Shown here piece after piece: positions 1 to 36,697 of a stretch of DNA of 36,697 nt (within the stretch, counting starts at the first letter, position 1; the number at the start of each line of letters is the position of its first letter). The notes beneath the pieces were generated by a model, which was given only the letters and a program-made list of their open reading frames with translations, ran no database searches and was not told the DNA's origin. Source of the stretch: an uncultured Erysipelotrichaceae bacterium (GTDB lineage: Bacteria > Bacillota_I > Bacilli_A > RF39 > UBA660). Both the position numbers and the translations under genes were made by a program. Where the stretch lies: NCBI GenBank assembly GCA_902791625.1, contig CADAWN010000010.1, positions 1 to 36,697 of the forward strand. Direction: 5' to 3'.

Positions 1-20
1 GTAATCCCTTATTAGGATGC

Positions 21-56
21 ATCTGAAATCAACTTAGTTGAAATCAGATGTTTTTT
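21..56 (+). terminator. Hairpin terminator of a gene left of the window
   Basis: Two 14-nt arms (21-34 and 38-51, two A-A mismatches) are closed by a 3-nt loop and followed by a T-run on the plus strand. It would end a plus-strand transcript entering from outside the window, and it lies just past the stop of the small minus-strand ORF at 58-135. A closely related hairpin (ATCTGAAATCAAC / GTTGGTTTCAGAT) occurs at 3002-3036. Confidence 0.6.
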
Positions 57-57
57 A

Positions 58-135
58 TTATTTAAATAGTAAGGTGATTACTATAAAAAATAATAGTAGG
101 ATTATGATAAATTGAGATAGTTCTCTTTTTGTCAT
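58..135 (-). CDS. 25-aa hydrophobic peptide, type I toxin-like
   Basis: This is a 25-codon ORF on the minus strand with a very strong Shine-Dalgarno (GGGAGGTGG, 142-150) six bases before ATG. It starts MTKRELSQ, continues as one run of about 15 Ile/Leu/Phe/Val residues, and ends LLFK. That layout, a charged N-terminus, one short membrane helix and a Lys end, matches the small holin-like/Fst/TxpA class of Gram-positive type I toxins. No sequence-level homology is claimed. A 6-bp hairpin (148-153/159-164) on the transcript overlaps the first bases of the ribosome site, which would suit translational control. A convergent plus-strand RNA ending at the 21-56 terminator could serve as the antisense antitoxin, but its promoter would lie outside the window. 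It could instead be a small membrane protein of another kind. Confidence 0.6.
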   Translation of the reverse strand: MTKRELSQFIIILLLFFIVITLLFK

Positions 136-246
136 AATTAACCACCTCCCTTCTTCCTGAAGGGAAAACATCTGATATATTTCAAACGTATCCTATATAT
201 ATAATAATAAGTTCATTTTAAAAATTCTAAAAAAACTTTATCATAA

Positions 247-275
247 TTGCAATTTTCTTAAAAAAGTGTTATAAT
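247..275 (+). promoter_or_regulatory. Sigma-A promoter 1 upstream of the membrane protein gene
   Basis: TTGCAA (247-252), 17-bp spacer, TATAAT (270-275). Transcription would start near 282, giving a leader of about 150 nt before the gene at 429. Confidence 0.6.
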
Positions 276-380
276 ATGGAACTAATTCGAGGGGTAAGTA
301 TGAATAAATAAAATACAATTATAACAATTAAATTATTTAATATGCATTATAAATACATTTTTAATAATTTATTATACTTA

Positions 381-409
381 TTGTACGTTTAATTTAAAAA
401 TGTTATAAT
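381..409 (+). promoter_or_regulatory. Sigma-A promoter 2 of the membrane protein gene
   Basis: TTGTAC (381-386), 17-bp spacer, TATAAT (404-409). This promoter would start transcription about 13 nt before the ATG at 429, so its transcript has a very short leader containing AGGTG. Confidence 0.6.
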
Positions 410-428
410 TAAAAAAAATAGGTGTAGT

Positions 429-1061
429 ATGGAAAAGAATTTTTGGGTTAAATTATTTTATATCTTTATTATAGGATCAATAGTAGGATGGGTAGTAGAA
501 GGATTATATACATTAATTGTATTTAAAGAATTAGTAAACCATTCAGCAGTAGTTATTGGTCCATTTGATATGGCATATGGAATATGTTTTGTAGTAATGA
601 CACTTCTCTTTTATAAATTTCCAAAAATAAATATATTTAAAGCCTTTCTTATCGGATTTATAGGAGGAACAATACTAGAATACATAATGAGTTTAGGTAT
701 GGAATTAGTATTAGGATTTACAGCGTGGGATTATACAGGATACTTTCTAAATATTAATGGTAGAGTTTGTCTAATATATTCAGTATTCTGGGGTTTATTA
801 GGAGTTGTTTGGGTAAAGCTAATATATCCACTTATTATGAAATTACTTAATAAATTTAATTATAAAAAAGCAAAAATAGTGGCAATTATTTTAATAGTAT
901 TCTTAGTATTTGATGTCTTACTTACTATACAAGCTAGAGAAAGAGCAAAAGATAAAATGAAAGGTATAGAACCAAGAAATGGTTTTGAAGAATTTTTAGA
1001 TAATACATTTAATAATGAATATTTAAAAAATATGTATAATAATATGGAGTGGCAAAAATGA
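429..1061 (+). CDS. Multi-pass membrane protein, putative ABC-transporter type IV / CmpB family (PF06541-like)
   Basis: The 210-aa protein has about five hydrophobic helices: FYIFIIGSIVGWVVEGLYTL at the N-terminus, a segment near residue 55, FLIGFIGGTILEYI, a YSVFWGLLGVVWV segment and a late helix around IVAIILIVFLVFDVLL. A charged cytosolic tail follows. The GWVVE motif in helix 1 and the GGTILEY / GRVCLIYSVFWG motifs are typical of the PF06541 membrane family found across Bacillota, whose transport role is annotated but not proven. The ATG follows a weak AGGTG site. The stop overlaps the start of the glycosyltransferase gene by 4 nt (ATGA), so the two are translationally coupled. It may act in the envelope alongside glycolipid synthesis, but that is only a neighbour-based inference. 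Confidence 0.7.
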   Translation: MEKNFWVKLFYIFIIGSIVGWVVEGLYTLIVFKELVNHSAVVIGPFDMAYGICFVVMTLLFYKFPKINIFKAFLIGFIGGTILEYIMSLGMELVLGFTAWDYTGYFLNINGRVCLIYSVFWGLLGVVWVKLIYPLIMKLLNKFNYKKAKIVAIILIVFLVFDVLLTIQARERAKDKMKGIEPRNGFEEFLDNTFNNEYLKNMYNNMEWQK

Positions 1062-2149
1062 AAGTAGTAATATTCTCTTGTTCAACAGGTGGGGGACATA
1101 ATTCATGTGCGAGATATATAGAAGATGAATTAAGAAAAAATAATATAGAAGCAGATTTTGTTGATTACTTATCACTAGTAGGAGAAAAACAAGCTAAAAG
1201 AGCAGAAAACATGTATTTAAAATCAGTATCTGGTAATGGTAAGATATTTAAAAGTGTTTATAAAATAGGAGAACTATATAATAAAACAAGAATAAAAAGT
1301 CCTGTTTATCTTTTTAATGGTTTAAATAAGAAAAGAGTATTAGACTTTATTAAAGAACATGGTTATGATTTAGTAATATGTACACATTTATTTCCGTCAC
1401 TTGCTATGACTAAAATAAAAAAAGAATATGATATTCCTCTAATAAATATAGCAACTGACTATGAATGCATTCCTTTTTGGAATGAAAGTAAACCAGATGA
1501 CTTTATTATTCCAAGTGAATTATTAACAGATTCTTTTGTAAAAAGAAGAGTTAATAAAGATGTTCTTAGACCACTAGGTATACCAGTATCAACTAAATTT
1601 AAAACAGAGAAAAAAGAATTAGATTTACCAAAAGATAAAGATATAGTTTTAATTACAAGTGGAAGTATGGGTTTTGGTAAAATGAATAGTATAGTTAATT
1701 TAATATTAAAAGAAGTACCAGAAATCTATTTAGTAGTGGTATGTGGTAATAATAAAGAACTATATAATAGTTTAAAAGGAATAAAGAATGATAATCTAAT
1801 ACTAGTAGGTTTTACTGATAAAATGAGTGAATATATGAAAAGAAGTAATATTATTATTACTAAACCAGGTGGATTAACTACTACTGAAGTAGCTACATTA
1901 CATAAACCTTTAATACATATGATGCCTATTCCAGGTGTTGAGAATTATAATGCTAAATTCTATAGTGACAATAAGATGAGTTTATGTGCGAATAATGAAA
2001 ATGAAATAATAGAAGATATAAAACTATTACTAAAAGATAAAAAACTAGCTGATGAAATTATAAGTAATCAAAAGAAGATTATAAATGAGAATAGTGCAGC
2101 TGATTTAGTAGAGTTTTTAATAGAAAAATATGATAAAGGGATAAAGTAA
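1058..2149 (+). CDS. MGDG-synthase/UgtP-type glycolipid glycosyltransferase
   Basis: The 363-aa GT28-fold enzyme probably adds glucose or galactose from a UDP-sugar to diacylglycerol, making membrane glycolipids at the inner face of the membrane. The N-terminal STGGGHNSCA motif (about residues 8-17) is the hallmark of the MGDG-synthase domain. The C-terminal half carries the nucleotide-sugar site, with LITSGSMGFGK around residue 200 and the ITKPGGLTTTEVA loop around 270. An upstream in-frame GTG at 1049 would add three residues. The ATG at 1058 is preferred because GGAG lies about 8 nt before it and it overlaps the upstream stop as ATGA. Related enzymes include processive and monoglucosyl types, and the acceptor cannot be read from sequence. 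Confidence 0.8.
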   Translation: MKVVIFSCSTGGGHNSCARYIEDELRKNNIEADFVDYLSLVGEKQAKRAENMYLKSVSGNGKIFKSVYKIGELYNKTRIKSPVYLFNGLNKKRVLDFIKEHGYDLVICTHLFPSLAMTKIKKEYDIPLINIATDYECIPFWNESKPDDFIIPSELLTDSFVKRRVNKDVLRPLGIPVSTKFKTEKKELDLPKDKDIVLITSGSMGFGKMNSIVNLILKEVPEIYLVVVCGNNKELYNSLKGIKNDNLILVGFTDKMSEYMKRSNIIITKPGGLTTTEVATLHKPLIHMMPIPGVENYNAKFYSDNKMSLCANNENEIIEDIKLLLKDKKLADEIISNQKKIINENSAADLVEFLIEKYDKGIK

Positions 2150-2160
2150 TTTATCTCTTT
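2135..2160 (+). terminator. Hairpin at the end of the glycosyltransferase gene
   Basis: AAAGGGATAAA (2135-2145) pairs with TTTATCTCTTT (2150-2160), one G-U, loop GTAA. It overlaps the stop codon. The T-run is short (TCTTTT), so termination may be partial. Confidence 0.45.
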
Positions 2161-2162
2161 TA

Positions 2163-2228
2163 AATTGACTTTATCCATAGAAGTTGTTTAAAAGTATTTT
2201 AGTGATAGAAATCTGTCTATAAAATAAT
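2163..2228. repeat. Dispersed island element, copy 1 (left edge)
   Basis: The core ACTTTATCCATAGAAGTTGT matches copy 2 (2880-2950) at all but one position. Both continue to a second conserved arm (GTCTATAAAATAATT here, GTCTGTGTATATAATAATT there). It lies directly after the core-genome glycosyltransferase, at the left edge of the accessory island. Confidence 0.5.
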
Positions 2229-2235
2229 TCTACAA

Positions 2236-2259
2236 TAAAAAAACGAGCTATGCTCGCTA
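2236..2259 (-). terminator. Terminator of the minus-strand orphan gene
   Basis: Read on the minus strand, CGAGC-ATA-GCTCG is followed by seven Ts. It sits 15 nt past the stop of the gene at 2274-2639. Confidence 0.7.
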
Positions 2260-2273
2260 TAAACGATTATTCT

Positions 2274-2639
2274 CTATTTGGTATGTGTAATATCATTATC
2301 TTGACTTTCTATACTTGATTCACAACCTATCGGTGGACGAGGTTCTCTTTTATCTATATTAAAACCTGAACGCAAACTATTAAGAGCTTTATCATATTCT
2401 TCCTGTGATGCATATGGAGCAGCTAATAATTTAATAAGTGTTTTTTTTCCTATAAGTGCTATTTTTACTGCATCAATACTATTTTTTACTGTCTCAAGTG
2501 GATCAGATTCATATTCTTTTTTTCTATTTAATAGACATATATTCAAGGCGTTTTTTAATTCCTCAGGCATATTATCAAGTAATTCCTTTATTTGGTTTAA
2601 ATCTTGCATTAACTTCATGTATTCTATATTATTTTCCAT
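2274..2639 (-). CDS. Hypothetical 121-aa cytosolic protein
   Basis: A perfect AGGAGG lies eight bases before the ATG and a compact terminator follows the stop, so this is a real single-gene unit. No known family is recognised. The protein is Leu/Glu/Lys-rich and probably helical over residues 1-85 (MENNIEYMKLMQDLNQ start), with a central KIALIGKKTLIKLLAAPY hydrophobic segment that is too polar for a membrane helix. It ends in a polar, proline-containing tail (REPRPPIGCESS). It is flanked by copies 1 and 2 of the island element, which suggests a separately acquired cassette. An accessory or regulatory role is possible, but nothing in the sequence assigns one. Confidence 0.65.
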   Translation of the reverse strand: MENNIEYMKLMQDLNQIKELLDNMPEELKNALNICLLNRKKEYESDPLETVKNSIDAVKIALIGKKTLIKLLAAPYASQEEYDKALNSLRSGFNIDKREPRPPIGCESSIESQDNDITHTK

Positions 2640-2771
2640 AATTAAATACCTCCTGCCAATATATTACTATACATTTTGATTAAAGTATAGTATGAGTGTA
2701 AATACAAAATGTTATTTGACACAAGAAATACTATACTAATAATGAATTATTAAAATTGATATATAGTTATT

Positions 2772-2800
2772 TTGAATTGATTATAATTATATGATAATAT
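2772..2800 (+). promoter_or_regulatory. Promoter with extended -10
   Basis: TTGAAT (2772-2777), 17-bp spacer, TGA-TAATAT (-10 at 2795-2800). It would start a transcript near 2807, upstream of both the 3002-3036 hairpin and the ART-like gene. Confidence 0.5.
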
Positions 2801-2879
2801 GATTATGCAAGGAAAAAATGGTAATACATTTTTGCAAGGACACTGTCTTAGTTATGGAGTTCTATTTTTTTTGCTTTTT

Positions 2880-2950
2880 TAATAATCACTTTATCCACAG
2901 AAGTTGTTTATAAAACTTGTTTTTTTAAAAGTCTGTGTATATAATAATTA
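2880..2950. repeat. Dispersed island element, copy 2
   Basis: ACTTTATCCACAGAAGTTGT matches copy 1 with one mismatch, and both copies carry a second, partly complementary arm about 45 nt later (TTATCCACAG versus CTGTGTATATAA). It contains a perfect DnaA-box 9-mer, TTATCCACA, at 2891-2899. Confidence 0.5.
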
Positions 2951-3001
2951 TTCAGAAGAAAAAGAAAAAGTTAAAACACTTAAATAATATTAAGAATATG
3001 T

Positions 3002-3036
3002 ATCTGAAATCAACATAGTTGGTTTCAGATTTTTAT
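3002..3036 (+). terminator. Hairpin with T-rich tail, relative of the 21-56 terminator
   Basis: ATCTGAAATCAAC (3002-3014) pairs with GTTGGTTTCAGAT (one G-U) around a 3-nt loop, followed by TTTTATTTT. It lies upstream of the ART-like gene, so it would terminate or attenuate a transcript from the 2772-2800 promoter. Confidence 0.6.
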
Positions 3037-3042
3037 TTTAAC

Positions 3043-3079
3043 TAAATTGACTTTTTCCACAGAAATTGTTAATATAATG
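3043..3079. repeat. Dispersed island element, copy 3
   Basis: GACTTTTTCCACAGAAATTGTTAATA is a diverged copy of the core found at 2163 and 2880, with the same left flank as copy 1 (TAAATT). It sits just before the ribosome site of the ART-like gene, so the upstream in-frame extension of that ORF is element sequence rather than coding. Confidence 0.45.
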
Positions 3080-3100
3080 AGTCAAAGTGAGGGGATAAAT

Positions 3101-4219
3101 ATGTTATTATATAGAGCAATTAATGATAATGATTTAAAATGTTTACGCAATGGTGAAAGTATTAAATGTAGTTTAATTAATAGCAAATTAGATATAAATT
3201 CAAAAAATAAAAAGGATCAAGAATTAATTAATAGTTGGTTTAATGATTATTTTAATAGAGTTAGAGAATATGCATTAAATGGAATGATAGGACATGTTAG
3301 TGGTGCTAAATTTAAATGTAATAGATCACCATGGATTTCAACTTCCACAAATTTTAGATATGTGGCATCAGAATATGCTGTTCCACAAGCTGGTAATTAT
3401 AATTGGGATGATAAAAGAAAACCTGTTATTTTAATAGATTATTGTGATAATAAAATATATGATGATACTCACAAAATAGAGTCACTTAAAAAAACAAAAA
3501 TTGATGATTTTGCTATTAATTTAAGTGATAATAAATTAAAAGAACTATATGATTTAGATATTATTGAAAATGAAATTAAATTAGGTTATTACTTTACTAA
3601 AGATAGAAAATTAGTAAAAACAAGTATAGATTATACTAATAATTTTTCTACTGCAGCTAGTGAAGTATTAATTTATAAAGAAATAAAAAATGATGATATA
3701 AAACTAATTATATATCCATTATTGCAAGATGTTATATACTCATGTGATGTTAAATTGAATAAAGAATATAAATTTATTATTGAAAATATAGAAAGAATTA
3801 ATCAAATTCTTAACCGCATGATAAAAGAAGAAAAAGGCTTTTCAATTTTATATCCTGATATTTGTTCTGCTAATAGTTTAACAGATATTTTAAAAGAGAA
3901 TTATTCAGATATAAATGGTGATGATATAGAAACTAAATATATGTTATTAAAAGAATTCAAAAAGGAAGAATTGGAAAAATTAGTAAGTTCAATAAATAGT
4001 GAGTTAGGTACTAATTGGATAGTTAAGGATTTAGTAGATGATAGAGTAATAGCATGTAGTTATAGTAACATAAAAAAATATACTAAGAGACAATATAATG
4101 ATATAGTTTTATTGGAAGATAATGATAAAGTATATAAATATTCTCATACTGATTGTGCTTATGTATCACAAGGTGAAGATAAAATTAAAATTAAAACTAA
4201 AATAAAAAAGAAAGCATAA
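3101..4219 (+). CDS. Putative ADP-ribosyltransferase-fold protein
   Basis: The 372-aa protein has the pattern of an R-S-E class mono-ADP-ribosyltransferase in its first 200 residues. It has LYRA with R5, then WISTSTNF (S80-T-S) followed by a helix ending ASEYA, then a strand KPVILIDY, and ASEVLIY with E188 as the likely catalytic Glu. These are family features seen by eye; no alignment was made. The C-terminal half (about 200-372) is an Asp/Lys-rich domain with no recognised family. There is no signal peptide, which fits an intracellular effector such as a phage-triggered toxin better than an exotoxin. ATG 3101 is chosen because GAGGGGA lies about 7 nt upstream; an in-frame start at 3047 falls within repeat copy 3. 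No antitoxin is obvious next to it. Confidence 0.5.
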   Translation: MLLYRAINDNDLKCLRNGESIKCSLINSKLDINSKNKKDQELINSWFNDYFNRVREYALNGMIGHVSGAKFKCNRSPWISTSTNFRYVASEYAVPQAGNYNWDDKRKPVILIDYCDNKIYDDTHKIESLKKTKIDDFAINLSDNKLKELYDLDIIENEIKLGYYFTKDRKLVKTSIDYTNNFSTAASEVLIYKEIKNDDIKLIIYPLLQDVIYSCDVKLNKEYKFIIENIERINQILNRMIKEEKGFSILYPDICSANSLTDILKENYSDINGDDIETKYMLLKEFKKEELEKLVSSINSELGTNWIVKDLVDDRVIACSYSNIKKYTKRQYNDIVLLEDNDKVYKYSHTDCAYVSQGEDKIKIKTKIKKKA

Positions 4220-4237
4220 GTTTTTATGTTTTCTTTT
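4206..4237 (+). terminator. Terminator of the ART-like gene
   Basis: A 13-bp stem with one G-U (AAAAGAAAGCATA / TATGTTTTCTTTT) overlaps the stop codon and ends in a T-run. Confidence 0.55.
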
Positions 4238-4332
4238 ACACTTTTCCCCTTGCCACATCCAATGAAAAATTGGAATTGATTTAAGCCAGTGTTTATAAGG
4301 GTTTGTGAGCATATATAAGATTGAAAATAATT

Positions 4333-4354
4333 CTTGGGAACAACTTGGGAACAA
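4333..4354 (+). repeat. Perfect 11-bp tandem repeat, possible integrase-end/att remnant
   Basis: CTTGGGAACAA occurs twice without a gap. In the frame ending at the TAA near 4375 it reads SWEQLGNKFRLITH after a stop near 4305. That composition resembles the extreme C-termini of Gram-positive phage and ICE tyrosine integrases, whose last codons often overlap the attachment site. With only about 20 open codons this is suggestive at best. Confidence 0.3.
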
Positions 4355-4368
4355 GTTTAGATTAATTA

Positions 4369-4392
4369 CACATTAAAATAATGTGTTTTTTT
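4369..4392 (+). terminator. Hairpin terminator
   Basis: ACACATT-AAAAT-AATGTGT followed by seven Ts. It would stop read-through from the left before the structured leader at 4427. Confidence 0.65.
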
Positions 4393-4426
4393 GTATATTT
4401 GCCATTATTTAAAATGTATGATAAGA

Positions 4427-4508
4427 TGTAGTTGCGTAGGGTATTTTACAAAATAAAAAAGTATTTGCAATAACAAATACCCTATAGCAAATGTAGCTGG
4501 GAACTACA
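4427..4508 (+). ncRNA. Structured, possibly switching RNA leader
   Basis: Outer arms TGTAGTT (4427-4433) and AACTACA (4502-4508) pair, enclosing a 10-bp stem TAGGGTATTT (4437-4446) / AAATACCCTA (4475-4484). The right arm of that stem can instead pair locally as GTATTTG-CAATAA-CAAATAC (4461-4480), and TGTAG-CTGGGAA-CTACA (4492-4508) competes with the outer pairing. Two mutually exclusive folds are the hallmark of attenuators and riboswitches. I match it to no known class. It sits about 190 nt upstream of the 57-aa gene. Confidence 0.4.
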
Positions 4509-4693
4509 GATGCAAATACAAGACATATAGATTACAATGTAAACTATAATGACACAATACAAACAGAGATAAACGACACCCTCTTTGTATAACTATCATA
4601 ACAGGATTTTTTTAAAAAATCAAGTTATCGGACAAAATTATACATAATAATTATTAGAGCGTGTTAAATCTCTTTGAAGAAAGGAGAGATAAT

Positions 4694-4867
4694 ATGGCTG
4701 TAAATAAACCAAAAAACGATAATGCAAGAATCGGTGCAGTTCGTCAAAGATCACAGTTTTTTAATGAACGAACAGGATTATATATAAAACGAAATTCTGT
4801 AAATGGTCAATTTATGGATGTAAGAACATCTGGTGGTAAATTTAAAGGCGTAAGGAAAGAAAAGTAA
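4694..4867 (+). CDS. 57-aa basic protein of a widespread uncharacterised family
   Basis: This small, Lys/Arg-rich, soluble protein starts MAVNKPKNDNARIGAV and ends SGGKFKGVRKEK. The layout KP.xDNxRxGxV followed by RSQ, a TG-Y-KR segment, GQFMDV and a C-terminal KFKGVRKE recurs, from memory, in small orphan proteins of many bacteria, often next to a larger partner gene. Its function is unknown to me; nucleic-acid binding is plausible from charge only. ATG 4694 follows AAGGAGAG; an ORF extension to 4661 lacks a ribosome site. A 15-nt inverted repeat (4499-4513 versus 4877-4891) flanks the gene. The gene for the 297-aa protein follows 51 nt later. Confidence 0.7.
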   Translation: MAVNKPKNDNARIGAVRQRSQFFNERTGLYIKRNSVNGQFMDVRTSGGKFKGVRKEK

Positions 4868-4876
4868 AAATTAATA

Positions 4877-4908
4877 GCATCTGTAGTTTCCTTCTATTAA
4901 TTAGAAGG
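4877..4908 (+). promoter_or_regulatory. Hairpin covering the ribosome site of the 297-aa gene
   Basis: CCTTCT (4890-4895) pairs with AGAAGG (4903-4908), which overlaps the AAGGAGG ribosome site (4905-4911). The upstream bases GCATCTGTAGTTTCC (4877-4891) can instead pair with GGGAACTACAGATGC at 4499-4513, and that pairing would use two bases of the masking stem (4890-4891). The arrangement suggests that the 297-aa protein is made only when the hairpin is opened, for instance by ribosomes leaving the 57-aa gene. Confidence 0.45.
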
Positions 4909-4918
4909 AGGAATAATA

Positions 4919-5812
4919 ATGATTATTGCAAAAAAAAGAATTAATTCAGTTGATTTTATTGAAGAATTTGAAAGTAAAGAATTCTTAATAGGAATAAAAG
5001 TAACTAATAATGAATTAGCTAAACTAAATATTAAATCATTTGATGAAGGCTTAGCTATAGAACCTTCTCCAAAGTTTGGAGTGAATTGTAGGAAAAATAC
5101 TAATGGATATTCCTACCCAGATAAAAAGCAAGATAAGGTTTACAGGTATATAACTACTATAGAGTGGAATCTAAAAGATTGGGGAGGTTATGAACACAGT
5201 GGGTATAGTGACATATATAGATATGCTTATCCTAGAGTTGAAGTGGCTCCAACAAATATTGAATTTGTTTTAAGAACTGATGAAAACGATAATAAATATA
5301 TAATTGCTAATTTTGATGACACTTATAATAAAGATAAAGTAAAACTAATAATTAATATGTTCTTAGAAATTTTTGGATTTTGTGAATTATTTGATAAAAA
5401 GTATAATTTACTTAAAGCAAGTAATAAGATTAAACGTTGTAATTGGGAAATTTTACCGAAAGGAATAAAACTTGATAGTCTTGTGAACAAAAAACGCAAA
5501 AATAAATCTAATGAAAATAAAAAAAGTTTTGAAGAATACAGGTTTAATACTATTGAATCCTATGGTCCAAATGATATTTTTTATGGAACAGGAGGTTTTA
5601 CAGGATATTTCGCATTTGTTTTTGATAATATTTGCTGCTTAGAATGTAATTATTATGGCAACGCAACCTACATTATTCCAAGTAAAGGATGGGAACAGAT
5701 TTCACAACTTTCAAAAAGAGAATTGCTTATTAGCAAAGATATAATCGCAAAAATCACTCATACAAGTGGTTGGACTACTGAATTTTCTAAATTAATGAAA
5801 AAGTATTATTAA
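4919..5812 (+). CDS. Hypothetical 297-aa protein paired with the 57-aa protein
   Basis: No known domain is recognised. The protein is soluble and aromatic-rich, with a conserved-looking N-terminal half (EWNLKDWGGYEHSGYSDIYR, about 81-100), a Lys/Asn linker near residues 193-207, and a C-terminal domain with GTGGFTGYFAF, ECNYYGNATYII and KGWEQISQLSKRELL. The last part, an aromatic strand pair then a W-E-x-L-S-x-L-x-K-x-E-L helix, looks like the core of a family I have seen beside the 57-aa family, so the two genes are likely one module. A strong AAGGAGG precedes the ATG but is masked by a hairpin. A bidirectional terminator follows. Membership in a defence or toxin-antitoxin-like system is inference from the island context. 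Confidence 0.65.
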   Translation: MIIAKKRINSVDFIEEFESKEFLIGIKVTNNELAKLNIKSFDEGLAIEPSPKFGVNCRKNTNGYSYPDKKQDKVYRYITTIEWNLKDWGGYEHSGYSDIYRYAYPRVEVAPTNIEFVLRTDENDNKYIIANFDDTYNKDKVKLIINMFLEIFGFCELFDKKYNLLKASNKIKRCNWEILPKGIKLDSLVNKKRKNKSNENKKSFEEYRFNTIESYGPNDIFYGTGGFTGYFAFVFDNICCLECNYYGNATYIIPSKGWEQISQLSKRELLISKDIIAKITHTSGWTTEFSKLMKKYY

Positions 5813-5816
5813 AAAT

Positions 5817-5841
5817 AACCGGTGACTAAACATCATCGGTT
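5817..5841. terminator. Bidirectional terminator between convergent genes
   Basis: AACCGGTGA (5817-5825) pairs with TCATCGGTT (5833-5841), one G-U. TTTATT follows on the plus strand and a T-rich ATTTTTAA on the minus strand. It overlaps the stop of the integrase remnant. Confidence 0.65.
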
Positions 5842-6143
5842 TTATTATTATCTAAATTATCTATTACGGCAACTACTTCATCTAAAGTACTTGTAAATAG
5901 GTGTGAATAAGTTTTTAAAGTTTCTTCAACTTTTGTATGGCCTAAGTATTTAGCTACAACTTGAACATTAGCTCCTTTATTAACCAGTAGAGATGTACAT
6001 GAATGTCTGAAATCATGTAATCGTATTTGTTTAACATCAGCTAATTTACAATTCATATTTTTATGATTAGTAAGTGTATTAATACATACAGGAAATATGT
6101 TTTCCATAGCAAATAAGTTACCATAAAAATAATTAATAATATT
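5826..6143 (-). pseudogene. Truncated tyrosine integrase (C-terminal catalytic part only)
   Basis: The visible ORF from ATG 6107 gives 93 aa, with recognisable homology continuing upstream in frame to a stop at about 6144 (YFYGNLFAMENIF). It holds the second half of a phage/ICE tyrosine recombinase catalytic domain: IRLHDFRHSCTSLLVNKG with the H-x-x-R box, KYLGHT with the next His, and TLKTYSHLF with the nucleophilic Tyr. The N-terminal arm and core-binding domains and the first catalytic Arg are missing, so it cannot recombine alone. It is a relic of the element that brought part of this island. No ribosome site precedes ATG 6107. Confidence 0.8.
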
Positions 6144-6212
6144 TTATATCTTGGTTTTGGGTTTTCTACCTATGCATTTTCTCAATAAAAAGTTTTTACT
6201 TTAGTAGGAAAA

Positions 6213-6233
6213 ATATCAGTTTAATGATATACT
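6213..6233 (+). promoter_or_regulatory. Promoter and possible operator of the DpnII-type operon
   Basis: An extended -10, TGA-TATACT (6225-6233), has no good -35. An inverted repeat ATATCA-N6-TGATAT (6213-6218/6225-6230) overlaps the -10, and GTATATATAC lies near the expected start point. A dyad on a promoter without a -35 suggests regulation by a DNA-binding protein, but none is encoded next to it in an obvious way. Confidence 0.45.
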
Positions 6234-6262
6234 GTATATATACAACAAGGAGGTTGAAATAT

Positions 6263-7117
6263 ATGTTAAAGGCGAAACCGTTTGTGAAATGGGCAGGTGG
6301 GAAAAGATCAATCATTGATAAATTAATTAAACTAGTTCCAGAAGATTACAAGACATATTATGAGCCGTTTGTTGGCGGTGGAGCTATGTTATATGAACTT
6401 CAACCTAAAAAGGCAGTAATTAATGACTATAACACAGAATTAATGAATGTTTATGAATGCATAAAAGATGAAAATAAATTTGCTAATATGTGCGGTGAAT
6501 TAAATAAACATGAATCAAATCATTCAGAAGATTATTATTATCAAATTAGAGATTTAGATAGAGATAAGAGAAAATTTAATAAATTAGCAGATTATAAAAG
6601 GGCAGCTAGAACTATTTATTTAAATAAAGCTTGTTTTAATGGTTTATATAGAGTTAATAGTAAAAATGAATTTAATGTTCCATCTGGAAAGAAAAATAAA
6701 GTTAATACTTATGACGGACCTAATTTAGGAATAATTCATTGTTTGCTAAATTTTAATGATATTAAACTTTTATCAACAGATTTTGAAGAAGCAATTAAGG
6801 ATGCTAAAAAAGGTGATTTTGTTTATTTTGATCCTCCATATGATTCAGATACTTCAACTTTTAATAGTTATACTGAAAATGGATTTGGAAAAGAAGAACA
6901 AAAAAGACTTGCCAACGTATTTAGAAATTTAGACAAGAGAGGTTGTTATGTAATGTTATCAAATTATAATACTACTCTTATTAAAGAATTGTATAAGGAT
7001 TATAGATTTAATTATGTAACAGCCCCAAGAAATATTGGAGCCAGTTCAAAAAATAGAGGTAAAGTGGAAGAAGTAATTATTACAAATTATGAAAATAAAA
7101 TAAGTTTTGAAGAATAA
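6263..7117 (+). CDS. DpnM-like D12-class adenine methyltransferase (GATC)
   Basis: The 284-aa enzyme transfers methyl groups from S-adenosylmethionine to adenine N6, protecting the host from the restriction enzyme at 8450. It shows KPFVKWAGGKR (residues 5-15, SAM binding), YEPFVGGGAM near 35-44 and the catalytic DPPY at D190, in the order of the D12/alpha class. Its length equals my recollection of DpnM. ATG 6263 is preferred over an upstream start because AAGGAGG (6247-6253) lies 9 nt before it. GATC specificity is inferred from the D12 type together with a DpnA-like second methylase and a DpnII-like nuclease downstream. Promoter features lie at 6213-6233. Confidence 0.9.
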   Translation: MLKAKPFVKWAGGKRSIIDKLIKLVPEDYKTYYEPFVGGGAMLYELQPKKAVINDYNTELMNVYECIKDENKFANMCGELNKHESNHSEDYYYQIRDLDRDKRKFNKLADYKRAARTIYLNKACFNGLYRVNSKNEFNVPSGKKNKVNTYDGPNLGIIHCLLNFNDIKLLSTDFEEAIKDAKKGDFVYFDPPYDSDTSTFNSYTENGFGKEEQKRLANVFRNLDKRGCYVMLSNYNTTLIKELYKDYRFNYVTAPRNIGASSKNRGKVEEVIITNYENKISFEE

Positions 7118-7149
7118 AGTTATTATAATATATATAGGAGGTGCATTGC

Positions 7150-7911
7150 ATGAGTAAGGAATACTACTACGAAGAAGAAAACTTTAAATTACTACATGGT
7201 GATGCCTTTTTATTATTAAAAAAAATAGAACCACAAAGTGTAGATATGATATTTGCCGATCCACCATACTTTCTATCAGGAGATGGGATAACTTGTAGTG
7301 CTGGTAAGATGGTATCGGTAAAAAAAGGCGAATGGGATGAAAAAATAGGTATTAAGGAAAAACACAATTTTAATAAGAAATGGATAAGAGAATGTAAAAG
7401 AATTTTAAAAGATGATGGGACAATATGGATAAGTGGAACAATGCATAATATTTATTCAATTGGTATGGCTCTAGAAGAAGAAGGATTTAAAATAATTAAT
7501 AACATTACATGGAAGAAATTAAATCCTCCACCTAATATTAGCTGCAGAGCATTTGTTCATTCAACAGAAACAATATTATGGGCTAAAAAAGACATAAAAA
7601 ATGCAAAGCATAAATTTAACTATGATGTGATGAAAAAATTTAATGATGGAAAACAAATGAAAGATGTATGGGAAACATCTTTAACTAAACCAAGTGAAAA
7701 GAAATGTGGAAAACATCCTACTCAAAAACCAATAGCACTTCTAGAAAAAATAATACTTGCATCAACAGATGAAAATGATTTAATACTTGATCCATTTAAC
7801 GGCAGTGGAACAACAGGAATTGTAGCAAGTAGATTAAAAAGAAAATATATAGGAATAGAAAAAGAAAAAGAATACTTAGACTTAACAATAAAAAGAAAGG
7901 AAAATATATGA
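7150..7911 (+). CDS. DpnA-like beta-class adenine methyltransferase
   Basis: The 253-aa second methylase of DpnII-type systems has DPPY early (D37, in FADPPYFLSG) and the SAM motif late (DPFNGSGTTG, from D214), the beta-class order. In the pneumococcal system the DpnA enzyme also methylates single-stranded GATC DNA, protecting incoming transformation DNA; the same role here is inference. The true start is ATG 7150, eight bases after AGGAGG; the GTG at 7141 falls in the ribosome site. The stop overlaps the next gene by 4 nt (ATGA). Confidence 0.9.
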   Translation: MSKEYYYEEENFKLLHGDAFLLLKKIEPQSVDMIFADPPYFLSGDGITCSAGKMVSVKKGEWDEKIGIKEKHNFNKKWIRECKRILKDDGTIWISGTMHNIYSIGMALEEEGFKIINNITWKKLNPPPNISCRAFVHSTETILWAKKDIKNAKHKFNYDVMKKFNDGKQMKDVWETSLTKPSEKKCGKHPTQKPIALLEKIILASTDENDLILDPFNGSGTTGIVASRLKRKYIGIEKEKEYLDLTIKRKENI

Positions 7912-8450
7912 GAGTTAGTAAGGGTTCAAAAAATAAAAGAATAAATGGAAAAAATTTAACTTCAATAATAGATGTATTTTTTGATAATAAATATACAATA
8001 TATGTATTTCAGGGTGGTATAAGTGAAAATGACATAATAATTAAATATTCTGAAGAAGGTAAAAGACTTAGAACACCTAAACATATTCATTGGGCAGTAG
8101 ATTTATTATTAAAATTACAGGCTGAGAGAGAATTGACTAGGAACTTTATTAAAGAGATAAAAAAAGAATGGGAAAATTGTAAACCATTAAAGAATAATGA
8201 CGATTTAACATTGATAACGTTAGTAGATAATTATATAGAAATTACCGATGCCTCTAAATATAAGGAATTGGACAACTATGGAGAATATGAAGTAGAGTTT
8301 TTAATTGTTTTGATGACTCTTTTAATGACGCAAGAGAAGACAAATAGGGAAGATGCATATATGTTTGGTAGTGTTTTAGATGCACTGTTGGAAGATGATT
8401 TAGATATATTTGCAATAATGTCTGTATCAGGTTTTGGAGGTAGATTTTAG
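7908..8450 (+). CDS. Unknown 180-aa protein embedded in the DpnII-type operon
   Basis: This ORF overlaps dpnA by 4 nt and dpnB by 1 nt, so it is an integral, translationally coupled part of the operon. The classical three-gene DpnII operon does not have it. The protein is soluble and starts MRVSKGSKNKRINGK, then has a beta segment (YTIYVFQGGISENDIIIKY), RTPKHIHWAVDLLLKLQ, and a helical C-terminal part EVEFLIVLMTLLMTQEKTNREDAYMFG ending GFGGRF, quoted here in parts. No catalytic motif or helix-turn-helix is recognised. It could control nuclease activity or expression, or add specificity. I am sure it is a gene and do not know its function. Confidence 0.75.
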   Translation: MRVSKGSKNKRINGKNLTSIIDVFFDNKYTIYVFQGGISENDIIIKYSEEGKRLRTPKHIHWAVDLLLKLQAERELTRNFIKEIKKEWENCKPLKNNDDLTLITLVDNYIEITDASKYKELDNYGEYEVEFLIVLMTLLMTQEKTNREDAYMFGSVLDALLEDDLDIFAIMSVSGFGGRF

Positions 8451-9307
8451 TGAAAAGAGATTTTAATGAATGGTTATGTAAATTTAAATCTAGTATATCT
8501 GATTACACTTATTATGTGGATTTTGATAAGATTTATAGCAATGTTGAAAAAGTAAAAGTCGAACTTAATATTTTAAATTCTTTGATTGGTAGTAAAAATA
8601 TTGAAAATGATTTTCAAACAATATTAATAAAATATCCTGAAACATTGGAATGTATACCTCTTTTATTGGCTGTTCGTTCAAGGGAAATATTTATAAAGGA
8701 TGAAATAAATGAGTATTTATTTAAATTTGATAAAATGGTTTATTCAATGAATGATTATGTAAAATTCATGAAAGAAAGTGGATTGTTTGATTTATTACAA
8801 AATCATATTATAAATAATTTATATGATTATGTTTTAGGAATAGAAGTTGGATTAGATTCTAATGGTAGAAAAAATCGTGGTGGACATCTAATGGAGAATC
8901 TTGTTGAAGGTTATATTGAAAAAGCTGGATACAAAAAAGATATTGATTATTTTAAGGAAATGTATTTATCAGAAATAGAGAAAAAATGGAATTTAGATTT
9001 ATCTGCTATGTCAGGGGACAATGTTTCAACTAAAAGGTTTGATTTTGTAATTAAAACGGATAAACAAGTTTATGCTATAGAAACTAATTTTTATTCTAGT
9101 GGTGGTTCAAAATTAAATGAAACTGCAAGAAGCTATAAAATGTTAGCAAGTGAATCTAAAAAGGTAAATGGTGTAACATTCATATGGTTTACTGATGGAT
9201 TGGGCTGGTTAAGTGCCAGAAAGAATCTTGAGGAAACATTTAATGAAATGGATACAATTTACAATATAGATGATTTAGAGCATGGAATAATAGAAAATTT
9301 TAAGTAG
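8450..9307 (+). CDS. DpnII-like restriction endonuclease (GATC)
   Basis: The 285-aa nuclease is expected to cut unmethylated GATC sites. The C-terminal third carries the family signature: KRFDFVIKTD, then YAIETNFYSSGGSKLNETAR, then FIWFTDGLGW. The Asp of RFDF and the Glu of AIETN are plausible metal-binding residues of the PD-(D/E)xK-type core. Length is close to my recollection of DpnII. The start is GTG 8450, overlapping the previous stop (TAGTG), with GGAGG about 9 nt upstream. A weak GTG start and last position in the operon would keep nuclease levels below methylase levels. No clear terminator follows. Confidence 0.92.
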   Translation: MKRDFNEWLCKFKSSISDYTYYVDFDKIYSNVEKVKVELNILNSLIGSKNIENDFQTILIKYPETLECIPLLLAVRSREIFIKDEINEYLFKFDKMVYSMNDYVKFMKESGLFDLLQNHIINNLYDYVLGIEVGLDSNGRKNRGGHLMENLVEGYIEKAGYKKDIDYFKEMYLSEIEKKWNLDLSAMSGDNVSTKRFDFVIKTDKQVYAIETNFYSSGGSKLNETARSYKMLASESKKVNGVTFIWFTDGLGWLSARKNLEETFNEMDTIYNIDDLEHGIIENFK

Positions 9308-9411
9308 AATAAAAATGTTATAAAAACTGACTTTAAAAAACAGTAATGTAAATAAATATACTATGTAATTGCTTATTATATATTCTTGATATAATTAGTA
9401 TAGGTGATAAC
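9308..9411. repeat. Short gap with diverged island-element copy
   Basis: CTGACTTTAAAAAACAGTAATGTAAA (9327-9352) resembles the right-edge copy at 11588-11625 in its CTGACTTT start and its ACAG/TAATGT/AAA end, with internal differences. Downstream is the promoter of the next gene. The match is weak. Confidence 0.3.
9369..9395 (+). promoter_or_regulatory. Promoter of the membrane protein gene
   Basis: TTGCTT (9369-9374), 15-bp spacer, extended -10 TGA-TATAAT (9390-9395). Confidence 0.5.
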
Positions 9412-9675
9412 ATGGCTAAAAAGAAAAATAATGGAAGCGATGAATTTGTAAATTTTTTTGCTTATGGTGCAGCGGGAATTATTACTGTTTTTATGTGGAT
9501 GGTTAGAATAATATTATTCATTCCATATTTAATTATTAAATTTATTAAATGGATTTATAATAAAAATAAGAATAAAGATAGTAGTAAGACTACTGATGTT
9601 AAAGAAAAAGTATATACTGATAAATCATCTAATAAAAAAGATGATATAGTATATGATTCATTAGAGGATTGGTAG
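9412..9675 (+). CDS. 87-aa membrane protein ended by a UAG inside a longer frame
   Basis: A charged N-terminus (MAKKKNNGSDE) is followed by about 45 hydrophobic residues, AYGAAGIITVFMWMVRIILF then IPYLIIKFIKWIY, enough for one or two membrane helices. A Lys/Ser/Asp tail ends SLEDW at a TAG (9673-9675). The same frame then stays open for 30 more codons of very acidic sequence to a TAA at 9766-9768 that overlaps the terminator. The protein was probably 118 aa and has lost its acidic tail through a nonsense mutation, or reads through the UAG. Function is not recognised; no homologue comes to mind. Confidence 0.6.
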   Translation: MAKKKNNGSDEFVNFFAYGAAGIITVFMWMVRIILFIPYLIIKFIKWIYNKNKNKDSSKTTDVKEKVYTDKSSNKKDDIVYDSLEDW

Positions 9676-9768
9676 AAGAAAGAAGTAGATGAGGGCAATT
9701 ATGATTCTTATAACTTTGAAGAAGAAGAGTTAGAAGAAGATGATTATTATAATGAAGATGATGAATAA
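9676..9768 (+). other. In-frame continuation beyond the UAG (acidic tail)
   Basis: Thirty codons follow the TAG in the same frame and read KKEVDEGNYDSYNFEEEELE and onward to YYNEDDE. Such biased acidic sequence up to a stop abutting a terminator looks like a genuine former C-terminus rather than chance. Confidence 0.5.
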
Positions 9769-9781
9769 TCATCTTTTTTTT
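9757..9781 (+). terminator. Terminator of the membrane protein gene
   Basis: GATGAT-GAATA-ATCATC followed by eight Ts. It overlaps the TAA of the extended frame and belongs to the recurrent GATGATT/AATCATC hairpin type of this genome. Confidence 0.75.
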
Positions 9782-9786
9782 GAAAA

Positions 9787-9816
9787 TTGCAATAAAAAAT
9801 AATAGAGTGTTATAAT
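9787..9816 (+). promoter_or_regulatory. Promoter of the HEPN gene
   Basis: TTGCAA (9787-9792), 18-bp spacer, TATAAT (9811-9816). The expected start near 9823 leaves only about 5-11 nt before the start codon, so the mRNA is nearly leaderless. Confidence 0.55.
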
Positions 9817-9833
9817 ATTTTTGGTGATTGAAA

Positions 9834-10904
9834 TTGAAAATATATTATAGGACAAAAATATTAATTAATGGTATTTTTCCATTGGTAAATTTTAAAATTG
9901 ATGGATTTATTCAAAAAACTGGTTTGTATGATGAAAAAATGATTGATACTGATAATGAAGATTATATATTTTATTCATCTGGTTTTCTAATAAAAGGCCT
10001 TTATTCATGTCGTGAAAAAAAAGGAAATTTCTATGAATATTTGATAAATGATGAATTGTTTGAAAAAGATGTTCCTCATAATATATCAGAATATGAATTG
10101 CAAAAATTAATGATAGAATATCAAAATGAACGAATAAAAATCCTTGAAAAAAAGTTAAGATTAATTTCAGGCTATGGAATAAATTTGCCGGTTTTCAAAA
10201 CAGTTATATATAATTCGAAAAAAGAATTTTTAACTTATACTGGATTTATAAATTGGAAATTTACACCACTTAAGGCTATAAACTATGATGCTAATGACAG
10301 AAAAAAATTGGAGCAAAGACTGCAATTATATATAGCAGATTCAACACTTAAAGACTTGGAAACAAAAAACAAAAGATTTAGTAGAGCTTTATATTTTTAT
10401 AATAGTTCATTTGAATCTTATGATCCTGGAATTAGATTTACATTACTATTTTCAGCATTGGAATCATTATTTAATATTGATTCTGATAAAGTTACTGAAG
10501 AAGTCGCAAATTTTTCGAGTAGAATTTTATTTTTATCATATACAGAAAGAAAATCAACAAAATATAAGATTAAGAACTATTATAATGAACGTTCAAGATT
10601 TATTCATGGTAACAATAATTATGACATCTCTTCTGAAAAAGAGAGCAATTTAAGGGATTTTGTGAGGGAAATACTATTAATATATTGGAATATTTCAGTA
10701 GTATATGATATATATGATGAAGAACAAATAAAAAAATTAATACTAAAGATTAATAGAGATAGTTTAAATGTTATGGTTCAATTATTTATAAAGTACCTTA
10801 GGACTGATCCAAATAAGTTTAAGAAATTATATGAAAAACTAAAGACTAATTTCCTAAATAATGAATACAAAGTTCTAAATAATGAAAGTTTGGATATAGA
10901 ATAG
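9834..10904 (+). CDS. ApeA-like HEPN-domain protein, probable anti-phage RNase
   Basis: The 356-aa protein has a C-terminal HEPN domain of the Apea type: RFTLLFSALESLFN, then VTEEVANFSSRILFL, then YYNERSRFIHGNN, which contains the R-x4-H RNase motif (R253, H258). ApeA proteins with this domain are known anti-phage abortive-infection factors that cleave RNA. The N-terminal 200 residues are a divergent region that may sense infection. No ATG is available; TTG 9834 is chosen because GGTGA ends 6 nt upstream, with TTG 9828 as the alternative. It lies downstream of the restriction operon and upstream of a DUF4160 gene, in keeping with a defence island. Confidence 0.65.
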   Translation: MKIYYRTKILINGIFPLVNFKIDGFIQKTGLYDEKMIDTDNEDYIFYSSGFLIKGLYSCREKKGNFYEYLINDELFEKDVPHNISEYELQKLMIEYQNERIKILEKKLRLISGYGINLPVFKTVIYNSKKEFLTYTGFINWKFTPLKAINYDANDRKKLEQRLQLYIADSTLKDLETKNKRFSRALYFYNSSFESYDPGIRFTLLFSALESLFNIDSDKVTEEVANFSSRILFLSYTERKSTKYKIKNYYNERSRFIHGNNNYDISSEKESNLRDFVREILLIYWNISVVYDIYDEEQIKKLILKINRDSLNVMVQLFIKYLRTDPNKFKKLYEKLKTNFLNNEYKVLNNESLDIE

Positions 10905-10940
10905 TGTCATTATAATAATTACTATAGGTGGTGATTTGTT

Positions 10941-11555
10941 GTGATTAATTTAAATTTCGAAGTTTTTTCTTTTTATTATCCTAATAATAATGAGAGACAG
11001 AAATATAAAAAATATGTTGTTTATAGAGAATATGATAAAAATTTAACGTTGTATGATGTTTTGCTAGATCTTCATAGCAAATATAAAATAGATAATGGTA
11101 TGTATGAAAATTATTTTATTCCCCATATAAATGAATTAATGTGGAAACAATATTTTTCTAAAGATATTTGTAATATGATTGATAATTCTGAGAGTGAATA
11201 TTATAAATTAACATTAGCTGAAATAGAAAAGCAGTTTAATATTTCAAGTATGGTTATACCGGTATATTTGAATTTAGATGGTATTGGCAAAGCCATTGGT
11301 ATTAAAGAGGGTGTCAAATTCTTCTTCCATTTTAATGAAAAGGATTTGCATCACAAACCACATGTTCATTGTGAATACTCTGGTCATGAAACAAGGATAG
11401 AAATTAAAACTTTAAAAGTTCTTGATAAACCATTCAAAAAATCGAAAATGAAAGTTGCTTTTGAGTTTATAGAAAAGAATAGAGAAGAGTTACTTAATTA
11501 TTGGGAAAGAACGATTATAAATGGAGAATCGGTAGAGTTGTATGTGGTAATATAA
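10941..11555 (+). CDS. DUF4160-domain protein
   Basis: The last 90 residues of this 204-aa protein match the DUF4160 pattern: FFFHFNEKDLHHKPHVHCEY with H137, H138, H141 and H143, then an RIEIKTLKVL strand and a helix ending WERTIING. The His cluster suggests metal binding. The N-terminal 115 residues are an added domain with no recognised family, whereas DUF4160 proteins are usually about 80-100 aa. DUF4160 genes are often found beside DUF2442 partners and have been suggested to be toxin-antitoxin-like; here no DUF2442 is present. GTG 10941 has AGGTGGTG about 7 nt upstream. It follows the HEPN gene by 36 nt and is probably co-transcribed with it. Confidence 0.6.
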   Translation: MINLNFEVFSFYYPNNNERQKYKKYVVYREYDKNLTLYDVLLDLHSKYKIDNGMYENYFIPHINELMWKQYFSKDICNMIDNSESEYYKLTLAEIEKQFNISSMVIPVYLNLDGIGKAIGIKEGVKFFFHFNEKDLHHKPHVHCEYSGHETRIEIKTLKVLDKPFKKSKMKVAFEFIEKNREELLNYWERTIINGESVELYVVI

Positions 11556-11585
11556 ATTATAAATCTAAGCAATTAGTTGGTTAAA

Positions 11586-11625
11586 ATCTGACTTTTTTTT
11601 ATTTTCCACAGATAATGTGTAAAAC
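11586..11625. repeat. Dispersed island element, right-edge copy
   Basis: CTGACTTT followed by a T-rich stretch, TTTTCCACAGATAATGTGTAAA. The TTTCCACAGA core is shared with copies 2 and 3. It lies about 40 nt before the ribosomal promoter, marking the right edge of the island. Confidence 0.35.
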
Positions 11626-11662
11626 TTAAAATAAAAAATAATAAAAAAACATCGAAAAAGTG

Positions 11663-11691
11663 TTGAATTTTATGAAATAGTGTGCTAAAAT
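11663..11691 (+). promoter_or_regulatory. Promoter of the S10-spc-alpha operon
   Basis: TTGAAT (11663-11668), 17-bp spacer, TAAAAT (11686-11691) with TGC just upstream (extended -10). Transcription should start near 11698. Confidence 0.75.
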
Positions 11692-11697
11692 TAATTC

Positions 11698-11815
11698 TGT
11701 GTGACTGCTTAGATGTGTGAGGTTGCTGATACACCAGGTAATGTTGTATCTGAAATATCAGGTTATTTACACGGAGCAAGTCTATACTAAGATATAGGCG
11801 AAGGGAGGATTTTTA
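11698..11815 (+). promoter_or_regulatory. S10 operon leader RNA
   Basis: About 118 nt of untranslated leader precede rpsJ. It is less AT-rich than other gaps and contains GTGTGAGGTTGCTGATACACC, whose ends can pair (GTGT/ACAC), then CACGGAGCAAGTCTATAC and GGCGAAGGGAGG. Leaders before rpsJ regulate the operon in several bacteria. I cannot tell whether this one binds a ribosomal protein, but its composition suggests conserved RNA. Confidence 0.5.
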
Positions 11816-12127
11816 ATGTCAACTAATAAACTACGCATAAAAATGAAAGCATATGATCATAAAATTCTTGATAATGCAGTAACTAAAATTGTTGAAACTA
11901 TTAAAAGATCAGGTGGAGAAATTTCTGGTCCAGTACCACTACCAACTGAAATTGAAAAGTTCACAATCTTAAGAGCTGTACACAAATATAAGGATTCACG
12001 TGAACAATTCGAAATGCGTACACACAAAAGATTAATTGATATCAAGAACCCTAGTAAGGAAACAATTGAGGCACTTTCTCATTTAGACTTACCAAGTGGT
12101 GTTGAAATTCAAATTAAAACAATGTAA
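11816..12127 (+). CDS. 30S ribosomal protein S10 (NusE)
   Basis: The 103-aa protein has the diagnostic N-terminus [17 protein letters not shown] and the central [12 protein letters not shown] loop, at normal length. It is part of the 30S head and also binds NusB in antitermination. First gene of the operon, with GGGAGG upstream of the ATG. Confidence 0.97.
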
Positions 12128-12144
12128 AAAAATAGGAGGAAAAA

Positions 12145-12867
12145 ATGAAAGGAATCTTAGGTAAAAAAATCGGAATGACTCAAGTATTTACTAAAGATGG
12201 TAAATTAATTCCGGTTACTGTTATTGAAGTTGAGCCAAATGTTGTTACTCAATTAAAGACAGTTGAAACTGATGGTTATGATGCTATCCAACTTGGATTC
12301 GAAACAATTCGTACTAAGTTAAGCAACAAACCAGAAATGGGTCATACTAAAAAAGCTAATACTGAACCTAAGCGCTTCTTAAGAGAAATTAGAGGAGTAA
12401 ATGTTAGCGATTATACATTAGGTCAAGTTATTGGCGCAGATATCTTCGAAGAAGGAGAAATCGTTGATGTTACGGGAACTAGTAAAGGAAAAGGTTTCCA
12501 AGGTGTAATTAAACGTTACAACCAAACTCGTGGTCCAATGGGACACGGTTCACAATACCATAGAGGTGTTGGATCATTAGGTACTATGAGACCTATGCAC
12601 GTATTAAAGGGTAAAAAACTTCCAGGTCAAATGGGAAATGTTACAAGAACAGTTCAAAATCTTGAAATAATCCAAGTTGATATGGAAAATAATTGTATTT
12701 TAGTTAAAGGTAATGTTCCAGGAGCTAAGAAATCTTTAGTAATTATTAAGACAGCTGTTAAGAATCCAAATAAAAAGAATACTAAAGCTGATTTAATTAG
12801 TTATGAAGAAAAAGCAGTTGAAACAACTACAGAAGAAGTAGAAACTACAACTGAAAATGCAGAGTAA
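12145..12867 (+). CDS. 50S ribosomal protein L3
   Basis: The N-terminus [15 protein letters not shown] and the [15 protein letters not shown] region identify L3, an early assembly protein near the peptidyl-transferase centre. At 240 aa it exceeds the usual 205-215 because of an acidic, Thr/Glu-rich tail ([16 protein letters not shown]). Confidence 0.97.
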
Positions 12868-12909
12868 TCATCACTCTTTAAAAACTAAAAAACATAAGTA
12901 AAGTGATGA
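12868..12909 (+). promoter_or_regulatory. Inverted repeat between rplC and rplD
   Basis: TCATCACT (12868-12875) and AGTGATGA (12902-12909) are perfect complements around a 26-nt loop. The right arm ends directly at the AAGGAGG of rplD. This is the longest gap within the S10 portion, so it may tune rplD translation or mRNA processing. Confidence 0.45.
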
Positions 12910-12924
12910 AAGGAGGAAACAAGG

Positions 12925-13551
12925 ATGAAAAAAGTAGAACTTTTAAATCTTAAAGGTGAAAAAGTAAAAGACCTAAAACTTAATGAAAATATATTTGATA
13001 TTACCCCAAATGATAAAGTTTTATATGATGCAGTTATTTTAGCAAGAGCATCATTAAGACAAGGAACTCATAAAACTAAAAATCGTTCTGAAGTTAGTGG
13101 TGGTGGAAGAAAACCATGGAGACAAAAAGGAACAGGACATGCTCGTCAAGGTTCAATTAGAGCCGTACAATGGGTAGGAGGAGGAAGATATGGAACTCCA
13201 GTACCTAGAGACTACAGCATTAAACAAAATAGAAAAGAAAGACAATTAGCTTTAAGAACTGCATTAACAGAAAAAGCTAATGATAAAGAATTAATCGTAG
13301 TAGATAAGTTGACACTTAATACTCCTAAGACTAAAGAAATGTTAGGAATATTAGAAACTTTAAAACTTACTGATAAGAAAGTATTAATAGTAGTAAAAGA
13401 ATTAGAAGAAAACTTAATTTTAGCTTCAAGAAATATACAAAATATTGTATTAATTACTGCTGATGAAGTTAATGTTTTAGATTTAGTTGCTACTAATTAT
13501 GTATTAATTACAGAAGAAGCAATAAATGCAATTGAGGAGGTGCTAGCATAA
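12925..13551 (+). CDS. 50S ribosomal protein L4
   Basis: The 208-aa protein contains the conserved extended loop SEVSGGGRKPWRQKGTGHAR, which reaches into the exit tunnel. It ends with a strong ribosome site for rplW inside its last codons. Normal length for Bacillota. Confidence 0.97.
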   Translation: MKKVELLNLKGEKVKDLKLNENIFDITPNDKVLYDAVILARASLRQGTHKTKNRSEVSGGGRKPWRQKGTGHARQGSIRAVQWVGGGRYGTPVPRDYSIKQNRKERQLALRTALTEKANDKELIVVDKLTLNTPKTKEMLGILETLKLTDKKVLIVVKELEENLILASRNIQNIVLITADEVNVLDLVATNYVLITEEAINAIEEVLA

Positions 13552-13552
13552 T

Positions 13553-13834
13553 ATGGATACTAAGTATTTAGAAATAATTAAAGCACCAGTTATTACTGAA
13601 AAATCACAAAATGCTATGCAAAATGGACAATATACTTTTAAAGTAGATCCAAGAGCTAATAAAACAGAAATTAAGATTGCTATTGAAAAATTATTCAATG
13701 TTAAAGTAGTTAAGATTTCTACAGTAAATGAACAAACTAAAAAGAAAAGAGTTGGCCGTTATACAGGTTTAACAAACCGTTCAAAGAAAGCTATTGTTAC
13801 TTTAGCTGAAGGTCAAACTATTGAGCTTGGTTAG
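13553..13834 (+). CDS. 50S ribosomal protein L23
   Basis: The 93-aa protein has IIKAPVITEKSQNAMQNGQY and VDPRANKTEIKIAIEKLF, typical of L23 at the tunnel exit, where trigger factor and SRP dock. It starts 1 nt after rplD ends, using GGAGGTG inside rplD. Confidence 0.96.
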   Translation: MDTKYLEIIKAPVITEKSQNAMQNGQYTFKVDPRANKTEIKIAIEKLFNVKVVKISTVNEQTKKKRVGRYTGLTNRSKKAIVTLAEGQTIELG

Positions 13835-13849
13835 AAAGGAGAATAAATT

Positions 13850-14680
13850 ATGGCAATAAGAAATTATAAACCTACTACACCAGGTCGTAGAAAAATGAGT
13901 ACATTAATCAATGAAGATATTACTAAAAGTACTCCTGAAAAAAGTTTAACTGTTACATTAAAGAAAAACAGTGGACGTAATAATCAAGGAAAAATAACTA
14001 CTCGTCATCAAGGTGGAAGAGTAAAAAGAAAATATCGTATTATTGATTTCAAGAGAAATAAATTAAATATACCTGGAGTTGTAGCAAGTATTGAATATGA
14101 CCCAAATAGAACAGCTAATATTGCTTTAATTAATTATATTGATGGTGAAAAGAGATATATCTTAGCACCAAAAGGATTAACAGTTGGAGCAAGAATTGAA
14201 GCTGGAGATAATGTTGATATCGTAGTTGGTAATAGTTTACCACTTATGAATATACCAGTAGGTACAATGGTTCATAATATTGAACTTCGTCCTGGAAAAG
14301 GTGGAGAACTTGCAAGAAGTGCAGGAACTTCTGCTCAAATACTTGGACGTGAAGATAAATATGTAATGATACGTTTATCTAGTGGTGAACAAAGAAAAGT
14401 GTTAGGAACATGTAAGGCAACTATTGGTGAAGTTGGAAATGAAGATGCTTCACTTGTAAAAGTTGGTAAAGCTGGACGTAATCGTCTAAAAGGAATTCGT
14501 CCAACAGTTCGTGGTTCTGTTATGAACCCTAATGACCATCCACATGGTGGTGGTGAAGGACGTGCTCCAGTAGGACGTAAAGCACCAGTTACACCTTGGG
14601 GTAAACCTGCACTTGGTTATAAGACACGTAAGAAAAAACAATCTGATAGTTTAATAGTACGTCGTCGTAATAGTAAATAG
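13850..14680 (+). CDS. 50S ribosomal protein L2
   Basis: The 276-aa protein has the [18 protein letters not shown] segment and the C-terminal [19 protein letters not shown] loop containing the conserved His of the peptidyl-transferase region. Normal length. Confidence 0.98.
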
Positions 14681-14696
14681 GAAAGGAGACTAGGAA

Positions 14697-14960
14697 ATGG
14701 CAAGAAGTTTAAAAAAGGGACCTTATGTTTTCGATAGATTACTAAAGAAGGTTCAAGAATTAAATAACTCAGGAAAGAAAGAAGTCATTAAAACATGGTC
14801 ACGCCGTTCTACTATTTATCCTGATTTTATAGGACATACATTCGCGGTTCACAATGGTAAAGAATTCATTCCAGTTTATGTAACTGAAGATATGGTTGGA
14901 CATAAATTAGGTGAATTTGCTTTAACACGTAAATTCGGTGGACATGGACAAGATAAATAA
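14697..14960 (+). CDS. 30S ribosomal protein S19
   Basis: The 87-aa protein starts [19 protein letters not shown] and contains [20 protein letters not shown]. It is a 30S head protein near the A site. Confidence 0.97.
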
Positions 14961-14987
14961 AATTAAATAATGACTAGGAGGGAAAAT

Positions 14988-15320
14988 ATGGAAGCAAGAG
15001 CAATCGCTAGATCACTTCGTGTTTCTCCTATTAAGACAAGAATTACTATTGACTTAATTAGAGGAAAGAACGTAGATGAAGCACAAGCCATATTAAATAA
15101 TATTAATAAAAAATCAGCAAGATTAATAAAGAAAGTATTAGTTTCTGCTATTAGTAATGCTGTTAATAACAATGGTGCAGATGCTGCTACACTATATGTT
15201 AAAGAAGCAAGAGTAGATGCTGGTCCAGTTATGAAACGTCATTTATTTGATTCACGTTCTCATATAGGACACAAAGATAGAAGAACTAGTCACATTGTTA
15301 TAACAGTGGCTACAAAATAA
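14988..15320 (+). CDS. 50S ribosomal protein L22
   Basis: The 110-aa protein begins MEARAIARSLRVSPIKTR and ends SHIGHKDRRTSHIVITVATK, with the tunnel-lining hairpin in between. ATG 14988 is chosen over an upstream ATG (14970) because AGGAGGG lies 5 nt before it and the N-terminus then matches the family. Confidence 0.96.
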   Translation: MEARAIARSLRVSPIKTRITIDLIRGKNVDEAQAILNNINKKSARLIKKVLVSAISNAVNNNGADAATLYVKEARVDAGPVMKRHLFDSRSHIGHKDRRTSHIVITVATK

Positions 15321-15336
15321 TTAAGGAGGAAACAGA

Positions 15337-16026
15337 ATGGGACAGAAGGTTAATCCTAATGGACTTAGACTAGGCATCAACAAAGATTGGGAAGCAAAAT
15401 GGTATGCAAACAAAAAAGATTTTTCTAAGAATTTAAATAAAGATGTTTTAATCCGTAAATATTTTGAAGAAAAATTAAATAATGCAGGAATTGCTAAGAT
15501 CGAAATCGAAAGAAACGATAAAAGATGTGAAGTTATAGTTCATACTTCAAAACCTGGTGTAATGATCGGTAAGGGTGGAGAAGAAATAGAAAAATTAAAG
15601 AAAACATTGTCTGAAATCGCAGGAGAGAAAGTTCAAATCTCAATTGTTGATATTAAGAAAGCAGAATTAAATGCTCAATTAGTAGCAGATGATATAGCTA
15701 GACAAATTACTAACAGAATTTCATTCCGTATGGCACAAAAAAGAGCTATTAGAAATGCTATGAAAGCAGGAGCTAAAGGAATTAAGACTTCAGTATCAGG
15801 TAGACTTGGAGGAGCTGATATGGCTCGTAAAGAAGGATATACTGAAGGTACTATTCCACTACATACACTAAGAGCTGATGTTGATTATGCTACAGCTGAA
15901 GCTGATACAACATTCGGTAAAATTGGTGTTAAAGTTTGGATTTATAAAGGAGAAATCCTTGGTAAATCTAATAAGACTGAGAAAGTTGAGAAAAAGAATG
16001 TAAAAAAATCTGAGGGAGGTAAATAA
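15337..16026 (+). CDS. 30S ribosomal protein S3
   Basis: The 229-aa protein has the N-terminal [14 protein letters not shown], a KH domain with the [11 protein letters not shown] loop, and the C-terminal S3 domain ([20 protein letters not shown]). The Lys-rich tail [13 protein letters not shown] provides the ribosome site for rplP. Confidence 0.97.
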
Positions 16027-16028
16027 TT

Positions 16029-16451
16029 ATGTTAATTCCATCAAGAACAAAATATCGTCGTGTACATAGATTACCTCACGAAGGTAAATCTCGTGGTAAC
16101 ACAGAACTACATTTTGGTGAATATGGATTACAAGCTAAAGAAGGTGCTTGGATTACAGCTAACCAAATAGAAGCTGCTCGTGTTGCTATGACACGTTATA
16201 TGAAGCGTGGTGGTAGAGTATATATCAATATATTCCCACACATGCCACTTACTAAAAAACCTATCGGTACTCGTCAAGGTAAAGGTAAAGGTAATGTTGA
16301 AGGATGGGTTGCAGTAGTTAAAGAAGGAAAGATACTTTTCGAAGTTGCAGATGTATCTGAGGAAGTAGCTCGTGAAGCTTTAAGACTTGCAAGTCATAAA
16401 TTACCTATCACTACAAAATTTGTAAAGAAAGAAGAACAGGGTGGTGAATAA
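16029..16451 (+). CDS. 50S ribosomal protein L16
   Basis: The 140-aa protein contains RTKYRRVHR and the [20 protein letters not shown] region. It contacts A-site tRNA. Confidence 0.97.
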
Positions 16452-16452
16452 G

Positions 16453-16656
16453 ATGAAGGTTAAAGAAATTAGAGAATTATCTACAGAAGATATCAATAAC
16501 AAATTAAAAGAAACTAAACAAGAATTATTCAATTTACGTTTTCAACAAGCAACAGGTAATCTTGAAAAACCTTCAAGAATTCGTGAGTTAAGACACACTG
16601 TTGCAAGACTAAAAACTGTTTTAAAAGAACGTGAAACAGTTGAGAAGGAGGGTTAA
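16453..16656 (+). CDS. 50S ribosomal protein L29
   Basis: The 67-aa two-helix protein starts [23 protein letters not shown] 16453 is preferred over the GTGs within the end of rplP; GGTGGTG lies 6-8 nt upstream. Confidence 0.94.
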
Positions 16657-16659
16657 TAA

Positions 16660-16920
16660 ATGGAAAAGACTATTAAAAAAGAATTAGTAGGAAAAGTAGT
16701 AAGTTCAACTAACAATAAAACTATTACTGTATTAGTAGAAACTTATAAGACTCATCCTTTATATCATAAAAGAGTTAAACAGTCTAAGAAATACGCAGTA
16801 CATGATGAAACAAATAAAGCTAAAGTTGGAGATGTTGTTCGTATAGTTTCAACAAGACCAATTTCAAAAACAAAGCATTTTTATTTAAAAGAAATAGTAA
16901 AAGAAGCAGTAATTATATAG
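16660..16920 (+). CDS. 30S ribosomal protein S17
   Basis: The 86-aa OB-fold protein has [20 protein letters not shown] and [16 protein letters not shown]. It starts 3 nt after rpmC. Confidence 0.96.
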
Positions 16921-16941
16921 TGCTAGTGAAGGAGGAAAATT

Positions 16942-17310
16942 ATGTTACAACAAGAAAGTAGATTAAAAGTAGCTGACAACTCTGGAGCTCGTGAATTATT
17001 AGTAATTCGTGTACTTGGAGGTAGTAAAGTCAAGACTGCTAATATAGGTGATGTTGTAGTAGGAACAGTAAAAGATGCTATCCCTAACTCAAATATGCCT
17101 AAAGGAAAAGTTGTAAAAGCTGTTATCGTTCGTAGCCGTCAAGGTGTTCGTCGTGAAGATGGTAGCTACATTAAGTTCGATGACAATGCTTGTGTTATCA
17201 TTCGTGATGACAAAAGTCCAGTAGGAACACGTGTTTTTGGACCAGTAGCAAGAGAACTTCGTGATAAAGATTATATGAAAATTGTGTCTTTAGCTAAAGA
17301 AGTACTATAA
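16942..17310 (+). CDS. 50S ribosomal protein L14
   Basis: The 122-aa protein has [20 protein letters not shown] and the conserved C-terminal [20 protein letters not shown]. Confidence 0.97.
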
Positions 17311-17322
17311 GAGGAGGATAAT

Positions 17323-17631
17323 ATGAACTTTAAAGTAGGAGATGAAGTTGTAGTTATCGCTGGTTCTAATAAAGGTAAAAAAGGAAAAATAATTAAAACA
17401 TTAAAAGCTGAAAACAAAGTAGTTGTAGAAGGAGTAAACATTGTTAAAAAACATACTCGTGAATCTGCAAATTCTACTGGTGGAATTATTGAAGTTGAAG
17501 CTCCAATAAATGCTTCAAATGTTATGATTGTAGATCCTAAAACTAAGAAAAGAACTAGAATAGGACATACAACTAATAAAAACGGTAAAAAAATAAGAAT
17601 TACAAAAAAATCAAACGCTGAGCTTGATTAA
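17323..17631 (+). CDS. 50S ribosomal protein L24
   Basis: The 102-aa protein carries a KOW motif at the N-terminus (GDEVVVIAGSNKGKKGKIIK) and VEGVNIVKKHTR. It initiates 50S assembly. Confidence 0.96.
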   Translation: MNFKVGDEVVVIAGSNKGKKGKIIKTLKAENKVVVEGVNIVKKHTRESANSTGGIIEVEAPINASNVMIVDPKTKKRTRIGHTTNKNGKKIRITKKSNAELD

Positions 17632-17649
17632 TTGGAAGGAGGGTAAAAT

Positions 17650-18189
17650 ATGAACCGCCTAAAAGAAAAATACTTAAAAGAAGTTGTTCCAAGTTTACAA
17701 AAGAAACACAATTATAAGTCAATAATGGAAGTACCAAAATTAGAAAAAATAGTTATTAATATGGGTGTTGGTGATGCAACTACTAACTCTAAATTATTAG
17801 AAGCTGCTATGGCTGATTTAAAATTAATTTCAGGTCAACAACCAGTAGTAACTAAAGCTAAAAAATCAATTGCTGGTTTTAAGGTAAGAGAAGGTCAATC
17901 AATTGGATGTAAAGTTACACTACGTGGTGAAAATATGTATACATTTATGGATAAATTAATATCTATATCTTTACCATTAGTAAGAGATTTCCGTGGTGTT
18001 AGTCCTAAGGCTTTCGATGGTAGAGGAAATTATACAATTGGTATTAAAGAACAATTAATATTCCCAGAAATCGAATTCGATAATGTTGTTAAAGTACGTG
18101 GTATGGATATCGTATTCGTTACAACAGCAAAATCTAATGAAGAAGCTTATGACTTATTAAATGAACTAGGAATTCCTTTTAGAAAGTAA
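17650..18189 (+). CDS. 50S ribosomal protein L5
   Basis: The 179-aa protein has [34 protein letters not shown] and the end GIPFRK. It binds 5S rRNA in the central protuberance. Confidence 0.97.
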
Positions 18190-18202
18190 TTGGAGGGTAA
18201 AA

Positions 18203-18388
18203 ATGGCAAAAAAAAGTATGATTGTAAAAGCTAATAGAAAACAAAAGTTTAAAGTACGTGAATACACTCGTTGCTCTCGTTGTGGAAGACCACATGCTGT
18301 TATGAGTAAGTTCGGAGTATGCCGTATTTGCTTTAGAGAATTAGCTTATAAAGGACAAATACCAGGTGTTAAGAAATCAAGCTGGTAA
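18203..18388 (+). CDS. 30S ribosomal protein S14, zinc (type Z) form
   Basis: At 61 aa it is the short S14 with two CxxC pairs ([10 protein letters not shown] and CRICF), the zinc-binding form. It is placed between rplE and rpsH as in Bacillus. Confidence 0.97.
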
Positions 18389-18409
18389 TTTGGAAAGGAG
18401 GATATATTT

Positions 18410-18799
18410 ATGGCAGTAGTAACAGATACAATTGCAGATATGTTAACTCGTATTCGTAATGCTAACCAAATGCGTTATGAAAACGTTGAAATTCCTGCTT
18501 CTAAGATTAAAAATGAAATCGCAAGAATCTTAAAAGAAGAAGGATTTATAAATGATTATAAAATTGAAGGTAGAACTCTAACTGTTACATTAAAGTATGC
18601 AGATAAAAAAGAAAGAGTTATAACTGGATTAAAGAGAATTTCCAAACCAGGACTTCGTGTTTATGCTAACTGTAGCGAACTTCCAAGAGTTTTAAACGGA
18701 TTAGGTATTGCTATTATTTCTACATCTAAAGGAATAATGACAGATAAAGAGGCACGTAAAGAAAACATAGGTGGAGAAGTTCTTGCTTATATTTGGTAA
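18410..18799 (+). CDS. 30S ribosomal protein S8
   Basis: The 129-aa protein has [15 protein letters not shown] and the C-terminal [18 protein letters not shown]. It binds 16S helix 21. Confidence 0.97.
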
Positions 18800-18820
18800 T
18801 TTATATAGGAGGAAAAGAAA

Positions 18821-19354
18821 ATGAGCCGTATTGGAAATCGTATAATAACGGTACCTGCAGGTGTTACAATAACTGAAGACAATGGTGTTGTTAAAGTTAG
18901 TGGACCTAAAGGAACTTTAGAACAAAAAATGCTAAAGAAAATCACGATGAAACTTGATGATGGATCTTTAACTCTAGAAAGAGCAGATGAAACTGCTAAA
19001 GCTAATCATGGTACTATGAATTCATTAATTCAAAACATGATTAATGGAGTTACTAAAGGTTATACTAAAGAACTAGAAATCATTGGTGTTGGTTACAACT
19101 TCAGAGTTTCTGGAAATAAGTTAACTATTAAAGCTGGATATTCACATCCTGTTGAAATGACTGTACCTACTGGATTAACAGTAGAAGCTACAAGCAATAC
19201 TGAAATTACAGTTAAAGGTATTGATAAAGCACAAGTTGGAAAATTTGCTGCTGAAGTAAGAGATGTAAGAAGACCTGAACCATATAAAGGAAAAGGTATT
19301 CGTTACAAAGGTGAACATATTATTCACAAAGAAGGCAAGAAAGCTGCTAAATAG
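18821..19354 (+). CDS. 50S ribosomal protein L6
   Basis: The 177-aa protein starts MSRIGNRIITVPAGV and has the C-terminal RRPEPYKGKGIRYKGE motif near the sarcin-ricin loop. Confidence 0.97.
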   Translation: MSRIGNRIITVPAGVTITEDNGVVKVSGPKGTLEQKMLKKITMKLDDGSLTLERADETAKANHGTMNSLIQNMINGVTKGYTKELEIIGVGYNFRVSGNKLTIKAGYSHPVEMTVPTGLTVEATSNTEITVKGIDKAQVGKFAAEVRDVRRPEPYKGKGIRYKGEHIIHKEGKKAAK

Positions 19355-19373
19355 TAGGAAGGGAGAATAAGTT

Positions 19374-19736
19374 ATGATAAAGAAAGAATCTCGTAATAGT
19401 ATGCGTTTAGTTCGTCATAAACGTATTCGTAATAAGATTATGGGAACATGTGCTGTACCTAGATTAAGCGTATTCCGTTCTAATACTAGTATCTATGCAC
19501 AAATTATAGACGATGAAACTAAAACTACTTTAGTATCTGCTTCCTCATTAGATAAAGATTTAAAAATCAAAAATGGAAGCAATATTGAAGCTGCAAAAGT
19601 TGTAGGAAAAAGTATTGCTGAAAAAGCAAAAAAAGCTAAAATTACAAAAGTAGTATTTGATAGAGGTGGATACCTTTATCATGGACGTGTAAAAGCATTA
19701 GCAGATGCAGCACGTGAAAATGGATTAGAATTCTAA
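19374..19736 (+). CDS. 50S ribosomal protein L18
   Basis: The 120-aa protein has [18 protein letters not shown] and the end [20 protein letters not shown]. It is a 5S rRNA-binding protein. Confidence 0.96.
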
Positions 19737-19748
19737 TAGGAGGGTATT

Positions 19749-20258
19749 ATGCAAAAGAAGAACATTGAACCAAAAGCTAAGTTACTAGAAGAATTAGTTA
19801 TTGATGTTAAAAGCGTTGTTAAAGTTAACAAAGGTGGACGTCAAAGACGTTTTGCAGCAACTGTAGTTGTTGGTGATAGAAATGGAAAAGTTGGATTAGG
19901 TACTGGTAAAGCTAATGAAGTACCAGATGCAATTAAAAAAGCAATTCAAGATGCTAATAAAAATTTAATTCAAATACCTTTAATTGATGGAAGAACAATC
20001 GCTCATGAAGCAATTGGAACAAGTGGTGCTGCTCGTGTAATGTTAAAACCTGCTAAAGCTGGTACTGGTATCATTGCAGGTGGATCAGTTCGTGCTGTTT
20101 TAGAACTTGCTGGAGTACGTGATATCGTATCTAAAGCTTTAGGAGCTAGAACAAAATTAAATATGGCACAAGCTGCTATTAATGGTTTAAAATCAATTAA
20201 AACACCAGAAGAAGTTGCTAAACTTCGCGGTAAAACAGTAGAGGAGATATTAGGATAA
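19749..20258 (+). CDS. 30S ribosomal protein S5
   Basis: The 169-aa protein has [19 protein letters not shown] and [20 protein letters not shown]. It is followed with a 1-nt overlap by rplO. In Bacillus-like operons rpmD (L30) lies at this junction, and it is absent here. Confidence 0.97.
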
Positions 20259-20701
20259 TGAAGTTACATGAATTAGAGAAAAATATCGGAGCTACTCATA
20301 GTAAAAAACGCGTTGGACGTGGCTCTGGTAGTGGATTAGGTAAAACAAGTGGAAAAGGACATAAGGGACAAAAGGCTCGTAGTGGTGGAAGTATTAACCC
20401 AGTATTCGAAGGTGGACAATTACCACTATATCGTCGTATTCCAAAAAGAGGTTTCTCAAATGCAATGTTTAAAACTGAATACGCTATTATTAACGTAGAA
20501 GATTTAAATAATTTTGAAGATGGTACAGTAGTTAGTCCTGCTTTACTAAGAGAAACTGGTATGGTGAAAAACCAACTTTCTGGTATTAAAGTATTAGGAG
20601 AAGGAAAGTTAGAAAAGAAATTAACTATCCAAGCTCATAAATTTTCAAAGTCAGCTTTGGAAAAAATTAAAGAATCAGGAAGCACTGCAGAGGTGATCTA
20701 G
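20258..20701 (+). CDS. 50S ribosomal protein L15
   Basis: The 147-aa protein has [20 protein letters not shown] near the N-terminus and [16 protein letters not shown]. The ATG shares its A with the rpsE stop (TAATG), so translation is coupled. Confidence 0.96.
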
Positions 20702-20702
20702 T

Positions 20703-21971
20703 ATGTTTAAGACCATGAAGCAATTATTTACACCAACTAATAAAGACTTAAGACATAGAATTTATTTTACATTTGCTGTTTTAGCAATATTTATAATTGG
20801 ATGCTCTATTAGAGTTCCAAATACACAAACTTTAAAGACTGATTTAGGTTTCTTAGAGTTATTAAATTCTATGGGTGGTGGAGCATTTAAAAAGTTTTCA
20901 ATATTTGCTTTAGGGGTTATGCCTTACATCACTGCATCTATCATAATGCAATTGTTGGAAATGGATATTTTTCCATATTTCTCAGACCTTGCAAAACAAG
21001 GACATACAGGTAGACAAAAATTAAATCAAATAACTAGATATATGGGTATTGCCTTTGCTTTCATTGAAGGTTATGCATTCGCATTTGCTTTCTATGGTAA
21101 GTCAGGTAGTGCACTTGATTATTTATATATCGCAGTTATCCTAACAGCAGGAACAGCGTTCCTATTATGGTTAGGAGATCAAATTACTCAAAAGGGTATT
21201 GGTAATGGTATCAGTTTATTAATCATGGCTGGTATTATTGCTATACTTCCTGAAATGTTTGTTACAGCATTTAAGGATTTAGTACCATTTACTAGTGCAC
21301 AAGCAACTACTTTTGGTATCGTTAAATTTGTTGGATTTACACTATTGTATATAGGAATTGTAGTAGGTGTTATATTCTTCCAAGAATCAGAAAGACGTAT
21401 TCCAATTCAATATGCAAATAAATCATCAAATTCATTAACTCAAAAGCAGACTTATGTACCAGTAAAAGTTAATTCTGCAAATGTTATGCCAGTAATATTT
21501 GCATCAAGTTTATTAAGTATACCTAGTATAATTGCTAGAGTTATAAATAAAGAAGGATTCACATTATTCGTTGAAAAATATATTAGTTATACAACAGTAA
21601 CTGGATTCATAATTTATGCAGTTTTAATCTTTTTATTCTCATATTTTTATACATTTATTCAAATGAGACCAGAAGAGTTCTCAAAGAATTTACAAGAAAA
21701 TGGAGGATATATCCCAGGTGTTAGACCAGGTAAAGAAACTGAAAAATATTTAGGAACTATTCTTTCAAGAATTACAGTTTTAGGAGCAGTATTCTTAACT
21801 GTAATAGCAGGAATACCTATTATATTCTCAGCAGTTTCATCTCTATCAACTAGTGTAACTATTGGTGGAACTGGAATCTTAATCGTAGTTGGAGTTGCCT
21901 TAGAGACTTATAAACAGTTAGAAGGAAGCTTACTAACACGTAATTATAAAAGGGGATATACAAGAAGATAA
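20703..21971 (+). CDS. Sec translocase channel subunit SecY
   Basis: The 422-aa protein has ten hydrophobic helices. Family motifs include GVMPYITASIIMQLL (helix 2), GNGISLLIMAGI (helix 5), PVIFASSLLSIPS and the cytosolic PGVRPGKETEKYL loop with the end TRNYKRGYTRR. It forms the protein-conducting channel with SecE/G. It starts 1 nt after rplO. Confidence 0.97.
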   Translation: MFKTMKQLFTPTNKDLRHRIYFTFAVLAIFIIGCSIRVPNTQTLKTDLGFLELLNSMGGGAFKKFSIFALGVMPYITASIIMQLLEMDIFPYFSDLAKQGHTGRQKLNQITRYMGIAFAFIEGYAFAFAFYGKSGSALDYLYIAVILTAGTAFLLWLGDQITQKGIGNGISLLIMAGIIAILPEMFVTAFKDLVPFTSAQATTFGIVKFVGFTLLYIGIVVGVIFFQESERRIPIQYANKSSNSLTQKQTYVPVKVNSANVMPVIFASSLLSIPSIIARVINKEGFTLFVEKYISYTTVTGFIIYAVLIFLFSYFYTFIQMRPEEFSKNLQENGGYIPGVRPGKETEKYLGTILSRITVLGAVFLTVIAGIPIIFSAVSSLSTSVTIGGTGILIVVGVALETYKQLEGSLLTRNYKRGYTRR

Positions 21972-21972
21972 A

Positions 21973-22626
21973 ATGAAAAATATAATGTTAATTGCGCCGC
22001 CTGCCGCTGGAAAAGGAACACAGGCTGAAATAATAGAAAAGAAATATAAAATACCTCACATTTCAACTGGAGATATCTTAAGAGATGTTTCTAAAGAAAA
22101 TAGTGAATTAGGTAATTATGTTAGAGAAACACTTTCAAGTGGTAATCTTGTTAAAGATGAGATTACTTATGAGTTAGTAAAAGAGAGATTATCGAAAGAT
22201 GATTGTAAGAATGGATATATTATTGATGGATTTCCTAGAAACTTTGAGCAGGCGCTTGCATATGACAATATCCTAGATGAAATAGGATATAATGTCGGTA
22301 TCGTAATCGTAATAGATATTGATAAAGAAACACTAGAAAAAAGAATCATAGGTAGAAGAATTTGTGATAATTGTCATGCAGTTTATAATATAAACGAAGA
22401 AAATCATAAACCAAAAGAAGAATCTATTTGTGATAAATGTGGTGGTAGACTTTATCAAAGAAGTGATGATAATATAGAAGCTTTCCAAAATAGATATAAT
22501 ACTTATATTGAAAAGACTTCAGATATTATTAAGCACTATGAAGAAAGACATGTGTTATATCATGTAAATGGTAATTGTTCAATTGATGAAGTTTTTAGTC
22601 AAATAGATGAATTGATTAAAAAGTAG
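21973..22626 (+). CDS. Adenylate kinase, zinc-binding type
   Basis: The 217-aa enzyme converts ATP + AMP to 2 ADP. The P-loop reads APPAAGKGTQ where most bacteria have GPPGAGKGTQ; the GKGT core is kept. GFPRNFEQA is the AMP-binding segment. The lid has four Cys (CDNCHAVY and CDKCGG), a zinc site common in Gram-positives. The start is 1 nt after secY with only a weak ribosome site, so coupling is likely. Confidence 0.96.
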   Translation: MKNIMLIAPPAAGKGTQAEIIEKKYKIPHISTGDILRDVSKENSELGNYVRETLSSGNLVKDEITYELVKERLSKDDCKNGYIIDGFPRNFEQALAYDNILDEIGYNVGIVIVIDIDKETLEKRIIGRRICDNCHAVYNINEENHKPKEESICDKCGGRLYQRSDDNIEAFQNRYNTYIEKTSDIIKHYEERHVLYHVNGNCSIDEVFSQIDELIKK

Positions 22627-22641
22627 AAGGTTGGTGAAGAG

Positions 22642-23388
22642 ATGATTACTATTCGTAGTGAAAGAGAAATTGCTCTTTTAAGACAAGCAGGTAATGTTGT
22701 TTATAAAACTCATCAGTATATAAAACCTTTTATTAAAGAAGGTATAACTACTAATGAACTAAATAGACTTGCTGAAGAGTTTATAATTAGTAATGATTGT
22801 ACTCCATCATTTAAAGGGTGTGAAGGATTTCCTTATGCACTTTGTATAAGTATTAATGATGAAGTAGTTCATGGTTTTCCAAGTGAAAGAACTCTAAAAA
22901 ATGGTGATATAGTAACACTAGATATTGGAGCTTGTTATAAGGGATATCATGGAGATTCTGGATGGACTTATAAAGTAGGTGAAGTTGATCCAGTATTAGA
23001 AGACTTAATGAAATATACTGAAGAATCATTATTTGTGGGTTTAAGTCAAATTAAACCTGGAAATAGAGTTGGTGATATAGGCTTTGCAATAGCTAAATAT
23101 GCGAAAGAACATAAATTAGGTGTTGTAAAAGAACTATGTGGACATGGTGTTGGAACTGAAGTACACGAGTCACCAGATGTACCAAATTATGGTAAACAAG
23201 GAACAGGACCACTTCTTCGTGAAGGAATGGTAATTGCAGTAGAACCAATGCTTACGCTTGGTAGTCCATCAATATATGTAGATAGTAATGATTGGACAAT
23301 AATAACACAAGATCATAGTCCATCAGCTCACTATGAACATACAGTAGTTGTAACCAAAGATGGATACGAAATTTTGACGGGAGAGTGA
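22642..23388 (+). CDS. Methionine aminopeptidase type I
   Basis: The 248-aa enzyme removes N-terminal Met from new proteins. Metal ligands are visible: the two Asp in [19 protein letters not shown], the His in [10 protein letters not shown], and the Glu in AVEPMLT and YEHTVVVT. Placed between adk and infA as in Bacillus. Confidence 0.97.
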
Positions 23389-23392
23389 AAAG

Positions 23393-23608
23393 ATGGCAAA
23401 AGAAGATACAATTGAAATGGAAGGCAAAGTAATAGAAGTCATTCCAGGTGGAAAATATAAAGTAGAACTTGAAAATGGATACGTAATAGAAGCCTACGTT
23501 TCTGGTAAAATACGAATGAATTACATTCGCATTCTACCAGGGGATAAAGTTACAATGGAAATATCTCCGTATGACTTAACACGTGGGCGTATAATCTATC
23601 GTAAATAA
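23393..23608 (+). CDS. Translation initiation factor IF-1
   Basis: The 71-aa OB-fold protein has [20 protein letters not shown] and the conserved C-terminal [11 protein letters not shown]. Confidence 0.97.
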
Positions 23609-23620
23609 TAGGAGGGAAAT

Positions 23621-23737
23621 ATGAAAGTAAAACCATCAGTAAAACCAATCTGTCCAGATTGTAAAATCGTAAAACGTAAAGGTGTTGTTAGGATCGTATG
23701 TAAAAAGAATCCAAAACATAAACAAAGACAAGGTTAA
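23621..23737 (+). CDS. 50S ribosomal protein L36, zinc form
   Basis: The 38-aa protein starts [15 protein letters not shown] and ends NPKHKQRQG. Zinc ligands C11, C14, C27 and H33 are all present. GGAGGG lies 4 nt before the ATG. It sits between infA and rpsM. Confidence 0.96.
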
Positions 23738-23753
23738 TTGGGAGGTGAATTAA

Positions 23754-24122
23754 ATGGCACGTATTAAAGGTGTAGATATACCAAATGATAAACATATCGT
23801 TATATCATTAACTTATATTTATGGTATAGGAAGAAATTTAGCAAAATCAATTTGTGCAAACGCTGGTGTTGAACCAACTAAAAAAGCAGGAGAATTATCA
23901 CAAGAAGAATTTATTAAACTTCGTGATGAAATCAATAAACATTTAACAGAAGGTGACTTACGTCGTGAAGTTACAATGAACATCAAAACTAAGATGGAAA
24001 TTAACTCTTATCAAGGTACTCGTCATAAAAAAGGATTACCAGTAAGAGGACAAAGAACAAACAGAAATGCTCGTACTCGTAAAGGTAAGGGTAAAGTAGT
24101 TGCAAATAAGAAGAAAGTATAG
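23754..24122 (+). CDS. 30S ribosomal protein S13
   Basis: The 122-aa protein has [19 protein letters not shown] and the C-terminal [20 protein letters not shown]. It contacts P-site tRNA. Confidence 0.97.
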
Positions 24123-24139
24123 AGATAGGAGGTTAGATC

Positions 24140-24523
24140 ATGGCTTATAAAACTAGAAAGAAAAAAGTTAAGAAGAATGTTCCTGAAGGTGTAGCACATA
24201 TAGCTTCAACTTTCAATAATACAATAGTAACTTTAACTGATAAAGAAGGTAATGTTATTAGTTGGGCATCAAGTGGAGCATTAGGATTTAAAGGAAGTAA
24301 AAAATCTACTCCATATGCTGCAGGACTTTCTGCTGAAAATGCAGGAAAAGCTGCTTATGATATGGGTATGCGTAAAGTAGAAGTATTTGTTAAAGGATTA
24401 GGTCCAGGACGTGAAACTGCTATTCGTTCACTTGCAACAGCAGGATTAGAGATTACTGCAATCAATGATGTAACACCAATTCCACATAATGGATGTCGTC
24501 CACCAAAACGTCCACGTGGATAA
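24140..24523 (+). CDS. 30S ribosomal protein S11
   Basis: The 127-aa protein has [18 protein letters not shown] and the C-terminal [18 protein letters not shown]. It is a platform protein. Confidence 0.97.
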
Positions 24524-24556
24524 TTGTTTAAATGATAATTTAAGGAGGTTAATTTC

Positions 24557-25507
24557 ATGTTACAATTCGAAAAACCAGTATATAAAATTACAGATTCTGT
24601 AGAAAGCAATTTCTATGGTAAATTTGAACTAGAACCATTAGAAAGAGGATTTGGAAATACATTAGGAAACGCATTAAGAAGAGTTATGTTATCATCTCTT
24701 CCAGGTAGTGCAATCAGCAGTATCAAAATTGATGGAGTTTTACATGAATTCCAAACAATTGAAGGAGTATATGAAGATGTTGCTACAATTATTCTTAATT
24801 TAAAAGGAGTAGTTGTTAAGAATCATTCAAACACTTCTAAAACTCTTCACCTAAGCGTATCTAAAGAAGGTGAAGTAACTGCAGGAGACATAGAATGTGA
24901 TGCAGATGTTGAAATAATCAACAAAGACAAAGTAATCGCTACTTTAAGTAAGGGTGGTAAACTTGATATGGAAATCACTGTTACTAACGGTCGTGGTTAT
25001 GTAGATAGTGAAATCAATAAGAAATTATTAGATAGCAAACAAGTTGGTGTAATAGCTATGGATTCATCATACTCACCAATTGAAAGAGTTTCTTATGAAG
25101 TACAACCAGCACGTGTTGGACAAAATGAAACTTATGATAAATTAGTTCTTGAAGTATGGACTAATGGTTCAATGAAACCAGAAGAAGCAATTGCTTTAGC
25201 TTCAAGAATACTTATTGAACACTTTGAATTATTAACTGATCTATCTTCTATCGCTGATGTTAGTGGTATTATGATTGAAAAAACAGAAGATCCAAAAACT
25301 AAAGCATTAGAAACATCTATTGAAGATTTAGATTTCTCTGTTCGTGCTTATAACTGCTTAAAAAGAGCTGGTATTCACACTCTACAAGATCTTGTTAATA
25401 AGAGTGAATCAGATATGATGAAAATACGTAATTTAGGTAAAAAATCTCTAAAAGAAGTATTAGACAAAATTAGAGATATGGGTCTAGTATTACGTGATGA
25501 AGACTAA
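24557..25507 (+). CDS. RNA polymerase alpha subunit
   Basis: The 316-aa protein has the N-terminal assembly domain ([20 protein letters not shown]) and a C-terminal DNA/activator-binding domain ([20 protein letters not shown], then [11 protein letters not shown]). Length is normal. Confidence 0.98.
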
Positions 25508-25524
25508 AAGAAGGAGGATGTATT

Positions 25525-25989
25525 ATGGCATATAGAAAATTAGGAAGAGATAATAAACATAGAAGAAGTATGCTTTCAACACTTACTAAAGAAGTAATTA
25601 TGAATGAAAGTATTACTACAACTGAAACTCGTGCTAAAGAAGCTCGTAAGTTTGTAGAAAAAATGATTACTTATGGTAAAAAGGGAGATTTAGTATCTAG
25701 AAGAAAAGCATTAGCATTCTTAAATAATGATAGTAAAATCGTTGATAAAGTATTCAATGATTTAGCTAAACGTTACGAAAAACGTAATGGTGGATACACT
25801 CAAATTCTTAAACTTGGTGAACGTCGTGGAGATGATTCACTAATGGTTATCTTAAAATTAGTTGAAGAAAAAGCTAAAAAAGAAGTAAAGACTGAAGAAA
25901 AAGCTGATAAGAAAGCTGAAAAGAAACCAGCAGCTAAGAAAGAAACAAAGAAAACAACTACAAAAAAAGATAAAGAAGAAAGTAAATAA
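25525..25989 (+). CDS. 50S ribosomal protein L17 with basic tail
   Basis: The L17 core is seen in [19 protein letters not shown] and [20 protein letters not shown]. At 154 aa it is longer than the usual 118-130 because of a Lys/Ala/Glu-rich low-complexity tail from about residue 115 ([14 protein letters not shown]). Last gene of the operon. Confidence 0.96.
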
Positions 25990-25992
25990 TAA

Positions 25993-26020
25993 AAGGTGAT
26001 TAATTCTTAATCATCTTTTT
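25993..26020 (+). terminator. Terminator of the ribosomal operon
   Basis: AAGGTGATTA (25993-26002) pairs with TAATCATCTT (26008-26017), one G-U, followed by a T-run. It starts 3 nt after the rplQ stop. Confidence 0.8.
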
Positions 26021-26023
26021 TTA

Positions 26024-26052
26024 TTGTCAAAAAGAGGAAAATGTGTTATAAT
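26024..26052 (+). promoter_or_regulatory. Promoter of the first HA-repeat gene
   Basis: TTGTCA (26024-26029), 17-bp spacer, TGT-TATAAT (-10 at 26047-26052, extended). It follows immediately after the operon terminator. Confidence 0.75.
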
Positions 26053-26084
26053 AAGCGCAACTTTTAAATGAAGAGGGATGTTAA

Positions 26085-28277
26085 ATGAAAAAAGACTTAT
26101 CTATAACACCAAAAGGAATAGAAATATTAAAAGAAAAAGATACACATTTAGATACTAAAAAAATTAGTGATAAATGGATGAGTAAGTATGTATTAGCTAA
26201 AAAATACTATGAACATTATGGCAGTTTAGAAATGCCTGCAAAATTTAAAACTAAAAATGGAGTAGACTATGATGATGAAGGTGTTCAATTAGGTCCTTGG
26301 ATTCGAAATATGAAATATGGAATCAAAGGTCTAAATAGTTGCAAGATTACTCAAGAACAAATTAAGTTATTAGAAGATATAGGATTAGATTGTAATAATG
26401 ATGTAAGAGAAGAAGATTGGAATAATAAGTATAAATTGGCTAAGACATATTATGAATATTATGGTAATCTAGAAATACCTCAAAGATTTAAAACAAAAAA
26501 TGGAATAGATTATGATGAAGATGGAGTAAAATTAGGAACTTGGATTCATTCTCAGCGTAAAGCAATAAATGGAAAAAATGATTGTAAAATAACTCCAGAA
26601 CGTATGCAATTATTGGAAAGTATTGGAATGCGAATCGATAGTACTTATAGAGAAGAACAATGGATGAAAAAATATAATTTAGCAAAGACATATTATGAAC
26701 ATTATGGAAATTTAAATATTAATAGAAAGTTTAAAACTCTAGATGGAATAAACTATGATGAACAAGGTGTACAATTAAGACGTTGGTTAGATGAACAACG
26801 TTTTGCAACTACAGTTGATAATGGAGTAAAATTAACTCCTCAAAGAATTAAATTATTAGAAGAAATAGGATTTGACTTTAGTATTATTGATAGAGATAAA
26901 CAATGGATGAGTAAATACGAATTGGTAAAAACATACTATGAGTATTATGGAAATCTAAATATTCCTATAATGTTTAGAACTTTAGATGGAATAAACTATG
27001 ATGAACAAGGAATTAGATTAGGTGTTTGGTTAAGTGAACAACGTAGAAGAATGGGAAATAATAATGAACTAAAATTAGAACCAGAACGAATAAAACTACT
27101 AAAAGATATTGGATTAGATTTTAAGGTTGCCGATAAAGAAAAACAGTGGATGGAAAAGTATAAATTAGTAAAAGCATATTATGAGCATTATGGAAATTTA
27201 GATGTTCCTATAATGTTTAAAACATCAGATGGAATAAAATATGATAAGCAGGGAATTAAAATAGGAACTTGGCTTTATAAACAACGTCAAGGAATTAAAG
27301 GAATAAATAATTATAAAGTAACACCTGAGCACATTAAATTACTAGAAGAAATAGGAATAGATTGTAATAATATTGGTAGAGAAAATAAATGGATGAATAA
27401 ATATAAATTAGCAAAGGCATACTATGAACATTATGGAAATTTGAAAATACCTAAAAATTTTAAAACTAAAAATGGTGTAGATTATGATGAAGAAGGGGTT
27501 AAATTAAGAAACTGGCTTCAAAATCAATTTTATGGAATCATTGAAATTAATAATATGAAGATAACACCTGAACATATTAAATTATTAGAAGAAATAGGAA
27601 TAGATTGCAATAATATAGGTAGAGAGAATAAATGGATGAAAAAATACAATTTAGCAAAGATATATTATGAGTATTATGGAGATTTAGATATTCCTATAAT
27701 GTTTAGAACTCTAGATGGTATAAATTATGATGAAGATGGAATAAAACTTGGATTTTGGCTTAGTACTCAAAAACAAAGAATTAAAGAAAAATCTAATTTG
27801 AAAGTAACACAAGAACACATTAAATTACTAGAAGAGATAGGACTAGATTATAATAATATTGATAAACAAGATAAATGGATTAATAAGTATATTTTAGCAA
27901 AAGCATATTATGAACATTATGGTAATTTAAAAATAAAACAGAGATTTAAAACTAAAAATGGTATTGATTATGATGAAGAAGGAGTTAAATTAGGAATCTG
28001 GATTAATAGTCAAAGAGAAGGAATTAAAGGACAAAATGCTTTAAACTTAACTCCAAAACAAATCAAATTATTAGATAATATAGGAATGATATGGTTTACT
28101 GATATAATAGATAATAGACTTCAAGATGAAAAAATAACTGATAAAAATATTAAAGCTAAACAAATAGAAATGAGAAATAGGTTTTATTCTGTTTTAAATA
28201 GTTTTGAAGATGAAGAATTACCAACTAAAGAAGAATTAAATAATAAGTTATTGTGTAAATTAAATCATAGAAAATAA
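26085..28277 (+). CDS. HA-repeat array protein 1 (8 helicase-associated repeats, no helicase)
   Basis: The 730-aa soluble protein consists of a 30-aa N-terminal cap, eight tandem repeats of about 81 aa from W31, and a 53-aa C-terminal cap. The repeat consensus is W-x3-Y-x-LAK-x-YYEHYGNL-x-IP-x2-F-KT-x-GxxYDxxG, then LG-x-W-x3-Q-x(8-12), then T-x-x-x-IKLLEEIG. This is the helicase-associated domain pattern (PF03457-like), normally found as a few copies after a helicase. The N-cap (ITPKGIEILKEK) is itself a half repeat. HA domains are thought to bind nucleic acid; an array of eight suggests extended binding to DNA or RNA, which is inference. Start, own promoter and own terminator are clear. A paralogue lies at 29625. 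Confidence 0.8.
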   Translation: MKKDLSITPKGIEILKEKDTHLDTKKISDKWMSKYVLAKKYYEHYGSLEMPAKFKTKNGVDYDDEGVQLGPWIRNMKYGIKGLNSCKITQEQIKLLEDIGLDCNNDVREEDWNNKYKLAKTYYEYYGNLEIPQRFKTKNGIDYDEDGVKLGTWIHSQRKAINGKNDCKITPERMQLLESIGMRIDSTYREEQWMKKYNLAKTYYEHYGNLNINRKFKTLDGINYDEQGVQLRRWLDEQRFATTVDNGVKLTPQRIKLLEEIGFDFSIIDRDKQWMSKYELVKTYYEYYGNLNIPIMFRTLDGINYDEQGIRLGVWLSEQRRRMGNNNELKLEPERIKLLKDIGLDFKVADKEKQWMEKYKLVKAYYEHYGNLDVPIMFKTSDGIKYDKQGIKIGTWLYKQRQGIKGINNYKVTPEHIKLLEEIGIDCNNIGRENKWMNKYKLAKAYYEHYGNLKIPKNFKTKNGVDYDEEGVKLRNWLQNQFYGIIEINNMKITPEHIKLLEEIGIDCNNIGRENKWMKKYNLAKIYYEYYGDLDIPIMFRTLDGINYDEDGIKLGFWLSTQKQRIKEKSNLKVTQEHIKLLEEIGLDYNNIDKQDKWINKYILAKAYYEHYGNLKIKQRFKTKNGIDYDEEGVKLGIWINSQREGIKGQNALNLTPKQIKLLDNIGMIWFTDIIDNRLQDEKITDKNIKAKQIEMRNRFYSVLNSFEDEELPTKEELNNKLLCKLNHRK

Positions 28278-28281
28278 TGTA

Positions 28282-28306
28282 AAGGTGATTTTTAATCACC
28301 TTTTTT
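28282..28306 (+). terminator. Terminator of HA-repeat gene 1
   Basis: AAGGTGATT-TTT-AATCACCTT, perfect 9-bp stem, followed by Ts; 4 nt after the stop. Confidence 0.8.
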
Positions 28307-28315
28307 ATGTTATTA

Positions 28316-28321
28316 TATAAT
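28316..28321 (+). promoter_or_regulatory. Possible -10 of the sigma-factor gene
   Basis: TATAAT at 28316-28321 lies about 65 nt before the start codon. No good -35 is visible; the -35 position falls in the preceding terminator. Confidence 0.35.
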
Positions 28322-28388
28322 GTATAAAAATAAAAAATTACTAACCAAATTAAAAAATAAAACACTATATTATTGAAAGGTGATATAA

Positions 28389-28862
28389 ATGGATGCAATA
28401 TATGATGAGTATTTTGACAAAATATATAATTGGTCTATAAAGAAAACAAATAATAAAGAAGATGCTGAAGATTTAACTAATAGTGTTTTTCTTGCTATAT
28501 TTGAATACTTTAATAAAGATATTAAAGTAGAAAAATTAGAAAACTTAATATGGAAGATTGCCTATAATTTATGGTCGACTAAAGCAAAGAACTATATTAA
28601 AGAAAAGAATAATACTGAATTTAATGAAGAATATCAATCTATTGATAATACAGATATGCTAGATAAAGTTATATATCGTGAAATAGTTAATAACTTAGAT
28701 AATGTTGGATTAACTACTAATGAGAAAAAAGCATTTGAACTTTATTATATAAATGACCTTTCAGTAAAAGAAATAAGTGAAAAACTAGATAGTAGTGATA
28801 CAAATATAAAATATTATTTGTACAGTGCTAGAAAAAAGATAAAGGAGAGATATTATGAATAA
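28389..28862 (+). CDS. ECF-type RNA polymerase sigma factor
   Basis: The 157-aa protein has region 2 at the N-terminus (YDEYFDKIYNWSIKKT, then EDAEDLTNSVFLAIFE, the core-binding helix) and region 4 at the C-terminus (LTTNEKKAFELYYINDLSVK, then EISEKLDSSDTNIKYYLYSA, a helix-turn-helix). There is no region 1 or 3, as expected for group 4 (ECF) sigma factors. AAAGGTGAT precedes the ATG. The end overlaps the next gene by 8 nt, so that gene is likely its partner, in the position where an anti-sigma factor is usually encoded. Which promoters it reads is unknown. Confidence 0.8.
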   Translation: MDAIYDEYFDKIYNWSIKKTNNKEDAEDLTNSVFLAIFEYFNKDIKVEKLENLIWKIAYNLWSTKAKNYIKEKNNTEFNEEYQSIDNTDMLDKVIYREIVNNLDNVGLTTNEKKAFELYYINDLSVKEISEKLDSSDTNIKYYLYSARKKIKERYYE

Positions 28863-29439
28863 ATTTGGTTTTGATAAGTATTTAGATATTTTAAATAAGG
28901 AAAAAGTTAAACATGGTCTAGATTTATATACACCATTATTTCCAATGTTTAGAGTAGAAAATGATAAGTTATATGTGGGAATAACTTTAGTTAGTGATAA
29001 AGATAATGTTTGGGATAAGAATGAAGTAATTAAACCTGAATACTGGTCTTTAATTGATATTGATACTGAAGAAGTTGTTTCATTTAATAAGACTAGTGAA
29101 AAAGATTTTGTAATTGGAGAAGTTATACCTAAAGTATATGATAATGTAGATAAAGAAATATCAAAATATACAGTAGAAAAAACTATGCAATATAAAGAAT
29201 ATTTTAAAAATGACTTATTAAACTTCACTGTACCAATTCAAAAAAAATTAGCTGATATTTTAGGAGAAGATATAGAAATAGATGGAGAAAAAGTTAATCT
29301 TAACGAATATGCTATTTCTACCATAGAAGAAGAAGCTAATGAAAAAATTAATGAATTAGTAAAAATGTTAGTATGGGATAAATATGGATCTATTATTTTC
29401 TATTATGATATGTTATATAAACAAATAATAAAATATTAA
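28855..29439 (+). CDS. Unknown partner of the ECF sigma factor
   Basis: The 194-aa protein has no membrane helix, so it is not a classical membrane anti-sigma factor. It has an N-terminal alpha/beta part (LYTPLFPMFRVENDKLYVGI, then EYWSLIDIDTEEVVSFNKTS) and a long helical C-terminal half from about residue 105 (EKTMQYKEYFKNDLLNF onward). No family is recognised. The 8-nt overlap with the sigma gene indicates coupled translation. The stop may be premature: the frame one base over stays open from 29432 to 29524 with protein-like sequence up to the terminator at 29533. A cytosolic anti-sigma factor or signal sensor is possible. Confidence 0.6.
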   Translation: MNKFGFDKYLDILNKEKVKHGLDLYTPLFPMFRVENDKLYVGITLVSDKDNVWDKNEVIKPEYWSLIDIDTEEVVSFNKTSEKDFVIGEVIPKVYDNVDKEISKYTVEKTMQYKEYFKNDLLNFTVPIQKKLADILGEDIEIDGEKVNLNEYAISTIEEEANEKINELVKMLVWDKYGSIIFYYDMLYKQIIKY

Positions 29440-29524
29440 TAAAGATAAATTAAAACTATGTATTGAAATAATGAATAATTATTATCCAGGAGTTAATTAC
29501 ATAGACAATTTCTTTAATATTTAA
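29440..29524 (+). other. Possible frame-shifted C-terminal tail of the sigma-partner gene
   Basis: In the +1 frame, codons from 29432 read NINKDKLKLCIEIMNNYYP and on through GVNYIDNFFNI to a TAA at 29522-29524, nine bases before the terminator. No ribosome site precedes it. Genes in this region normally end next to their terminators, so this may be the lost tail of the 194-aa protein. Confidence 0.3.
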
Positions 29525-29532
29525 AACAAAAT

Positions 29533-29560
29533 GATGATTAGAAAATAATCATCTTATTTA
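29533..29560 (+). terminator. Terminator after the sigma cassette
   Basis: GATGATTA-GAAAA-TAATCATC, perfect 8-bp stem, followed by TTATTTATT. Confidence 0.7.
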
Positions 29561-29589
29561 TTGAAAATAAACGAGAAATATGATATAAT
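29561..29589 (+). promoter_or_regulatory. Promoter of the second HA-repeat gene
   Basis: TTGAAA (29561-29566), 17-bp spacer, TGA-TATAAT (-10 at 29584-29589, extended). It resembles the promoter of HA-repeat gene 1. Confidence 0.75.
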
Positions 29590-29624
29590 AACGCTAATTA
29601 TTTTAACTGGTGAGGGGTTTATAT

Positions 29625-32045
29625 ATGAAAAAGGATTTAAATATAACTCAAAAAGGATTAGAAATATTAGAAGAAAAAGAAGTACATTTAGATACTAGTA
29701 ATATAGAGTCTAGTTGGATGGAAAAATATAATTTGGCAAAATTATATTATCAACATTATGGTAATTTAGAAATACCGCAAAAATTCAAAACAAAAAATGG
29801 TGTAGATTATGATGAAGAAGGAGTTTGTTTGGGAGCTTGGATTCTTATTCAACGTCAAGCATTTAATGGAAAAAATAGTTTACAATTATCTTCAGAACAG
29901 ATTAAGTTATTAAATGAAATAGGAATGCGATGGGATTATATTAATCATAAAGAAAAATGGATGGAAAAATATAATTTAGCAAAAGCATATTATGAACATT
30001 ATGGTAATCTAGAAGTACCTTCTGATTTTAAAACAAAAAATGGTGTAGACAAAGAAGAAGATGGAATAAAATTAGGAATATGGGTTTATGATTTACGTCA
30101 GACACTTAAGGGAAGAAGAAATCATAAAATCTCCTTAGAACAAATCAAGTTATTAGATGAAATAGGAATGCGATGGGATAATATTAATTACGAAGAAAAA
30201 TGGATGGAAAAATATAATTTAGCAAGAACATATTATGAGTATTATGGTAATTTAAAAGTATCTCTAAATTTTAAAACAAAAAATGGAGTAGATTATGATG
30301 AAGAAGGAGTTTTTTTAAGAGCTTGGATTGATACTCAACGTCAAATATTTAAAGGTAATATTAGAAATAAAAAATTATCCTCAGAGCAAATCAAGTTATT
30401 AGAACAAATAGGAGTAGATTTTGATTATATTGTTAAAAAAGAAAAATGGATGAATAAATATTATTTGGCAAAATTATATTATCTACATTATGGTAATCTA
30501 GAAGTACCTTCCGATTTTAAAACAAAAAATGGAGTAGATTATGATGAAGAAGGATTTGGTTTAGGGTTTTGGATTAGTGCTCAACGTAGAGCATTTAATG
30601 GAAAATTATCTTCAGAAAAAATCAAGTTATTAAACGAAATAGGAATGCGATGGGATTATATTATTCATAAAGAAAAATGGATGAAAAAATATAATTTAGC
30701 AAAAGCATATTATGAATATTATGGTAATCTAGAAGTACCCTTCGATTTTAAAACAAAAAATGGTGTAGACAAAGAAGAAGATGGAATAAAATTAGGAATA
30801 TGGATTTATGATTTACGTCAGACACTTAAAGGAAGAAGAAGTTGTAAAATATCACCAGAACAAATCAAGTTATTAGATGAAATAGGAATGCGATGGGATA
30901 ATATTAATTACGAAGAAAAATGGATGAAAAAATATAATTTAGCAAGAGCATATTATGAGCATTATGGTGATTCAGAAATACCACAAAAATTTAAAACAAA
31001 AAATGGAGTAGATTATGATGAAAAAGGAGTTTCTTTAGGAGGCTGGATTGATACTCAACGTCAAATAATTAGAGGCAATATTAGAAATCAAAAATTATCC
31101 TCAGAGCAAATTAAGTTATTGGAGCAAATAGGAATTGATTTTGATTATATTGGAAAAAAAGAAAAATGGATGAAAAAATATAATTTAGCAAGAGCATATT
31201 ATGAGCATTATGGTGATTTAGAAATTCCTTATGAATTTAAAACAAAAAATGGTGTAAATTATGATGAAGAAGGAGTTCAATTAGGAAGATGGATTTTTTA
31301 TCAAAGAAAAGCAATTAAGAAAAAAATGCTAACTTCTGAGCAAATTAAGCTATTCGATGAAATGGGAATGCGATGGGATAATATTGATAAAATGGATGAA
31401 TGGATGGAAAAATATAATTTAGCACAAATATATTATGAACATTATGGTAATTTAGAAATCCCTCGAACATTTAAGACTATAAATGGTATAGATTATGATG
31501 AAGAAGGAGTCCATATAGGTGAGTGGATTGGTAATCAACGAGGAGGAATTAAGGGATTAAATACTTGTAAAGTAACTTCTAAACAAATTAATCTATTAAA
31601 TGAAATAGGAATGCGATGGGATAGTATTAATAAAGTAGATGCATGGATGAGTAAATATAATTTGGCAAAAATATACTATGAACATTATGGTAATTTTGAA
31701 ATTCCTCGAACATTTAAAACTATAAATGGTATAGATTATGATGAAGAAGGAGTTCAATTAGGAAGATGGATTAGTACTCAAAGCCAAAAATTTAAAGGTA
31801 AAATTGATTCAAAATTAACTCAAGAACAAATTAAATTATTAGAAAAAATTGAAATGAAGTGGTTTAGCGACAACATGGATTATAGACTTCAAGATGAAAC
31901 AATAACTGATAAAAATATTAGAACAAAGCAAATAGAAATAATAAATAGATTTTATTCAGTTTTAAATAGTTTCAATGAAGAAGAGTTACCAACTAAAGAA
32001 GAATTTAATAATAAAATTTTATGTAAATTAAATCATAAAAAATAA
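29625..32045 (+). CDS. HA-repeat array protein 2 (9 helicase-associated repeats, no helicase)
   Basis: The 806-aa paralogue of the 26085 protein has a 30-aa N-cap (MKKDLNITQKGLEILEEKEV), nine repeats with first Trp codons at 29715, 29958, 30201, 30447, 30678, 30921, 31167, 31401 and 31644, and a C-cap nearly identical to that of the paralogue (YRLQDETITDKNIRTKQIE start). Repeats 1-3 and 4-6 are corresponding copies of one three-repeat block. ATG 29625 is preferred over GTG 29610 because GAGGGG lies about 7 nt before it and the N-terminus then matches the paralogue. The constant framework with variable short segments invites comparison with modular nucleic-acid-binding arrays, but no code is known. 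Confidence 0.8.
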   Translation: MKKDLNITQKGLEILEEKEVHLDTSNIESSWMEKYNLAKLYYQHYGNLEIPQKFKTKNGVDYDEEGVCLGAWILIQRQAFNGKNSLQLSSEQIKLLNEIGMRWDYINHKEKWMEKYNLAKAYYEHYGNLEVPSDFKTKNGVDKEEDGIKLGIWVYDLRQTLKGRRNHKISLEQIKLLDEIGMRWDNINYEEKWMEKYNLARTYYEYYGNLKVSLNFKTKNGVDYDEEGVFLRAWIDTQRQIFKGNIRNKKLSSEQIKLLEQIGVDFDYIVKKEKWMNKYYLAKLYYLHYGNLEVPSDFKTKNGVDYDEEGFGLGFWISAQRRAFNGKLSSEKIKLLNEIGMRWDYIIHKEKWMKKYNLAKAYYEYYGNLEVPFDFKTKNGVDKEEDGIKLGIWIYDLRQTLKGRRSCKISPEQIKLLDEIGMRWDNINYEEKWMKKYNLARAYYEHYGDSEIPQKFKTKNGVDYDEKGVSLGGWIDTQRQIIRGNIRNQKLSSEQIKLLEQIGIDFDYIGKKEKWMKKYNLARAYYEHYGDLEIPYEFKTKNGVNYDEEGVQLGRWIFYQRKAIKKKMLTSEQIKLFDEMGMRWDNIDKMDEWMEKYNLAQIYYEHYGNLEIPRTFKTINGIDYDEEGVHIGEWIGNQRGGIKGLNTCKVTSKQINLLNEIGMRWDSINKVDAWMSKYNLAKIYYEHYGNFEIPRTFKTINGIDYDEEGVQLGRWISTQSQKFKGKIDSKLTQEQIKLLEKIEMKWFSDNMDYRLQDETITDKNIRTKQIEIINRFYSVLNSFNEEELPTKEEFNNKILCKLNHKK
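29715..31166 (+). repeat. Duplicated three-repeat block inside HA-repeat gene 2
   Basis: Block A (29715-30446) and block B (30447-31166) each encode three repeats in the same order. Repeat 2 matches 5 (GVDKEEDGIKLGIW, YDLRQTLKGRR), 3 matches 6 (QRQI..GNIRN, SSEQIKLLEQIG.DFDYI) and 1 matches 4. Block B lacks four codons in its first repeat. Repeats 2 and 5 are almost identical over most of 243 bp, so the duplication is fairly recent. Confidence 0.8.
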
Positions 32046-32054
32046 TAAAACAAA

Positions 32055-32085
32055 AAGATGATTATTTTCTAATCATCTTTTTTTG
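32055..32085. terminator. Bidirectional terminator between HA-repeat gene 2 and the carboxypeptidase gene
   Basis: AAGATGATTA (32055-32064) pairs with TAATCATCTT (32070-32079), flanked by a T-run on the plus strand and TTTTGTTTTATT on the minus strand. The carboxypeptidase stop codon (32062-32064) is part of the stem. Confidence 0.75.
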
Positions 32086-33312
32086 TTTTCTTTTCTTCTT
32101 TTTCTTACCTTTTATTTTTGATACTATTAGAGTAATTATAAGAACTATAACTCCAATAATTATATAGTAATATTTCTTTAATACCTTTATGATATCCATC
32201 TTTATTTCTTTATTTATAATTACCTTTTCTTCAGTTATTAATTTACTTTCATAATAGTATTTAACTGAACCAATCTTTTCACCTTTTTTATTACTAAAAC
32301 TTAAACTATTTAATCCTTTATATTCTATTTTTAAATTCTTTATATCATAGTCTTTAGGTAAATACTTTTTCACATCTTTTGTGGATAAAATATTGTAGTT
32401 ATCTATTTTACTTAGAGTAACTGGTATCTTTTTTATTAGTTGTCCTTTTTTTACTAGTGTTTCTTCTTTATAGTTTTCATTCATGAATTTTATTAAGTCT
32501 AGAGTATCAACTATATTATAGTAGTTAGAGCCTATTTGAGAGGCGTTTAAGACGATTATTAACATTTCATGACCATTTATATTGCTTAGGGATGAAAGAC
32601 AGTATCCAGCGTTACCAGTGTACCCTGTTTTACTTCCTAGTATAGTAGTTACATCTTTGTTCTTTCCATATTTACTATTTATTGTTGATGTAACTTTTAA
32701 TCCATTAGATAAAGTATATTCTTTAGCTGTATATATTTCTCTAAATAATTTATTTTTTAAAGCATAATTAAGTAGTTTTCTAACATCATCTGCAGGTTTT
32801 CTAACATCATCTGCAGTAGAATAATGATCATTTATATCTAGACCTGTAACATTAACAAAATGGGTATTTTTTAGGCCTATTTTCTTAGCTAATTCATTCA
32901 TCTTCACTACATAGTTATCAATTGATCCACTAATTAAGATTGCAAGAGAATTAGTAGCATCAGCTCCACTTGGAAGCATTGCGGCATATAATAAGTCTTT
33001 ATAAGTTACTTTATCTCCAACTTTTAATCCTGCTTTACTAGCATCCCAACTAACAGTACTCATAATTTCATTTGTTATTGTTACTTGTTCATCTAAGTTC
33101 TTTATATTTTCTATCGCAGTAATAACAGTTGCTATTTTTGTAAGAGATGCGATAGATGTTTGTTTATTTGAATCAATTTCATATAAAACTTTATCATCAT
33201 TTACGTCATAAACTTCAACTATTTTAGAATTAATAGAAGGATAATCAAGCGCAAATATATTAATTGGTAATAGTATTAATAATGTAATTATAAGGCTATA
33301 AAACTTCTTCAT
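32062..33312 (-). CDS. Serine-type D-Ala-D-Ala carboxypeptidase (PBP5-like)
   Basis: The 416-aa protein trims the terminal D-Ala of peptidoglycan stem peptides outside the membrane. It has a signal peptide (MKKFYSLIITLLILLPINIF), the active-site SLTK (S56, K59), LPSGADAT at the usual S-x-N position (S115 with Ala where Asn is common), the KTG motif (228-230), and, unusually for an amphipathic-anchor family, a C-terminal membrane helix (IIIGVIVLIITLIVSKI) followed by a long Lys/Arg tail. A 21-bp tandem duplication has inserted a second ADDVRKP block near residues 167-180. AGGAGG precedes the ATG. It is transcribed away from the ECF genes. Confidence 0.88.
   Translation of the reverse strand: MKKFYSLIITLLILLPINIFALDYPSINSKIVEVYDVNDDKVLYEIDSNKQTSIASLTKIATVITAIENIKNLDEQVTITNEIMSTVSWDASKAGLKVGDKVTYKDLLYAAMLPSGADATNSLAILISGSIDNYVVKMNELAKKIGLKNTHFVNVTGLDINDHYSTADDVRKPADDVRKLLNYALKNKLFREIYTAKEYTLSNGLKVTSTINSKYGKNKDVTTILGSKTGYTGNAGYCLSSLSNINGHEMLIIVLNASQIGSNYYNIVDTLDLIKFMNENYKEETLVKKGQLIKKIPVTLSKIDNYNILSTKDVKKYLPKDYDIKNLKIEYKGLNSLSFSNKKGEKIGSVKYYYESKLITEEKVIINKEIKMDIIKVLKKYYYIIIGVIVLIITLIVSKIKGKKKKKRKQKKMIRK
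32775..32816 (-). repeat. 21-bp perfect tandem duplication in the carboxypeptidase gene
   Basis: Two adjacent identical 21-mers (32775-32795 and 32796-32816) encode ADDVRK(P/L) twice where relatives have STADDVRKLLNYAL once. The frame is kept and seven residues are added in a helix before the KTG domain part. Confidence 0.85.
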
Positions 33313-33362
33313 TGGATACCTCCTATAATATATATTTATTTTAACATAAATATTTAAATATA

Positions 33363-33371
33363 TGGTATAAT
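33363..33371 (+). promoter_or_regulatory. Extended -10 promoter of the dehydrogenase-ECF operon
   Basis: TGG-TATAAT (-10 at 33366-33371) with a poor -35 (TTAACA, 19 bp upstream). The ATG follows at 33393. Confidence 0.5.
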
Positions 33372-33392
33372 AAATTTTAAGAGGTGAGGTTT

Positions 33393-34151
33393 ATGAAGGC
33401 TTTAATAACTGGAGCATCTAGTGGTATTGGTATGGAGATGGCTAAAATATTAGCTCGTGAGAAATGTGAATTAATATTAGTAGCTAGATCTAAAGAAAAA
33501 CTAGAGTATTTACAAAGAACATTACCAACTAAGTCTACAATCATAGTTATGGATTTATCTAATGAACAGAAAGTAAAAGAGTTATATGTATTAACTAGAA
33601 GTGAAAAGATTGATATCTTAATTAATAATGCAGGATTTGGTGCTTGGGGAGAATTTGAAACAGTACCAATTGGAAAAGAATTTGAAATGATTGATACGAA
33701 TATTAAAGCTGTTCATTTACTTACTAAATCATTCTTAAGAGATATGATAGATCGTGATAGTGGTTATATCTTAAATGTAGCTTCATCTGCAGGATTAATG
33801 CCTGGAGGACCTCTAATGGCTACATACTATGCCACTAAATCTTATATAACTTCACTAACTAATTCAATTTGGTATGAATTAAAAAGAAAAAAGAGTAATG
33901 TCTCTATCTCATGTTTATGCCCTGGACCTGTCGCAACTCACTTTAATGATGTTGCTGGAGTAAGGTTTAGTGCTAAACCTATGAAGGCAGAAGATGTTGC
34001 CGAGTATGCGATAGATAAAATGTTTGAGAGAAAGAGATTAATCGTACCAGGAGCTAAAATGAAAATGGCCCATTTTTTCTCAAGATTCTTATCAGAAAAA
34101 GCTTTATTAAGAGCTGCTTATAAAATACAAAATAAAAAAAGAAAAAAATAA
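33393..34151 (+). CDS. Short-chain dehydrogenase/reductase
   Basis: The 252-aa NAD(P)-dependent oxidoreductase has a Rossmann fold: TGASSGIG at the N-terminus, DLSN after strand 3, NNAGFG, the catalytic Ser in NVASSAG and Y-x3-K in YYATKSY, and PGPVATHF. The substrate is not predictable; the sequence is closest in style to the DltE/YqjQ-like general reductases. ATG 33393 is chosen over GTG 33384 since GAGGTGAGG lies just upstream. The C-terminus is Lys-rich. It probably heads an operon with ecfA1A2T and truA, a non-standard partner for these genes. Confidence 0.88.
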   Translation: MKALITGASSGIGMEMAKILAREKCELILVARSKEKLEYLQRTLPTKSTIIVMDLSNEQKVKELYVLTRSEKIDILINNAGFGAWGEFETVPIGKEFEMIDTNIKAVHLLTKSFLRDMIDRDSGYILNVASSAGLMPGGPLMATYYATKSYITSLTNSIWYELKRKKSNVSISCLCPGPVATHFNDVAGVRFSAKPMKAEDVAEYAIDKMFERKRLIVPGAKMKMAHFFSRFLSEKALLRAAYKIQNKKRKK

Positions 34152-34174
34152 TTATAAGTTAAGTAGGGGGAAGT

Positions 34175-34972
34175 ATGAAAAATATTATATCGGTTAACAA
34201 CTTATCTTATAAAAAAATATTTAGTGATATTAGTTTTGATATAGAAAAAGGATCATTTACAGTTATTTCAGGTTCAAATAATTGTGGTAAGACTACACTA
34301 ATTAAGCTTTTAAGTGGGTTAATTACTACTGAAAAGATGATAGAATTTGATTCAAACTATATAGAAGATATAAATAAGACTAAATTATTTTTAAACGAGG
34401 GTATTGTAATATTAAATGAGAAATTTAATTTCATCTTTGATAAAGTACGAGATGAGATATCTTTTGTGTTGGATAATTTAGATTTAAGTGAAGATGATAA
34501 GGAAACTAGATATAATGAAGTAGTTAGCTTACTTAAGATTAAAAAGTATGAAGGATTAAATCCTAATACTTTAAACAGAAAAGAAAAGATACTAGTGTTA
34601 CTAGCTTTATCTATTATTCATAAACCTAAAGTATTATTTTTAGATGATATATGTTTAATGATGAATAGATGTGAGAAGAAGACTATTATAGAAATACTTC
34701 ATAAAATAAATAAAGAGTGGGGTATTACTATAGTTATGTCTACAAGTAAATTAGAAGAAGCAGTAACTACAGATTATATATATATTATAAATAATGGTAA
34801 TATTGCTTTAAGTGGTAAACCAAAAGAAGTATTAAAAGATGATAATGTTATTAATAAATTAGGACTTAGTATGCCTTTTATGATAGATTTATCTATTAAA
34901 CTTAAAGATTATGATTTAATAGATGATGTTATCTTAGATATGGAAGGGATGGTTGATTTATTATGGAAATAA
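34175..34972 (+). CDS. ECF transporter ATPase EcfA1, degenerate
   Basis: The 265-aa ABC ATPase lies in the conserved rplQ-ecfA-ecfA-ecfT-truA order, though displaced from rplQ here. Walker A is present (GSNNCGKTT, 33-41). Other motifs are weakened: the signature reads TLNRKEK instead of LSGGQ, Walker B ends LFLDDI with Asp in place of the catalytic Glu, and the switch His is replaced (VMSTSK). It probably binds ATP but hydrolyses it poorly, leaving its partner as the main catalytic subunit. Such modules take up vitamins or metals through exchangeable S components. The stop overlaps ecfA2 by 10 nt. Confidence 0.75.
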   Translation: MKNIISVNNLSYKKIFSDISFDIEKGSFTVISGSNNCGKTTLIKLLSGLITTEKMIEFDSNYIEDINKTKLFLNEGIVILNEKFNFIFDKVRDEISFVLDNLDLSEDDKETRYNEVVSLLKIKKYEGLNPNTLNRKEKILVLLALSIIHKPKVLFLDDICLMMNRCEKKTIIEILHKINKEWGITIVMSTSKLEEAVTTDYIYIINNGNIALSGKPKEVLKDDNVINKLGLSMPFMIDLSIKLKDYDLIDDVILDMEGMVDLLWK

Positions 34973-35757
34973 TTATACAAGACCTTTCATATAGAAACTT
35001 AAGTAATTTAACATTTACTATTCATGAAGGTGTTATTACTGGTATTACAGGTGAAGGAAAAAGTACAATATTAAGACTTTTAAATGGTATTTTAGAAGGT
35101 CGTGGTAAAGTTATATATAATGGAGAAAGACCTACTAAAAAGACTAAGTTAAAAGTAATAAAAGAAATAGGTTATATTGGTAGTAATTTTACTAATCCAT
35201 ATATGGCTACTACTGTAGAAGAACATATTATGTTTTTTATACAGTATCACAAACTATCTATTAAAGATCCAAATAAAAAGATTAAAGATTCTTTAAAGAT
35301 AGTAGGTTTAAATAGTAAATATTTAACTAGAAATATATCTAGTCTATCTTCAAGTGAGAAAAAGTTACTTGAACTAGCTACTGTTTTGTTAATAAATCCT
35401 AAAATATTACTTTTAGATGAGCCATTTATTAATATGGATAATAAGAATGAGAAAAAGCTTGCAAGACTTCTTGATCAGTTAAATGATAGATTTAATATAA
35501 ATGTTGTAATAGCTAGTAGTGATTCTAGTATTCTATATAAATATACTAAGAAAGTAATATTACTTAAAGATAATAAAGTATTTATAGAAGGAGATACAAA
35601 AGAGGTATATAGTAATGTAGAGTTATTAAAGAAAAATAACTTTGATATTCCTGAAATAGTAGAATTTGTATATCTTGCAAAGAAGAAGAAAAATGTAAAA
35701 ATAGATTATCATAGAGATATTCGTGATTTAATAAAGGATATATATAAACATGTGTAA
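34963..35757 (+). CDS. ECF transporter ATPase EcfA2
   Basis: The 264-aa partner ATPase has Walker A GITGEGKST, signature SSLSSSEKKL and an intact Walker B LLLDEP with catalytic Glu, but the H-loop His is replaced (VIASSDSS). The start overlaps ecfA1 by 10 nt and the end overlaps ecfT by 8 nt, so the three are made together. Confidence 0.78.
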   Translation: MEIIIQDLSYRNLSNLTFTIHEGVITGITGEGKSTILRLLNGILEGRGKVIYNGERPTKKTKLKVIKEIGYIGSNFTNPYMATTVEEHIMFFIQYHKLSIKDPNKKIKDSLKIVGLNSKYLTRNISSLSSSEKKLLELATVLLINPKILLLDEPFINMDNKNEKKLARLLDQLNDRFNINVVIASSDSSILYKYTKKVILLKDNKVFIEGDTKEVYSNVELLKKNNFDIPEIVEFVYLAKKKKNVKIDYHRDIRDLIKDIYKHV

Positions 35758-36319
35758 GAGAAATTCATATTTATTTTTCTTTGCAATTATTTTATCTATA
35801 ATAATTAGTATTTGTGTTAGTAATAAGTATTTATTATACTTTTTATCTATCTTATTTTTATCCACAGGTGTAGGTAAAAAACATCTAAAAATAGCTTTCT
35901 TATCATTTTTTTGCACACTTTTCAACATTTTCTGTGGAAAACTATTGGTTTTTTGTAAAATTTTACTATTATTTGACACTTTCTTGTGGATAACTAGGGG
36001 TCTATCTAAGAGAGATTATTTAACTATTATTGGTAATTTCTTTAACAGTACCACTATAAAGAAGATGATTATTACCATAATTTACTTTCCAAAATTATTT
36101 AAAAAAGAGTTAGATTATGATGATGGTGAGACTAAGTTTTTCAGAATAATAAAGTGTGCATATAGAAGAACAAAAGATAAATTAAAAGTAGTATATAGTG
36201 ATTTTGAGAAGAGATTATACTTTAATAAAAAAGATAATTTTGATAAAACAATTTCACAGTTTGATATAGTTTGTACTTGTGTTATAATACTTATATTCGT
36301 TTTTTCAGTTAGTTTATAA
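35750..36319 (+). CDS. Short, divergent EcfT-like membrane subunit
   Basis: The 189-aa protein is called EcfT mainly from position between ecfA2 and truA and from its layout. The N-terminal part has hydrophobic helices (SYLFFFAIILSIIISICV, YLLYFLSILFLS, a third, then a fourth) and the C-terminus ends in one helix (DIVCTCVIILIFVFSV). It lacks about 70 residues relative to usual EcfT (about 265), and the Ala-Arg-Gly coupling motifs are not obvious, although RGLSKRDY and CAYRRTKDKL are candidates. The ATPase partners are also degenerate. Three DnaA-box-like 9-mers lie inside the gene. Confidence 0.55.
   Translation: MCKRNSYLFFFAIILSIIISICVSNKYLLYFLSILFLSTGVGKKHLKIAFLSFFCTLFNIFCGKLLVFCKILLLFDTFLWITRGLSKRDYLTIIGNFFNSTTIKKMIITIIYFPKLFKKELDYDDGETKFFRIIKCAYRRTKDKLKVVYSDFEKRLYFNKKDNFDKTISQFDIVCTCVIILIFVFSVSL
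35868..35993. promoter_or_regulatory. Cluster of DnaA-box-like sites
   Basis: TTATCCACA at 35868-35876 (plus) and TGTGGATAA at 35985-35993 (perfect box on minus), with TGTGGAAAA at 35933-35941 (one mismatch) between them. All lie within the ecfT coding sequence. They may be a DnaA titration or regulatory site, or chance. Confidence 0.35.
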
Positions 36320-36328
36320 GGAGGAGTT

Positions 36329-36697
36329 ATGAGATATTTAATTAAATTTAGTTATGATGGATCTAATTATGCAGGATATCAGATTCAACCAGGACTTGAT
36401 ACTATTCAAAAAAGATTAGAAGATGCGGTTAAGATTGTTAATAACAATATATCTTCACCAGTAGTAGCTACAGGAAGAACTGATAAAAAAGTTCATGCCT
36501 TATCGCAATATGCGCATGTGGATATAAGCGTATCAATTACTCCTCATAAACTAAAAAGAGCACTTAATAGTAATTTACCAGATGATATACATGTAATAGA
36601 AACATTTAGAGTAAAAGATGATTTTCATGCGAGATACAATGTTAAAGAAAAAGAATATCACTATATTTTAAATACTGGTGAATATAATCCACTTGAA
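36329..36697 (+). CDS. tRNA pseudouridine synthase TruA (partial, runs off the window)
   Basis: The first 123 residues are present. MRYLIKFSYDGSNYAGYQIQ is the TruA N-terminus, and the catalytic Asp lies in TGRTDKKVHA, where most bacteria have GRTDAGVHA, so A-G is replaced by K-K. FHARYNVKEKEYHYIL follows as expected. GGAGGAG lies 3-8 nt before the ATG, 9 nt after the ecfT stop. It modifies U38-40 of tRNA anticodon arms. Confidence 0.92.
   Translation, partial: MRYLIKFSYDGSNYAGYQIQPGLDTIQKRLEDAVKIVNNNISSPVVATGRTDKKVHALSQYAHVDISVSITPHKLKRALNSNLPDDIHVIETFRVKDDFHARYNVKEKEYHYILNTGEYNPLE

What the first reader, a model, noticed from the sequence alone, without database searches (positions are those of the whole stretch)
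26085..32045. Two giant proteins built only from helicase-associated repeats
Eight and nine tandem HA-type repeats of about 81 aa form nearly the whole of each protein, capped by a shared N-terminal half repeat and a shared 53-aa C-terminal segment. There is no helicase. The framework (W, YYEHYGNL, FKTKNG, LGxW, IKLLEEIG) is constant, and short stretches after FKT, around LGxWxxxQ and before IKLLE vary. HA domains are thought to bind nucleic acid, so a modular array could read extended DNA or RNA. That function is inference.
Basis: partly seen in the sequence, partly recalled or inferred. Interest (0 to 1): 0.8.

Follow-up and report, generated by a model that had tools for sequence, protein, structure and literature searches.

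The report
Helicase-less arrays of HA repeats
A gut bacterium carries two intact sister proteins made almost entirely of 8 and 9 copies of the 'helicase-associated' (HA) repeat, and in its relatives the same repeat is attached to DNA helicases and, unexpectedly, to RNA-polymerase sigma factors, so these are probably free-standing DNA-binding arrays whose role can now be tested.

Summary
ORF A (26085-28277, 730 aa) has 8 HA repeats and ORF B (29625-32045, 806 aa; real start ATG 29625) has 9. Pfam PF03457 matches at E 5e-107 and about 2e-127. They are the only HA genes found in this genome, and no HA-helicase core was found in it. Both genes are intact, each with its own strong promoter; they are promoter-inclusive paralogues, and B contains a recent three-repeat duplication. 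The framework is under purifying selection (dN/dS about 0.3); seven positions, mainly one face of helix 2, change far faster (dN/dS about 1.5-2.3). In the same bacterial family 54 of 291 genomes carry HA repeats, against 2 of 392 in a phylum sample: on SF2 helicases (some with the A/B tail), on complete sigma-70 factors, and alone. A/B are probably helicase-less relatives of HA helicases acting as DNA-binding arrays; DNA binding itself is inferred. A superhelix with a basic groove is not supported: AlphaFold gives confident single repeats but pTM 0.28 for the array, and net charge is about +1 per repeat. HA repeats and small HA-only proteins are known; long HA-only pairs and sigma-HA fusions appear to be a new variant.

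The parts
26085..28277 (+). ORF A, 730 aa, eight HA repeats
   Evidence: PF03457 E 5.1e-107, 8 stretches; repeat split
26085..26174 (+). N-terminal cap of A, resembles the second half of a repeat
   Evidence: 63% identical to the cap of B; predicted with low confidence
26175..28118 (+). HA repeats A1-A8, 81 aa each
28119..28274 (+). C-terminal tail of A, type I, shared with B and with HA helicases of relatives
   Evidence: tail matches L104 and L027 helicase tails at E 1.5e-17 and 2.9e-17; alignment
26024..26052 (+). promoter-like site of A, TTGTCA-17-TATAAT with TG extension
   Evidence: 11 of 12 matches; upstream region aligns with that of B
28281..28303 (+). terminator-like hairpin after A
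29561..29589 (+). promoter-like site of B, TTGAAA-17-TATAAT with TG extension
   Evidence: 11 of 12 matches
29625..32045 (+). ORF B, 806 aa, nine HA repeats
   Evidence: PF03457 E 1.9e-127, 9 stretches; start corrected to ATG 29625
29625..29714 (+). N-terminal cap of B
29715..31886 (+). HA repeats B1-B9, 77-82 aa
29715..31166 (+). recent block duplication: B1-B3 (29715-30446) and B4-B6 (30447-31166)
   Evidence: 81, 91 and 76% protein identity; dS 0.21, dN 0.09
31887..32042 (+). C-terminal tail of B, type I

Best explanation
A and B are free-standing, helicase-less HA-repeat proteins: chains of small folded modules (helix 1, beta-hairpin, helix 2, helix 3) joined by linkers. Through a shared C-terminal tail they are related to SF2 helicases with HA arrays that in relatives can sit near mobilisation genes. 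I think they bind DNA non-catalytically, several modules at a time, and act as regulatory or architectural DNA-binding proteins; the conserved surface would give general binding and the fast-changing face of helix 2 would adjust specificity. Shown: the repeats, absence of a helicase, the shared tail, duplication and turnover, purifying selection on the framework, fast change at seven sites, and fusions of the same module to helicases and sigma-70 factors in relatives. Inferred: DNA binding, specificity from the variable face, and a regulatory role.
For: PF03457 over nearly the whole of both proteins. Tail of A matches helicase-HA tails at E about 1e-17; helicase-HA relative L027 carries 6 HA repeats and the same tail. 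HA arrays fused behind complete sigma-70 factors (regions 1.2, 2, 3, 4) in G038, G148 and G211, and a split neighbour pair HA-only plus HA-free sigma-70 in G037. HTH-like tails on HA-only proteins next to sigma-HA genes. Framework dN/dS about 0.3 shows function; hypervariable sites on one face of helix 2. Own strong promoters.
Against: No binding datum. Net charge only about +1 per repeat. No confident array geometry. The sigma neighbour inside the locus is not a conserved partner. Sigma fusions are in other genera and carry a different tail type. Fast change at the seven sites could be relaxed constraint rather than selection.
Confidence: 0.5

Rival explanations
1. A and B bind RNA rather than DNA, for example as translation or RNA-stability factors; A lies directly after rplQ in the ribosomal protein cluster.
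For: Position after rplQ here and in G047. SF2 helicases include RNA helicases. Weak net charge fits single-strand binding as well as duplex binding.
Against: Sigma-70 fusions act on DNA. The helicase relative matches a phage 'DNA helicase' family, PHROG 16, E 2.8e-20 and lies near mobilisation genes. A and B have their own promoters.
Confidence: 0.2
2. A and B are counter-element proteins: helicase-less relatives that occupy the sites, or poison the assembly, of HA helicases carried by mobile elements.
For: Same tail as HA helicases, no HA helicase in the own genome, patchy distribution, fast-changing surface patch, tandem paralogues.
Against: No PADLOC match for A or B; not near defence genes; the same HA-only form occurs with other tails and beside sigma factors.
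Confidence: 0.15
3. The arrays are protein-protein scaffolds, for example binding RNA polymerase or a helicase rather than nucleic acid.
For: Near-neutral charge; fusion to two unrelated enzymes or factors; variable exposed patch would fit partner choice.
Against: No partner gene travels with HA-only genes across the loci read.
Confidence: 0.1
4. A and B are non-functional or recently acquired relics of helicase genes.
For: Patchy distribution in the family; empty site in two congeners.
Against: Two intact ORFs, matched promoters, framework dN/dS about 0.3, host-like GC3 of 0.125-0.134 against 0.136 in rpoA.
Confidence: 0.05

Closest known systems
Pfam PF03457, HA (helicase associated domain)
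   Same: All 17 repeats match, over the curated cut-off
   Different: Named for its place in helicases; here there is no helicase, and a C-terminal tail outside the model is shared
SF2 (ResIII/DEAD-type) helicases with C-terminal HA arrays, e.g. L027 and plasmid proteins named 'Helicase associated domain protein'
   Same: HA array plus, in L027, L092, L098, L104 and L105, the same tail
   Different: A and B lack the helicase core entirely and start with a 30-aa cap
Small 'helicase associated domain-containing proteins' on actinobacterial plasmids (261 and 223 aa CDS)
   Same: Too short to hold a helicase core as well as the matched HA stretch
   Different: About a third the length; unrelated neighbourhood; domain content not scanned here
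Sigma-70/HA fusion proteins of the same bacterial family (G038, G148, G211)
   Same: Same HA module in arrays of 3-13
   Different: Carry sigma regions 1.2-4 and mostly an HTH-like tail; A and B do not
TALE, PPR and PUF modular nucleic-acid readers (own knowledge)
   Same: Tandem repeats with a constant framework and a few hypervariable positions
   Different: Unrelated repeat; no superhelix shown; no recognition code shown

Membership tests
HA domain (PF03457) | Profile match above the curated cut-off of 28.4 bits | tested here: met
   350.6 and 416.1 bits; each of the 17 repeats also over cut-off in the genome search
HA domain (PF03457) | Small helical fold | tested here: met
   helix 1, hairpin, helix 2, helix 3 with pLDDT 93-98 in most of the core; comparison with 2KTA by fold was not obtained
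SF2 helicase with HA array | Helicase core (Walker A, DExH, helicase C) | tested here: not met
   No helicase domain in A or B; none of this type in the genome, with positive controls in three others
SF2 helicase with HA array | Shared C-terminal tail I | tested here: met
   E 1.5e-17 to 9.4e-12 against five helicase tails
Sigma-70/HA fusion | Sigma-70 regions in the same protein | tested here: not met
   No sigma region in A or B; the adjacent ECF sigma is a separate gene conserved elsewhere without HA
Modular nucleic-acid reader (TALE/PPR/PUF-like) | Variable residues at fixed positions in a constant repeat | tested here: met
   Sites 22, 23, 41, 44, 45, 48, 49
Modular nucleic-acid reader (TALE/PPR/PUF-like) | Continuous superhelix with a nucleic-acid groove | tested here: inconclusive
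   pTM 0.28 for the array with a shallow alignment, 0.59 for a pair
Modular nucleic-acid reader (TALE/PPR/PUF-like) | One-repeat-one-base or similar code | not testable with these tools
   needs binding-site selection
Known anti-phage defence protein | Match to a PADLOC model | tested here: not met
   No match for A or B at E 0.01

The most novel reading that the evidence does not exclude
HA arrays are a modular, fast-diversifying DNA-reading system of this bacterial family: each repeat reads DNA through about seven variable residues, and the same arrays serve as targeting modules of mobile-element helicases, as upstream-DNA readers built into sigma factors, and as free-standing regulators such as A and B.
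Probability: 0.2. Interest if true: 0.85.

Novelty: new variant of a known kind. Interest (0 to 1): 0.52.

Why it matters
The HA domain is known mostly as an unexplained appendage of helicases. Here it stands alone in long, intact, duplicated arrays, and relatives join it to sigma-70 factors. That ties HA repeats to transcription as well as to helicases and makes their binding role testable on proteins without an enzyme attached. If the variable helix face sets specificity, this would be a new modular DNA-recognition scaffold.

Tried and rejected
Local partner idea: the ECF sigma (28389-28862) and the 194-aa gene between A and B looked like partners, but the pair is conserved elsewhere without HA genes in G002 and G003, so rejected. 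Defence system: no PADLOC hit. Other families: the small-print Pfam/NCBIfam hits (Crr6, Exo84_C, DM13) have no stretch significant on its own and are taken as noise. Fold searches against the PDB with the whole array and with two repeats gave nothing meaningful; among viral models the best matches were HA proteins or helicases. The tree of helicase and HA-only forms was too weakly supported to count helicase losses. A tail similarity between A/B and the rplQ-linked HA gene of G047, seen by eye, was not significant. Literature: no held paper contains both 'helicase-associated domain' and 'sigma factor', and none describing HA-only arrays was found. A first search for the helicase core lacked a positive control and was repeated with controls.

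Full report
WHAT IS THERE. The two ORFs are real. A (26085-28277) is 730 aa with eight 81-aa repeats; B is 806 aa from ATG 29625 (not GTG 29610) to 32045 with nine repeats of 77-82 aa. Pfam PF03457 matches at E 5.1e-107 and 1.9e-127, and the 17 HA hits of the whole genome are these 17 repeats. Each protein starts with a 30-aa cap resembling the second half of a repeat and ends with a shared tail of 53 aa after the last repeat. Other profile hits (Crr6 and similar) are taken as noise.

GENES, PROMOTERS, SITE. The two best promoter-like matches on the + strand of 25900-32200 (11 of 12, with TG extension) end 32 and 35 bases before A and B. The 105 bp upstream of A and of B align far above shuffles and above other upstream regions (score 36.5 against at most 27.5 and 21), so A and B are promoter-inclusive paralogues. 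Between them lie an ECF sigma gene and a 194-aa gene. In congeners G001 and G003, rplQ is followed directly by the SDR gene that lies beyond B in the window, so the site is empty there; the sigma/194-aa pair sits elsewhere, without HA genes, in G002 and G003. The sigma neighbour is therefore probably accidental. In another genus (G047) an HA-only gene with four repeats also follows rplQ directly; in G030 and G013 other genes occupy the site. The site is variable, and the HA coincidence may be shared descent or chance.

HOW THE REPEATS EVOLVE. B carries a recent block duplication, B1-B3 to B4-B6 (81, 91 and 76% identity; dS 0.21, dN 0.09). Entropy per position over the 17 repeats correlates with that over 183 repeats from relatives (Spearman 0.74). 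The sites most variable inside the fold are 22, 23, 41, 44, 45, 48 and 49; 41-49 lie on one face of helix 2, away from W42, Q46 and R47 (helical-moment P 0.01 in relatives, 0.03 in A+B). At these seven sites dN/dS is 0.42/0.28 in the recent block and 0.60/0.26 over eight pairs; the framework gives 0.06/0.21 and 0.12/0.42. Fisher's test gives 1.6e-5 for eight pairs against the framework but 0.09 for the recent block alone against all other sites; the pairs are not all independent. The framework is functionally constrained, and one surface patch changes fast, through diversifying selection or relaxation.

STRUCTURE. For a repeat pair with 118 aligned pairs, AlphaFold gives mean pLDDT 90.7 (93-98 in most of the core): helix 1, hairpin, helix 2, helix 3; pTM 0.59. 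For all of A with 20 sequences, pLDDT is 76.7 and pTM 0.28. Single repeats are confident; the arrangement of the array is not. A superhelix is not shown, nor excluded, because the alignment was shallow. Net charge is only +1.4 (A) and +0.8 (B) per repeat. The only solved HA-like chain found is 2KTA, 'putative helicase', by sequence at E 0.39.

RELATIVES. HA repeats occur in 54 of 291 genomes of the window's family (43 of 150 genera) but in only 2 of 392 in a phylum sample, both of this family. Architectures read from 50 loci: (i) SF2 helicase + HA + tail I, e.g. L027, which lies near a large serine recombinase and a relaxase-like gene (those two named by eye); (ii) SF2 helicase + HA + tail II; (iii) complete sigma-70 (regions 1.2, 2, 3, 4) + 3-13 HA in G038, G148 and G211, with a weaker one-repeat case in G030; (iv) HA-only with tail I (A, B, L039, L112, L117), tail II (L043, L106, L107, L108) or HTH-like tail III (beside sigma-HA genes in L033, and in L041, L081, L089). 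HA-only genes often come in tandem, as here. In G037 an HA-only gene is followed after 33 bp by an HA-free sigma-70 gene, a split form of the fusion. Tail A matches helicase tails at E 1.5e-17 and 2.9e-17, better than it matches HA-only tails other than B. The window genome shows no HA-helicase core while three control genomes do.

INTERPRETATION. A and B are most simply helicase-less relatives of HA helicases; the direction (loss of the helicase) is plausible, but the tree is too weak to prove it. Helicase and sigma fusions both place HA arrays on nucleic acid, and sigma fusions favour DNA. I infer non-catalytic DNA binding with a regulatory or architectural function (0.5). RNA binding, a counter-element role and protein scaffolding remain open.

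NOVELTY. HA repeats are known, and short genes annotated as HA proteins exist on actinobacterial plasmids. Long, paired HA-only arrays sharing a helicase tail, and sigma-HA fusions in the same family, are a new variant as far as the held literature shows; that library is incomplete.

Noticed in passing
L033:10584-13370 (-), L082:6099-10364 (+), L083:6314-8491 (-), L084:6527-9784 (-): Complete sigma-70 factors (regions 1.2, 2, 3, 4) with 3-13 C-terminal HA repeats; the array follows region 4 and could contact DNA upstream of the -35 element.
   Followed up: partly
L040:6590-9127 (-): HA-only gene followed after 33 bp by an HA-free sigma-70 gene: a split version of the sigma-HA fusion.
   Followed up: partly
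window 28389-29439 (+): ECF sigma and 194-aa gene pair between A and B; in G002 and G003 the pair is conserved elsewhere beside an rdgB-like gene, so it was moved here or there.
   Followed up: partly
L042:7832-8902 (-): HA-only gene directly after rplQ in another genus, the same site as A.
   Followed up: partly
L090:6761-8215 (-), L096:4118-5683 (-): Two HA repeats joined to a shared N-terminal region (MVELQA.AYYYKI) that matches no Pfam family: a further, unknown HA fusion partner.
   Followed up: no
L081:5504-9673 (-), L082:6099-10364 (+): G148 has very long HA proteins: 17 HA repeats in a 1,390-aa frame and a sigma-HA frame of at least 1,422 aa running off the contig.
   Followed up: no
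L027:5125-8690 (-): Relaxase-like gene and large serine recombinase beside an HA helicase, suggesting a mobilisable element in a rabbit-gut MAG.
   Followed up: no
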